A stretch of 64,000 nucleotides of DNA from positions 1 through 64,000 of the forward strand of contig MWOU01000108.1 of assembly GCA_002025975.1 (NCBI GenBank), given 5' to 3'. Position 1 is the first letter of the stretch. The number at the start of each line of letters is the position of its first letter. Position numbers and translations under genes: made by a program. Below are positions 1 to 64,000 of the stretch, piece after piece. The notes beneath the pieces are model-generated. The model did no database searches. It saw only the letters and a list, made by a program, of their open reading frames with translations, and was not told the origin of the DNA. This DNA comes from Prochlorococcus sp. HOT208_60m_813B04 (GTDB lineage Bacteria > Cyanobacteriota > Cyanobacteriia > PCC-6307 > Cyanobiaceae).

Positions 1-462
1 AATAACTTAGAGTTACCTATCACATGGCAAATTCCGGCCATAATTTTATTAACACTTATATTCCATAAAAAAGTTGTTTTCAGAGCATATTCTATATATA
101 TAATTTTGGGGTTATTTATACTTCCTGTCTTTCATCAAGGAGGTTCATTAGGTTATTTGCTCACTCCAAATTTTGGTTATTTATTAGGTTTATATCCATT
201 AATCAAAATAATTGATAATTTAAATAATAAAAATAAAATAAACGTTGGAAACTTTTTAATAAACGGATTTATAGCAATAGGTGCTATGCATTTAACTGGA
301 ATAATTTACAACTTCATGCAAACTGTATTCTACAGTCAATACAATTTATTTTTATATAATTTAGGGAAATACTCATTAGGTAAAATTGGATATCATTTTT
401 TAATGCTTTTTCCACTTTTATTACTTATTAAACCTATAGAACGTATAAAACGTAGCAAATAA
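1..462 (+). CDS. bioY: Biotin transporter BioY family (5' truncated by window edge)
   Basis: Frame is open from base 1 (NNLELPITWQIPAIILLTLIFHKKVVFRAYSIY...); hydrophobic protein with BioY-like FHQGGSLGYLLTPNFGYLLG motif. Confidence 0.75.
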   Translation, partial: NNLELPITWQIPAIILLTLIFHKKVVFRAYSIYIILGLFILPVFHQGGSLGYLLTPNFGYLLGLYPLIKIIDNLNNKNKINVGNFLINGFIAIGAMHLTGIIYNFMQTVFYSQYNLFLYNLGKYSLGKIGYHFLMLFPLLLLIKPIERIKRSK

Positions 463-920
463 TGATTATTAATATAAAAACAAAATTATATTTTGTATCT
501 TTAAGTATTTTTATTGTTCTAATAGATCAATTTACGAAATATTTAATGTTTTATAATAAAAAATTATTTGTTAATAAAGATTTTCTTTTATTCAAATTAG
601 ACTTTGTAAAAAATTACGGTGCAGCATTTAATATATTTAGTGGCAGTAGAGTATTTTTATCTTTAATAAGTATTTTTTTTTCTATATTACTTATTTATTT
701 GATATTAAGGAATAATACTTTAAATTCATTCGATCTATATTCTTATAGCTTTATTCTTGGAGGAACTATTGGTAATGGTATAGATAGAATATATAGAGGT
801 TTTGTAGTTGATTTTATAAATTTAAATATTATAGATTTTCCAGTATTTAATATTGCTGATATATCTATTAATATTGGTTTCATTATTTTACTGTATAACA
901 TTTTTAAAAATAATAGATAA
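462..920 (+). CDS. lspA: Lipoprotein signal peptidase (signal peptidase II)
   Basis: DQFTKY, KNYGAAFN, GGTIGNGIDRI, VVDFIN, FNIADISI motifs; overlaps the previous stop codon. Confidence 0.92.
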   Translation: MIINIKTKLYFVSLSIFIVLIDQFTKYLMFYNKKLFVNKDFLLFKLDFVKNYGAAFNIFSGSRVFLSLISIFFSILLIYLILRNNTLNSFDLYSYSFILGGTIGNGIDRIYRGFVVDFINLNIIDFPVFNIADISINIGFIILLYNIFKNNR

Positions 921-921
921 A

Positions 922-2421
922 ATGGATTACTTGAAATTAAAGTATATAAAGTACGTAGTATTGATATTATTTCTTTATATTTTATTTTCCATATTTGTAA
1001 GAATAGTAAATATTTATACTCTTTTATTTTTAATTATAATTATTTATACTTTTTATAATATTGATAAAAAATTATTTAAAAAAATAGTATATAAAGTTAT
1101 ATATAAAAATAAAAAAAATTCACTCTCATTCAAAAACACATATGGTGCTGCCAAGATAAGTTTGGAAGGAGTCGAGAAAATTAACAAAAAAATTAGCGAT
1201 AAAGTAAAAGCAGAATTATTAAATTACCAGAAAAATAAACTAGAGTCCCAATTAAAAACAGGAGATTATAAAGTTACTCTTTTTGGAGCAGGTTCCTCAG
1301 GAAAAACATCCATAGCAAGATCTTTATTGAAAAATATTGTCGGACAAACCTCTGCAAAAATAGGTACAACAAAGCAAATTAATAGCTATAAAATTCGTAT
1401 ACCAATTTTAAAAAGAAACATTAATATACTTGATACTCCGGGTTTATTCGAACCATCTAAATTAGGAGAAGAGAGAGAAAAAGAGACAATTATACAAGCA
1501 TCAAATTCTGACTTAGTTCTTTTTGTGTTAGATCAGGACATAAATAAATACGAAAACTATTTAATTAGAGAATTATTAAAATTAAGGAAAAAAATAATAA
1601 TAGTTCTAAATAAATGTGATTTAAGGTCTAGAGATGAAAATAACCTTATCAAAGAAAATATAATTTCTATAACATCAGCTAGAAAAAATAAAATTTCAGT
1701 CGTTCAAACAATCGCAGTCTCTCAAAAATCTCCCTATACAAAATCAGATGCTTTAAATTTAGTTCCAGAGGTAGGAAGTTTATTTAGAGAAATAATTGAA
1801 ACCCTCGATAATAATGGTGAAGAGTTATTGGCGGATAATATTCTTTTTCGCTCAAATAAGTTAGGTATTAAAAGTAAAAATTTTGTACAAGAACAAAGAT
1901 ATTTAATGTCAAATAAAGTGATTAATAAATATATGTGGATAACAGGAGGAGTAATACTAGTTAATCCACTACCAGCTGTTGATTTTCTTACTACTACCTC
2001 CGTAAACCTTCAAATGATAATGGAGTTATCAAAAATATATGAAATAAAGCTTACAAAAAAAGATGCAAAAGATTTGGCGACTTCATTGTTAAGCGCATTG
2101 GCTAAACAAGGAATACTAAAAGGGGGTCTCGCCATTCTATCTCCCGCTTTAGCTACAAGCTTGACTAAAATAATATTATCTAAATCTATACAATCAGTTA
2201 CAGCAGGCTGGTTAATAAGAATAGTAGGACTAAGTTTGATTGAATATTTTAAAAATGGTCAAGATTGGGGAGATGGAGGAATTCAAGAAGTAGTAGATAA
2301 GATCTATAGAATAAGTAAAAGAGACGATATTTTAAATAATTTCGTAAAAGAAGCTATTTCAAAAATTGAAATGAAAAAATATTTTAAATCAAATAAAAGT
2401 TTGCCTCCATTTACTAATTAA
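922..2421 (+). CDS. GTP-binding protein with C-terminal DUF697-like membrane domain
   Basis: P-loop GAGSSGKTS, DTPG, NKCD motifs; hydrophobic C-terminal region; ATG at 922 preferred over the upstream track start at 853 that overlaps lspA. Confidence 0.8.
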   Translation: MDYLKLKYIKYVVLILFLYILFSIFVRIVNIYTLLFLIIIIYTFYNIDKKLFKKIVYKVIYKNKKNSLSFKNTYGAAKISLEGVEKINKKISDKVKAELLNYQKNKLESQLKTGDYKVTLFGAGSSGKTSIARSLLKNIVGQTSAKIGTTKQINSYKIRIPILKRNINILDTPGLFEPSKLGEEREKETIIQASNSDLVLFVLDQDINKYENYLIRELLKLRKKIIIVLNKCDLRSRDENNLIKENIISITSARKNKISVVQTIAVSQKSPYTKSDALNLVPEVGSLFREIIETLDNNGEELLADNILFRSNKLGIKSKNFVQEQRYLMSNKVINKYMWITGGVILVNPLPAVDFLTTTSVNLQMIMELSKIYEIKLTKKDAKDLATSLLSALAKQGILKGGLAILSPALATSLTKIILSKSIQSVTAGWLIRIVGLSLIEYFKNGQDWGDGGIQEVVDKIYRISKRDDILNNFVKEAISKIEMKKYFKSNKSLPPFTN

Positions 2422-2545
2422 TATTAGATAATTGATCATTTAGATAAGTTCTGTAATCAAAGATAGTTATTAATAGTAAATAAGCAATGCAAATAGCTAT
2501 AGAGATAAACCCTGTTATTATTGCAATAATTTTTGGTCTTCCCAT
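2414..2545 (-). CDS. 43-aa single-TM small protein (not in supplied ORF track)
   Basis: Manual translation: MGRPKIIAIITGFISIAICIAYLLLITIFDYRTYLNDQLSNIN*; ATG start, one hydrophobic helix; its 3' end overlaps the end of the convergent GTPase gene. Confidence 0.6.
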   Translation of the reverse strand: MGRPKIIAIITGFISIAICIAYLLLITIFDYRTYLNDQLSNIN

Positions 2546-2554
2546 ATTCATTAG

Positions 2555-3940
2555 TTAAACATCTAGAAGTCTCAAAAGTTCTTCAATATGAGAATCCTTT
2601 GTATTGTAATTTCCCATGACAACCCGTAAAAAATATTTACCTTTAAATTTTGGTCTAGAAAGCATAAAATTATTGTTAATTAGTTCATTTACTTTTGTTT
2701 GAGTCCATGCATCAGAGTCTTTTGGCTCAAGTTTATTTGGTAAGAATGAAACAATATGAAGAGGACCTGAATATATATCAAATTTATTTTTACTAATATT
2801 TTTTATAAAAAAATCTTTTCTTTTGATTGACGATTTCAATATATTCTCTATTCCTTTGAGACCTAAAAAACGTAACCCAAGCCATAGTTTGATAACCTCT
2901 GCAGGTCTAGAACCTTGTATGCCTAATTCTCCTCTATTTATAATATTTTCTTTAGATGATATATATGGTAGTCCAGTATTAAAAGTATTTTCTAAAGTAC
3001 TCATATTTGAAACCAATAACAAAGATGAAGTCTTTGTAATTCCAATAATTTTTTGTGGATTTATCGTTATCGAATTAGCTTGATTAATATTATTTAGACC
3101 TTCTATTGGAATAGAAGTAATGGCAAAAATCCCTCCAATTGAACCATCAATATGTAACCATATGTTTCTTTGTTTACAGATTTCACTTATTTCTTTAATA
3201 GGATCAATGGCTCCTCTTACAGTTGTCCCAAGGGTGGCAACAATAGCAAATATTTTTTTATTTTCTATTGAACATTTATCTAAAGAGTTTCTCAGATCGT
3301 TTATATCCATTCGACCTTGATTATCAGTTTTAATTTTGACAAGATTCCTAGTATCAAGACCCATTACTCTTATACATTTAACGAAAGAAGAATGAGCATC
3401 TTCACTAACAAGTAATACAGAATTAGGATTCGTACCTAATCCAGCATTATTTCTAGCTGCAATAAGTGCATTCAGATTACTTAATGTACCTCCACTAGCA
3501 GCTATACCTCCTGAGAAATCATTAAACCCTATTTTCTTTGCAAACCATTTGCATAATGATTCCTCAAGCAAGGTTACACTTGGTGATAACTCGTAAGCGA
3601 GAAGATTATTATTTAAACCAGCAGCAATTAAATCTCCCAAAATAGAGAAAATTAAAGGTGGCGGATCAAGGTGAGCTAGCGAGCCAGGATGAACGGGATT
3701 AAATGAATTATTCAAAAGAGATTCAATCTCAGAAAACAAATCTTCTTCAGAGTTACCATCTTCCGCAGGCATAATACAATTGAAATTCTCATCAAAAGGT
3801 AAAGGACCATTTTTATCAGCTTTAGAGAACCAGTCACAAAGAGTTTGACTCGCTCTATTCAGAAGAGTAATCAATTTGTCATTAGTCCCAAAATTTGAGG
3901 GGAAATATATATCTTTATTATTATTTAAATCTTCAGCCAT
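2555..3940 (-). CDS. Pyridoxal-dependent decarboxylase, group II (aromatic amino acid / glutamate decarboxylase family)
   Basis: VHPGSLAHLDPPP, GGIAASGGTLSNLNAL, HIDGSIGG and NPQK (PLP lysine) motifs. Confidence 0.85.
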   Translation of the reverse strand: MAEDLNNNKDIYFPSNFGTNDKLITLLNRASQTLCDWFSKADKNGPLPFDENFNCIMPAEDGNSEEDLFSEIESLLNNSFNPVHPGSLAHLDPPPLIFSILGDLIAAGLNNNLLAYELSPSVTLLEESLCKWFAKKIGFNDFSGGIAASGGTLSNLNALIAARNNAGLGTNPNSVLLVSEDAHSSFVKCIRVMGLDTRNLVKIKTDNQGRMDINDLRNSLDKCSIENKKIFAIVATLGTTVRGAIDPIKEISEICKQRNIWLHIDGSIGGIFAITSIPIEGLNNINQANSITINPQKIIGITKTSSLLLVSNMSTLENTFNTGLPYISSKENIINRGELGIQGSRPAEVIKLWLGLRFLGLKGIENILKSSIKRKDFFIKNISKNKFDIYSGPLHIVSFLPNKLEPKDSDAWTQTKVNELINNNFMLSRPKFKGKYFLRVVMGNYNTKDSHIEELLRLLDV

Positions 3941-3983
3941 CAGATAAGATATCTATTAATAATTCTATTCTCAATCTTGGTAA

Positions 3984-4499
3984 ATGAGATATATTTTTGA
4001 AAATGGAAATAGTAATGAAGATCAACGCAAAAAAACAAATTATTCAAAATACAATTTGTGGATGAATTCGATATTAAGAAGATCCAACGAAATTGGAAAA
4101 GTTGAGCTACCAATCTGTTCAATAATTTTAGATGAGAGAGGAAGATGTATCGGGAGAGGTGTTAACAGAAGGAATATAAATAAAGACCCATTAGGTCATG
4201 CTGAGATAATGGCACTTAGGCAGGCATCTCTAATAAAAAATGATTGGAGATTTAATGAATGTACTATTATCACAAATTTAGAACCTTGTACTATGTGTTC
4301 TTCTGCACTTATTCAAGCACGGATGGGTAAAGTTATTTTCGGGGCTTACGATAAGAAAAGAGGTGGATTGGGCGGTTCAATTGACCTATCAAAACATGAA
4401 AGTGCTCATCACAAAATGGAAATAATTGGAGGTATCCTAGAAGATGAATGCAGTCAAATTTTACAGATTTGGTTCAAAAAGTTGAGGACTCAAAAATAG
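3984..4499 (+). CDS. tadA: tRNA-specific adenosine deaminase (TadA-like)
   Basis: GHAEIMALRQAS (HAE) and NLEPCTMCSSALIQARMGKVIFGAYD (PCxxC) zinc deaminase motifs. Confidence 0.9.
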   Translation: MRYIFENGNSNEDQRKKTNYSKYNLWMNSILRRSNEIGKVELPICSIILDERGRCIGRGVNRRNINKDPLGHAEIMALRQASLIKNDWRFNECTIITNLEPCTMCSSALIQARMGKVIFGAYDKKRGGLGGSIDLSKHESAHHKMEIIGGILEDECSQILQIWFKKLRTQK

Positions 4500-5658
4500 A
4501 AAATTTCTTTAGCTCAGTATCAAATAGGTTTAATAATCTATCAACATTCTCCTCACATGAATTAAAACCCATTAGACCTACACGCCAAACCTTCCCGGAT
4601 AATTCTCCAAGTCCATTTCCTATCTCAATTCCAAAGTTTCTTAAGAGATGATTTCTAAAACCATCCCCATCAACTGCTGGAGGTATTTTAACTGTGGTTA
4701 AAGTTGGCAATCTATAATCCTCAGATACATGTAATTCCATTCCAAGACTTTCTAAACCATTCCACAATTTCTTTGCATTAGTATTATGTCTATTCCAAAC
4801 ATTTTCTAATCCCTCATTAGCAATTAATCGTAAACCTTCACGAATAGCAAAATTCATATTTACAGGGGCCGTATGATGGTAAACGCGATCAGAACCCCAA
4901 TATTTATTTAAAAGAGATAAATCTAAATACCAGTTAGGTACTTTTGTTTTTCTTGAACTTAGTTTTTCTTCAGCTCTTTTATTCATCGTAAAAGGGCTTA
5001 ATCCTGGGGGACAACTTAATCCTTTTTGACTACAACTGTATGCTAGATCAATTTTCCATTCGTCAATCAATAGTTCTAGAGCTCCAAGAGAAGTAACTGC
5101 ATCAACTAAAAACAAGCAGTTATTTTTTCTACATACATCCCCAATACCATCAAGAGGTTGTAAAACACCACTTGATGTTTCAGCATGGACAATAGCAAAA
5201 ATTGCTGGTTTTTTAGTTTCTATTTCATACTTGATTTCTTCATAAGAAAAGGATTCACCCCAGGGTTTTTCAATAACAGATACATCTGCTTTATATCTTG
5301 TTGCCATATCAACAAGTCTGTCTCCAAAATATCCTTTTTTAGCGATAAGAATTTTTTCTCCTTCCTCTATAAAATTAGCTATTGATGCTTCCATAGCTGC
5401 ACTTCCAGTACCACTCATTGGAAGAGTCAGACGATTATTACATTGCCAGGTATATCTTAGAAGCTGTTGAACATCAGACATCAATGAAATATATGCTTCA
5501 TCTAAGTGGCCAATAGGATTCAAAGAAAGAGCGCTTAAGACTTCTGGATGTGCGTTTGAAGGACCAGGACCTAATAAAAGTCTAGATGGAACATAAGTCT
5601 TTGAGAAATGAGATAAATTCTCTTCATTTAAAGCCGAAATAAGTTTTGCTTCTGTCAA
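4474..5658 (-). CDS. Class V aminotransferase (serine/alanine-glyoxylate aminotransferase family)
   Basis: LLGPGPSNAHPEVL, MSGTGSAAMEA, AETSSGVLQP, DAVTSLGA, SQKGLSCPPGLS motifs. Confidence 0.88.
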   Translation of the reverse strand: MTEAKLISALNEENLSHFSKTYVPSRLLLGPGPSNAHPEVLSALSLNPIGHLDEAYISLMSDVQQLLRYTWQCNNRLTLPMSGTGSAAMEASIANFIEEGEKILIAKKGYFGDRLVDMATRYKADVSVIEKPWGESFSYEEIKYEIETKKPAIFAIVHAETSSGVLQPLDGIGDVCRKNNCLFLVDAVTSLGALELLIDEWKIDLAYSCSQKGLSCPPGLSPFTMNKRAEEKLSSRKTKVPNWYLDLSLLNKYWGSDRVYHHTAPVNMNFAIREGLRLIANEGLENVWNRHNTNAKKLWNGLESLGMELHVSEDYRLPTLTTVKIPPAVDGDGFRNHLLRNFGIEIGNGLGELSGKVWRVGLMGFNSCEENVDRLLNLFDTELKKFSIFESSTF

Positions 5659-5691
5659 AGCATTACATTCAATTACTTTTAAATTAAACTA

Positions 5692-5712
5692 ATATCGCCA
5701 CATAAGCGATAT
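5692..5712. repeat. Inverted repeat ATATCGC-N7-GCGATAT
   Basis: Perfect 7-bp arms (5692-5698, 5706-5712) between the divergent aminotransferase and glnA genes. Confidence 0.6.
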
Positions 5713-5768
5713 ATATTTAAAGAAATTCATTCAATTTAAATATTTAGGTAAACAATTATTAAACTTAT

Positions 5769-5799
5769 GACTTGAAACACTAAAAGAAGACATCAAGTC
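5769..5799. repeat. Inverted repeat GACTTGA ... TCAAGTC upstream of glnA
   Basis: Perfect 7-bp arms at 5769-5775 and 5793-5799. Confidence 0.55.
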
Positions 5800-5808
5800 T
5801 TAAAAAAA

Positions 5809-5850
5809 GTTACCATTGATACATAACAAGAATCATCAAGTTATTAATTT
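5809..5850 (+). promoter_or_regulatory. Candidate NtcA-type promoter for glnA (GTTN8TAC-N22-TAATTT)
   Basis: GTT (5809-5811) N8 TAC (5820-5822), exactly 22 nt to TAATTT (5845-5850), which fits TAN3T; one mismatch to GTAN8TAC; glnA ATG at 5872. Confidence 0.55.
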
Positions 5851-5871
5851 CATATAAGGTATTACAAAATT

Positions 5872-7293
5872 ATGTCTAAATCTCCTCAAGATGTTTTAAG
5901 TCAAATTAAAGACGAAGGAATTGAACTCATCGATTTAAAATTCACTGATATTCATGGAAAATGGCAACATTTAACTCTTACATCAGACATGATAGAGGAG
6001 GATTCTTTTACAGAAGGTTTGGCATTTGATGGCTCATCAATAAGAGGTTGGAAAGCAATTAATGCCTCGGATATGTCAATGGTGCCCGATGCAAGTACAG
6101 CTTGGATAGATCCTTTTTATAAACATAAAACTTTAAGTATGATTTGCTCTATTCAAGAGCCAAGAAGCGGTGAACCTTATGATAGGTGTCCAAGAGCTTT
6201 AGCTCAAAAGGCATTAAAATATTTAGACTCGACTGGCATAGCAGATACTGCATTTTTTGGACCAGAACCAGAATTCTTCTTATTTGATGACGTTAGATAC
6301 GACTCTAAAGAAGGAGGTTGTTTTTATAGTGTTGACACTATTGAAGCTCCATGGAACACAGGGAGAATTGAAGAAGGGGGAAACTTAGGATACAAAATAC
6401 AATATAAAGAAGGATATTTTCCAGTAGCTCCAAATGATACTGCGCAAGATATCAGATCTGAGATGCTTCTTCTTATGGGTGAATTAGGTATCCCCACTGA
6501 AAAACATCACCATGAAGTTGCTGGTGCAGGCCAACACGAGCTTGGAATGAAATTTGATTCGCTAATAAATGCTGCTGATAACGTTATGACTTATAAATAC
6601 GTTGTCAGAAATGTTGCAAAAAAATATGGAAAAACAGCAACATTTATGCCCAAACCTGTTTTTAACGACAACGGAACAGGAATGCATGTTCACCAAAGTT
6701 TATGGAAGAGTGGACAGCCACTATTCTTTGGTGAAGGATCCTATGCAAATTTATCTCAAACAGCAAGATGGTACATCGGAGGCATACTTAAACATGCACC
6801 ATCATTTTTAGCATTTACTAACCCAACCACAAATAGTTATAAACGATTGGTTCCAGGATTCGAAGCACCTGTAAATCTAGTTTATTCTGAGGGTAATAGA
6901 TCAGCTGCGGTAAGAATACCTTTAACAGGACCAAGCCCCAAAGCTAAAAGATTAGAATTCAGATCAGGTGACGCACTTGCAAATCCTTACTTAGCATTCT
7001 CTGTAATGATGCTTGCTGGTATTGATGGAATTAAAAATCAAATTGATCCTGGTGATGGAGTAGATGTAGATTTATTTGAACTTCCAGCTGATGAACTTGC
7101 AAAAATTGATACAGTACCTTCATCTCTAAATGACTCACTTAATGCGCTAAAAGCAGATAAGGATTATCTATTAGCTGGCGGAGTATTTACTGAAGATTTT
7201 ATTGATAACTTTATCGATATAAAATACGAAGAGGTACAACAACTAAGACAAAGGCCTCATCCACATGAATTCTTCATGTATTACGATGCGTAA
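5872..7293 (+). CDS. glnA: Glutamine synthetase type I
   Basis: Full length 473 aa; [48 protein letters not shown] motifs. Confidence 0.98.
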
Positions 7294-7319
7294 ATAAAAG
7301 AAAAAAAATAGTTTAAATT

Positions 7320-7368
7320 AATCAATTTGAGAAATATCACAAAATATTCTCAAATTGATTTTTTTTTT
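7320..7368 (+). terminator. Rho-independent terminator downstream of glnA
   Basis: Perfect 14-bp stem AATCAATTTGAGAA / TTCTCAAATTGATT followed by 8 T. Confidence 0.85.
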
Positions 7369-7396
7369 GTTGGAATATATATATATAAATCAAAAA

Positions 7397-8452
7397 ATGG
7401 CTAGGGAATCTATCTCAAAAATTGCATATAAAACGCTACAACAAAGTAAAAGCATTGCAGGTTTTGCTCACAAGCAGATTAGTTCAAGATTAATGAACCT
7501 TATTCTTCCCGATTCAAAGCTTGAAAATTTTAATATAGATAGAGACCTTCTTATTCAAATCCAAAATTCAATGGATATCTTAAGAGAAGAAGATTGGAAT
7601 GATGCAGAAAAAAATATATATCCAAAAAAATTATTGTTTGACGAACCATGGCTTAGATATATAACTCAATATCCTAAAGTTTGGCTTGATATGCCTAACA
7701 CATGGGATAGACGCAGAAAACAAAACTTTGATGATCTTCCAAAATCAATTGATAAAGATAATTATCCTCAATATTACTTGAGAAATTTTCATCATCAAAC
7801 AGATGGTTATTTATCAGATTTCTCAGCTAGCATTTATGACCTACAAGTTGAGATACTTTTCAATGGTAGTGCAGACTCAATGAGAAGAAGAATTATTAAG
7901 CCAATAAAAGAAGGACTTGAAAGTTTTAGAGATAGAAAAAAAAGTTCTATAAAAATACTTGATGTGGCGACGGGATCAGGAAGAACATTAAAACAATTAA
8001 GAGCAGCATTTCCTAAAGAAAAAATTACAGGCATTGATTTATCAGATTCATACTTAAAAGAGGCAAGTAGATATATTTCAGATCTAGATGGAGATTTAAT
8101 TGAGTTGATAAAAGGTAACGCTGAGGAATTACCTTTTGAAAATGATAGTTTTCAATGCATTTCTTGTGTTTACCTATTTCATGAATTACCTAGAACAATT
8201 AGAGCTAAAGTATTAAATGAATTTTTTAGAGTTCTTGAACCTGGCGGAATATTAGTTTTAGCTGATTCAATTCAAATAAGTGATTCACCTGACTTTACAT
8301 CCGTAATGGAAAGCTTCTACAAATCTTTTCATGAGCCTTTTTATCGTGATTACATAAAAGAGGATATAGATTCTAAAATTGAGGATGTAGGGTTTAAAGA
8401 TGTAAAATCAAATTCCTTTTTTATGACCAAAGTATGGTCTGCTGTAAAGTAA
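7397..8452 (+). CDS. Class I SAM-dependent methyltransferase
   Basis: ILDVATGSGRTLKQL motif I, FQCISCVYLFHELP, VLEPGGILVLADS; ATG at 7397 chosen because the track start (7355, TTG) lies inside the glnA terminator. Confidence 0.85.
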   Translation: MARESISKIAYKTLQQSKSIAGFAHKQISSRLMNLILPDSKLENFNIDRDLLIQIQNSMDILREEDWNDAEKNIYPKKLLFDEPWLRYITQYPKVWLDMPNTWDRRRKQNFDDLPKSIDKDNYPQYYLRNFHHQTDGYLSDFSASIYDLQVEILFNGSADSMRRRIIKPIKEGLESFRDRKKSSIKILDVATGSGRTLKQLRAAFPKEKITGIDLSDSYLKEASRYISDLDGDLIELIKGNAEELPFENDSFQCISCVYLFHELPRTIRAKVLNEFFRVLEPGGILVLADSIQISDSPDFTSVMESFYKSFHEPFYRDYIKEDIDSKIEDVGFKDVKSNSFFMTKVWSAVK

Positions 8453-8464
8453 AAAAAAACTCTT

Positions 8465-8728
8465 ATGACCTATTGGGATAAAGATACTATTCAGCTTGTT
8501 CAAAGTCTTAATGACAAATTAAAGATTGATCATTCTAAATGGCATAAAGATAAAGGAAATAAATATAAACGTGCTGCAGAACTAATTTCGGCTGGGTTAT
8601 GCCATTTAATTATTTCTTGTAATGACAAGGAAACTATTGAGTATATAGAAGAAAGTATTAAATGGTTAAAAGAAATAAACGTAGATCAACCTTGCCCTAG
8701 TAAAAATCATCTTTTTAAAGCCAACTGA
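8465..8728 (+). CDS. Conserved hypothetical small protein
   Basis: 87-aa ATG ORF directly downstream of the methyltransferase gene. Confidence 0.65.
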   Translation: MTYWDKDTIQLVQSLNDKLKIDHSKWHKDKGNKYKRAAELISAGLCHLIISCNDKETIEYIEESIKWLKEINVDQPCPSKNHLFKAN

Positions 8729-9141
8729 AGTCTATTACCTTTACTACTCCATCTAATATCATCAAAACATTCATTAATAATATATAGGCCACGGCCATTT
8801 ACACTACTTATTTTTTTTGGTAATTTGTATTCTCTTTTTTTTATTTCTAAACCATTACCTTGATCTTGAATTTGCCAAACACACCAATTAGGAGTAATTA
8901 TTCTTCTTACTCTAATATTTTTTTTAGGATCTAATTTATTTCCATGTTTTACTGCGTTAACTAGAGCTTCATGTAAACCAAGTTTTATAAGATAGCTTGA
9001 TTGAGAATTTTTAATAGGTTCTAATAATTGATCGACAAATTCATTTAACTGTAATGATGATTCGAATTCGTAGTTGGACCAGTTTATTTTTGGTCTTTTA
9101 AAAAATCTTTTTAAAATATTTTTGCCCCGGAATAAGGACAT
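8707..9141 (-). CDS. Anti-sigma-factor-like ATP-binding protein (HATPase_c, RsbW-type)
   Basis: GLHEALVNAVKHGN, IQDQGNGLE, NGRGLYIINECFDD motifs of GHKL ATPases. Confidence 0.82.
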   Translation of the reverse strand: MSLFRGKNILKRFFKRPKINWSNYEFESSLQLNEFVDQLLEPIKNSQSSYLIKLGLHEALVNAVKHGNKLDPKKNIRVRRIITPNWCVWQIQDQGNGLEIKKREYKLPKKISSVNGRGLYIINECFDDIRWSSKGNRLQLALKR

Positions 9142-9189
9142 AATAATATTTTTACACTATTTTAATTTTAACTTATTGAATACCTTAAT

Positions 9190-9909
9190 TTAAAGAACAT
9201 TATTGTGTCTCTTTGAAATAGCAGGATGCCGTAGGATGGAGTCCATAAGTCTTACTCCTCTTAGTTGATTTATTAAAGGCATATGTCCGTCAGGAGCATC
9301 CAATGACCAGCAAAAAGATCCAGGATATCTAGTCCATAAGCCGTCTTTTTTCCACCCTATTTTTGGCCACATTAATTCATATTTTTTCCCTACTGATTTT
9401 AAAATCTTTGCTTGAATTGAAAATCCAAATCTACCAGTAGAATAAATAGTCCATAATCTATCTATTGTTTCTAGATCTTTTCCTGACATATTTTTAACTT
9501 CACTGTAGAAAACATATCCACGTTTTTCAGCTAATTTTCCAGCTAATTTTCGTAAGTAGGAACTTGTTAATCTATCTGCATCTTCAAATTTTTGCTCAAC
9601 TAACATCAATTGCAATTCTTCATAATTAATATCAATATCTGAATATGTATTAAACCAATTATTGAATTTAGAGTTATCAAAGAATACTGGCTTGAATTTT
9701 TTTAAAACTTGCAATATCCAACCGGCAGCCCAGTCATCTCCTTCTTTATCAAAAATATCAAACAGTGATGGGCCAAGATTAAAAATATTTTCGACTTCAG
9801 ATTCTATTTGAGTTAATGAATTTATTCTTTTTCTTTGATTTGAATCTACAAATTTTTTTATAAGATCTAATGTAGCATTACTATAGTTATCCTGTTCTTT
9901 GTTATTCAT
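9190..9909 (-). CDS. GUN4 domain-containing protein
   Basis: Central GUN4-like stretch (YEELQLMLVEQKFEDADRLTSSYLRKLAG...LETIDRLWTIYSTGRFGFSIQAKI...GWKKDGLWTRYPGSFCWSLDAPDGHMP); ATG at 9909 preferred over the TTG in the track. Confidence 0.9.
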   Translation of the reverse strand: MNNKEQDNYSNATLDLIKKFVDSNQRKRINSLTQIESEVENIFNLGPSLFDIFDKEGDDWAAGWILQVLKKFKPVFFDNSKFNNWFNTYSDIDINYEELQLMLVEQKFEDADRLTSSYLRKLAGKLAEKRGYVFYSEVKNMSGKDLETIDRLWTIYSTGRFGFSIQAKILKSVGKKYELMWPKIGWKKDGLWTRYPGSFCWSLDAPDGHMPLINQLRGVRLMDSILRHPAISKRHNNVL

Positions 9910-9945
9910 TTTAAAAAAATTAATCAAAAAAAATAAAAACAATCC

Positions 9946-10140
9946 ATGTATTTCAAAAGAAAAGAACTAGAGAAATTTAGATGTTTTAAAGGACCACTTA
10001 TAGATGTTAGGAGCCCGAGTGAATATTATAAAGGACACATGCCTAATTCTATTAATATTCCACTATTTGATGATGATGAGAGATCTATAATTGGTACTAT
10101 TTACAAAAAAGAAGGTAGAAAAAAAGGTAGTGGAATATAA
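9946..10140 (+). pseudogene. mnmH: Truncated tRNA 2-selenouridine synthase (MnmH/SelU) N-terminal rhodanese fragment
   Basis: LIDVRSPSEYYKGHMPNSINIPLFDDDERSIIGTIYKKEGRKK matches the MnmH N-terminal rhodanese signature (as remembered); ORF stops at 64 aa, with no catalytic-Cys region or P-loop before the next gene. Confidence 0.7.
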
Positions 10141-10229
10141 ACAGATAACATTGATGTTATTACTATTGATTGAAGACTCACCAGTATCTCAATTAATTTA
10201 TAAAAATTGAGCATTATTATAAATTCTAT

Positions 10230-11462
10230 TTATAAACTTCTCAATGCAACAATTGGATCTAATTTAGAAGCTCTTTTTGCAGGTAAAACGCCAAAGATTA
10301 AACCTATTGATCCTGAAATGATCATAGTGGAAAAAGTAGTTGTAATTCCTACAGATGCAGGGAGAGGGGTTATCAAAGACAAAAGAAAAACTCCTGATAA
10401 TCCCGTTGTTGTTCCAATTAATCCGCCAATTGTAGATAAAATCAATGCCTCAATCAAAAATTGAATTAATATATCTGACTGTTTAGCTCCTATTGCTTTT
10501 CTAAGTCCAATTTCTTCAGTCCTTTCACTTACAGATACAAGCATAATATTCATGATTCCTATGCCTCCAACCACTAAAGATACTGCCCCAATACCAGCCA
10601 ATAAAAACGTTAGCCCACTTGTTATATTGGTTACTATATTCAATGCATCTTCTTGTGATCTAACAGCAAAGTCATCATCTCTGATTATTTTATGTCTTTG
10701 CCTTAATAAGTTAGTAATCTGAAATTTAGCGGCACTAGTTGCATTTTTATTTATAGCTTCAACACTAATGAAGCTTAAACTTACTCCATATGTTGGGTCC
10801 TTCCCCGTAATCCTGTTGACCATGGTGGTTAATGGAATATAAGCATTTTTGTCTTGATTACTTCCAAATACAGCTCCTTTTGGTTTTAATATTCCAACAA
10901 TTTCATAAGTGTGATCTTTAATTCTGATTTTTTTTCCAAGTGATGATGTTTTATCTTTGAAAAATTCGTCTTTAAGATCAGGACCTATTACTACATAACT
11001 TCTTGCACTATTAATATCACTCTTAGATATAAATCTTCCCTTATCAACTTCAAAGCTTCTTACTTCAAGAAATTCAGGAGTAACTCCTGCAATTGATATA
11101 TTTAGACTTTTAGAATTTGACTGCACTATTTCGTTAGCAGAAATTTGAGGCGCAACTTTTTTAACTGTTGGGACTTGATTTCTTATTGCTAGTGCATCTT
11201 CTAAAACAAGATTTTTAGGAAATGAAATACCTCTTCTTCTGGTGTCATTATTTCCAGGAACAATGAATAAAACATTTGCACCTAAATTACTTAATTGGTT
11301 TTTAGCTAATGTTTGAGCACCTCTTCCAAGCCCAACAAGTGTAATAACTGATGCATTTCCTATAATTATCCCAAGCATGGTTAACGAACTTCTCAATTTG
11401 TTAGAAACTAAAGTTTTTGTTGCCATGCCTAAGGCTTCTTTTATTGAAATATTCCTAGACAT
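10230..11462 (-). CDS. ABC transporter permease, MacB/FtsX-like family
   Basis: N-terminal TM ALGMATKTLVSNKLRSSLTMLGIIIGNASVI, MacB periplasmic domain, VGGIGIMNIMLVSVSERTEEIGLRKAIGAKQ. Confidence 0.9.
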   Translation of the reverse strand: MSRNISIKEALGMATKTLVSNKLRSSLTMLGIIIGNASVITLVGLGRGAQTLAKNQLSNLGANVLFIVPGNNDTRRRGISFPKNLVLEDALAIRNQVPTVKKVAPQISANEIVQSNSKSLNISIAGVTPEFLEVRSFEVDKGRFISKSDINSARSYVVIGPDLKDEFFKDKTSSLGKKIRIKDHTYEIVGILKPKGAVFGSNQDKNAYIPLTTMVNRITGKDPTYGVSLSFISVEAINKNATSAAKFQITNLLRQRHKIIRDDDFAVRSQEDALNIVTNITSGLTFLLAGIGAVSLVVGGIGIMNIMLVSVSERTEEIGLRKAIGAKQSDILIQFLIEALILSTIGGLIGTTTGLSGVFLLSLITPLPASVGITTTFSTMIISGSIGLIFGVLPAKRASKLDPIVALRSL

Positions 11463-13245
11463 ATTTATATTTATCTAATGCATCATCATCTTCAATTTGC
11501 CCCATGTATATAACACCTTCATTTAGCTGAAGTGTAATAAGGTCACCATTGCTAATTTCATGATCATCCATATTTTCTAAATTACAAATTGTAGAAATCT
11601 TTTTATTATTTTTGTTGAACAAAGCATAAACATCATTTACATTTTGGTTCGTAACAATGCCTGCAATATTTTTACTCAGTGGAATATTTTGCATTAATTC
11701 CTTCGGAACAAATAATATTTCTCCTGGGCAAATTAATGATATATCAAGATCATTTTTAATTATTCTGGCTTTACCTGTAACACCTATTTCCCCTATTGAA
11801 ATTCCTCTTGATACAATCTTTCTTACTAAACCGACTTTTATTAAATCTGTAGAGCCGCTAATTCCAGTTAATGTACCTGCGGTTTGGACTACTAAATCTC
11901 CTTGATTTAGGATCCCCATCTCCTGTGCAATTTGCATAGCTAAACTAAAAGTTTTTGCTGTTCTTTGATCATTTTTAACTACTATTGGAGTAACTCCCCA
12001 AACAAGTTGCAATCTTCTCGCTACACTTCTCTCTGTAGTAGTTGCCAAGATAGGTGTTGGTGGTCTGAACTTACTTACATTTCGAGCGGTAGAACCTGAT
12101 TTAGTTAAAGGGATTATAGCTCCCGCATCTAGTTGTCTAGCTATATTACTTACTGCTGCACTAATAGCATTTGGGATCGTACTGGGTAAGTGGCTTTCAA
12201 TAGCCTTAAGTGGATAATCCCTTTCAATTCTTCTTGCTATAGTTGCCATAGTTTCAACTGCCTCTACAGGATAATCGCCAACTGCAGTTTCGTTTGAAAG
12301 CATTACAGCATCTGTACCATCAAGAATTGCATTTGCAACATCACTAACTTCGGCCCTAGTTGGTCTTGGGTTAGAAGCCATTGAATCAAGCATTTGAGTC
12401 GCTGTAATTATTGGGATACCTAATGTATTAGCTTTTCTTATTAATTCCTTTTGCAAGAGAGGAACTTCTTCAGCAGGCATTTCTACTCCCAAATCACCTC
12501 TTGCAACCATTACCCCATCACATAAAGGTAATACTGAATCGATCTGATCAATTGCTTCAAATTTTTCTATTTTTGCGACTACAGGAGTTGAATGCCCATT
12601 TTTGTTTATTAAATCTTTTATCTCATTTATATCGGATGGATTTCTTACGAAACTTAGTGCTATCCAATCAACACCTTCAGATAAACCGAATTTTAAATCA
12701 ACTTTATCTTTTTTAGTTAAAGCTTTTACTGATAATTGAACATCTGGAAAATTAACACCTTTATTGTTTGAAAGAACCCCTCCTACAGTTATGATGCACT
12801 CCAAAGTATTAGCATTTTTATCAACTTTTTCTACAATCATTTCTATTTTTCCATCATCTAAAAGTATTCTTTTACCTTCGCTAACTTCTTGAGAAAGTTT
12901 GTCGTAGGTCACATTTGCAATAGTATCTGTACATTCGACTTTATTTGATGTCAGTGTGAATTTATCGCCTTTTTTAACTTTTACTGGCCCATCCTTAAAA
13001 CGCCCTAATCGTATTTTAGGTCCTTGAAGATCTTGCAATATTCCAATATCTATATCTAACTTTTTTGATACTTCCCTTATGGTTTTTATTCTCTCAGCAT
13101 GATCATTATGATCTCCATGTGAGAAATTTAATCTGAATGTTGTTACTCCAGCTTTAATTAAATTTGTAATTATCTCTTCAGATTGAGTTGCAGGGCCAAT
13201 AGTTGCTACTATTTTTGTTCTTCTTTTTAAATCAATATTCGACAT
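11455..13245 (-). CDS. pyk: Pyruvate kinase
   Basis: TKIVATIGPATQ, FRLNFSHG, GVMVARGDLGVEMP, ITATQMLDSM; C-terminal PEP-utilizer-like domain. Confidence 0.97.
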   Translation of the reverse strand: MSNIDLKRRTKIVATIGPATQSEEIITNLIKAGVTTFRLNFSHGDHNDHAERIKTIREVSKKLDIDIGILQDLQGPKIRLGRFKDGPVKVKKGDKFTLTSNKVECTDTIANVTYDKLSQEVSEGKRILLDDGKIEMIVEKVDKNANTLECIITVGGVLSNNKGVNFPDVQLSVKALTKKDKVDLKFGLSEGVDWIALSFVRNPSDINEIKDLINKNGHSTPVVAKIEKFEAIDQIDSVLPLCDGVMVARGDLGVEMPAEEVPLLQKELIRKANTLGIPIITATQMLDSMASNPRPTRAEVSDVANAILDGTDAVMLSNETAVGDYPVEAVETMATIARRIERDYPLKAIESHLPSTIPNAISAAVSNIARQLDAGAIIPLTKSGSTARNVSKFRPPTPILATTTERSVARRLQLVWGVTPIVVKNDQRTAKTFSLAMQIAQEMGILNQGDLVVQTAGTLTGISGSTDLIKVGLVRKIVSRGISIGEIGVTGKARIIKNDLDISLICPGEILFVPKELMQNIPLSKNIAGIVTNQNVNDVYALFNKNNKKISTICNLENMDDHEISNGDLITLQLNEGVIYMGQIEDDDALDKYKYV

Positions 13246-13306
13246 ATATAGATAATATTGCTAGATATAAATAAATTTACCATACCCAAAGTTAGTTATT
13301 TAAGTC

Positions 13307-13636
13307 ATGGATTTTAAAACTTATCAGAAAAAAGCTAGAGAAACAGCACAATATCCTGATTTAGGCTCAAATAATATTTATCCAACTCTTGGTTTAGTTG
13401 GAGAGGCTGGTGAGGTGGCAGAAAAAGTGAAAAAGGTTATAAGAGATAAAAATGGAATATTTGATAACGAATCAAAATTAGGTATTAAAAAAGAGTTAGG
13501 AGATGTTTTGTGGTACATTTCAAATCTTTGTACAGAATTAAATTTCAATTTAGAGGATGTTGCATTACAAAACCTTGAAAAATTAAGATTAAGAGCTGCT
13601 AAAGGGAAGATAAGAGGTTCTGGAGATGATAGATAA
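13307..13636 (+). CDS. MazG-like nucleotide pyrophosphohydrolase
   Basis: GLVGEAGEVAEKVKK...KKELGDVLWYISNL (EExxE/ExxD MazG motif). Confidence 0.85.
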   Translation: MDFKTYQKKARETAQYPDLGSNNIYPTLGLVGEAGEVAEKVKKVIRDKNGIFDNESKLGIKKELGDVLWYISNLCTELNFNLEDVALQNLEKLRLRAAKGKIRGSGDDR

Positions 13637-13638
13637 GT

Positions 13639-13917
13639 TCAGCTATAACCTAAGCTTGCATACTGGAGATTTGTAATTAAATTTTGTATAACATTTAAAA
13701 GTAAAAAAGCTAATAAGGATGAAATATCAAATCCACCTATTGGAGGGATAATTCCTCTAAAAATGTTTAAATAAGGATCTGTGATAGAAGTTAATGCAGA
13801 TAAAATACCGTTACTCCAATCAATACCTGGAAACCATGTAAGTAATATTCTTATTATCAATATGAAAGAGTAAATTGATAAAGTTTGGCCCAGAACTGCA
13901 AAAATCTCAGATAACAT
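13639..13917 (-). CDS. YggT family membrane protein
   Basis: LIIRILLTWFPGIDW...DPYLNIFRGIIPPIGGFDISSLLAFLLLN. Confidence 0.88.
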   Translation of the reverse strand: MLSEIFAVLGQTLSIYSFILIIRILLTWFPGIDWSNGILSALTSITDPYLNIFRGIIPPIGGFDISSLLAFLLLNVIQNLITNLQYASLGYS

Positions 13918-13955
13918 TATCTTGTTGTAATTTAATATATCCTAACATTTACTTA

Positions 13956-14507
13956 TTATTGCTGCTTATTATTACTGCTTCCTATATTTGAGAGATATTC
14001 ATTACTTACAGCAAAAGTTTGAAAAAACTTTTCTGATAATGATAACCAATATGATCTACCATCTTTTTGCTTTCGTTTGACGATAAATTTCTTTTCTAAT
14101 AATTCTTTAATATGATCATAAGCACCTGAACCTCTAAGAACTATAAGATCCGATTGTAGTATCTTTTTTTTGATCGCAATAGTAGCTAATGTCCTTAATT
14201 CGGATGTTTTCAAATCAGAAGGAAGTAAATCATCGACGAATTCATTAAGACTAGATTTTAGTTCGAGAGAAAAACTGTTATTAACTGCATTTAATTCAAT
14301 AGCTGATTTTGGATTAGAGTATTTATTTTTTAGATCTTTAATTGCATCATTTATTGAGTTTATATCAGAATTAGTGATGTCTGAAAGATCCTTTTTAGTT
14401 ATAGGTCTGCCTTTTAAATATAGAACAGCTTCAACTTTAGTAACTAGATCTATATCAGATATTGGCGTGGTATTTAGATCAGATTGATTGATTTTAATTA
14501 CCGAAAT
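13956..14507 (-). CDS. scpB: Segregation and condensation protein B
   Basis: ORF track begins at an internal TTG (14213); the same frame is open 98 codons further upstream with ScpB N-terminal content (TKVEAVLYLKGRPITKKDLSDIT), reaching ATT at 14507 with a stop at 14525-14523. Confidence 0.8.
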   Translation of the reverse strand: MSVIKINQSDLNTTPISDIDLVTKVEAVLYLKGRPITKKDLSDITNSDINSINDAIKDLKNKYSNPKSAIELNAVNNSFSLELKSSLNEFVDDLLPSDLKTSELRTLATIAIKKKILQSDLIVLRGSGAYDHIKELLEKKFIVKRKQKDGRSYWLSLSEKFFQTFAVSNEYLSNIGSSNNKQQ

Positions 14508-14528
14508 CTTACCTAATTTACCTTAAAT

Positions 14529-16070
14529 TTAATCTGATGCACCAAGGAATAATCTATATGTATCGTTTTGAGTTTCATCCCAAAATTTATAGCCTAGAAT
14601 TTTAACAAATTTATTCCACTCTAAAATCTCATTTTTATAGATTAAAACTCCAATAACAATTTTTCCAACATCAGCTCCATAATTCCTATAGTGAAATACG
14701 CTTATAGACCAATTAGATTTCATATTATTTAAGAAGTTTATTAATGCGCCAGGCCTTTCAGGAAACTCAAATCTGTATAAAAGCTCAACAAAGTTTCTAT
14801 TATCCATTTCTTTGGAATTCTTTGGTAATCTACCACCTACCATATGTCTTAGATGATTTTTAGATAATTCATCATCACTTATGTCAATAAATGAGTACTC
14901 CGAATTTCTAAATACATTTAAAAGATTTTTTTTATCCTTTAATCCATAGACTTGTACTCCTACAAAGATCTGGGCATTCTTAGAATTCGACATCCTGTAG
15001 CTAAATTCAGTTAAATTTCTATCATCAAGTAACTTACAAAAATCAATTAAACTTCCAGGACGTTCAGGAATTTCAACAGCCATCATTACTTCTTTACACT
15101 CACCTAGTTCTGCTCTTTCTGCGACAAATCTAAGACGCTCAAAATTCATATTTGCACCACATGCAATTGCAACCATTTTTCTATTTGAATGATTCGAATT
15201 TAAAATATCTTTTTTCATCCCAGCAATTGATAATGCTCCGGCGGGCTCTAATATTGATCTAGTATCCTCAAAAACATCTTTTATAGCTGCACATATTTCA
15301 TCAGTATTAACGGTAATCATCTTATCTATATATTTTCTGCCAATATCAAAAGTATTTTTACCAATTTTTTTAACCGCCACTCCATCAGCAAATTGACCAA
15401 CAGAAGATAATTCCACAATTTTTGATTCTTCCAAAGATTTTGTCATAGCATCTGCATCTTCAGGCTCTACCCCAATTATTTTTACTTCAGGCCATATTTT
15501 TTTAATGTATAAGGATATTCCTGATATCAATCCACCACCACCAACAGCAATATAAATTGCATAGGGTTTTTCCTTTAGTTGCTGTTCAAGTTCAATAGCT
15601 ATAGTTCCTTGACCTGCTATTACATCTGGATCATCAAAAGGATGAATAAAACATAAATTTCTTTCTTTGCTAATCCTTATTGCTTCTTTATAAGTTTCAT
15701 CATAATTATCACCAAATAATATAACTTTTGCTTTTAACTTTTTAACAGCATTAACTTTTACAAGGGGTGTTGTAATAGGCATTAATATTGTCGCTTGGCA
15801 ATTTAGCTTGAGAGCACTAAGAGCAACACCTTGAGCATGATTACCAGCACTTGAAGTAATTACTCCCTGAGAAAGCTGAGAATTGGTGAGTTTACTCATT
15901 TTGTTATAAGCACCTCTTACTTTGAATGAAAATACATCTTGAAGATCTTCTCTTTTTAGAAAAACTTCATTATTAAGATTATTACTTAAATTATGAGCTT
16001 TCTCTAGGGGCGTTTTTTTTGCTACTTCATAGACTTCAGCTTGAAGTATTTTTTCAAAATAATCTTTCAT
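14529..16070 (-). CDS. ilvA: Threonine ammonia-lyase, biosynthetic
   Basis: EDLQDVFSFKVRGAYN, SAGNHAQGVA, AVGGGGLISG; two C-terminal ACT-like repeats (EIPERPGSLIDFC / EFPERPGALINFL). Confidence 0.95.
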   Translation of the reverse strand: MKDYFEKILQAEVYEVAKKTPLEKAHNLSNNLNNEVFLKREDLQDVFSFKVRGAYNKMSKLTNSQLSQGVITSSAGNHAQGVALSALKLNCQATILMPITTPLVKVNAVKKLKAKVILFGDNYDETYKEAIRISKERNLCFIHPFDDPDVIAGQGTIAIELEQQLKEKPYAIYIAVGGGGLISGISLYIKKIWPEVKIIGVEPEDADAMTKSLEESKIVELSSVGQFADGVAVKKIGKNTFDIGRKYIDKMITVNTDEICAAIKDVFEDTRSILEPAGALSIAGMKKDILNSNHSNRKMVAIACGANMNFERLRFVAERAELGECKEVMMAVEIPERPGSLIDFCKLLDDRNLTEFSYRMSNSKNAQIFVGVQVYGLKDKKNLLNVFRNSEYSFIDISDDELSKNHLRHMVGGRLPKNSKEMDNRNFVELLYRFEFPERPGALINFLNNMKSNWSISVFHYRNYGADVGKIVIGVLIYKNEILEWNKFVKILGYKFWDETQNDTYRLFLGASD

Positions 16071-16186
16071 ATATATACTTTTAGCATTAATTATTAATCT
16101 AATAAAACATTACATGATCTATTTAAAAAAAAATACTCATTTTGCACCTCGACGTTTTAGATTAGATAGATACCAATTTTTATTAA

Positions 16187-18076
16187 ATGCTTTTAAGTGA
16201 GTTAAGTCATCCAAATCAACTTCATGGCTTAACAGTTTCACAATTAGAGGAAATTGCTTGTCAAATTAGAGAAAGACACCTTCAAGTAGTATCTACTAGC
16301 GGTGGGCATCTTGGCCCTGGTTTAGGTGTGGTTGAGCTTACATTGGCTTTATATCAAACTCTTGATCTAGATTTCGACAAAGTTGTTTGGGATGTAGGAC
16401 ATCAAGGTTATCCTCATAAATTAATAACAGGACGTTTCAGTCAATTTGATTCCCTTAGACAACAAAATGGAGTAGCTGGATATCTAAAAAGAAGTGAAAG
16501 TAAATTTGATCATTTTGGTGCTGGACATGCAAGCACTTCTATTTCTGCTGCTTTAGGAATGGCAATAGCCAGAGACAGAAAAAGCGAGAATTATAAATGT
16601 GTTGCTGTTATTGGAGATGGAGCATTAACTGGAGGAATGGCATTAGAAGCTATAAATCATGCAGGACACTTACCAAATACTCCTTTAGTTGTTGTATTAA
16701 ATGATAATGATATGTCTATTTCACCACCAGTTGGAGCCCTTTCATCTTACTTAAATAAGGTAAGAGTTAGTCCGCCATTGCAATTTTTATCCGATAGTGT
16801 TCAAGAAAGTGTAAAAAATATTCCCTTAATTGGTAAGGATATACCAGAAGAATTTAAAAATATTAAAGGAAGCGTTAGACGATTGGCTGTGCCTAAGGTT
16901 GGTGCTGTTTTTGAAGAACTTGGATTTACATATATGGGTCCAATTGACGGTCATGATATTGGAAATTTAGTTAATACTTTTAACGCTGCTCATAAACTTA
17001 AAAAGCCTGTACTTGTTCATGTTGTCACAACAAAAGGTAAGGGTTATCCTTATGCAGAAGCTGACCAGGTAGGATATCATGCTCAGTCTGCATTTGATCT
17101 GACTACTGGGAAATCTATTCCATCAAAGAAACCTAAGCCTGTTAGTTATAGTAAAATATTTGGTCAAACCTTATTGAAAATATGTGAACAAGATAGCAAA
17201 GTCGTTGGCATTACAGCTGCAATGGCTACAGGAACTGGTTTAGATATATTGCAAAGAAATATTCCAGACCAATATATCGATGTAGGAATAGCAGAACAAC
17301 ATGCAGTTACTCTTGCGGCAGGAATGTCTTGCGATGGTCTTAAGCCTGTTGTAGCTATTTATAGTACTTTTCTTCAACGTGCTTTTGATCAATTAATTCA
17401 TGATGTAGGGATACAAAATTTACCAGTATCATTCGTACTTGATAGAGCTGGGATAGTTGGAGCTGACGGTCCTACTCACCAAGGTCAGTACGATATCAGT
17501 TATATGAGATCTATACCTAATTTTGTATTGATGGCCCCAAAAGATGAGTCTGAATTACAGAGAATGTTAATAACTTCAATAAACCATAACGGTCCTACAG
17601 CACTAAGGATACCCAGAGGCTCTGGGTTAGGAGTGGCTGTAATGGATGAGGGTTGGGAACCTTTAAATATAGGCGAAGCTGAAATACTTGAAGAGGGAGA
17701 GGATATTTTAATTATTGCTTATGGTTCAATGGTCGCATCAGCTATCGAAACAGCAAAGATATTAAAAAATATGAACATTAATGCATGTCTTATTAATGCA
17801 AGATTTGTGAAACCTCTCGATAAAAATCTTATTATGCCTTTAGCAAGTAGGATCCAAAAAGTTGTAACTATGGAAGAAGGAACCTTAATAGGTGGATTTG
17901 GTTCAGCAATAGTTGAATTATTAAACGATAATGAAATAAATATTCCTGTATACAGAATAGGTATACCTGATGTTTTAGTTGATCATGCTTCACCTGATCA
18001 GAGTAAAGAAAAATTAGGACTTATGCCTGATCAGATGGCAGATAAAATTGTTAAAAAATTTAAGTTAGACAATTAA
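16187..18076 (+). CDS. dxs: 1-deoxy-D-xylulose-5-phosphate synthase
   Basis: [59 protein letters not shown]. Confidence 0.98.
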
Positions 18077-18095
18077 AAATTTAATAAATAAATTT

Positions 18096-18356
18096 TTATA
18101 AAACACCACGTGAGGCTAATCCTAAGATTGCTCCAATTCCGAAAATATGACCTAGGCAATTAGCACCTACAACTGATGCGTGACTTAAACCACCATAGAA
18201 TTTTGAATTAGGTATTTCAAAACCTTCATTAGGTTTTCTTATTGTTGCTCTAGCAATTGCATAAGCAAAAACATTACAAGCAATCATTACGACGGCACAC
18301 TTTGGGGACCAAGAAAAAGTTGCTGGATCTGCAGCTGCAAATAATGTAGTAAACAT
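18096..18356 (-). CDS. psaK: Photosystem I reaction centre subunit PsaK
   Basis: 86 aa, WSPKCAVVMIACNVFAYAIARATI ... GGLSHASVVGANCLGHIFGIGAILGLA. Confidence 0.9.
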   Translation of the reverse strand: MFTTLFAAADPATFSWSPKCAVVMIACNVFAYAIARATIRKPNEGFEIPNSKFYGGLSHASVVGANCLGHIFGIGAILGLASRGVL

Positions 18357-18423
18357 AAAAATTCGTTATTTTTAATATATTCTCTAATACTTTTACCTAA
18401 AAAACACAAAATTGTAAAAGGTC

Positions 18424-18759
18424 TTAAGAGTTGTTTACTTCTAAGATATTTAACAACTTTATAAATCCAAACAAAATAACAAAATCACTTAGAGTCAGGA
18501 ATGATTCTGCAAAGCCATGCAGGAAGTCAACCTCAACAAGAGTTTTATCATAGTAATTTAGTGTGAAGATAGATACCAATATAGTTATGAATACGAATAA
18601 AACAGTTAAGGAAAATCCTGTTTTTACGAAAATATTAACAGTTTTGATTTTATATAAGTAAAGCAAAAATATTGCGTATGGAATTATAGATACTGAGAAC
18701 AATAATGTGTTATCAATGGAACCTAATTTTTCTATAAATTTAAAAAATAAATCATTCAT
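18424..18759 (-). CDS. DUF3593 family membrane protein
   Basis: Hydrophobic protein with NTLLFSVSIIPYAIFLLYLYK and FAESFLTLSDFVILFGF; paired with a DUF2499-like gene. Confidence 0.7.
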   Translation of the reverse strand: MNDLFFKFIEKLGSIDNTLLFSVSIIPYAIFLLYLYKIKTVNIFVKTGFSLTVLFVFITILVSIFTLNYYDKTLVEVDFLHGFAESFLTLSDFVILFGFIKLLNILEVNNS

Positions 18760-19054
18760 AAGTCTCTTCCTTTTTAAAAATAATGAATGATGCGAGAGCT
18801 AATGTTGAATTACCAATAAATGTGAATATCCCTTGAAGCGTTACTAATCCATACAATACATCTTGATTATCGTAGATATGCCATGTAATAGCGCACATAG
18901 CTCCTATTAAATTTGGAACCATTGCTAAGCTTAACCAAAAATATAAATTATATTTTTTATATGTAGAAATTTTGTATATAACAAAGATGGTAAATATCCA
19001 TTCAATGACTGAAGAGATGTGAATTAACCAGGTTCCAAATGAAAGTTCGTGCAA
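18752..19054 (-). CDS. DUF2499 family membrane protein
   Basis: LSFGTWLIHISSVIEW...WLSLAMVPNLIGAMCAITWHIYDN; 8-nt overlap with the next gene. Confidence 0.75.
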   Translation of the reverse strand: MHELSFGTWLIHISSVIEWIFTIFVIYKISTYKKYNLYFWLSLAMVPNLIGAMCAITWHIYDNQDVLYGLVTLQGIFTFIGNSTLALASFIIFKKEETYE

Positions 19055-19057
19055 AAT

Positions 19058-19594
19058 TTATATTTTTTTCTTTAGTACATTAAGTACTTCTTTGGCATGA
19101 TTTATAGGTAAAACACTTATCCATCTATAAGAAATTTTCCCTTCTGGAGAAATCAAAAAAGTATTTCTATCTGAAAATGGAGGAATCCAAGAACCATATT
19201 TATCGCTAATAATTCCTTCAGGATCGGATAATAAAGTGTAGTTTATAGATTTCTCGCTGCAAAAACTTTCATGAGAATCTTGATTATCAGCACTAATGCC
19301 AACAATTTCGGCATTATATTTTGAAAAATCTTTTTTTAATTCCGAAAAACCTCTAGCTTCAAGAGTGCAACCTGCGGTAAAGTCCTTTGGATAAAAATAC
19401 ATAACAAGCCACTTACCTTGAAAATCATTTAATTCCCAAATATTTTTTGATTTTATGTTTTTATTAAAACCTTCTAATTGAAAGTTTGGAGCAATATCTC
19501 CTACTTCAGGGGCAAAGTCAAAAGCGATTGCTGAATTACAATTAAATAAAAAAATTAAAGATATTAATATACTTACAACTAAATTTCTCATCAA
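19058..19594 (-). CDS. Peroxiredoxin (PrxQ/Bcp type) with signal peptide
   Basis: N-terminal signal sequence; YFYPKDFTAGCTLEARGFSELKKDF peroxidatic Cys motif. Confidence 0.9.
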   Translation of the reverse strand: MMRNLVVSILISLIFLFNCNSAIAFDFAPEVGDIAPNFQLEGFNKNIKSKNIWELNDFQGKWLVMYFYPKDFTAGCTLEARGFSELKKDFSKYNAEIVGISADNQDSHESFCSEKSINYTLLSDPEGIISDKYGSWIPPFSDRNTFLISPEGKISYRWISVLPINHAKEVLNVLKKKI

Positions 19595-19596
19595 AT

Positions 19597-19833
19597 TTAG
19601 AATTTTTTTAAATCAACTCCATTTGATTTAGCAAATTTATCTAAACCTACTTTTTGTATAGACTTTAGTGATTTGGTGCTAATTTTAATATTCACCCATT
19701 TTTTGCCTTCTTCCCACCAAAGTCTCCTTTTTTGGAGATTAACTTGTTGCAATTTTTTTGTACGAATATGTGAGTGACTCACTGCCATCCCGTTATTAGC
19801 TTTTGCACCTGTCAGTTCGCAAACTCTTGACAT
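19597..19833 (-). CDS. rpmB: 50S ribosomal protein L28
   Basis: [27 protein letters not shown]...NLQKRRLW. Confidence 0.97.
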
Positions 19834-19872
19834 ATTTATTGAGTTAACTCTTTAAAAATTCTAACATATTAC

Positions 19873-21777
19873 TCAATTTGTTGAATTAAGTAATTCTGAA
19901 ATTAATTCGGCATTATTATTTTGTAAATTAATTATCTGTTCTTGATCTAATCCACCAACGGAAAGCTTAGCCATATCGTAAACATGATTGACAATTTTAG
20001 ATGCAAATGGATTCTCAATAGGATCTTTTTCATCAATAATTATTTTGTTACCTGTAATTTTATTAAGACCAACAATAAGTGGATGTTTTTTGTTAATTAA
20101 GAGCACATGATATTCAGGTAAGCCAGGCATCTTTTGTTCCATGTAAGCACCCATATCATTTATTCTTCTCATTTGTTCTGGAAGCAAGATCATTGCTGGT
20201 GGTGCATCTTTACTTGTAAGTGACTGCACTTTAACTGTCACTTTCTCATTGTTAAGGGCCTTAGCTATCGTATCTCTAAGATTATCTGTATTTGATTTAC
20301 CATCCTTATCTACAATTTCTTTGGATTCTTTATCTTCTAGTTCATTTATTTCTGAATCTACCCTTTGAAATTGATAATTTTCATTTTTACTTTCCAACCA
20401 TGGAAGAAATTGTGCGTCAATTAAGGGATCTGATTTAATAACTTCTTTATTATCAGATAAACAGATATTTAATGCACTAGACTGTGCAATCAAATCTGAA
20501 CAGTAAATTATTTTTTTAGAATCAGTTAATTTATTTCGCTCTTTGTAATTTGTGAGAGTTGTGAAATATTTATCATTGGACTTGATCAGGGATTTATCTT
20601 CAATATATTTAGTTACGTCTTTCTCTGAATTTATTATTGTTTCGAAAATTATACTGTTATTGACTAAATCAGCAAATTTTTCATCTTCGATAGCACCAAT
20701 TTTAATAAAAGCAGAGATTGAATCCCAAATTTCTGCATAAAATTCTGGAGAATTTTTTATCAAATCCTTCAGTTTATTAGCGATTTTTTTTGAGATAAAT
20801 GATGATATAGACCTTACTTTTCTATCTGTTTGTAATGCACTTCTACTAACATTTAGAGGTATATCTGTAGAGTCAATAACTCCTCTTAGAGGTAAAAGGT
20901 ATTTTGGTACTATCTCTTTAATTGAATCGCTTACGAATACTTGATTGCAAAATAGTTTTATTTCTCCCTTTTCCCAATCGGCTCTACCTGACAACCTTGG
21001 AAAATACAATATCCCTTGTATGTCATATGGATAATCTGTATTTAGATGAATCCACAACAGTGGATCTCCTTGGAAAGGATAAAGGTATTTATATAACTCA
21101 ATATAATCTTCATTTTTTAATTCACTAGGTTGTTTTCTCCAAGGAGGATTTTTCTTATTGATTGTCTCTCCTTCTAATATGACATCTATTGGCATAAAAT
21201 CACAATATTTTTTTATTAGTGATTTAATCCTTTCAGGCTCGATAAACTCTTTTTCTTCCTCAAGTAGGTGAAGAATAACATCTGTACCAATTGTCTCTCT
21301 TTCTGATTCCTCTAACGTGAAATTTGGAGATCCATCACAAGACCATTTGAAAGCTTTTGATTCCCCAACGGCCGACTTAGTTAGTATATCAACTCTATCT
21401 GCCACCATAAAACTTGAATAAAAACCTAGTCCAAAATGACCAATGATTTCATCATTATCTTTTTTGTATTTTGTTAGGAATTCTTCAGCACTAGAAAATG
21501 CAACTTGATTTATGTACTTCTTAATTTCTTCATCATTCATTCCAATTCCATTATCGGAAATTGTTAAAGTATTTTTTTCACGATTAATTGTTATTTTTAC
21601 TTGAGCCTCCTCAGTACTTTCGCAATCACCTGCCATGGAGGCCATTCTTCTTTTACTAATTGCGTCAACACCATTACTAACAAGTTCTCTTAAAAAGATT
21701 TCATGGTCAGAATATACTGCCTTCTTGATAATTGGGAAAATATTTTCGGTATTAATACGAATTTCGCCTTTTTCCAT
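19873..21777 (-). CDS. htpG: Chaperone protein HtpG (Hsp90)
   Basis: ELVSNGVDAISKRR, DNGIGM, GHFGLGFYSSFMVAD, SDIPLNVSRSALQ. Confidence 0.97.
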   Translation of the reverse strand: MEKGEIRINTENIFPIIKKAVYSDHEIFLRELVSNGVDAISKRRMASMAGDCESTEEAQVKITINREKNTLTISDNGIGMNDEEIKKYINQVAFSSAEEFLTKYKKDNDEIIGHFGLGFYSSFMVADRVDILTKSAVGESKAFKWSCDGSPNFTLEESERETIGTDVILHLLEEEKEFIEPERIKSLIKKYCDFMPIDVILEGETINKKNPPWRKQPSELKNEDYIELYKYLYPFQGDPLLWIHLNTDYPYDIQGILYFPRLSGRADWEKGEIKLFCNQVFVSDSIKEIVPKYLLPLRGVIDSTDIPLNVSRSALQTDRKVRSISSFISKKIANKLKDLIKNSPEFYAEIWDSISAFIKIGAIEDEKFADLVNNSIIFETIINSEKDVTKYIEDKSLIKSNDKYFTTLTNYKERNKLTDSKKIIYCSDLIAQSSALNICLSDNKEVIKSDPLIDAQFLPWLESKNENYQFQRVDSEINELEDKESKEIVDKDGKSNTDNLRDTIAKALNNEKVTVKVQSLTSKDAPPAMILLPEQMRRINDMGAYMEQKMPGLPEYHVLLINKKHPLIVGLNKITGNKIIIDEKDPIENPFASKIVNHVYDMAKLSVGGLDQEQIINLQNNNAELISELLNSTN

Positions 21778-21894
21778 TTAAAAAAAATCAAACATATTAA
21801 ATCTTATTTCGTAAAAACTAGTTAATCAAGTTTAATTAGGAGTATTGTCCGAACAATATTTGAATTTAAAAGTTAAATAAATTTTTGAAAGGTT

Positions 21895-23046
21895 TTATTT
21901 AACCCACAAAATCTCACTACAATCATTTTCTTTCATGATTTGATGGGCTTTAGCCAAGTCATCACATGGATTTAAATGTAAGAGAGCAATATTTCCTTTT
22001 TTCTGTTGTGCTTTTTGTTCATTCATACCTTTTTCTAACAAAAAAGAATGTTTAAACATCAATAAGATCTTTTTTTTATCTGGCTTTTCTTGCTTAATTA
22101 AATTTCTTAAGATGTCTACTGAAATTGTAAATCCAATCCCATTAAATATTTTCTCATTAGGACTAAATGATCTTACTAACTCATCATATCTTCCACCTTT
22201 TGCGATGACGCTTTTATTTTTCCCATTATCCCCTATTAGTTGAAAAACTATTCCTTCATACAAATTTAAGTGAGGTTGAAAAGTGGGATCAAGTTGTAAT
22301 TTAACACCATATTTATTTGATATTTTTGATAATGTTTCAAATAAAAAATTTAAGTCATCTAATATTTTGCTAGTACCATATATAGTTTTTAATTTTTTTA
22401 ATATTGAAATTGGTTCTCCTCGTGTGAATAAAAGATCTTTAAGAATATATTTATCATCTTCATCTATTCCTAATTTAGATAAATTATCTTGATCAAAATT
22501 AACCAGACTTTTCTTAATTTCTTCAAAATTATTATTCTTATATTTGTTCAGTATCAAGTCCATTATTTTTGTGGTGCTTACTAGTAGAAATAAATTGCAA
22601 CCATCCTTCAAATTAATGTTATCGATTGAATCAAACAAAATATTAATAACTTCAATTTCTGGGTATTTTGTATCATATCCAATTAATTCAATTCCACTCT
22701 GCAATTTTTCTTGTAACTTATAGGAATTTTTATTATTTTGTTTTTTATCAAAAACCATTCCATTGGTGAATAATCTTATGGGTCTTTTCTTATTTATTAA
22801 TCTAGTAGATGACAATTTAACAATTGATGTTGTCATTTCTGGCCTAAGACATAAAGAATTATTACTTACTATTCCTACAACCTGATTTTCGTCAATAACG
22901 CCACGGCCTTTTATTGTCTCTAAAGTATTTATAAATGAGGGTGAAACCTCTTCATATCCCCATAGTTTATAAATACTATTTAAATTATTTATTATGTTTG
23001 AGTTATTTTTTACATCGACTAATTTAATTTCCTTTATATCTGTCAT
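21895..23046 (-). CDS. hisZ: ATP phosphoribosyltransferase regulatory subunit (HisZ-like, class II aaRS-like fold)
   Basis: LRPEMTTSIVKL, GGRYDELVRSFSPNEKIFNGIGFTIS. Confidence 0.75.
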   Translation of the reverse strand: MTDIKEIKLVDVKNNSNIINNLNSIYKLWGYEEVSPSFINTLETIKGRGVIDENQVVGIVSNNSLCLRPEMTTSIVKLSSTRLINKKRPIRLFTNGMVFDKKQNNKNSYKLQEKLQSGIELIGYDTKYPEIEVINILFDSIDNINLKDGCNLFLLVSTTKIMDLILNKYKNNNFEEIKKSLVNFDQDNLSKLGIDEDDKYILKDLLFTRGEPISILKKLKTIYGTSKILDDLNFLFETLSKISNKYGVKLQLDPTFQPHLNLYEGIVFQLIGDNGKNKSVIAKGGRYDELVRSFSPNEKIFNGIGFTISVDILRNLIKQEKPDKKKILLMFKHSFLLEKGMNEQKAQQKKGNIALLHLNPCDDLAKAHQIMKENDCSEILWVK

Positions 23047-23064
23047 TTTAATATTTAACTAATT

Positions 23065-23913
23065 TTAGGTATAGAGATTTTTTTTAAATGGAGAAACTTT
23101 ATCTAGTTCATTTTTTAATTCATTCTCAAGGCTGGGAGAACAAGCTAAAATTCTTCCTGAACTTAAATTAAATTCGCCTGATGGATAATCAGAAATAATA
23201 CCACCAGCCTCTTTAACAATAATAGCACCGGCCGCTAGGTCCCATACCTCCAATCCCCTTTCCCAATATCCATCTACCTTACCTGCCGCGACAAATGCTA
23301 GATCAACTGCTGCTGCACCTCCCCTTCTAACACCTCTAGTTTTATGTGTTATGTAACAAAATTCAGCATAATTATTATCCTCTGTCTCAAATCTGTCATA
23401 AGAGAAACCAGTTACAAGTAGACTATCAGAGAGATTAGAGGGATTCGATACTTTAAGTTTACTATCATTGCAGAATGAGCCTAAACCTATACAGGCTGAA
23501 TATAGTTCATTTAAATAAGGTACTGATACAGCGCCAATAATTGGCTTATTTTTATATACAAGCCCAATAGAAGTCCCAAAAAAGGGATATCCATGGGAAT
23601 AATTTGTTGTACCGTCTAATGGGTCTATACACCATGTTAAATCGGATGTTTTTTGTAATTTACCCGATTCCTCTGCATTGATAGATATATTTGGGGTCTC
23701 TTCTAATAAATATTCTTTAATTTTATTTTCAACTTCCAAATCTACATTAGTTACTAGATCACCTTTCCTACCCTTTGATGATATTTTCTGAATTTTATTG
23801 TAATTAATTTTTAGAATTTCATTACCAATTTGAGCAGAGTTCTTCGCTATTTCATACAAACTGGATAAGTTGACTTGATTTGCAATTGCCTCTATTTCAC
23901 TTAATTCAAACAC
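23065..23913 (-). CDS. Inositol monophosphatase family protein
   Basis: NAEESG, WCIDPLDGTTNYSHGYPFFGTSIGL, RRGGAAAVDLAFVAAGKVDGYWE, WDLAAGAIIVKEAGG. Confidence 0.93.
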   Translation of the reverse strand: MFELSEIEAIANQVNLSSLYEIAKNSAQIGNEILKINYNKIQKISSKGRKGDLVTNVDLEVENKIKEYLLEETPNISINAEESGKLQKTSDLTWCIDPLDGTTNYSHGYPFFGTSIGLVYKNKPIIGAVSVPYLNELYSACIGLGSFCNDSKLKVSNPSNLSDSLLVTGFSYDRFETEDNNYAEFCYITHKTRGVRRGGAAAVDLAFVAAGKVDGYWERGLEVWDLAAGAIIVKEAGGIISDYPSGEFNLSSGRILACSPSLENELKNELDKVSPFKKNLYT

Positions 23914-23918
23914 GATAA

Positions 23919-24293
23919 TTAATCTTCCTCAAACTCCCAAGGTGGCGCAACTCTTGTATTCCCCCTACCAAAATATTGTCCAAATTGTAAATCATAAACT
24001 TCATCTTCATATGTAGTTTCTACCTCAAGATCTGAAGTTGCTTTAGAGACACAAAGTAGTGCATAACCTTTATCTTTTAAGGCTTGAGATACACCCATGG
24101 CTTCAGGTTGTTGCAAACTACCAGATATTATTTTAACTGCACAACTTGTACAACAACCATTTCTACATGAAAATGCAAGTTTGAAACCTTTCTTTTCAAA
24201 TTCCTTAAGTATGTAATCCTCACTACTAATCAACTCTTGGTAAACCTTTCCGGTTTCCTTATTTTTAATCGTGATGCTGAAAGTCTTTTTCAA
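23919..24293 (-). CDS. 2Fe-2S ferredoxin
   Basis: FSCRNGCCTSCAVKIISG ... ALLCVSKATSDLEVET plant-type [2Fe-2S] Cys motif. Confidence 0.92.
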   Translation of the reverse strand: MKKTFSITIKNKETGKVYQELISSEDYILKEFEKKGFKLAFSCRNGCCTSCAVKIISGSLQQPEAMGVSQALKDKGYALLCVSKATSDLEVETTYEDEVYDLQFGQYFGRGNTRVAPPWEFEED

Positions 24294-24341
24294 ATAACTT
24301 TTCTCTAAATTGGATGATCAAGGGTTAAAATGTTAATCCTG

Positions 24342-24428
24342 GGAGAGGTGGCCGAGTGGTTGAAGGCGCAGCACTGGAAATGCTGTATAGAGGCAACTTT
24401 ATCGAGGGTTCGAATCCCTCTCTCTCCG
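24342..24428 (+). tRNA. tRNA-Ser (anticodon GGA)
   Basis: GGAGAGG acceptor 5' arm pairs with TCTCTCC; long variable arm; anticodon loop CTGGAAA; GAGGGTTCGAATCCCTC T-arm; discriminator G. Confidence 0.95.
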
Positions 24429-24641
24429 TTTTATATTAGTTTATTTTGGTTAACTACATCAACACCTTTGTCTTTAAAAAATCTTTTAAAATAAATAGTA
24501 ATCCTTCTAACAAGTTATAAATAATCTTATTTATTTAAATTAAGTTGAAAATATTTCATTTTTACTATTATATGTAAATATCTAAGATAAAAATTAATTA
24601 AATTATTAGTAAATTTTGCTTTAATTTAGCGATCTAAAATC

Positions 24642-26639
24642 ATGGGGCAAATAGTTGGAATTGATTTAGGTACTACTAACTCTGTTGTAGGAGTTATAGA
24701 AGCTGGGCGTCCAATTGTTATTGCAAATTCTGAGGGCTCTAGAACTACACCTTCAATAGTAGGATTTACTAAAGACAAGGAAATAGTAATAGGAGACCAA
24801 GCGAGAAGACAATTAGTTCTAAATCCTAAGAATACCTTTTATAACCTAAAAAGATTTATTGGTAGTGACTGGGATGAATTAGATGAGAATAGTATTTCTG
24901 TTCCTTATAATGTAAAGGCTAATAACAATGGAAGTGTTAGGGTTCTTAGTCCAAATACAGAAAGGGAGTATGCACCAGAAGAATTAGTGAGCTCATTGAT
25001 TAGAAAATTAATTAATGATGCTGAAACATATCTTGGCGACACTGTTGATTCTGCAGTTATTACTGTCCCTGCTTACTTTAATGAATCTCAAAGGCAAGCT
25101 ACAAAAGATTCAGCAATATTAGCTGGTATTAAAGTAGATAGAATTCTAAATGAACCTACTGCTGCTGCTCTAGCTTATGGTTTTGAAAAAAGTTCTTCTA
25201 ATAATGTTTTGGTTTTTGATTTAGGAGGAGGAACATTTGATGTTTCATTATTAAAAATTTCTAATGGGGTATTTGATGTTAAAGCCACTTGTGGTGATAC
25301 ACAGTTAGGAGGAAACAATTTTGATTCAAAAATAGTTGATTGGCTTGCAGAAAAATTTCTAGTAAAAAATGATATTGATCTAAGAAGAGATAGACAAGCT
25401 TTACAGAGATTAACAGAGGCTGCTGAAAAAGCTAAATGTGAATTGTCAGGATTACAAAAAACAAAAATATCTTTACCCTTTATCACAACAAGTAAAGAGG
25501 GGCCGTTACATATTGAAGAAACCCTAGATAGAAAAATATTTGAATCATTATCACAAGACTTACTTGATAGATTATTAGAGCCTGTGCAAATAGCTTTAGA
25601 TGATTCTGGATGGAATGCGGAAGATATTGATGAGGTAGTTCTTGTAGGCGGCAGTACAAGAATCCCAATGGTTCAACAATTAGTAAAAACTCTTGTTCCT
25701 AATGATCCTTGTCAATCTGTTAATCCTGATGAAGTCGTAGCAGTTGGAGCTGCGATACAATCTGGAATTATTAATGGTGATTTACAAGATTTACTCCTAA
25801 ATGACGTTACTCCTTTATCTTTAGGTTTAGAAACAATTGGTGGTCTTATGAAGGTACTCATTCCTCGCAATACGCCAATACCAGTTAGACAATCTGATGT
25901 TTTTAGTACTTCCGAAGCTAATCAATCATCAGTTGTTGTTAAAGTACGTCAGGGAGAAAGGCCTTTAGCCTCTGAAAATAAATCACTCGGTAAATTTAGA
26001 CTATCAGGAATACCTCCAGCTCCAAGAGGTATACCTCAAGTTCAGGTCGCATTTGATATTGATGCTAATGGCCTTTTAGAAGTAAGTGCAACTGATAGAA
26101 CTACTGGAAGAAAGCAAACAGTTACAATATCTGGAGGTTCTAATTTAAATGAACAAGAAATAAATTCGATAATTGAAGATGCTAAAGCAAAAGCTAGTGA
26201 AGATAGGAAGAGAAGATCTGTAATTGATAGAAAAAATAGTGCTTTAACTCTTATTGCGCAAGCTGAGAGAAGACTTAGGGATGCTTCATTAGAATTTGGT
26301 CCTTATGGGGCCGAAAGGCAACAACGAGCTGTTGAATTAGCCATTCAAGATGTTGAAGAGTATTTAGATGACGATGATCCTCAAGAATTAGAAATTTCAG
26401 TAAGTTCTCTACAAGAAGCATTATTCGGCATAAACAGAAAATTTGCGGCAGAAAAGAAAACTGATAATAATCCCTTACAGGGCATTAAAAATACATTTGG
26501 ATCATTAAAGGATGAACTCTTTTCAGATGATTATTGGGATGATGATCCCTGGGATAATCAAATGAATAGAAATTATAGAAATTCGAGGTATGGTAATTCT
26601 AGGGACGATGATCCATGGGACAATGACTACTTCCTCTAA
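24642..26639 (+). CDS. dnaK: Molecular chaperone DnaK (divergent acidic C-terminus)
   Basis: GIDLGTTNSVVGV, VPAYFNESQRQATKDS, NEPTAAALAYG, LVGGSTRIP; C-terminal DDDPWDN repeats. Confidence 0.96.
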   Translation: MGQIVGIDLGTTNSVVGVIEAGRPIVIANSEGSRTTPSIVGFTKDKEIVIGDQARRQLVLNPKNTFYNLKRFIGSDWDELDENSISVPYNVKANNNGSVRVLSPNTEREYAPEELVSSLIRKLINDAETYLGDTVDSAVITVPAYFNESQRQATKDSAILAGIKVDRILNEPTAAALAYGFEKSSSNNVLVFDLGGGTFDVSLLKISNGVFDVKATCGDTQLGGNNFDSKIVDWLAEKFLVKNDIDLRRDRQALQRLTEAAEKAKCELSGLQKTKISLPFITTSKEGPLHIEETLDRKIFESLSQDLLDRLLEPVQIALDDSGWNAEDIDEVVLVGGSTRIPMVQQLVKTLVPNDPCQSVNPDEVVAVGAAIQSGIINGDLQDLLLNDVTPLSLGLETIGGLMKVLIPRNTPIPVRQSDVFSTSEANQSSVVVKVRQGERPLASENKSLGKFRLSGIPPAPRGIPQVQVAFDIDANGLLEVSATDRTTGRKQTVTISGGSNLNEQEINSIIEDAKAKASEDRKRRSVIDRKNSALTLIAQAERRLRDASLEFGPYGAERQQRAVELAIQDVEEYLDDDDPQELEISVSSLQEALFGINRKFAAEKKTDNNPLQGIKNTFGSLKDELFSDDYWDDDPWDNQMNRNYRNSRYGNSRDDDPWDNDYFL

Positions 26640-27549
26640 AAAAGACTATTTTTCGATTTTGGGTTTATCTCCTGATTTCGATGATAAAGAACTTAAAAAG
26701 GCTTTTCGAAGAGAAGCGAGAAAATGGCATCCAGATTTAAATAAAAATGATCTCAATGCAGAAGAAAGATTTAAATTAATTAACGAAGCATACGAAAATT
26801 TACGTGAATCCAATATAAGTAAAAATAGTTCGGATGAAAATATCAAGGATGGTTTCGAAAATAATAATTTCAAGACAGGGTTTCCTGATTTTAAAGATTA
26901 TCTTGATTCATTATTTGGATATGAATACACAACAAAGAATTACGATGAATATGATGATGAACTTTTTGAGGATGAATCGATAAATACAAATAATGATGAA
27001 TTCAATAATTATCAATACCCTACAACCTCTCCAGAAGAACCACCTCCAGTTAAACTTCATCAAGATATTGAAACAGTTATCGAATTAACTCCTGATGAGG
27101 CTCTTAATGGAGCATCAATTTTAATAGAGCTCGAAGATGAAACTGTAGTAGAAGTTGATACGCCTCCTTTCGCTGGAGATGGATGGCGATTAAGACTTGA
27201 AAATATAGCAAGAGGAGGTAAAGATCATTATCTTCAGTTAAAAGTTCAAACTGAAAGTGGTCTAAGAATCGATGGTTTAAGAGTTCTTTATAAATTAGAA
27301 CTATTTCCTCACGATGCTCTTCTTGGTTGCGCAGTAGAGGTCCCAACTCTTGATGGAAATGTTACACTGCAAGTCCCACCCAAATCATCTACTGGAAGAA
27401 TGTTACGTCTGAAAGGTAGAGGTCTAACTTTCGAAGACAATGTTGGTGATCAATATGTTGAAATTTTGGTTGTGATACCTGCTGATATTAATGATGAAGA
27501 AATTGCTTTATATACAAGATTACAAGAATTATCACTTTCTGATTCTTAA
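26623..27549 (+). CDS. DnaJ-type (CbpA-like) co-chaperone without zinc finger
   Basis: DYFSILGLSPDFDDKELKKAFRREARKWHPDLN J domain plus DnaJ C-terminal domain; ATG 26623 overlaps the dnaK end. Confidence 0.92.
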   Translation: MTTSSKKDYFSILGLSPDFDDKELKKAFRREARKWHPDLNKNDLNAEERFKLINEAYENLRESNISKNSSDENIKDGFENNNFKTGFPDFKDYLDSLFGYEYTTKNYDEYDDELFEDESINTNNDEFNNYQYPTTSPEEPPPVKLHQDIETVIELTPDEALNGASILIELEDETVVEVDTPPFAGDGWRLRLENIARGGKDHYLQLKVQTESGLRIDGLRVLYKLELFPHDALLGCAVEVPTLDGNVTLQVPPKSSTGRMLRLKGRGLTFEDNVGDQYVEILVVIPADINDEEIALYTRLQELSLSDS

Positions 27550-27576
27550 TCAAATATTATATTATTAGAAAAGTTT

Positions 27577-27966
27577 ATGCTTATGAACATATTTGTTCTT
27601 TTATATAATTCAGGAACAGATAAAGAAGGGATACATTCAATAGAACTTAAAGGAAGAACAATTGTTCTTATGTTTGAAGATAAGGACGATGCAACAAGGT
27701 ATTGTGGCCTACTTGAAGCTCAAGATTTTCCTTTACCAACAGTTGAAATGATCGATATAGAAGAAATAAAAGATTTCTGCATTAAATTAGATTATGAGTG
27801 TAAATTAGTGGAAAAAAATTTCGTACCTAAAACAGCTGAGGATAGGTTACTAATATCTCCACCTCAGAAAAACCTAGAAGTTAAAAATTGGGAGGAAGAC
27901 AAAAATAGCAATAAAGATAACATTGATATAAATACCATTAAGGAAAACCTTGAAAAGTTACTTTAG
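27577..27966 (+). CDS. DUF3110 family protein
   Basis: FVLLYNSGTDKEGIHSIELKGRTIVLMFEDKDDATRYCGLLEAQDFPLPTVE, typical of cyanobacterial DUF3110. Confidence 0.8.
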   Translation: MLMNIFVLLYNSGTDKEGIHSIELKGRTIVLMFEDKDDATRYCGLLEAQDFPLPTVEMIDIEEIKDFCIKLDYECKLVEKNFVPKTAEDRLLISPPQKNLEVKNWEEDKNSNKDNIDINTIKENLEKLL

Positions 27967-28003
27967 CTATTAAAATATCAATTAATTATTAAACAAATAA
28001 AAC

Positions 28004-28441
28004 ATGACAACTGCATTATTTGAAACAGAAGTTGGAAACATAAATATTGAATTTTTCTCTGAGGACGCACCTAATACAGTTAAAAACTTCACGAACTTAA
28101 TTAGTGATGGTTTTTATGATGGTCTAGCATTTCACAGAGTTATTCCTGGATTTATGGCTCAGGGTGGATGTCCAAATACTCGTGATGGATCATCTGGTAT
28201 ACCTGGAACTGGAGGCCCTGGATATAATATAAAATGTGAAATTAATTCCAATAAACATTTAAAAGGCTCACTCTCTATGGCTCATGCAGGAAAGGATACA
28301 GGAGGAAGTCAGTTTTTCATAGTTTATGAACCACAGCCTCATCTGGATGGAGTTCATACTGTTTTTGGAAAAACTGATGATATGGATGTAGTGCTACAGC
28401 TTACTAATGGTTCAAAAATTACTAAGGCAACATTGAAGTAG
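28004..28441 (+). CDS. Peptidyl-prolyl cis-trans isomerase (cyclophilin type)
   Basis: [44 protein letters not shown]. Confidence 0.96.
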
Positions 28442-28445
28442 TAAT

Positions 28446-30170
28446 CTATCCTTCAAAAACAATACTAAATGTCTCTTTATCTAGATTAAACTTTCTTGTA
28501 GATGAATATAAGATTTCATTATTAATACAAAATTTAGCATTGATTAGTTTGATACTACTTTTTGGGTGTAATGCTTGTTGAATGCTTCTAGAAACAATAA
28601 TTCCAATCTTTGTACTATTTTGATATTCGGATAAAAACTTAATAAATAATTCTATATTCTTTATTTCTTCATCAGTAATGTTTGAATTAGTTCTATTCTG
28701 ATCATGTAAAATTCGCCACACTAATTTTGGTCGATTCCAAAAAGCCAATAATCTGGGACTACTTTCAAGTTTAATATTAATGTTTTGATCACTACAGAAT
28801 TTAATAACGTTATTTTTTATTGGAACTAGATCAATAGATTTATATTTTCCGTCAATAAAAATTGATATAAATGGATCGATATTCCTGGAATTTGAATTAT
28901 CTTCATCAATCATGTGGCCAAGCTTTGTTTTTTTTACACTCAAATATTCTGCATTATTATCATTTGGACAAATCACTAATGGAACTCTCTCAACCACTTC
29001 TATTCCATAACCTCCTAATCCAGCAATCTTTCTAGGATTGTTGGTAAGTAATTTTAATTTTTTTATCCCTAGATCAGTTAATATTTGTGCCCCAACTCCA
29101 TAATTTCTGAGGTCAGCAGGAAAACCTAATTTTTCATTAGCTTCTACAGTGTCTAATCCACCATCCTGTAAACTGTAAGCTTTTAATTTATTTATTAGAC
29201 CAATACCTCTGCCTTCTTGTCTCAAATAAACAACAACTCCCTCTTCCTCCTTTTCTATCCTTGATAATGCAGCCTCTAATTGAGGTCTGCAATCACAACG
29301 TAATGATCCAAAAGCATCACCTGTTAAGCATTCTGAATGCATTCTCACTAATACAGGTTCACTTAATTTTGATGATTTTTGTTTTACTAATGCAACATGC
29401 TCTGAACCATCTAGCTCATTAACATATCCATAAGCTTTGAAATTCCCAAAAATACTTGGTAGAACAGCATCGGACTTTCTAAATACAAATCTCTCAGTTT
29501 GAAATCTATAACTTATTAAATCCGCTATCGATATTAATTTCATTCCCCACTGTTTTGCATACTCTTTAAGTTGTGGGAGTCTTGACATGGAACCGTCAGG
29601 ATTCTGTATTTCACAAATTACTCCAGCGGGATATAGTCCTGACATTGCGGCAATATCTACTGCTGCTTCGGTGTGACCTGCCCTTTTTAAAACTCCCCCT
29701 TTTTTAGCTCTTAATGGAAAAATATGTCCTGGTCTCCTTAAATCTTCAGGTTTTGTATTTGGGTTTATAGCAACTTGAATCGTCTTAGCCCTGTCTTCAG
29801 CAGAAATTCCAGTAGTAACATTATTTTCGGGTCCAGCATCAATTGATATTGTAAAAGCTGTTTGATTTTCATCTGTATTTCTATCTACCATTAATGGTAA
29901 ATCTAAGGAGTCAAGTTTTTCTCCTTGCATAGATAGGCATATAAGACCACGTCCCTCAGTGGCCATAAAATTAATTTGCTGAGGAGTTGCAAACTGAGCC
30001 GCACAAATTAAATCTCCTTCATTTTCTCTTCTTTCATCATCTACCACAATTATGCATTCACCATTCCTTATCGCTGCCAATGCATCGCTGATAGGATCAA
30101 ATTCTATCTTAAAAGAATCATTTATATCCAAAATTGTTCCATTATTTGATTTGGGACTTGTTTCTTTCAT
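28446..30170 (-). CDS. ribBA: Bifunctional 3,4-dihydroxy-2-butanone-4-phosphate synthase / GTP cyclohydrolase II
   Basis: [67 protein letters not shown]-terminal extension; ATG 30170 preferred over the upstream TTG. Confidence 0.95.
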
Positions 30171-30258
30171 TATTCCTATCAATATAGAAAAATAGTGTTT
30201 TACTTACCTTAAATTCAACACTTTATAATCCTATCTCAAAGTCTGCCAATTCAAAGAA

Positions 30259-31314
30259 ATGAATGTTGCAATAGTAGGTGCTACTGGTTACGGCGGTATT
30301 CAAGCGGTAAATCTTTTAAAAAAAAATAAAAACTACAAAATTTCATATTTAGGAGGTAATAAAACATCTGGATCAAAGTGGAATGATAATTTCCCATTTA
30401 TTAATCTAGATAATGATCCTTATATAGAAGAAATATCAGTAGAGAATATTTCAAACAATGCAGATGTGGCTTTGCTTTGCTTACCAAACGGCCTATCTTC
30501 AACTTTGACAAGGAAATTATTAGATAGAGGAGTTAAAGTTATTGATTTATCTGCTGATTACAGATATAAGTCCTTAGAAGAATGGAAAAAGGTATATTCC
30601 AAGGAAGCGCATATTTATAAAAGGAATGATGATGATTTATGTAAAGAAGCAGTCTACGGTCTTCCAGAAATAAATAAAGAAGCCATTTCAAAAGCAAGAT
30701 TAATTGCATGTCCAGGATGTTATCCAACATCTGCTCTTATTCCACTAGTTCCTTACCTGTCTCAGGGAATTATTGAGAATGAAGGAATAGTAATCGACTC
30801 AAAAAGCGGATCTTCAGGAGGGGGGCGAGAACCAAACCAAAAACTACTCTTATCAGAATGCGGAGAAGGTCTATCAGCATATGGATTGATAAATCATAGG
30901 CATACCTCTGAAATCGAGCAAGTAGCTTCATTAATCTCAGGAAATAAGATTGAACTGCTTTTTACTCCTCATTTGGTTCCTATCGCAAGGGGTATGCATT
31001 CGACTATATATGGGAGATTAAGAGATCCAGGATTAACTTCTGATGATTGCAGAATTCTTTTGGATAATTATTATAGAAATTTCAAAAATATTAAAGTCTT
31101 ACCTGTAGATACATTTCCATCAACAAAATGGGTTAAAAATACAAACGAAATTTTCCTTTCTGTTAAAGTTGATATTCGAAATGGAAGGATAATTATATTA
31201 TCTGTAATTGATAATTTGTTAAAAGGACAGACTGGGCAAGCAATTCAAAATTTAAATATAATGAGTGGTTTTTCAATGGATGAAGGTCTTGAATTAACTA
31301 ATAATTTTCCATAA
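30259..31314 (+). CDS. argC: N-acetyl-gamma-glutamyl-phosphate reductase
   Basis: VAIVGATGYGG, VYGLPEINKEAI, ACPGCYPTSALIPL, SGSSGGGR, HRHTSEIEQ. Confidence 0.97.
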   Translation: MNVAIVGATGYGGIQAVNLLKKNKNYKISYLGGNKTSGSKWNDNFPFINLDNDPYIEEISVENISNNADVALLCLPNGLSSTLTRKLLDRGVKVIDLSADYRYKSLEEWKKVYSKEAHIYKRNDDDLCKEAVYGLPEINKEAISKARLIACPGCYPTSALIPLVPYLSQGIIENEGIVIDSKSGSSGGGREPNQKLLLSECGEGLSAYGLINHRHTSEIEQVASLISGNKIELLFTPHLVPIARGMHSTIYGRLRDPGLTSDDCRILLDNYYRNFKNIKVLPVDTFPSTKWVKNTNEIFLSVKVDIRNGRIIILSVIDNLLKGQTGQAIQNLNIMSGFSMDEGLELTNNFP

Positions 31315-31954
31315 GATTACTTCTTACCAAAAAACCAGCCTGAGAGATTGAGTGAGGCAAGATTTTATGCTCAAGAATATGTATTCTTTTGGAAAGTGAT
31401 TCGATATCATCATCATCTCTAATTGACAATGCAGCTTGCATTATTAATGATCCACTATCTACTTCCTCTTCAACAAAATGTACTGAACAACCAGTTATTT
31501 TTGAACCATTAAATAAAGAGTCCTTTATAGCAGAACCTCCTTTATATGCAGGAAGTAATGAAGGGTGAATATTTATAATCTTATTCTTAAATTTATTAAT
31601 AAAAAATGGAGTCACAATTTTCATCCAGCCTGCCATAACGACAAGTTCAACATCATAACTAATTAAAGTATTTACAATTTCTGATTCAAATAATTCTTTT
31701 TGCGAAAAGTCTTTATCTCTTATTATTTTATGAGGTATTTTTACACTTTCAGCTCTTTTTATACAACCCGCATCTTCTTTGTTAGTTATGAGAGCTTTTA
31801 TATCTATATCTAATTCTCCTTTTTCTGAAAGATTAATTAACTCCTGAAAGTTTGTTCCATTACCGGAAGCAAGTACACCTATTTTTAATTTTGGTGAAAA
31901 TTTTCTAAATTCAGATATCTCAGGGGAAATTATGTAATTAAATGATTTTTCCAA
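31298..31954 (-). CDS. purN: Phosphoribosylglycinamide formyltransferase
   Basis: GVLASGNGTNFQEL, VVMAGWMKIVTPFF, NIHPSLLPAYKGG; 3' end overlaps argC. Confidence 0.93.
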   Translation of the reverse strand: MEKSFNYIISPEISEFRKFSPKLKIGVLASGNGTNFQELINLSEKGELDIDIKALITNKEDAGCIKRAESVKIPHKIIRDKDFSQKELFESEIVNTLISYDVELVVMAGWMKIVTPFFINKFKNKIINIHPSLLPAYKGGSAIKDSLFNGSKITGCSVHFVEEEVDSGSLIMQAALSIRDDDDIESLSKRIHILEHKILPHSISQAGFLVRSNLMENY

Positions 31955-32131
31955 AGTTTTTTTATCTAATCATAAATTCATATGAAATAAAAAAAACCTC
32001 CAGTCTTAATATTTATATTCAAAAACATATTTATTTGAAGATAAAAATTTAAACAAATTTAAATGATTCAAATCTTTGTACTATTCGTATAGATATAATT
32101 AAAGAATAAATAAAGGATACAAATATATAAA

Positions 32132-33715
32132 ATGCTTGGAGATCTAAACTCTTGGGATAAATTTTGTAATTATCTTTGGTTTGATAAAAAATTAAATATT
32201 TGGTTAGACATAAGCAAAATTAATTTCACAAGTAAAGAGATAAAAAATTTAGAAGAGAAATTCATAGATGTTTTTTCATCAATAAAAGAATTAGAAAATG
32301 GAGCAATCTCAAATATTGATGAAAATAGACAAGTTGGCCATTATTGGCTTAGAAATCCATCAATTACACCCTCTTCAAAAATTGGAGAGGAAATTAGCAC
32401 AGATATTAATGCAATCTCTACATTTGGAAAACAAATATTAAATGGAGATATTAAGAATAAGAATAATCAAAACTATACTGATGTTCTATGGATTGGAATT
32501 GGTGGGAGTGGTTTAGGACCATTACTTATTACAGAGTCACTGCAGAAGTGTTCTAAAGGTTTAAATTTTTCTTATATCGATAATGTTGATCCTTTTTTAA
32601 TTAGCGAAAAGTTAGAAGAGTTATCTGATAAATTATCCACAACATTATTTGTAGTAGTAAGCAAATCAGGCGGCACACCTGAACCAAGAATTACTATGGA
32701 AATTATTAAAAGTCATTGCGAAAATAATGCTCTTGAATGGAATTCTAATGCTATAGCAATAACTATGAAAGATAGTAAGTTATTTAAAAAAGCCACTTCT
32801 GAAAATTGGTTAAAAATATTTAATTTGCAAGATTGGGTTGGAGGAAGAACTAGTATTACAAGCTCTGTGGGATTACTTCCATTAGCTCTTATTAATGAAA
32901 ATATATTTGAATTTATTAGAGGTGCATCATTAATGGATGAGGCTACACGTATTAGTGATTTTAAAAATAATCCAGCAGCACTATTATCATCCGGATGGTA
33001 TTTAAGTGGGGATGGTATTGGAAAGAGAGATATGGTTGTATTACCTTATAGAGATAGGTTGCAGGTATTTAGTAAATATCTCCAGCAATTAGTAATGGAA
33101 TCATTAGGTAAAAAATTTAATAGGAATGGTGAAGTAGTTAATCAAGGTATTTCCGTTTTTGGGAATAAAGGTTCTACAGATCAACATGCTTATGTTCAGC
33201 AACTGAGAGATGGTATTGATAACTTCTTTTGTATTTTTATTGAATTATTAGATTCTCCATCTACTAATATTTTTGATGAAAAAGAGAATCCTAAAGAATA
33301 TCTTTCTGGTTTTTTGCAAGGTACGAGATCAGCACTCTCTAGTGAAAACAGACAAAGTATCACTATCACGTTAGAAAAGTTAAATTGTTTTACACTAGGT
33401 GCCTTAATCGCATTATTTGAGAGGGCTGTATCCTTCTACGCTGAATTAGTAAATATAAATGCATATGATCAACCTGGGGTTGAAGCTGGAAAGAAAGCAG
33501 CTGCAAATATTATTGAGTATCAACAAAAAGTAAGTAATTTATTAGACCAAGGTGGAGAATATTCTATAAATGACATAACATCATTATTTGATAATTCAGC
33601 AAGGGAACCTATATTTTTCATACTCCGTGAAATGTGTTTCAGTAATGATAATTATTTAGTTAAGGGCGATTGGTCAAATCCAAATTCATTAGTTATTCAA
33701 AAAATAAATTCTTAA
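32132..33715 (+). CDS. pgi: Glucose-6-phosphate isomerase
   Basis: [65 protein letters not shown]. Confidence 0.96.
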
Positions 33716-36282
33716 ACAACTATATTCATAATTTTTCCTTTAACAATAATTATTTTTCTTATTTCCTTATCTTGAGTCCATTTTAATATGTTAGGTCTTT
33801 TAAGAGTCAGTTCTTTAATTTGATCTTCACTCACATCATTATTAATATTTACTTTGTCTCTAACTTTTCCATTAACTTGTATTACTAGTTCATATGAATC
33901 TTCCTTTAGTGCCTCTGCGTTAAAGGAAGGCCAGTGTTCTAAATGCACAGATTTTTTAAATCCTATTAGATGCCATATTTCTTCTGCAATATGAGGTGCA
34001 AATGGAGCCAACAAAATACAAAATGTTTTTAAAGCCTCAATTTTTAAATTATTGTTTACGTCATTAATGGAATTTGATAATGAATTATAAAATTTCATTA
34101 GTTCTGAAATCGCAGTATTAAATTGGTTATTTAATATGTCACTTGAAATTTCTTTTATAGCAATATTCATTGACTTTATTAATCTTTTTTCTTTATCTGG
34201 AAAGGAATTAGATTTATTATTAATATCTTTTGCACAATTTATATAAAGCTTCCAAATCCTGCTTAGAAATCTAAATTGTCCTTCAACATCTGTATCTCCC
34301 CATTCCAAATCTTTTTCTGGCGGTGCTTTAAATAATATAAACATTCTTGCTGTATCTGCTCCATATTTTTTAATTACTGATTCAGGGTCTATTCCATTAT
34401 ATTTTGACTTAGACATCTTCTCGAAAAGAACTTCGAGTTTGGTATTATCAATTGGATCTGTAGGATTTGATAGGTCAGTAATATTAGAGGGAGAAATATA
34501 TTTACCCGTTTTATTGTTTTTATAGGCTGCGGCCTGAACCATTCCTTGAGTTAATAGTTTTTTAAATGGTTCATCAATTTCAAATAGTTCATTATCCCGC
34601 AAAGCTTTAGTGAAAAATCTTGCATATAACAAATGCAATATTGCATGCTCTACACCTCCAACATATTGATCTACAGGCAACCACTTATTAATTTCAATCT
34701 TTTCAAATGGCTTATTTGAACATTTTGAAGATGGATATCTTAAAAAATACCATGATGAACACATAAAAGTGTCCATTGTATCAGTTTCTTTTTTTGCCGC
34801 TATTCCACATTTTGGACATGTTGTATTTATCCAATTATTATTATCACCTAAAGCATTAATCTTGTTAGCCGAGATATCTATATCTTTTGGCAATGCAACA
34901 GGTAATTCCGATTGTTTTAAAGGGACAGATCCACATTTTTTGCAATTAACGATGGGAATCGGACATCCCCAATATCTTTGTCTAGATATTAACCAATCTC
35001 TTAAACGATATTGAATCTTATTTTCGGCCCATCCATTATTTACGCCTTCTTCTGAAATTTTTAATTTAGCAATGGTATTTGATATACCATTGTATTGCTT
35101 TGAATTAATAAGATATCCATTTTCCACATATGCTTCATCAAGCTCTTTAGTTTGTTCACTTTTATTCATTATTAATACCTGTTTAATATTAATATTATTT
35201 TTCTTAGCAAATTCAAAATCTCTTAGATCATGGGCAGGTACGCCCATAACAGCTCCCGTACCATATTCATCAAGTACATAACTTGCCACCCAAATAGGAA
35301 TAGGTTCAGAATTAACAGGATTTATTGCTATTAAGCTAGTTTTTATTCCAATTTTTTCAAGTTCATTATTTTTATTATTTTTCAAATATTGTTTAAGATT
35401 TTCTATATCTTGTATGGTTTTTTGATTAGTAATATTTTTAATTAATGGATGATTAACAGAGATTGCTAAATAAGTAACTCCAAATAAAGTATCCGGCCTT
35501 GTTGTAAATACAGTTATTTTCTCTTGTGGATTGGTATTTATATTGAAATTAATATTTGTACCAATTGACTTTCCAATCCAATTATCTTGCATTATTTTTA
35601 CTCTTTCTGGCCAGTTATCTAATTTTTCTAAATCCTTTAATAATTCATCTGCATAATTAGTAATCCTTAAAAACCATTGCTTTAATAATTTTTTTTCTAC
35701 TACTGCACCAGATCTCCAAGATTTACCCTCTGAGTCAACTTGTTCATTCGCTAAGACTGTATTATCTATAGGATCCCAATTAACTTCTGATTCCTTTTGA
35801 TATACAAGACCTGCCTTGTATAACTCTAAAAATAGATATTGTGTCCAAATATAATAATTTTCATCACAAGTTGCAAATTCCCTGTCCCAATCAACTGATA
35901 ATCCCAAAAGCTTTAATTGTGACTTCATATGAGAAATATTTTTTTTTGTCCAGACACTTGGACTAATTCCTCTTTCAATCGCTGCATTCTCAGCAGGCAA
36001 ACCAAAAGCGTCCCAACCCATTGGATGTAAAACAGATTTGCCTTTAAACCTTTGGAAACGAGCTATTAAGTCTGTAATAACATAATTCCTAACATGTCCC
36101 ATATGAAGATTACCTGAAGGGTAGGGAAACATTGATAAGGCATAAAATTTATCGCTATTCTCAGTTAATTCATCAGTTTTGTATAAATTGTTTTCTGTCC
36201 ATATTGACTGCCATTTTTTTTCTATTTTAGATGGATTGTATAAATTGTTATCAGCCTCATATTGTTTATCGGGAGAAATCAC
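33712..36282 (-). CDS. leuS: Leucyl-tRNA synthetase
   Basis: [16 protein letters not shown] (HIGH), [23 protein letters not shown] (KMSKS), CP1 editing domain TTRPDTLFG. Confidence 0.98.
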
Positions 36283-36389
36283 TTAATTTTTAATTGTTAA
36301 ATTACTATTTTAATATCCATTGTATAAAATAGAAATAGATTGTTAAAAGGAATAATTTATAATTAAGATTTAAAATAAATTATCTGCAA

Positions 36390-37250
36390 ATGAAAATTAT
36401 AACATTTGAAAAATATCAAGGTAACGGAAATGATTTCGTAATAATAGATTCTAGAAGAAATGAATTATATAAAAATTACAAGACAAATAAAATATTTGAT
36501 ATAAAAAAAATTTGCAACAGGCAATTTGGTGTTGGAGCAGATGGTGTGATTTTTATAGAAGAACCTAATGAAGATAATTATGCAAAAATGATAATTTTTA
36601 ATTCTGATGGTTCTGAAGCACAAATGTGTGGAAACGGAATTAGGTGTTTAGTTGAGTATCTCCACGTAAATGATTCAATGAATAATAAAAATATAGAATA
36701 TAAAATTGAGACTAAAGCAGGTTTAAAAATTGCAAAATATATAAATGATGAAATTACAGTAAAAATGGGATTTCCAATTTTAGAATGTCAAAATATTCCA
36801 ACAACAATTGAAAAAAAAATAAATTCAATTCCTTCACACGAATTTATTGAGAAAGATTTTAATAATATGGGTTATGCCGTTGGAATGGGAAATCCTCATT
36901 TAATATTCTTTGTAAAAGACATAGAGTCAATTGTTCTTTCCAGACTTGGTCCTATATTTGAAAAAAATGAATTATTTCCTGAAAAAACTAATGTGCATTT
37001 TTGTCAAATTTTAAATAGAGATAATATCAAAGTAAAAGTATGGGAAAGGGGTGCAGGACCAACCTTAGCTTGTGGAACAGGTGCCTGTGCTATCCATGTG
37101 GCAGCTTATAAATTAGGCCTTTGTAATTCACAAACCATAGTAACCTTACCAGGAGGTAATCTTAAAATTGATTGGTCAAAAGACGATTGTGAAGTAATGA
37201 TGACCGGTAATGCTAAAAAGGTTTTCTCAGGATCAATGTTAGTAAATTAA
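36390..37250 (+). CDS. dapF: Diaminopimelate epimerase
   Basis: KYQGNGNDFVIID, GSEAQMCGNGIRC, GAGPTLACGTGACA. Confidence 0.97.
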   Translation: MKIITFEKYQGNGNDFVIIDSRRNELYKNYKTNKIFDIKKICNRQFGVGADGVIFIEEPNEDNYAKMIIFNSDGSEAQMCGNGIRCLVEYLHVNDSMNNKNIEYKIETKAGLKIAKYINDEITVKMGFPILECQNIPTTIEKKINSIPSHEFIEKDFNNMGYAVGMGNPHLIFFVKDIESIVLSRLGPIFEKNELFPEKTNVHFCQILNRDNIKVKVWERGAGPTLACGTGACAIHVAAYKLGLCNSQTIVTLPGGNLKIDWSKDDCEVMMTGNAKKVFSGSMLVN

Positions 37251-38422
37251 TGGAAAATAATTTTATCTATTTAGATAATGCATCCACAACTCCATTATCT
37301 GAGAATGTTTTAAATATAATTAATTCAACTTATAGGAATTATTGGCATAACCCTTCATCTACATATGAGCTAGGGATAAAATGCTCTACATATCTTGAAA
37401 AAATTAGATCTAAAATTGCTTATATATTTGAAGCAGATCCAGAGGATATAATTTTTACATCTGGTTCTTCGGAATCGACAAATATTGTATTTAATAATAT
37501 TTATGAGAAATTTAAAAATGGTAGGGTTGTTATTTCAAATGTTGAACATCAAGCAACAACTATTTGTGCTAATAAACTAAGAAAACAAAATTGGGATATT
37601 TACGAATGGACGGTAAATGATGATGGAATTTTAAATATTTCTAATATCGAAAAATTTTTAAACAATGATACTAAGCTTGTATCAATTATTTGGGGACAAA
37701 GTGAAATTGGGACAATACAACCTGTCCAATTTATTGGTTCCAAATGTGAAGAATTAAATATAATGTTTCATTTAGATGGAACTCAAATATTAAGTAATGG
37801 AATATTCAGTTGGAAAGATCTTAAATGTGATTTTTTAAGTTTATCCGCTCATAAATTTGGAGGTCCAAAAGGGATCGGTATTCTTTTAACAAAAGAAAAG
37901 TCAAGACAAATTTTAAAAAATAATGACATATCACTCACTCAGGAATTTTCAATTAGACAAGGTACACAAGCATTGCCATTAATCGCTGGAATGTATGAAT
38001 CACTAAAGAATATTGAAGGAAAAATAAAATTATATGATTACATAACTGAATTTCCTTCTAATAATATTAATAAACTTAAAAATTATTTTTTTCAAAAAAT
38101 TAAAGATAATAATCATATAAAGATTACGGGTAGTATTAACCATAGACTTCCTAGTCATATTTCTTTTCTACTATTAAATAAACTATTTGAGCCTATAAGG
38201 GCCTATAAGATTATTAATTTCATGTCAGAAAATAAAATAGCCATTAGTAGTGGAAGTGCTTGTTCAAGCTCATCTGGGAAACCTAGCTCAACACTTAAAA
38301 ATATTGGTTTAAAAGATGATGAACTATATTCAAATATTCGTGTTACTTTAGGTTCAATAAATAATAAGTCAGAAATAGATAAATTTTTAGAACTTATTCA
38401 AATATGTATTGACAAATTTTAA
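37250..38422 (+). CDS. Cysteine desulfurase family aminotransferase (NifS/IscS-like)
   Basis: YLDNASTTPLS, FTSGSSESTN, LSLSAHKFGGPKGIG, SSGSACSS. Confidence 0.92.
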   Translation: MENNFIYLDNASTTPLSENVLNIINSTYRNYWHNPSSTYELGIKCSTYLEKIRSKIAYIFEADPEDIIFTSGSSESTNIVFNNIYEKFKNGRVVISNVEHQATTICANKLRKQNWDIYEWTVNDDGILNISNIEKFLNNDTKLVSIIWGQSEIGTIQPVQFIGSKCEELNIMFHLDGTQILSNGIFSWKDLKCDFLSLSAHKFGGPKGIGILLTKEKSRQILKNNDISLTQEFSIRQGTQALPLIAGMYESLKNIEGKIKLYDYITEFPSNNINKLKNYFFQKIKDNNHIKITGSINHRLPSHISFLLLNKLFEPIRAYKIINFMSENKIAISSGSACSSSSGKPSSTLKNIGLKDDELYSNIRVTLGSINNKSEIDKFLELIQICIDKF

Positions 38423-39048
38423 TGGAAATCAATTACAGACTACCTAAAGATTTAAATGAATCTCTTAAGAATATGGAGGATGCAATTATTCCAAGTTTAT
38501 TAGATTCAAATAAAAGATTTACTATAGAATTTAATTTTGAAGGATTGAAGTTTAACAGAATTGGAATAACTATCTACAAGATATTGTCTAAAAATAATAA
38601 TGTATTCATAACATTTGCTGATCAAGGTGCTGTGGCTTTGGCTCAAAGAGACTATCCAGATATCAAAGATAAAATCTTTACTTTTAAATCATTTTATGAA
38701 TCAAATAATATAAATAATATTGATAGTGCAATGATATCGATACTACCTCAGCCATATGATTTCGATTCATTTGAACCAATGTCTGATAATTATCAAGGTA
38801 CGCATTATTCATTAAATCCAAAATTTGAAGATGCCAATATTGGTATCGGAAGTGTTATTAGAGAGCGACGTAAAAACTTTGTCAAAACATGGAAAAATAT
38901 TTATTTTCTGCAGCCTTTAAATAAAGCTGCTCTTATGCATATTTATCCAAATAACTGGTTGCTTTTCAAAGAAGTAAATAAAAGATATTTTTTAAAAAAA
39001 GAATTTGAAATTAAACCCGACAATGAATCTATTTTTGTAAATTTATAG
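38422..39048 (+). CDS. DUF1995 family protein
   Basis: YRLPKDLNESLKNMEDAI...IEFNFEGLKF...YFLQPLNKAALMHIYPNNWLLF. Confidence 0.75.
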   Translation: MEINYRLPKDLNESLKNMEDAIIPSLLDSNKRFTIEFNFEGLKFNRIGITIYKILSKNNNVFITFADQGAVALAQRDYPDIKDKIFTFKSFYESNNINNIDSAMISILPQPYDFDSFEPMSDNYQGTHYSLNPKFEDANIGIGSVIRERRKNFVKTWKNIYFLQPLNKAALMHIYPNNWLLFKEVNKRYFLKKEFEIKPDNESIFVNL

Positions 39049-39049
39049 T

Positions 39050-40273
39050 TTGAATGTGATAAAAAAAATATATTCATTTTTCTTTATTATTCTTGTATTA
39101 GTAACTTCTCCTTTCCTAATAAGATATTTACTAGCAAATCAGAAAATAACTATTTTAAATAGTATTTATTTTAATTTCCCGGGAATAATTACTAAAAACA
39201 AAATATGTCCTACTTATGATGCCTTATTGAATCAAACGATTGATGATTCCTTTAGTGTATCAATTATTAATAATAAAGGGGAAATAATAAGTTCCTACAA
39301 TCAGGATGTTCCAAGATTGCCAGCATCTAACCAAAAATTATTCTCATCAGCTTATGTTTTAAGTAAATATAAATTAAATAATAATTTAAAAACTTCCTTA
39401 TTTAAAAATAAAAACGATTATTATTTACACGGTCAAGGTGATCCAGATCTTAATTATGAACATATAATTGAACTAATTTCAAATGTTAAAGAAAATAAAA
39501 TTATTAACTTAAATATTGTAGAAATTGATTCAAAATTATTTTGGCCAAATGGATGGACAAATACTGATAAACTTTACGAATATGGATCTCCAATTACATC
39601 TCTAGCAATAGAAAGTAATCACAATAAATATAAAGATATTTATGCATTAAAAAATTTTATTAAAAACTATTTAAAAAATAAATTTCCAAATTCAAAAGTA
39701 TATGTAGATTTTTTTGATTCAGAAAAAACATTTTATTTAAAAGATATTAAAGAGATAAATAAAATATATTCAACTCCAATTCTTTCATTATTAACTTTAA
39801 CAAATTCTGAAAGCCATAATTTTACAGCTGAATCTCTCTTTAAAAATGCCTCAAATACATGGAACGATAATGACTATACAAAATTAAAAAAATGGCTTAA
39901 AAATAAAGGCCTTCCAGTAACTAATACATTCTTTGCAGATGCTAGTGGATTATCAAGAAAAAATAAAATTACAACAAAGTTAGTTGTATTGTTTTTAGAT
40001 AAAATGAGATATTCTAAAGATTTTAAAGCTTATCAATCTTCACTTGCAATTATGGGTATAAGAGGAACATTAGCTAAAAGATTTGTAAATAGTGAATTGT
40101 CTGGAAAGTTTTTTGGCAAAACTGGAACTCTTTCAAATGTCTTTGCATTATCTGGCTTTTTATATAAAAATGAAAAGCCAATAATTATAAGCATTATCCA
40201 AAATTCTAATAAAATTGATAAAGAAAAAGCTTTTAAATTATTACGTGATCTTTATTACTTGAAATCTTGTTAA
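39050..40273 (+). CDS. dacB: D-alanyl-D-alanine carboxypeptidase / PBP4 family (S13)
   Basis: PASNQKLFSSAYVL (SxxK), ESHNFTAESLF (SxN), GKTGTLSNVFALSG (KTG); N-terminal TM; TTG start. Confidence 0.85.
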   Translation: MNVIKKIYSFFFIILVLVTSPFLIRYLLANQKITILNSIYFNFPGIITKNKICPTYDALLNQTIDDSFSVSIINNKGEIISSYNQDVPRLPASNQKLFSSAYVLSKYKLNNNLKTSLFKNKNDYYLHGQGDPDLNYEHIIELISNVKENKIINLNIVEIDSKLFWPNGWTNTDKLYEYGSPITSLAIESNHNKYKDIYALKNFIKNYLKNKFPNSKVYVDFFDSEKTFYLKDIKEINKIYSTPILSLLTLTNSESHNFTAESLFKNASNTWNDNDYTKLKKWLKNKGLPVTNTFFADASGLSRKNKITTKLVVLFLDKMRYSKDFKAYQSSLAIMGIRGTLAKRFVNSELSGKFFGKTGTLSNVFALSGFLYKNEKPIIISIIQNSNKIDKEKAFKLLRDLYYLKSC

Positions 40274-40280
40274 CAAAAAA

Positions 40281-40754
40281 TTATTTAAAATATTCTTTTA
40301 AATCCCTCTCAACAGAGGGTGGTACCATGTGATTAATTTCACCACCAAATTTTGCAACTTCTTTTACTAAAGAACTACTAAGAAAACTATAATTTGTATT
40401 TGTCGATAAAAATATAGTTTCAATATCATTATTAAGAGATTTATTTGTATGAGCAATCTGAAGTTCATACTCAAAATCACTCATTGCTCTTAAGCCTCTA
40501 AGAATAAGATTAGCTTTTAGATCATTTGCACAATCAACAGTTAGACCAGAATAAGAAATAACTTCAATATTAGGTAAATGAGAAAGAGAATTTTTTATTT
40601 GTATTATTCTTCTTTCAAGATTAAATGTTGGTTGTTTAGAGGTATTTTCTAAAACAGCAACTACTAAATTTCCAAATATTTTTTCAGCCCTTTCTATTAA
40701 ATCAAGATGCCCATTTGTTAAAGGATCAAATGTACCTGGATAAAGAATTTTCAT
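40281..40754 (-). CDS. coaD: Pantetheine-phosphate adenylyltransferase
   Basis: [38 protein letters not shown]. Confidence 0.97.
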
Positions 40755-40813
40755 GAATTTATTATGATCGAATAAGAAATTTAGTTAAAATAAGATTATT
40801 AGTTAAATCAATT

Positions 40814-41302
40814 ATGACATTAAATCTAGAAGCAAAAAAAATCTTATTAAGAAAAATACCTCATGGATTATTTATTTGTGGCGTTAGAGACGAGGATAAA
40901 AATGAAGTGAATGGATTTACTGCAAGTTGGGTGACTCAAGGTTCTTTCACCCCACCATTAGTTGTAATGGCTGTTAGAGCAGAGGGTTCTAGTCATGAAA
41001 TAATAAATTCCACAAAAAAATTCTCATTAAATGTGCTCAAAAGTGATCAAAAGGATCTAGCAGCTGTTTTCTTTAAACCTCAAAAAGCATTAGGAGGTAG
41101 ATTTGAATCTGTTGAATTTAATTTAGGTGAGCTTGGATTGCCTATTTTAGTTGATAGTGTTGGTGGTGTTGAATGTAATGTTGTTGGAAGTGTTATGCAT
41201 GGAGACCATACCGTTTTTGTAGGAGAGGTTCAATCTGCTTATCTGAATAATGATGTAGACTCACTAAATTTATCTTCAACTGGCTGGAATTATGGAGGTT
41301 AA
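40814..41302 (+). CDS. Flavin reductase family protein
   Basis: NGFTASWVTQGSFTPPLVVMAV...GGVECNVVGSVMHGDHTVFVGEV. Confidence 0.9.
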   Translation: MTLNLEAKKILLRKIPHGLFICGVRDEDKNEVNGFTASWVTQGSFTPPLVVMAVRAEGSSHEIINSTKKFSLNVLKSDQKDLAAVFFKPQKALGGRFESVEFNLGELGLPILVDSVGGVECNVVGSVMHGDHTVFVGEVQSAYLNNDVDSLNLSSTGWNYGG

Positions 41303-41311
41303 TCATTATAA

Positions 41312-43270
41312 ATGAGTAATTCCTCTATCGAAAAAATAAATAACAAATATAATTTTAAAATTGAATATAAATTAATTAATAATAAGGAGTTATTAAAATC
41401 AAGATTATCCGAAATTCCAAAGTCATCTGGTTGTTATCTTTTTAAAGATATTGATAATAACTTACTTTATATCGGTAAATCTAAAAAACTACGGAGTAGA
41501 GTAAGTAGTTATTTCAATAATTATTCAGATTTAACTCCCCGATTAAGTTTGATGGTTCGTCAAATAACTGAAATAGAAATTATAGTCACAGATAGCGAAT
41601 ATGAAGCATTAAATTTAGAGTCAAATTTAATTAAAACAAACAAACCATATTTCAATATTCTTTTAAAAGATGATAAGAAATATCCATATCTTTGTATATC
41701 TTGGAGTGAAAAATATCCTCGAATATTTATTACAAGAAGAAGAAGAAATAGAAATAATTTAGATAGATATTATGGACCTTATGTTGATGTCGGATTATTA
41801 AGGAAGACATTATTTACGATAAAAAAAATATTTCCACTTAGACAAAGACCAAGGCCAGTCTATAAAGATAGAACTTGTTTGAATTATTCAATAGGAAGAT
41901 GTCCAGGTGTTTGCCAAGAAGTTATATCATCTGACGATTATAAAAAAATAATGAAACAAGTATCTATGATATTTCAGGGAAGAAATGATGACTTAGAAAT
42001 ATTTTTACAAAAAAAAATGCTGCAATTTTCAAATGATTTAGATTATGAGAATGCAGCAAAAATAAGGGACCAAATTTCAGGTTTAAAATTATTAACTGAA
42101 TCACAAAAAATATCAATACCAGATTCTTCAATTAATAGAGATATCTTTGGAATAGTATCAGAAAAAAATGTAGCTAGTATACAAATTTTCCAAATGAGAT
42201 CTGGTAAGCTCATTGGTAGAATTGGATATAGTCAAAAATTAAATAATGAAGATGAAAATCTTATTTTAAAAAAGATATTAGAAGAGCATTATATGAATGT
42301 TGAACCTGTAGAAATACCATCAGAAATTCTTATTCAATATAACCTTCCAAAACAAGCAACCATAGAGGATTGGTTAACAGAGCTAAGAAAAAAGAAAGTA
42401 AAAATCTTAATCCCAAAAAGAAATAAAAAACATGAAACTGTAGAAATGGTTTTAAAAAATGCGAAATTGGAATTAGATAGAATATTAAATGGGATACAAG
42501 ATAATGAATCATCAATTGAGGATCTTGCCCAAATACTTGAATTAAGCGAACAACCTAAAAGAATTGAAGGTTATGATATAAGCCATATTCAAGGTAGTGA
42601 CCCTGTAGCATCACAAGTCGTTTTTATTGATGGGATTCCTTCTAAACAGGATTATAGGAAATATAAAATTAAAGATCCAAACGTTTTTGTAGGACATAGT
42701 GATGATTTTGCTTCGATATATGAAGTAATACATAGAAGGTTTAAAAAATGGTCAAGATTTAAAAAAAGTGGAGGGGATTTTTCAATATTAAATGATAAAA
42801 CGAATAGTAAATTAGACAATGAACTTCTATCAGATTGGCCTGATTTAATAATGATTGATGGAGGAAAAGGACAGCTAAATGCAGCTATTAAAGCATTAAA
42901 AGAATTAAATCTTGAGGAAGAAGTAACTATATGTTCATTGGCAAAAAAAAATGAAGAAATATTTATTCCAGGATTTACTAAGTCTCTTGATACTGATGAA
43001 AATCAAAAAGGAGTTCTTCTATTAAGAAGGGTAAGAGATGAAGCACACAGATTTGCATTATCTTTTCATAGAAACAAAAGATCTAAAAGAATGAATAGAT
43101 CTCAATTGTCCCAAATCAGTGGATTAGGACCAACAAGAATAAGAGAATTGCTTGAGCATTTTAAATCAATAGACGCGATAAGAATAGCTAGTAAAGAGGA
43201 TTTATCAAAAGTTAAAGGACTTGGAAAAAATTCAGTAAATGATATATATGAATATTTTAACGAGTTATAA
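41312..43270 (+). CDS. uvrC: Excinuclease ABC subunit C
   Basis: GCYLFKDIDNNLLYIGKSKKLRSRVSSYF GIY-YIG domain, EGYDISHIQGSDPVASQVVF, C-terminal HhH. Confidence 0.97.
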   Translation: MSNSSIEKINNKYNFKIEYKLINNKELLKSRLSEIPKSSGCYLFKDIDNNLLYIGKSKKLRSRVSSYFNNYSDLTPRLSLMVRQITEIEIIVTDSEYEALNLESNLIKTNKPYFNILLKDDKKYPYLCISWSEKYPRIFITRRRRNRNNLDRYYGPYVDVGLLRKTLFTIKKIFPLRQRPRPVYKDRTCLNYSIGRCPGVCQEVISSDDYKKIMKQVSMIFQGRNDDLEIFLQKKMLQFSNDLDYENAAKIRDQISGLKLLTESQKISIPDSSINRDIFGIVSEKNVASIQIFQMRSGKLIGRIGYSQKLNNEDENLILKKILEEHYMNVEPVEIPSEILIQYNLPKQATIEDWLTELRKKKVKILIPKRNKKHETVEMVLKNAKLELDRILNGIQDNESSIEDLAQILELSEQPKRIEGYDISHIQGSDPVASQVVFIDGIPSKQDYRKYKIKDPNVFVGHSDDFASIYEVIHRRFKKWSRFKKSGGDFSILNDKTNSKLDNELLSDWPDLIMIDGGKGQLNAAIKALKELNLEEEVTICSLAKKNEEIFIPGFTKSLDTDENQKGVLLLRRVRDEAHRFALSFHRNKRSKRMNRSQLSQISGLGPTRIRELLEHFKSIDAIRIASKEDLSKVKGLGKNSVNDIYEYFNEL

Positions 43271-43359
43271 ATATTAATTAATTTTTGAAAAAATAGATTT
43301 ATTGATATTGTTAAATATAACTATATTAAAAATATATATTTTTAAATTAATCTAGTAAT

Positions 43360-43926
43360 TTGGCAGCTGAAGCATATCTCTGGTTTAAATCACTTCACAT
43401 TATTGGTGTAATCGTTTGGTTTGCGGGACTTTTTTATTTAGTAAGACTTTTTATATATCATGAAGAATCTAAAAATATGGATAATGAATTAAAAATTGCC
43501 TTTAATAAACAATACACCTTGATGGAAAAAAGGCTGGCGAATATAATCACAACACCTGGAATGATATTAGCTTTAAGTATGGCTATTTGCATGGTTATTA
43601 TGCAACCAAGTTGGTTAAGTGAGAAGTGGTTGCAAATCAAAATTTCTTTTGTTTTGGGATTAGTAATTTATCATTCTTATTGTTATAAAATAATGTACTC
43701 ATTACATAATGGTACTTCAAGCATTTCAGCAAAAACCCTTAGATTATTAAATGAATTGCCTACTTTATTATTATTTATAATTGTACTTTTAGTTATTTTT
43801 AAAAATAATTTTCCAACTAGTGTTGCTACATGGAGCGTAGTTGGACTAATTATTTTCATGTTGGCTTCAATACAATTATATGCAAAGATTAGAAAGAAAA
43901 ATGAGAATTCATTAAGTAATGAATAG
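43360..43926 (+). CDS. hemJ: Protoporphyrinogen oxidase HemJ-like membrane protein
   Basis: KSLHIIGVIVWFAGLFYLVRLFIYHEE, LANIITTPGMI, KISFVLGLVIYHSY; TTG start. Confidence 0.85.
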   Translation: MAAEAYLWFKSLHIIGVIVWFAGLFYLVRLFIYHEESKNMDNELKIAFNKQYTLMEKRLANIITTPGMILALSMAICMVIMQPSWLSEKWLQIKISFVLGLVIYHSYCYKIMYSLHNGTSSISAKTLRLLNELPTLLLFIIVLLVIFKNNFPTSVATWSVVGLIIFMLASIQLYAKIRKKNENSLSNE

Positions 43927-44566
43927 GGAAGACTTAGTAAAATTAACTTCCAATATTAACAAAAATAGTTGTCCTAAAAATATTAATTTTCACTGTCATA
44001 CAAAATTTAGTGATGGAAGTTTAGAACCATATGAACTTTTAGAACAAGCTTATAAAAATAACTTAAAATTTTTATCAATAACCGATCATCATACAATTAA
44101 AGCCCATGAATATATAAAAAAAAATAATATACTCAAAAATTATCCTAAAGATTCTTTTACATTAATTTCGGGAATAGAAATTAATTGTTTGATTTTGGGA
44201 TGTTTAGTTCATGTAATTGGATTGGGAATAGATATAAAAAGTAAATATCTAAATCCCTACATCCTTGGAGAGTCTCCAATAGGTAATGATTTAAATATTA
44301 AATCAGTTATAAAAGCAATAAATTTAGCTGGTGGTTTATCATTTCTTGCACATCCAGCGAGATACAGGATTCCCTTTTATAAATTAATTCCAGAGGCCAA
44401 AATACAAGGTATTGATGGAATAGAGGTTTGGTACGATTATGAACTTAATGAAGTATGGAATCCTAGTTTATTTGTATGTTCAGAAATAGATAAATTAGCA
44501 GATAAATATTCAATGCTAAAAACATGCGGAACAGATAGTCATGGACTTTCGCTATTAGGTAGATAA
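43919..44566 (+). CDS. PHP domain-containing metal-dependent phosphoesterase
   Basis: NFHCHTKFSDGSLEPYELLEQA, LSITDHHTIKAH, LAHPARYR, CGTDSHG. Confidence 0.92.
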   Translation: MNREDLVKLTSNINKNSCPKNINFHCHTKFSDGSLEPYELLEQAYKNNLKFLSITDHHTIKAHEYIKKNNILKNYPKDSFTLISGIEINCLILGCLVHVIGLGIDIKSKYLNPYILGESPIGNDLNIKSVIKAINLAGGLSFLAHPARYRIPFYKLIPEAKIQGIDGIEVWYDYELNEVWNPSLFVCSEIDKLADKYSMLKTCGTDSHGLSLLGR

Positions 44567-44567
44567 T

Positions 44568-47500
44568 TCAGAATTCGTTTTTTTCAATTATTGAATCAGT
44601 ATTAATAATTATGTTCTTTAAATTTTCAATAACATCTGATGAACAATTATTCCACATTTTTCTATTGACAATTTCAAGAAATCTTTGTGCAATATCTCTT
44701 AAAGCCCATGGATTATTCTTTAGAAAGAAATTCCTAAGATCCAGATCACATAACCATGATTTATAAACTTCCTCATAACACCAATCTGAGACTACTTCAG
44801 TAGAAGCATCAAAAGCATATAAGTAATCTAGTGTAGCTGAAAATTCAAACGCTCCTTTATAACCATTACCCTTCATTCCATTTATCCATTTAGGGTTAAG
44901 TATTCTTGATATAACAACTTTATTAATTTCATCTTGTAATTTTGAAATTTTGGATAATCCAAATTTTGATAAATCACCATGATACATTTCAGGAAATTTA
45001 CCGCTCAATTTTTTTACTGCTGAAGATAATCCACCCTGAAACTGATAATAATCATCAGAATCTAAAATATCATGTTCCTTATTATCTTGGTTATGAACTA
45101 CTAACTGCACATTTTTAAGAGCATTTTCTAATGATTTTTTATCCTCTATAGGTTCAAGATTATCACTATAAATCCACTTACTCCAATTAAGAAAAGATTC
45201 TCCAAAATCATCAATATTTTCCCAATTAGAATTTGAAATTAGTTCTTGCAGACCAGCTCCATATGAACCTGGCGCTGACCCAAATATACGATTAATTGAA
45301 TCACCATACCTTGATGCCCCAGCGAGAGGGTTAAATTTATCATCCTCATTAAGATTAGAAACAAGATTTATTGCTTTAGAAGTTAATTTAACTAACTGTG
45401 GAAATGCATCTCTAAACATTCCCGAAATCCTTAAAGTAACATCAACCCTTGGTCTTTCGAGAACAGATAAAGGAATGATTTCTAGATCAACTACTCTTCT
45501 TGAAGGTCCATCCCAAATAGGCTGTACTCCTAATAAATATAGTATTTGACAAATATCTTCACCACCATTTCTCATTGTGGATGTTGCCCATACAGATATT
45601 GCTATATTTTTTAAATCTTCTCCATTATCTTGTTTGTATAAATCAAGTATTTGTGAAGCAGACTGACAACCAACACTCCATGCTGATTCAGTTGGCAGTC
45701 CTCTCGAATCAACTGAAAAGAAATTTTTACCAGTGGGTAAAGTTTCAGTTTTACCTCTCGTAGGAGCTCCAGATGGACCACTTTTTACATATTGTCCCTT
45801 TAATGAGTTAATAAATGATAATTTCTCATTATATGAAGAATTAATGATTGGAATTAGAATCTCTTTTTTTAAAAATAAAAAATACTTATTATGTTTTTTA
45901 TCATTAAAGAAATAGTCTATTATTTTCTGATTTTTATATTTTTCTAGATTTTTTATATTGATATTCTTTTTGTAAAAAAATAAATATATTAAATACTTTG
46001 CTTGTTGTTCCAAAAAATCAATAGCCATTCTAATGTTTAAAATGTTTTTGTTGGAAAAAGTCAATAATATTTTTTTATCCTTTTCACTTAATATTTGATC
46101 ATATTGATTTGTCCAAGGATTCAAATCAAGTTTTAAATGTTTTGCTATATATTGAGTAACACCAATTCGGCTCGTATTTGGTACTCTTGCAATACACAAG
46201 AATAAATTTATTTCATTAATGTCATTCTGCCTATTGCCAAAAATATGCAAACCTGTCCTAATTTGAGATTCTTTAATTTTGCAAAGAAAGGAATCAATTT
46301 CTTCTATTTGTTTATTTTTATTCTTTAAAGTAATTTCGCTAAAATCTTTTTTTATTAATTCAAAAATGGAATTTTTTATTATTTCAATCCGATTAGAATT
46401 TAATAATTTTGCTTCAAAATATTCGTCTAAATAATTTTCTAATATTGAATATTTTCCATATAATTCTGACCTATCCAAAGGAGGCGTTAAATGATCAATA
46501 ATTGTTGCAGCAGTTCTTCTTTTAGCTTGGGATCCTTCTCCAGGATCATTTACGATAAAGGGATATATGTTTGGTATTGCTGGACAAATAATATTTGGAA
46601 AACATTTATTGCTGAGACCTATAGATTTACCAGGTAACCATTCAACAGTCCCATGTTTACCAATATGGCACATAGCATGTGCATTAAAAACTTTTTCAAT
46701 CCAAAAATATTGTGCTAAATATCTATGGGGAGGTGGAAGATCGGGAGAATGAATATCTCTATCAGTGAAAGAGTCATAACCTCGTTGAGGTTGAATCAAT
46801 AATGTTATTTTTCCAAATCTAATACCATTTATTGAGAAACCTTTATTATCAAGATCGATCGCATCAGATGGTTTACCCCAACGACTAACAATAATATTTT
46901 TGGGATCAATTTCTAAATAATTCCAATATTTTAAATATTCACTAAGTGGTAAGTAATCTAATGGTTTATTATTTTGAGATTCAATATCATTAGTTCTAGT
47001 TTTTATAAGCATTGACATTAATTCCGAAGAATCTTGAGGATAATTACAAGACCCAACGTCATAACCTTCTTCTTTTAACCAATTAAAAATATTTATTATT
47101 GAAGATGGCGTATTTAGACCAACGCCATTACCGATTCTTCCGTTCTTTACTGGATAATTACTTATTACTAAACAAATTCTTTTATCAAAATTATTAAGTT
47201 TCTGAAGTTTCACATAATTTGTTGCAAATTTTGAAATCCATCGAATACCTACTTGATCAGCTTTGTAACTAGTTATTTCACTATAAAGTGTATTTTTGTT
47301 AGAAATTATTTCTTTAAATGCTGAAGGACAGGTAGTAATTCTTCCATCAAATTCAGGAATAATTATTTGCATTAATAAATCAGATGAATTCATTCCAATA
47401 GATGAATTTAACCACTTTTTTCTTGATCTATTAGAAGAAAGAAGCTGTAAAATTGGAATTTTAAGAGAAGTAAAAATATTTGTTGAATTTTCAATTAATT

Positions 47501-48305
47501 CATTATTTTTGATTTGAGATGAAGAAAATGAAGTTGTGGTAATTATTAGTTTAATATCTTCTTTTTTAAAAATTTCTATTAATTTCTTCTGAATAATATG
47601 ATCTTTTAGTGTTGAAATAAAAAATGTTTTAGGAGATAATCCGCATTTTCTTAATTGCAAGTTAAGTTTTTCATTTACTTCAATTTCATTAGCCAAAAAA
47701 AGTGATTTATAGGATATTATTCCTATCTTTTCGCCACTTTCATTTTTCCAATCATGTAAATAGGGATCTGCATAAAAAGTAATATTCAAAAAATCATCAG
47801 GAATTAATTTTTCATCTACAACTAAATAATTTAAACAATTAAGAAACTTTCTATAATTATCAAGTCCTCCAGATCTTAGTAATCTAGAAATATTTAATGC
47901 AATATTTTTATCTATACTACTTATTTCACATAAGGAAATTTCCTGGTCAATGGTACCTGATAGGATTACTAACTTCCTTTTTTTATTAACTGCTTGCCAA
48001 TTTAAAAGTTGTTCAATTCCATAGTTCCATGTACCTTTATCTCCAAATATTCTAAGTACGACCACTTTTGCATAATTTATTGTTTTTAATAAATAATTAT
48101 CTATTTGAGCAGAGGAATTTAAATTAGAAATTTCTAAAGCTCTTATATTATTTTTTAATGAAGCAAATTCTTTTTCTAACAATAAGTTTGATATAAGATT
48201 TAAATCAGCCTTGACACTTGTTATAAAAATAAAATCTGCAGCTGGTTGCTCAATTAAATCATCATTATTCTTTTCATTTCCTGCTATATTTAATATCCTG
48301 TGCAT
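44568..48305 (-). CDS. cobN: Cobaltochelatase subunit CobN
   Basis: 1245 aa; NYPVKNGRIGNGVGLNTPSS, HIGKHGTVEWLPGK, VWATSTMRNGGEDICQILYLLG, GMKGNGYKGAFEFSATLDYLYAFDAST. Confidence 0.95.
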   Translation of the reverse strand: MHRILNIAGNEKNNDDLIEQPAADFIFITSVKADLNLISNLLLEKEFASLKNNIRALEISNLNSSAQIDNYLLKTINYAKVVVLRIFGDKGTWNYGIEQLLNWQAVNKKRKLVILSGTIDQEISLCEISSIDKNIALNISRLLRSGGLDNYRKFLNCLNYLVVDEKLIPDDFLNITFYADPYLHDWKNESGEKIGIISYKSLFLANEIEVNEKLNLQLRKCGLSPKTFFISTLKDHIIQKKLIEIFKKEDIKLIITTTSFSSSQIKNNELIENSTNIFTSLKIPILQLLSSNRSRKKWLNSSIGMNSSDLLMQIIIPEFDGRITTCPSAFKEIISNKNTLYSEITSYKADQVGIRWISKFATNYVKLQKLNNFDKRICLVISNYPVKNGRIGNGVGLNTPSSIINIFNWLKEEGYDVGSCNYPQDSSELMSMLIKTRTNDIESQNNKPLDYLPLSEYLKYWNYLEIDPKNIIVSRWGKPSDAIDLDNKGFSINGIRFGKITLLIQPQRGYDSFTDRDIHSPDLPPPHRYLAQYFWIEKVFNAHAMCHIGKHGTVEWLPGKSIGLSNKCFPNIICPAIPNIYPFIVNDPGEGSQAKRRTAATIIDHLTPPLDRSELYGKYSILENYLDEYFEAKLLNSNRIEIIKNSIFELIKKDFSEITLKNKNKQIEEIDSFLCKIKESQIRTGLHIFGNRQNDINEINLFLCIARVPNTSRIGVTQYIAKHLKLDLNPWTNQYDQILSEKDKKILLTFSNKNILNIRMAIDFLEQQAKYLIYLFFYKKNINIKNLEKYKNQKIIDYFFNDKKHNKYFLFLKKEILIPIINSSYNEKLSFINSLKGQYVKSGPSGAPTRGKTETLPTGKNFFSVDSRGLPTESAWSVGCQSASQILDLYKQDNGEDLKNIAISVWATSTMRNGGEDICQILYLLGVQPIWDGPSRRVVDLEIIPLSVLERPRVDVTLRISGMFRDAFPQLVKLTSKAINLVSNLNEDDKFNPLAGASRYGDSINRIFGSAPGSYGAGLQELISNSNWENIDDFGESFLNWSKWIYSDNLEPIEDKKSLENALKNVQLVVHNQDNKEHDILDSDDYYQFQGGLSSAVKKLSGKFPEMYHGDLSKFGLSKISKLQDEINKVVISRILNPKWINGMKGNGYKGAFEFSATLDYLYAFDASTEVVSDWCYEEVYKSWLCDLDLRNFFLKNNPWALRDIAQRFLEIVNRKMWNNCSSDVIENLKNIIINTDSIIEKNEF

Positions 48306-48377
48306 TTTTATATATAAATAAGGTTTAGAATACGTAAGTAGGATAAAACAAGTTTACCTTAATTAAATAAATTAAAT

Positions 48378-49292
48378 ATGCATGAATTTCTTCCATACGC
48401 CTGGTTCGAAGGTAAATGTATTCCATTTAAAGAAGCAAAAATATCAATAGCTACTCATGCACTACATTACGGCACTGCTGCTTTTGGAGGAATGCGAGCG
48501 ATACCTAACCCAACAAACAAAGAAGAATTCCTTTTGTTTAGAACTGATAAACATATAAAAAGATTATCTCAAAGTGCAAAATTACTCTTAACTGAAATTT
48601 CTGAAGAATATATTTTTAAAGCCTTAGAAGAAGTTATAAAAAGAAACAAGCCAGAAAAACCTATTTATATAAGACCATTTGTATATACAAGCGATTTAGG
48701 TATAGCGCCAAGGTTACACAATATTGAAACAAATTTCTTTATTTATTGTATTGAACTAGGAGATTATCTATCCCCAGATGGTGTTTCTTGTAGAATGAGT
48801 AGTTGGACAAGGCAAGAAGATAGATCTCTCCCCTTAAGAGGAAAAATAAGTGGAGCATATATTACTAGTTCATTAGCCAAAACAGAAGCTAGTTTATCGG
48901 GTTTTGATGAAGCCCTGCTATTAAATTCAAGTGGTAAGGTAAGCGAAGCTAGTGGTATGAATTTATTTATTGTAAGGAATGGAGACTTAATCACTCCTGG
49001 TGTTGATCAAGATATCCTTGAGGGTATTACTAGAGCTAGTGTAATTGAATTAGCAAAATTATTTGGAATAAATGTAATTGAGAGGCCTGTTGATAAAACA
49101 GAATTGTTAATAGCAGATGAAGTTTTTCTAACTGGTACAGCAGCAAAAATTACACCAGTTAAAAAAATTGAATCAACTGAATTAAATGTTGAAAGACCAA
49201 TAATGAATAAATTAAAAAGTAAGCTTATAGAAATAACAGAAGGTCGTTCTCAAGACTATGATAATTGGGTAACAAGAATTTCACTAAGATAA
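48378..49292 (+). CDS. ilvE: Branched-chain amino acid aminotransferase
   Basis: HALHYGTAAFGGMRA, YIRPFVYTSD, SGKVSEASGMNLFIVRNG, LTGTAAKITPVK. Confidence 0.95.
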   Translation: MHEFLPYAWFEGKCIPFKEAKISIATHALHYGTAAFGGMRAIPNPTNKEEFLLFRTDKHIKRLSQSAKLLLTEISEEYIFKALEEVIKRNKPEKPIYIRPFVYTSDLGIAPRLHNIETNFFIYCIELGDYLSPDGVSCRMSSWTRQEDRSLPLRGKISGAYITSSLAKTEASLSGFDEALLLNSSGKVSEASGMNLFIVRNGDLITPGVDQDILEGITRASVIELAKLFGINVIERPVDKTELLIADEVFLTGTAAKITPVKKIESTELNVERPIMNKLKSKLIEITEGRSQDYDNWVTRISLR

Positions 49293-49310
49293 ATTATTTT
49301 TTACCTAAAA

Positions 49311-52300
49311 ATGGAATCTTTCAGAACCTATTTAAATAGAGATGAAAAACCATTAATTATTTTTGACGGAGGTACTGGAACATCTTTTCAGAACTTAAAT
49401 CTTACTGCAGATGACTTTGGAGGAAAAGAATTAGAGGGATGTAATGAAAACCTTGTTTTATCATCGCCAGAGGTAGTTGAGAAGGTTCATAATTCATTTT
49501 TAGAAGCAGGTTGTCATGTTATAGAAACTAATACTTTTGGTGCCTCATCAATAGTTCTTGATGAATATGATATTGCAGATAAGGCTTATGAAATAAATAA
49601 AAATGCAGCATTTATAGCAAAAAAAGCTGCTGCCAAATATTCATCAGATGATAAACCAAGGTTTGTAGCAGGTTCAATTGGGCCAACAACTAAATTACCC
49701 ACCTTAGGACATATAGATTTTGATGAATTAAAGCAATCATATAAAGAACAAATTTATGGTCTAATAGATGGAGGAGTTGATCTTCTTTTGATTGAAACTT
49801 GTCAGGATGTCTTACAAATTAAATCTGCCTTATTAGCATCAAAAGAAATTCTAGAAAGTAAAAAAATTGATATACCTTTAATGGTATCTATAACAATGGA
49901 AACAACAGGTACTATGCTTGTTGGATCTGATATTGCTTCTGCATTAACTATATTAGAGCCATTTAATATAGATATCCTTGGACTTAATTGTGCAACTGGT
50001 CCTGAGCAAATGAAGGATCATATTAAATATTTGTCTGAAAATTCTCCCTTCGCAATAAGCTGTATTCCCAATGCAGGTCTTCCTGAAAATATTGGTGGTG
50101 TAGCTCACTATAGATTAAAGCCAATAGAATTAAAGATGCAGTTAATGAATTTTATATATGACTTTAATGTTCAATTAATAGGTGGATGTTGTGGGACAAC
50201 ACCTGAACATATTAAATATCTTTCTTCTTTAATCGATGAAATTATTAATAACGAAAGGTCTAGAAAAATTAATAACAATTTAAGTGGTTTTATTCCTTCT
50301 GCATCATCAATATATAATTCTGTACCTTATAAACAAGACAATTCTATCTTGATCGTAGGAGAACGATTAAATGCGAGTGGATCTAAAAAGGTAAGAGAGT
50401 TATTAAATAAAGACGATTGGGATGGACTAGTTTCAATTGCCAAGCAACAACAAAAAGAAAATGCACACGTTCTTGATGTGAATGTTGATTATGTGGGGAG
50501 AGACGGAGTGAAAGATATGAAAGAAATAACTTCAAGACTAGTTACCAATATAAATTTGCCATTAATGATTGACTCAACAGATGCTGACAAAATGGAAAGT
50601 GGATTAAAGTCAGCTGGTGGTAAGTGTATTATAAATTCAACCAATTACGAAGATGGCAATGAAAGGTTTGATCAAGTTCTAAATTTAGCTTTAGGGTATG
50701 GTTCAGGTCTTGTTATCGGAACTATTGATGAAGATGGAATGGCAAGGAATGCAGATAAAAAATATAAGATTGTAAAACGAGCGATTAATAGAACCAGAGA
50801 ATGTGGTTTATCAGATTATGAGCTATTTTTTGATCCATTGGCATTGCCGATATCTACTGGGATAGAAGAAGATAGATTAAACGCTAAAGAAACAATTACT
50901 GCTATATCAAAAATTCGTGAAAATTTCCCACATATTCACATAATACTGGGGATATCAAACATTAGTTTTGGTCTTTCACCATTATCAAGAATTAATTTAA
51001 ATTCCATATTTTTAGATGAATGCATTAAAGCAGGATTGGATTCTGCTATCATCGCACCAAATAAAATTTTGCCATTAACAAAAATTTCTAAAGAAACTAA
51101 AAAGCTTTGCTTAGATTTGATATATGACAAAAGAGAATTTGAAGATGATATTTGTATTTATGATCCATTAGTAGAATTAACAAAGGCTTTTCAAGATTTA
51201 TCTATTCAAGATTTCAAAAAAGCATCTTCAGAAAATAAAAACCTAACTCTTGAAGAAAGTCTAAAAAATCATATTATTGATGGAGAAAAAATAGGTTTAG
51301 AGGATCAATTAAATAAAGCGTTAAAAAAATATAAACCTCTTGAAATAATTAATACCTTTTTACTAGATGGGATGAAAGTTGTAGGAGATTTATTTGGCTC
51401 AGGTCAAATGCAATTGCCATTTGTACTTCAATCCGCTGAAACAATGAAATTTGCTGTTTCAATTTTAGAACCATATATGGAAACTGTAGATGAAAACATA
51501 TCAAATGGAAAACTCTTAATTGCAACTGTTAAAGGCGATGTTCATGATATTGGAAAAAATTTGGTTGACATAATACTTACAAATAATGGTTATGACGTAA
51601 TAAATCTTGGAATAAAGCAAGATGTTTCAGCAATTATAGATGCACAAAAAAAGCACAATGCAGATTGTATCGCTATGAGCGGATTACTTGTTAAATCAAC
51701 TGCATTTATGAAAGATAACTTAGAGGCTTTTAACAGAGAAAATATTAGTGTACCAGTAATATTAGGAGGCGCAGCCTTAACCCCAAAATTTGTAAATGAG
51801 GACTGCAGCAAAATATATAAAGGGAAAATTTTGTATGGAAAAGATGCTTTCACTGATCTTAAATTTATGAATGAATATATGGATAATAAAAAAAAGGGTA
51901 ATTGGTCAAATACAAAGGGATTCATTAACAATGAGGGTATAAATATTAATTTAGCCTCATCAAAATCCAATTCTCAAACTGTTAAAAAATCAATATCCAT
52001 ACATATCGAGACTTCTAAATTAAATTTAAAAGAAAACTTTATAAGATCTAAATTTATAAATGAAGAAGAACCAATTCAAGTCCCTTTCTTGGGAACGAAA
52101 GTCTTGAACGTCGTTGATATAGATTTAAATAAGTTAATTTTTTATCTAGATAAAAAAGCTCTATTTAGTGGACAATGGCAAATAAAAAAAGGAAAAGACC
52201 AAAGCGTAGATGAATACAATTACTATTTGGATTCATACGCTAAACCATTATTAGATAGATGGTTAGAGACAATTATAGAAAAAAAACTTATTTCACCCAA

Positions 52301-52874
52301 AGCAGTTTATGGATATTTCAGATGCGGAAGAAAAGATAATAGTATTTTCATATTTGATGATAAATCATTAAATAAAATTTCCCAATTTAATTTCCCAAGA
52401 CAAAAATCAGGGAATAATTTATGCATAGCTGATTTTTATTGTGATTTGAAAAATGATAAACCGATAGATATATTTCCTATGCAGGCAGTAACGATGGGCC
52501 ATATTGCTAGTGAATATTCTCAAAAATTATTTAAAGAAGATAAATATAGCGATTATTTATTATTCCATGGACTTACAGTGCAATTAGCAGAAGCTTTAGC
52601 TGAGTATGTCCACGCATTAATTCGTATTGAATGTGGTTTTAGGACTGAAGAACCAGACAAAAATAGAGAAATACTAGCTCAAAAATATAGAGGAGCTAGA
52701 TATTCTTTTGGTTATCCTGCATGTCCAAAAGTATCTGATTCAAACATACAGCTATCATTGTTGGATGCAAAAAGAATAAACTTGACTATGGATGAATCTG
52801 AACAACTTCATCCAGAACAAAGTACTACGGCTATTATTTCACTGCACTCAAAAGCAAAATATTTCAGCGCTTAA
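49311..52874 (+). CDS. metH: B12-dependent methionine synthase
   Basis: Hcy-binding domain (IFDGGTGTSFQ, IGGCCGTTPEH), pterin domain, cobalamin DxHxxG (KGDVHDIGKNLV), activation domain. Confidence 0.97.
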   Translation: MESFRTYLNRDEKPLIIFDGGTGTSFQNLNLTADDFGGKELEGCNENLVLSSPEVVEKVHNSFLEAGCHVIETNTFGASSIVLDEYDIADKAYEINKNAAFIAKKAAAKYSSDDKPRFVAGSIGPTTKLPTLGHIDFDELKQSYKEQIYGLIDGGVDLLLIETCQDVLQIKSALLASKEILESKKIDIPLMVSITMETTGTMLVGSDIASALTILEPFNIDILGLNCATGPEQMKDHIKYLSENSPFAISCIPNAGLPENIGGVAHYRLKPIELKMQLMNFIYDFNVQLIGGCCGTTPEHIKYLSSLIDEIINNERSRKINNNLSGFIPSASSIYNSVPYKQDNSILIVGERLNASGSKKVRELLNKDDWDGLVSIAKQQQKENAHVLDVNVDYVGRDGVKDMKEITSRLVTNINLPLMIDSTDADKMESGLKSAGGKCIINSTNYEDGNERFDQVLNLALGYGSGLVIGTIDEDGMARNADKKYKIVKRAINRTRECGLSDYELFFDPLALPISTGIEEDRLNAKETITAISKIRENFPHIHIILGISNISFGLSPLSRINLNSIFLDECIKAGLDSAIIAPNKILPLTKISKETKKLCLDLIYDKREFEDDICIYDPLVELTKAFQDLSIQDFKKASSENKNLTLEESLKNHIIDGEKIGLEDQLNKALKKYKPLEIINTFLLDGMKVVGDLFGSGQMQLPFVLQSAETMKFAVSILEPYMETVDENISNGKLLIATVKGDVHDIGKNLVDIILTNNGYDVINLGIKQDVSAIIDAQKKHNADCIAMSGLLVKSTAFMKDNLEAFNRENISVPVILGGAALTPKFVNEDCSKIYKGKILYGKDAFTDLKFMNEYMDNKKKGNWSNTKGFINNEGININLASSKSNSQTVKKSISIHIETSKLNLKENFIRSKFINEEEPIQVPFLGTKVLNVVDIDLNKLIFYLDKKALFSGQWQIKKGKDQSVDEYNYYLDSYAKPLLDRWLETIIEKKLISPKAVYGYFRCGRKDNSIFIFDDKSLNKISQFNFPRQKSGNNLCIADFYCDLKNDKPIDIFPMQAVTMGHIASEYSQKLFKEDKYSDYLLFHGLTVQLAEALAEYVHALIRIECGFRTEEPDKNREILAQKYRGARYSFGYPACPKVSDSNIQLSLLDAKRINLTMDESEQLHPEQSTTAIISLHSKAKYFSA

Positions 52875-52883
52875 GCTAAATAT

Positions 52884-53102
52884 TTAGTTGTTTTCTAAAT
52901 ATTCAATTACTTGTTCCTGTAGTTCTTCCATCGTTTCATTATCGCCAAGATCAAGTCCCTCTCCTGCCGCGTCTTGTGTTAACTCAAGATAATATGAAGC
53001 ACCATCACTATATAAAAATTCTAATGCAGAAGTTTCATCACTATCTTTAAAAGCTTCATAAAGAGCTTTAAATGCTATGTTTTCAGTAAAGTCCCAATCC
53101 AT
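52884..53102 (-). CDS. Conserved hypothetical acidic small protein (72 aa)
   Basis: ATG ORF convergent with metH; highly acidic composition. Confidence 0.6.
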   Translation of the reverse strand: MDWDFTENIAFKALYEAFKDSDETSALEFLYSDGASYYLELTQDAAGEGLDLGDNETMEELQEQVIEYLENN

Positions 53103-53201
53103 AATGAAAAAAATCTTATTAGAATTATTACCTCTTTACCCCCCATACTCGTCAACCTTTTTTAAAGAAATGTTGGTGTTTTATTATTATTTAAAAAATC
53201 T

Positions 53202-53585
53202 ATGAACAAAAATAATCAAGATCAGTTGAATGTCCTAGGAGAAAAAATTGAGGTTTGTAGTTGCGAACCTATGACAGGGTGGTTCAGAGATGGATTTTGC
53301 AACTATGACAAAAATGATGGAGGAAATCATTCCATATGTTGTGTAATGGATGATAATTTCCTGAAATATAGTAAATCACAAGGTAATGATTTATTGACTC
53401 CCATGCCTATTTATTCATTCCCAGGACTAAAGGATGGTGATCATTGGTGTATTTGTCTTGATAGGTGGAAGCAAGCATTATTAGACGGTCTTGCACCAAA
53501 AGTCATATTAGAATCAACGAATATTGTAGTCTTAGAATCAGTACCTCTGGAAAAATTGAAAGAATATCAATTTAATAAAAAGTAA
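53202..53585 (+). CDS. DUF2237 family protein
   Basis: NVLGEKIEVCSCEPMTGWFRDGFCNYDKNDGGNHSICCVMDDNFLKYSKSQGNDLLTPMPIYSFPGLKDGDHWCICLDRW. Confidence 0.88.
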   Translation: MNKNNQDQLNVLGEKIEVCSCEPMTGWFRDGFCNYDKNDGGNHSICCVMDDNFLKYSKSQGNDLLTPMPIYSFPGLKDGDHWCICLDRWKQALLDGLAPKVILESTNIVVLESVPLEKLKEYQFNKK

Positions 53586-53633
53586 TTAAAAATTTATTAT
53601 AATTTTTTAATATGATTATGATAAATTTTTTAT

Positions 53634-54464
53634 ATGAGTTTAGAAATATATTGGAAAAAAGCACTAGAGCAAACTCGTTTATCGATTGATGATAAATCAC
53701 TATATCCTCTAAAAACTGATATTATTACAAAAGATCTATACGAAAAAGACGACTTCATAATTAGGAAACTCGATACTTCAAAATTTAATAAAAAAAAAAT
53801 TTATGGTCCTAAGCAGAATCCATTTTGTCCTTGGGAAAAGATACTAGAAATTGATAAGATTGGTGATAATCATCAACTAATATTAAATAAGTACCCTGTT
53901 CAAAAAGGTCATATTTTACTGATTACAAATGAATGGAAACCTCAAAATGGATGGTTAGATATTAATGATTGGAGAGCGATCCAACAAGTTAATAAAGATA
54001 CTAGTGGATTATGGTTTTTCAATAGTTCTTCAATTGCCGGTGCTAGTCAACCTCACAGGCATTTTCAACTTCTGCGTAGATCTAGAGGTGAGATATCATG
54101 CCCTAGAGAAAAGTGGTTTTTAGAAATAAACTCATATCAAGATCTAAATAGTAAACTTAAAAATAATATTATTGTATCCAAATTTAATTTTTTAGAAAAT
54201 TCATCATCTCTTTTTGAATTTTATTTAGACTTATGCAAGAAATTAGGGCTTGGAGATCCTATTAGTGATAAGAAACCAATATACCCATACAATATTTTAA
54301 TAACTAATAAATGGATAGCTATTATAAAAAGAAAAAATGATCATATTCATGGTTTCAGTATTAACGGTTTAGGTTTTGCAGGATATCTATTAGTAACTGA
54401 AAAATCAAATATTAATTATTTAAAGAAATTTGGCCCTGAAAAACTCCTAGAAAATTTTGTTTAA
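53634..54464 (+). CDS. ATP adenylyltransferase-like (Apa1/DUF4922, HIT-superfamily) protein
   Basis: LILNKYPVQKGHILLIT..., SIAGASQPHRHFQLLRR (HxHxQ-like motif), NPFCPWE. Confidence 0.8.
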   Translation: MSLEIYWKKALEQTRLSIDDKSLYPLKTDIITKDLYEKDDFIIRKLDTSKFNKKKIYGPKQNPFCPWEKILEIDKIGDNHQLILNKYPVQKGHILLITNEWKPQNGWLDINDWRAIQQVNKDTSGLWFFNSSSIAGASQPHRHFQLLRRSRGEISCPREKWFLEINSYQDLNSKLKNNIIVSKFNFLENSSSLFEFYLDLCKKLGLGDPISDKKPIYPYNILITNKWIAIIKRKNDHIHGFSINGLGFAGYLLVTEKSNINYLKKFGPEKLLENFV

Positions 54465-54479
54465 ATACTAGTTATTTAC

Positions 54480-54647
54480 TTAAACTTCTTTATCCCTGTT
54501 AATTTGGCTTTCTAGAACTTCTATAGATGCTGTTACAGATGCTATTTTACGTTCAAGTGAATCCTTAATATAATTGAGCATTTCTAATTTCTTATGTTGA
54601 TAAAAACTCTTTTTTTCTTTAGATGACTTGAAATAACAATTAAACAT
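54480..54647 (-). CDS. Putative 55-aa small protein (not in supplied ORF track)
   Basis: Manual translation MFNCYFKSSKEKKSFYQHKKLEMLNYIKDSLERKIASVTASIEVLESQINRDKEV*; ATG start; charged, probably helical C-terminus. Confidence 0.4.
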   Translation of the reverse strand: MFNCYFKSSKEKKSFYQHKKLEMLNYIKDSLERKIASVTASIEVLESQINRDKEV

Positions 54648-54790
54648 TTTTATTTTTATTATAAAAAGATACTTAATTGACTTGTGACATGAAAATAAAT
54701 TGGTTTTAATTTAAAAACAATATTCCGTATGGACTTTCAATTTTTTTTGAATAAAATTAAATAAATTCCTTACTACTTTAGAAAATATTA

Positions 54791-55801
54791 TTGAATATTC
54801 CTGATAATTCAAATACAAAAAGAATTTCAATTGATTTACCTGAAGAACTAATTTCCAGGTTTGATCAATTACGAAAAGAGTGGGGATTTAGGGCAAGAGG
54901 ACCTGTAATAGAAAAGATACTTAAAGAACTTCTTCAAGAAGATGATTTACTACCTAAGAATCAACAGCAAGAAATAGACTTTAACGAGAAGAAGAATAAT
55001 GAAAAATTAAATATTGATGAAGATACTGCATTGGTATTAATTAAATCAGACGTAAAAAAAGAAGTTAATGGAATATCATTGAATGAAAGAGTTTCAAATA
55101 ACAACCAGTATAAAGAAAAAGCCAACTCAAACATATGCCTTCCCAATTTTGTTGAAAAAAAAGTAAAGAATTTAAGAAGAAGTATTAATAGTGAAAAATT
55201 AAAAGAGAATATTAATGATATTCAAATTAATACAATTAAAGAAACTGAATTAATAAAATGTCGAATTGAGTTAATTAGTCATTGGAAAACCTTATATGGA
55301 TCAGTTCCTAATGACCATGTAGTAGAGGCTTCAATGGATTGGTTTGGAAGAGATATATGGCCAAATCTTGATGGAACTGAAAATCTACCATTTACGTGGA
55401 GTGCTGCTAATAAATTAATGTCTGAATTATGCCCATTTTGGATAAAGAAAAACCCAACCCTTGAAATTGTGTTATTAATGATTGGCGTTTTAGAAGACCC
55501 TTTTGCCACATCAGATCTAATTAATAGGATACCAACACTTATGAGAAGGTTTGTAAGTAGATTTAAGCGAAATAACAGATCAAATTCATTTGAAACATTG
55601 GACTCAACAATGACAGTACATGGTGCACTTAAATTATTGAATTTATCAACTTCCGCAGGTTCAGCTCATACGTTGCGTAAAATTAGGGAGGCCTATAAAT
55701 CAATAGCTTTAGAGACGCATCCAGATGCTGGTGGATCAACAGATCAAATGAGAAAATTAAATGAAGCGTATCAATTGCTAAAAAATCTATATAGAAACTA
55801 G
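54791..55801 (+). CDS. Ribbon-helix-helix-like N-terminus fused to C-terminal J-domain-like region
   Basis: N-term KRISIDLPEELISRFDQLRKEWGFRARGPVIEKILKELL (RHH pattern); C-term HTLRKIREAYKSIALETHPDAGGSTDQMRKLNEAYQLLKNLY (HPD J-domain signature); TTG start. Confidence 0.75.
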   Translation: MNIPDNSNTKRISIDLPEELISRFDQLRKEWGFRARGPVIEKILKELLQEDDLLPKNQQQEIDFNEKKNNEKLNIDEDTALVLIKSDVKKEVNGISLNERVSNNNQYKEKANSNICLPNFVEKKVKNLRRSINSEKLKENINDIQINTIKETELIKCRIELISHWKTLYGSVPNDHVVEASMDWFGRDIWPNLDGTENLPFTWSAANKLMSELCPFWIKKNPTLEIVLLMIGVLEDPFATSDLINRIPTLMRRFVSRFKRNNRSNSFETLDSTMTVHGALKLLNLSTSAGSAHTLRKIREAYKSIALETHPDAGGSTDQMRKLNEAYQLLKNLYRN

Positions 55802-55810
55802 TATACTTAT

Positions 55811-55858
55811 TCTCAAATAAGACTTAATATTAGTCTATTTAATAGTCTCAAATAAGAT
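55811..55858 (+). repeat. Copy 1 of ~45-bp element with 12-bp-phased AGACT/AGTCT/AGTCT boxes
   Basis: tctcaaataAGACTtaatattAGTCTatttaatAGTCTcaaataagat; boxes at 55820, 55832, 55844. Confidence 0.75.
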
Positions 55859-55942
55859 AAATGTGAAGTGAAAATAGCCGATATTCATAAATCATCTATT
55901 ACTCTAATTTATTCTATGTAAGGTAAGCATCCATTAAAAAAA

Positions 55943-55956
55943 TACTTTTAAAAGTA
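55943..55956. repeat. Perfect 14-bp palindrome TACTTTTAAAAGTA
   Basis: Read directly; lies between repeat copies 1 and 2. Confidence 0.6.
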
Positions 55957-55978
55957 AATTAGGTTATTGTATATAATT

Positions 55979-56026
55979 TCTCACATAAGACTTACTATAA
56001 GTCTACTATATAGTCTCATCATAGAA
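55979..56026 (+). repeat. Copy 2 of the 12-bp-phased element
   Basis: tctcacataAGACTtactataAGTCTactatatAGTCTcatcatagaa; boxes at 55988, 56000, 56012. Confidence 0.75.
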
Positions 56027-56191
56027 AAGTAAGATATAGTAATTTATCTTTTTAAATTAAGTATTATATCTCTACTTAATGCCTGGAAAAAATAAAAATG
56101 AAATAATAAATCAATAAATAATGTCCTTTCATTGTCCAATAAATTAATAAAGGGTAAGAAGTATTGGTATGAGGAGGTTTTTACTCTACCT

Positions 56192-56212
56192 GTACTGCCT
56201 TAAAGACAGTAC
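56192..56212 (-). repeat. Short inverted repeat (GTACTG-N9-CAGTAC) at the 3' end of the small secreted protein gene
   Basis: 6-bp perfect arms 56192-56197 / 56207-56212; no immediate U tract, so terminator function is uncertain. Confidence 0.4.
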
Positions 56213-56472
56213 TACTTAGCTTGAAGCTTTTCAATGGCAGTTTGTTTATCAATACTAGGGATATCACTTAATCCGTTAGCATCAAACCAAGGGGCACTAG
56301 CCCAATCAAATCCTTCGCCGAACGTATTATCTGGTGCAGTTATATACCAGTGACATGATGCATCTGGTATGTCAACAGCACATTTTGACCAATCATCTGA
56401 CCACTGAGGGACTTGTACCCACAACACTGAAGATAGAAGTAGAGATAGCAGATTTATCATAGTGTTTATCAT
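56212..56472 (-). CDS. Small putative secreted protein (86 aa) with two Cys in the mature part
   Basis: N-terminal hydrophobic leader MINTMINLLSLLLSSVLWVQ followed by WSDDWSKCAVDIPDASCHWYITAPDNTFGEGFDWASAPWFDANGLSDIP. Confidence 0.65.
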   Translation of the reverse strand: MINTMINLLSLLLSSVLWVQVPQWSDDWSKCAVDIPDASCHWYITAPDNTFGEGFDWASAPWFDANGLSDIPSIDKQTAIEKLQAK

Positions 56473-56505
56473 ACTACATTAATTACTTTTGTATGATTAT
56501 TAATT

Positions 56506-56553
56506 ATCTTAAATAAGAATTATATATAGACTAATTTATAGTCTTATATGAGA
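56506..56553 (-). repeat. Copy 3 of the 12-bp-phased element, inverted orientation
   Basis: Reverse complement tctcatataAGACTataaattAGTCTatatataATTCTtatttaag; boxes at 56544, 56532, 56520 on the minus strand, third box degenerate. Confidence 0.7.
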
Positions 56554-56565
56554 TTAGCAATACAA

Positions 56566-59011
56566 TTAATTCCTTAATTTAGTGTTAAAACATTTTTCAA
56601 CATTAGAAATGATATTTGAATGAATTGATGTAATGTCCGAATCCAGTAATGTTTTATCTTTATCTCTATAAGATAATCTAAATGTATAACTTATATGATC
56701 ATCTCCAAATTTAGTATCTTCAAAAACATCGAGTAAATTTACATCCTCTAAGAGATTTTTTCCTGTTTTTCTTATCTGTGATGTTATTTCGCTAATTAAA
56801 AATTTTTTACTAAAAACAAAATTTATATCCCTTTCCATTTTCGGAACAATTGGGTATTGCTTATATATTGGAATCCATTTATTTTTTCTTGTACTAGCTC
56901 CCAAGAGGCTAGATACATTTATGTTAAATAAATAAACTTTTTTTAATGACTTCTTTTCTAATATTAGTTTGGGATGTATTTCGCCAAAATAACCTGCATC
57001 TTTCCCTTCAATAACTAATTTCGCTGTTCTTCCTGGATGAAGAAAATCAATTGAATCAGTAGGTTTATCCTCAATTTTTATGTTCAAAGATAATAAAGCC
57101 TCCTTTAACTTTCCTCTGGCCTGGTAATAATTAAGATCGTTATCCTTACCAGAATTTATCCATTTTCCAAATTTATTATTACCATAAATCGCACCATTCA
57201 GAACTTCTTCTTGAATGAATTCAGTTTTTTTATAAAAAATATTTCCAATTTCAAATATATAACAACTTGCTTGTCCAGCTTTTATATTACGGTTAACTAT
57301 CTCCAGATGTTCTTTCCAGATATTATCTCTAAGACAACTTGTTTCTAATAATAAAGGATTAGAAATCTTTATAAGTTTTTCATTATCTTCAGGAACAAGA
57401 GAGTAGCTTAGTACCTCGTTAAAACCGTTTTCTATAAAACCATTTTTTACTTTTCTCAATGCCAACTGTTCTGATGATAATTTTCCAGGCTTAATTGGAT
57501 TAGGAAGTTTTAAGTCGAATCTGTCATACCCTATTAATCTCGCTATTTCTTCAATTAAATCTATTTCTCTTATTAAATCATGTGATCTATTAGGAATTAC
57601 TGCTACATCCCAGCCATATTCTTTATTCTTTAAAGTGCAACCTATGAGTTTTAATTTATCAACTATTTCATTATCAGATAAATTTTTTTTTTTCAATTTG
57701 ATCGTTAATTATTAATGGACCAAGAATTTTATGTATTCGATTTCTCCGCAATTTAATAAATATATCCTCATTACTTATTAAATTAGAAGTATTGATGATT
57801 GGTGAATTAATAGAAAAATATTCTTCTAATAGATTAATTGCCCTTGTTACTGCACTTATTGTATTTTTTGAGGAAATCCCTTTTTCATACCTGCTGCTAG
57901 ATTCAGTTCTTATACCAACCGCCTTTGAAGATTTTCTTATGGTAACTGGATTAAAAACAGCGCCTTCGAGGTAAATGGAAGAGGTAGTATTGGTTACAGA
58001 AGTTTCTAAACCGCCTATCACCCCTGCAATAGCTACCGGTTTATCACAACAAGTAATAACTGTTATTTTGTCATTTAAGTCATATTCTTTACCATCTAAG
58101 CAAATAAGGCTTTCATTATCCTTGCCTTTTCTTACAGAGAAATCTTCTGGAGAAACTTCCTTACCAATTAAGTTTGACAGTTTATGTTTATCAAACGCAT
58201 GTAAAGGTTGACCTTGTTCTAAAAGAATATAATTTGTCAAATCAACTAGAAGATTAATAGATTTTATACCTGATTTTTCTATACGGTCTTTAAGCCAAAT
58301 TGGGGATAATTTCTCACCATTTACTCCATCAATGCAGCTTATTGTATAAATGCAATTAGAATCTATAGCCTCAGGACAAAGTTTAATTCCCTTGAGTAAA
58401 TGAATATTATATTTATGGTTTAATTCTGGAAAATTTAAGGTGGATTCTAATAGGGCAGAAATTTCACGGGCTATACCTATAACAGACATTCCGTCAGGTC
58501 TATTAGCTGTAATGGCTAAATCATATATAAAATCATTTAATTGAAGCAAGTCAGACCCTGGACTGCCCAATTCATGTTTTAAGGCTAAATCTTCATCAAT
58601 GATTTCTATCCCTTCGCTAAAGTCCTCTAAACCAAGTTCCTGCAGTGAACATATCATTCCTTCACTCATGACACCTCTAATTTCACTTCTTTTAATAGTT
58701 AAATCAACAGCATTTAATTTCGCGCCGACAACAGCAACATAAACATAAATATTTGGTTTAATATTGCTCGCACCACAGATAATTTGTAAATTCTTTGAAT
58801 TACCAATATCGACTTGGCAGATTGAAAGTTTATCAGATCCTTCGTGTTTTAAAACAGATAATACCTTACCTAAAACAACTCCATTTACATTTTTTGAACA
58901 ATCTTCTAATGATTCAACCTCAAATCCACCAATAGACAATTTCTCAGAGAGATCTTCAGGAGTAGAATTAATTTCTACTAAATTATTCAGCCAATTTTGA
59001 GAAACTTTCAT
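56566..59011 (-). CDS. pheT: Phenylalanyl-tRNA synthetase beta subunit, interrupted by apparent frameshift at A11 tract
   Basis: ORFs 57674..59011 (tRNA-binding, B3/B4: MKVSQNWLNNLVEI, RPDGMSVIGIAREISALL) and 56566..57696 (RSHDLIREIDLIEEIARLIGYD, catalytic and FDX-ACB) are collinear parts of PheT joined at the T11 run 57683-57693. Confidence 0.9.
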
Positions 59012-59111
59012 ATATAATTTTAATCAATGATGATAAAAGAAAAGAGGATATCTTCAAAAATGTTTGTTGAAGATGTACAATAGAAAATTATACAATAAAG
59101 CACTAATTAAA

Positions 59112-59306
59112 ATGGCCAAAAAAGGGACAAGAGTTGTAGTGACCCTAGAATGTACTGAAGCTAGGACAAGCACAGACCCTAAAAGATCTAATGGTGTCTC
59201 AAGATATACTACTGAAAAGAATCGTAGAAATACAACTGAAAGATTAGAACTAAAAAAATTTAATCCTCATTTAAATAGAATGACAATTCACAAAGAAATT
59301 AAGTAA
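59112..59306 (+). CDS. rpmG: 50S ribosomal protein L33
   Basis: [20 protein letters not shown]...[36 protein letters not shown] 59112 rather than the upstream track start. Confidence 0.96.
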
Positions 59307-59323
59307 TCAAATCAAGTTAAATC

Positions 59324-59545
59324 ATGCCTAATTCAATTTTTAAGAAACAATTATCACCTATCAAACCTGGAGATCCTATTGACTATAAGGATGTAGAATT
59401 ACTAAAAAAATTCATAACTGAGAGGGGCAAAATTCTACCAAGAAGGATGACAGGTTTAACCTCTAAGCAACAAAGAGATCTTACATTAGCTGTAAAGAGA
59501 GCCAGAATTGTAGCTCTTTTACCCTTCGTAAATCCTGAAGGATAA
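59324..59545 (+). CDS. rpsR: 30S ribosomal protein S18
   Basis: [50 protein letters not shown]. Confidence 0.97.
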
Positions 59546-59590
59546 TTTCATATTGAATATAGTTGGCACTATAATTAATACCTCAAATAT

Positions 59591-60775
59591 TTGAAAGATT
59601 TAACTAATTTAAAAACATATATTATTGACTCTGATGATCCACATGAGGTTGACGACGCTGTTTCATTAGAAATAAAAGAAGGAAATAAAAAGATTTTATG
59701 GATACATATTAGTAATCCATGCAAACTCTTTTTGCATGACTCTAATATTGATTTAAATGCAAGAAAGAGAAATAGCAGTTTATATTTAACTGATAAATAT
59801 GTCCCAATGCTACCTAAAGATATTCTTGAAAAGGCAAATCTAGCTCAAAATAAAGTTTCAGAAACTATTAGTGCAGCAATAGAATTCAATGACAATGGAT
59901 CAATAAATAATTATGAAATAACTGAAGCAATAATAAAACCAAAATATCAATTAACATATGAAGATGCAAATGAAATATTAGAATTAGAGCCTAAAGAAGA
60001 AATAGAATTAATTGAAATTAAAAATTTATTAGAAATAAGCATTACATTTAGAAAGAGACAAGGAGCAATTATTTTTGAAAGTCCTAACAGTAAAGTTAAA
60101 TTATATAAGGATAAGATTGTCCTTAATAAATTAGAGAAAACTATTTCACAAATAATAGTTGCAGAATCAATGATATTGATGGGTTATGTAACAAGTTTAT
60201 TTATGGATAAATATAATTTAGCAGCTGCATTTAGGATTCAGAAATTAAATTGTAATCCATCTGAAATACTTAATAGATATAATGATAGTGATATTAAATA
60301 TATAATTTTAAAACAATATATGGGAAGAAGTTATATAACTACTAAGCCAGGAATCCATGAATCATTAGGCCTCAAAATGTATGTACAATGCACTTCACCA
60401 TTAAGAAGATATCTAGATTTGATTATACAAAGGCAAGTATATAACAAAATTAATAATTACGAACTTCTAAGTAAAGATTCAGTCTCTAAGATTATTGATT
60501 ATTCAAAGATCAAACAATCAGAGAATAATAATATTTTTAGAAATGATAAATTTAAGTTTTTAACATTATTTTTTAAGAATGAAAATAAACCTTCTTATAA
60601 AATAATTTTTGTCAAGTGGATTAATCATAAAAAAAATATTGCTTTAGTTTATTTTCCAGATTATTCTCTAGAAATACTTATTACTCTTTTTGTATCAATA
60701 GAAATATATAGTAATAAAATTTATAAAGTTAAATATATTATAAATGATAGTAATCTTTTAGAGTTTATTTATTAA
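59591..60775 (+). CDS. RNB-domain ribonuclease (RNase II/R-like), compact
   Basis: YIIDSDDPHEVDDAVSLEI...WIHISNP, YVQCTSPLRRYLDLIIQRQV; TTG start; follows rpsR. Confidence 0.88.
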   Translation: MKDLTNLKTYIIDSDDPHEVDDAVSLEIKEGNKKILWIHISNPCKLFLHDSNIDLNARKRNSSLYLTDKYVPMLPKDILEKANLAQNKVSETISAAIEFNDNGSINNYEITEAIIKPKYQLTYEDANEILELEPKEEIELIEIKNLLEISITFRKRQGAIIFESPNSKVKLYKDKIVLNKLEKTISQIIVAESMILMGYVTSLFMDKYNLAAAFRIQKLNCNPSEILNRYNDSDIKYIILKQYMGRSYITTKPGIHESLGLKMYVQCTSPLRRYLDLIIQRQVYNKINNYELLSKDSVSKIIDYSKIKQSENNNIFRNDKFKFLTLFFKNENKPSYKIIFVKWINHKKNIALVYFPDYSLEILITLFVSIEIYSNKIYKVKYIINDSNLLEFIY

Positions 60776-60843
60776 TAAAATAATTAATATAATAAGTAGT
60801 TATTAGTTAGAAAAATATCTGTTAGTATTAGTAAAAAAGCTTT

Positions 60844-62388
60844 ATGACTTTTGTCATTACTACCCCTTTATATTATGTTAATGATAAACCTCATTTAGGA
60901 AGTGTATATACAACAATAATTTGTGACTCAATAGCTAGGTATAAAAGGCTTGCAGGTGAAGATGTTATTTTCATTACTGGTGTTGATGAACATGGATTAA
61001 AAATACAAAGAACAGCTAATGAAAAGGGTATTGAACCAAAATTACATTGTGATGAAATTTCAGAAGTCTTTAATAATAATTGGAAAAATTGGAATATATC
61101 CTTTGATAAATTTATAAGGACAAGCTCAAAAAATCATGAATTTGTTGTTAATGAATTTTATGAAAAAGTAAAAGCATCAGATGATATCTATATGGGTGTT
61201 CAAAAAGGGTGGTATTGTGTCGGTTGTGAAGAATTTAAAGATAATCCAGAAAATTCATCAACATACAAATGCCCCATACATCAAAAAAATCTTGAATGGA
61301 AAAATGAAGAGAATCTCTTTTTTAGGCTTTCGAAGTATCAACAAGAAATTGAGAACATAATCAACGAACCTTCATTTATAGAGCCAATAGAAAGAAGGAA
61401 TGAAATTATAAATTTTGTTTCTAGAGGTTTAAAGGATTTTTCAATTTCAAGAACAAATGTCTCTTGGGGAATTCCTGTGCCTGGTTACGATAAACATACT
61501 TTTTATGTATGGTTTGATGCGTTACTTGGATATGTAAGTGCCATTAGTTCTGATGCGACGGATTCTTCATTGAAAAAATCAATCAATGGAGGATGGCCAG
61601 CTGATGTTCATTTAATTGGTAAAGATATACTGAGGTTTCATGCTGTATATTGGCCTGCAATGCTCATTTCTGCTGATATGAAAGTTCCAAAAAAAGTTTT
61701 TGGACATGGGTTTCTTACTAGAGAGGGGCAAAAAATGGGTAAGAGTTTGGGAAATGTACTCGACCCTGATTTATTGCTTTCAAAATATGGAAATGATCCT
61801 GTAAGATGGTACCTTATTAAAGACATATCATTGGGGAATGATGGAGATTTTCAAGATAAAAGATTTGTTGACATTATCAATAATGATTTAGCTAATACAA
61901 TTGGTAATTTACTAAATAGAACATCATCAATGTCTAGAAAATGGTTTGATAATAAGGTTCCAAATAATGAAAAATTTTTAAGTGAAAATAAATTAGAGAA
62001 TTATGCCAAAATTGCAGTTGAAAACTATATTCATAACTTTGATATCTACAAATTAGATCTTGCAGCTAATGAAGTGCTTAGCCTAGCAATTAATACAAAT
62101 TTGTATTTGAATGATAATCAGCCATGGATGTTAATAAAAGAGAAAGATAATTTACCTCAAGTTAAAGAAATTATTTATAACGTATTAGAAAGTATTCGAA
62201 TAATAGGATTATTATTACTACCTTTATTGCCCGAATTATCAACAAAAATTAATGAACAACTTGGGTCTATATACAGGGAAGAAATTGGTTGGAAAAAACA
62301 ATTAAGTTGGGGATTACTTGTTAGTAACTCAAGTCTTCCCAAACCCACTCCAATCATAAATAAACTGGAGTATGACCAACATTTATAA
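60844..62388 (+). CDS. metG: Methionyl-tRNA synthetase
   Basis: TTPLYYVNDKPHLGSVYTTI, TGVDEHGLKIQR, KMGKSLGNVLDP (KMSKS variant). Confidence 0.96.
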   Translation: MTFVITTPLYYVNDKPHLGSVYTTIICDSIARYKRLAGEDVIFITGVDEHGLKIQRTANEKGIEPKLHCDEISEVFNNNWKNWNISFDKFIRTSSKNHEFVVNEFYEKVKASDDIYMGVQKGWYCVGCEEFKDNPENSSTYKCPIHQKNLEWKNEENLFFRLSKYQQEIENIINEPSFIEPIERRNEIINFVSRGLKDFSISRTNVSWGIPVPGYDKHTFYVWFDALLGYVSAISSDATDSSLKKSINGGWPADVHLIGKDILRFHAVYWPAMLISADMKVPKKVFGHGFLTREGQKMGKSLGNVLDPDLLLSKYGNDPVRWYLIKDISLGNDGDFQDKRFVDIINNDLANTIGNLLNRTSSMSRKWFDNKVPNNEKFLSENKLENYAKIAVENYIHNFDIYKLDLAANEVLSLAINTNLYLNDNQPWMLIKEKDNLPQVKEIIYNVLESIRIIGLLLLPLLPELSTKINEQLGSIYREEIGWKKQLSWGLLVSNSSLPKPTPIINKLEYDQHL

Positions 62389-62998
62389 ATTAATAATTTT
62401 CTTTCTATTTTTTATGTTTGGTTGTTCCCCAAATGTAATTGAAGAAAATAAAGTAACACAAAAAATAGCAAATCTAGATATGAACATTTTCTCTCAAAAA
62501 GGAGATAAACTATATTCTATTATGAGTCCAGAATCAAGTTATAACAATATAAAATTAAAATTTGAATCAAAAAATCCTATAATAAAAATATTTAAGGGCG
62601 AAGAAGCTAAATATAATATTAGATCAAAAGAATCTACATTATCAAACAATAATAAGCTCCTTAAAATGAAAGGGGATGTTAAATTAAAAATATTTGATGA
62701 AGATGAAGATGTTTTATATGCAGATAATTTTATTTGGAATACAGAAGAGACTAATTATTTGTTGGAAGGAAATATAAGATTTGAAAATCTAAATATTATC
62801 TTAAATTCATCAAAAGCTATAATGGGTTCAAACAATATAATTGAATTTTTTAGTCCAGTCGAATATATAATTAAAAATAATAGGAATAACAAGAATAGAT
62901 ATGAAACAAATTCAGAAAATGCCTACTATGATTTAGAGACTGAATCCGTAAGTTTTAAAGCAATAGATAAAAGAGTTAAATCAATTATTTATTTTTAA
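62372..62998 (+). CDS. lptC: LPS export ABC transporter periplasmic protein LptC-like lipoprotein
   Basis: Lipobox-like FMFGCSPN; GDKLYSIMSPESSYN..., LKMKGDVKLKIFDEDEDVLYADNFIWNTEETNYLLEGNIRFE. Confidence 0.82.
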   Translation: MTNIYKLIIFFLFFMFGCSPNVIEENKVTQKIANLDMNIFSQKGDKLYSIMSPESSYNNIKLKFESKNPIIKIFKGEEAKYNIRSKESTLSNNNKLLKMKGDVKLKIFDEDEDVLYADNFIWNTEETNYLLEGNIRFENLNIILNSSKAIMGSNNIIEFFSPVEYIIKNNRNNKNRYETNSENAYYDLETESVSFKAIDKRVKSIIYF

Positions 62999-63621
62999 AT
63001 ATTATATTTTAAAAAAATATTATTAATTTTCTTTGACCAATTATTTATCCATTTTTCATCAGACTTTGTAAAACATTTAGAACTCCAGCCTCCTATCAAA
63101 ATAAAAGCTTTGCTATTTATAGGTACAATTAAAATAGATGGAATATCCACACAAAAATTAAAAAATTCATCTCTTCCTGGATAAAATTTTGTGTTTGCTA
63201 GTGATATTAGTTTCATATCTTTTATTGATCTCAGACAAGTTGCTCCAGGTTTAAACTCATTACTTGACGTAATTCCTCTTCTTAATATATTTACGCCATC
63301 ATTATGGATTAATATTGCTGCGGCTGCAGTAGAAGTTAATATCGTTTCAGAACCCCATGCAAGTTCATCAATAACATCATCAGGAATATTTTTATCGAAG
63401 AGAAACTTATTTTCTCCTTTTAAAGCAGCTTTCTCACCAGCTAAAGGTTCAAATTGTCTAAATAAAAAACCTATCAAAATAATAATTAATGAAGCTATTG
63501 CAGCTAGCACTTGTGCTCTTTCAAGCTCAGGAGTGATTGTTTCTATTGAAATAAAATTTGCTATCTGGAAAATAAAAAGTATTGCACCGACTAATATTAA
63601 AGATTTCCCATTGAATCCCAT
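62995..63621 (-). CDS. Cofactor assembly of complex C subunit B family (CCB2/CCB4-like)
   Basis: Two N-terminal TM helices; LAWGSETILTSTAAAAILIHNDGVNILRRG, FYPGRDEFFNF. Confidence 0.75.
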   Translation of the reverse strand: MGFNGKSLILVGAILFIFQIANFISIETITPELERAQVLAAIASLIIILIGFLFRQFEPLAGEKAALKGENKFLFDKNIPDDVIDELAWGSETILTSTAAAAILIHNDGVNILRRGITSSNEFKPGATCLRSIKDMKLISLANTKFYPGRDEFFNFCVDIPSILIVPINSKAFILIGGWSSKCFTKSDEKWINNWSKKINNIFLKYNI

Positions 63622-63732
63622 ATTTTAAATATGTTATTTCTAATTAAATTATGCAAATATTATATTGTTTAGTACATTTAAAATTACTCAAACATATGGT
63701 TTTTAATATATAATTAATCAAAACCTCATAAA

Positions 63733-64000
63733 ATGAAACTAATCATCAATAAATATATATTTTCTTTTATCTTTACTGGCTTAATTTTTATTATCATCCC
63801 CTCGGCTACATACGCATATGAAATTAGTATCATAAATAAATATTTTGGTATAACTCAACAGAAGACTGTTATAAATTACGAAAAAAGTCAGCCATCATCT
63901 ATTGACAACCCTGTAGTGGATCCAAATTTTAACACTATGAGATCAAAAGATACTGAGAGTTCAACTGCTACATATATAGTTATAGGTTTGTTGATTGCTG
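63733..64000 (+). CDS. Hypothetical membrane/secreted protein, truncated at window end
   Basis: ATG ORF MKLIINKYIFSFIFTGLIFIIIPSATYAYEISIINKYFG... with signal peptide and a second hydrophobic segment (TYIVIGLLIA) at the edge. Confidence 0.55.
   Translation, partial: MKLIINKYIFSFIFTGLIFIIIPSATYAYEISIINKYFGITQQKTVINYEKSQPSSIDNPVVDPNFNTMRSKDTESSTATYIVIGLLIA

Follow-up and report, generated by a model that had tools for sequence, protein, structure and literature searches.

The sites of lambda-type tyrosine recombinases combine direct-repeat boxes with an inverted-repeat core at a fixed, helically phased distance, and dif sites of Xer systems consist of inverted arms of ~11 bp around a 6–8 bp centre; activation by FtsK is a defining trait of Xer systems of the E. 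coli type, though not of all Xer systems. The matS sites of the MatP system number about 20 and extend over hundreds of kb. How chromosomes are resolved and segregated in cyanobacteria is poorly known: dif prediction failed there, a published HMM approach having yielded no dif site for any of 5 cyanobacteria (Kono et al., PMC3025954), and a literature search retrieved no published dif site from this group, an absence that is not proof.

The stretch of Prochlorococcus DNA analysed here (64,000 nucleotides, hereafter the window) contains arrays of short, regularly spaced boxes. They are part of a conserved locus at the chromosome terminus that includes a dif-like composite site, and they carry more weight than the original prediction had given them; between them lies another conserved site, of the tyrosine-recombinase type, which that prediction had missed. 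We lean towards the view that this terminus locus holds the picocyanobacterial dif-like site, and that a terminus protein docks on the arrays, probably RHH-J, the product of the adjacent gene, which combines a weak ribbon-helix-helix (RHH) domain with a J-domain.

Phased arrays and their genomic neighbourhood

All three predicted array copies were recovered: copy 1 (55811..55858, boxes at 55820, 55832 and 55844) and copy 2 (55979..56026, boxes at 55988, 56000 and 56012) on the plus strand, and copy 3 (56507..56553, boxes at 56544, 56532 and 56520) on the minus strand, with copy 1 reading TCTCA-N-ATAAGACT-N7-AGTCT-N7-AGTCTCAAATAAGAT. The pattern originally proposed matches the window 4 times, copy 3 being counted on both strands, against 0.00 expected from 100 dinucleotide shuffles, and no other locus of the source genome, a 1.21-Mb assembly that is 65% complete, has the array. 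The exact 12-bp phasing of box starts holds in the window and in the aligned Prochlorococcus loci, where the 29 nt from first to last box are kept in 81/81 rows for copy 1, 81/81 for copy 2 and 77/81 for copy 3.

Every copy is approximately a dyad around its middle box (AGACT-N7-AGWCT-N7-AGTCT, flanked by ATAA...TTAT), so that its direction is set by two features, the middle box and one of the flanks. The middle box is AGTCT in 73/81 aligned rows for copy 1 and 70/81 for copy 2, and AGACT in 75/81 for copy 3; the opposed orientation of copies 1 and 2 relative to copy 3, as first described, is kept in the genus, but it is an orientation of nearly symmetric elements. The ATTCT box of copy 3, initially regarded as degenerate, shows no decay, since ATTCT (AGAAT on the plus strand) is retained in 67/81 rows. 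A few genomes carry a fourth copy (loci L009, L059 and L064).

Across the genus (266 genomes surveyed, 87 of them near-complete), arrays are present in 85 of the 87 near-complete genomes, and the matches listed fall at one locus, with copies about 160–185 and 520–540 bp apart. Comparison was extended to the RHH-J locus of 19 closed chromosomes from other picocyanobacterial genera and of one more genus member: the order apa–RHH-J–interval–pheT is found in nearly all 20 loci, and 27 matches to AGACT-N7-AGWCT-N7-AGTCT at ≥13/15 positions fall in the RHH-J-to-pheT interval, where dinucleotide shuffles give 0.13. At least one such site occurs in 14/20 loci, mostly of other picocyanobacterial genera, and loci with array sites range from 28% to 60% G+C. 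Flanking DNA of the 20 loci has no site at ≥13/15, nor do the 400 kb around the locus in G012, which we take to be MIT9301, contain a further one at this threshold; L112, L113 and L115 lack an array at ≥12/15. The phasing would have been dismissed as coincidental had the motif been frequent at random positions or unconserved; the array is instead restricted to a single locus and conserved in relatives.

The right border of the locus is pheT (56566..59011, minus strand), convergent with the RHH-J gene. In the window it appears as two overlapping open reading frames (57674-59011 and 56566-57696), as though an essential gene had suffered a frameshift; this is probably an assembly or amplification error.

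This neighbourhood bears on an early suggestion that the arrays bound a miniature mobile cassette as its terminal inverted repeats, with a small gene for an 86-aa protein as cargo. Copies 1 and 3 are inverted relative to each other over 60 nt at 75%, yet there is one locus per genome with the same neighbours, from RHH-J to pheT, throughout the family, arrays occur without the 86-aa gene, a second array lies inside the supposed element and nothing indicates movement. This synteny refutes the cassette, which we regard as hardly credible; with neither varied insertion sites nor varied copy number, a mobile element with terminal inverted repeats was ruled out.

The gene itself (56212..56472, minus strand) encodes a predicted secreted protein without a Pfam match and lies between copy 3 and a palindrome described below, whose last base its stop codon overlaps; it is a passenger in high-light (HL) Prochlorococcus. 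Most near-complete genomes of the genus contain a further match to the protein at another place. The gene was not found in outgroup loci L097–L115, most of which do have arrays, and the arrays are therefore not there on its account. It is accordingly rather improbable that the arrays are operators, with copy 3 controlling the 86-aa gene and copies 1 and 2 the 3′ end of RHH-J or small RNAs. In most genomes, copy 3 does lie 41 nt upstream of the start of the 86-aa gene (a refinement of the approximately 45 bp first given), a position that would overlap the -35 region of a promoter. In the outgroups, however, the arrays are downstream of RHH-J and convergent with pheT, an Rfam scan of the region gave no match, and G026 retains arrays although no RHH-J gene was found in it. 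The multi-subunit operator that had been proposed is thus weak as a general function.

The composite site and the replication terminus

Alignments revealed two further conserved blocks between the arrays. The first is a pair of GTCC(A) direct repeats 11 bp apart (56122..56138, plus strand; repeats at 56123 and 56134), kept across 81 rows and a candidate arm-type site; the second is the palindrome GTACTG-CCTTAAAGA-CAGTAC (56192..56212), a candidate dif-like crossover core whose right arm, ACAGTACTA, is present in 81/81 aligned rows. The distance from pair to palindrome is exactly 70 bp in 79/79 composites detected in L385–L464, and 69–72 bp in MED4, low-light Prochlorococcus and Synechococcus types. 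The arms measure 9–11 bp around a centre of 7–9 bp, according to the point chosen as their border, dimensions to be compared with those of dif; the near symmetry of the arms suggests one recombinase, not XerC plus XerD. Pair and palindrome together resemble the arm-plus-core site of a tyrosine recombinase.

In other genera the palindrome takes the form TTGCGTAMCTG-N9-CAGKTACGCAA, and most non-HL Cyanobiaceae have about one copy of it per genome, adjacent to RHH-J. Nearly all palindrome-bearing non-HL members of the family have this single match, extra ones being found in G328 (with one mismatch) and at a prophage of G320; elsewhere in the class, outside the family, matches are at chance-like levels only. 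A short-arm pattern, GTANCTG-N9-CAGNTAC with one mismatch, is too loose for judging genomes without RHH-J. In G024, the terminus locus is seemingly split between about 518.6 kb and 833.3 kb of contig C1 (L376 and L030), with arrays at both places and the palindrome and GTCC pair adjoining pheT, which suggests a rearrangement with its breakpoint inside the locus.

The locus lies at the replication terminus. With dnaN as origin marker, the RHH-J gene is found at 0.45–0.55 of the chromosome in 38/40 closed chromosomes, and its median deviation from the dnaN antipode (0.5) is 0.0145; the 40 genomes span 13 genera, and do not amount to 40 independent events because how far a gene lies from the origin is correlated with phylogeny. 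The control gene recA is near the origin, in HL Prochlorococcus for example at a distance of about 0.10 of the chromosome. Cumulative GC skew peaks at 1.33 Mb in G438, where the site is at 1.365 Mb, and cumulative T-A skew peaks at 0.84 Mb in G012, where the site is at 0.86 Mb; the GC skew of G012 is weak, with a peak about 100 kb from the site, and the local GC skew of the window is noisy. Among the earlier ideas, a centromere-like array linked to an RHH protein remains the best fit, but its place is the replication terminus.

Such a position, together with the conserved opposition of copies 1 and 2 to copy 3, would also be expected of a fork trap, in which protein-bound polar arrays stop replication forks so that replication ends between them. 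The near-dyad arrays would however confer slight polarity, all of them fall within 0.75 kb, with a protein-coding gene among them in HL genomes, a trap leaves the intervening arm-plus-core site unexplained, and three genomes (G006, G024 and G026) keep arrays without the candidate protein. We consider a fork trap distinctly doubtful, and prefer to regard the arrays as docking sites beside a dif-like core.

Candidate proteins and cyanophage copies

The RHH-J gene (54791..55801, plus strand) encodes 336 aa, with an N-terminal RHH-like domain at approximately residues 8–49, a conserved middle and a C-terminal J-domain that includes an HPD motif. The window protein matches DnaJ with an E-value of 1.7e-6, a match that passes the cut-off, and both the DnaJ match and the HPD motif are found in 28/28 family members. 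RHH_1 is matched in 17/28 members (best E-value 8.9e-6), with the window protein giving a weak match below the Pfam cut-off (0.033), and comparison with the NikR N-terminus yielded 6e-4; Pfam scans, which returned DnaJ and RHH_1, retrieved no MatP model. An AlphaFold2 model from an alignment of close relatives only was too poor for use (pLDDT 39.5). The gene is present in 184/196 near-complete Cyanobiaceae, and no report of the protein in picocyanobacteria was found in the literature, where absence is again not proof.

Being encoded beside the arrays at the terminus, with a weak family-wide RHH signal and an invariant HPD, RHH-J is the best candidate for the array-binding protein. Against this assignment count three genomes that keep arrays without an intact RHH-J gene: in G006 the gene has decayed through an internal deletion (L012, about 1043-1483) in the presence of arrays and the 86-aa gene, and in G024 and G026, whose arrays are intact, a profile search detected no RHH-J gene. 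Recent loss of the gene, or another binder, would explain these cases.

Picocyanobacteria have one conserved tyrosine recombinase, encoded beside ferrochelatase in MED4 (presumably our G033). Twelve members of its family are 48–85% identical to the first and share invariant catalytic-type residues, and the best solved relative, by PDB match, is an archaeal XerC-like recombinase. It was matched in 22/23 genomes, 21 of them nearly full-length and one by weak partial matches. Four members of genus g9 encode the recombinase and lack an RHH-J gene, a point against our reading of the locus. FtsK/SpoIIIE (PF01580) was detected in none of 10 picocyanobacterial genomes, in a search in which the S. elongatus control genome was likewise without a match.

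The locus also points to cyanophages bearing a host-type terminus site. A scan of IMG/VR with the degenerate palindrome identified at least 80 viral loci, whereas the HL-type palindrome gave no match there. Among the matches listed, several loci encode T7-like or other large terminases, 34/80 have a GTCCA pair with the palindrome (about 0.9 expected), and the distance between the two is mostly 62 or 72 bp, values one helical turn apart; arrays are not enriched near these palindromes, with 9 weak matches in 143 kb against 19 in 513 kb elsewhere. Phage P-SCSP1a, whose host is MED4, carries a composite with an HL-type right arm, GACAGTACTAC, and no annotated integrase; the composite, at 36718-36820 (L384), comprises three GTCCA boxes and the palindrome. 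The integrase-bearing isolates P-SCSP2, P-SSP7 and Syn5 are without the composite site, as are KBS-S-2A and MED4-184.

Integrase-bearing T7-like cyanophages integrate at tRNA-Leu (PMC8776855), so that the composite site would serve a different route or use, such as multimer resolution. Because the central bases often differ between phage and host cores, integration is no general prediction for these phages. The extra palindrome of G320 lies at the edge of an integrated T7-like cyanophage (L361; C1 752000-771999), far from the terminus locus; this phage has a phage-type RNA polymerase and a 517-aa integrase.

Both proteins and phages bear on the proposal that the arrays are extra sites of the tyrosine recombinase, or of a general bending protein that the enzyme needs, and not of RHH-J. 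Arrays persist where RHH-J has decayed or is absent, and the recombinase is present there, as such sites would predict; the phage composites are nevertheless unaccompanied by arrays, and array–core distances vary, unlike the 70-bp arm–core spacing. We judge this proposal unlikely, and retain RHH-J as the probable partner of the arrays.

We infer from these sequence features that the candidate palindrome recombines and that the conserved recombinase acts on it, a single chromosomal enzyme resolving dimers at the dif-like composite site. A terminus-marking protein, most likely the adjacently encoded RHH-J, would dock cooperatively on the arrays on both sides of this site, binding in phase at 12 bp per box. 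With no FtsK detected, the array complex may keep sister termini together, couple them to division or act as a licence for recombination; disassembly of the complex may fall to DnaK, recruited by the J-domain of RHH-J. The most specific form of this model, in which RHH-J on 12-bp-phased arrays flanks and licenses a lambda-att-like dif site served by a single recombinase in FtsK-less picocyanobacteria, and integrase-less cyanophages bear a copy of the site so as to exploit the host recombinase, is put forward tentatively, as a possibility that we would not call probable.

Comparison with known systems

The locus offers exact candidates for the site, the recombinase and the accessory protein in what are among the most abundant photosynthetic cells, which renders the question of their chromosome resolution directly testable. 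Its parts are reminiscent of several systems. Like the Tus/Ter and RTP fork traps, it has sites of opposed orientation at the terminus, but these are built of near-dyad boxes and are grouped in one cluster that encloses a site of recombination type. With the plasmid RHH centromeres (parC with ParR, ParG or omega-type proteins) it shares phased short boxes in both directions beside a gene for a protein of the RHH type, a putative one in this case; here, however, the arrays are chromosomal, located at the terminus and composed of 12-bp box repeats. As in MatP/matS, a protein that is putatively of the RHH type goes with cognate-looking sites at the terminus, whereas the arrays form one 0.75-kb cluster per genome among the matches listed, and RHH-J has a J-domain and gave no match to a MatP domain.

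The composite site parallels the attL half of a lambda-type att site in that phased direct-repeat boxes are separated from an inverted-repeat core by a fixed distance under helical constraint, but it is part of the chromosome and lies at the terminus instead of between prophage and host, and the gene for the recombinase is elsewhere on the chromosome and conserved across genera. From dif/Xer, the locus differs in its arm-like direct repeats, placed 70 bp away from the core, and in the lack of a detected FtsK in the 10 genomes searched; since dependence on FtsK was not found and recombination is itself deduced, we term the site dif-like and do not file it as a member of that class. What it has in common with dif/Xer is a palindromic site present once per chromosome at the terminus, a chromosomal tyrosine recombinase with its catalytic residues in nearly all genomes tested, and phages that carry copies of the site; to judge from sequence and setting, it is like dif/Xer that the candidate composite site most likely works.
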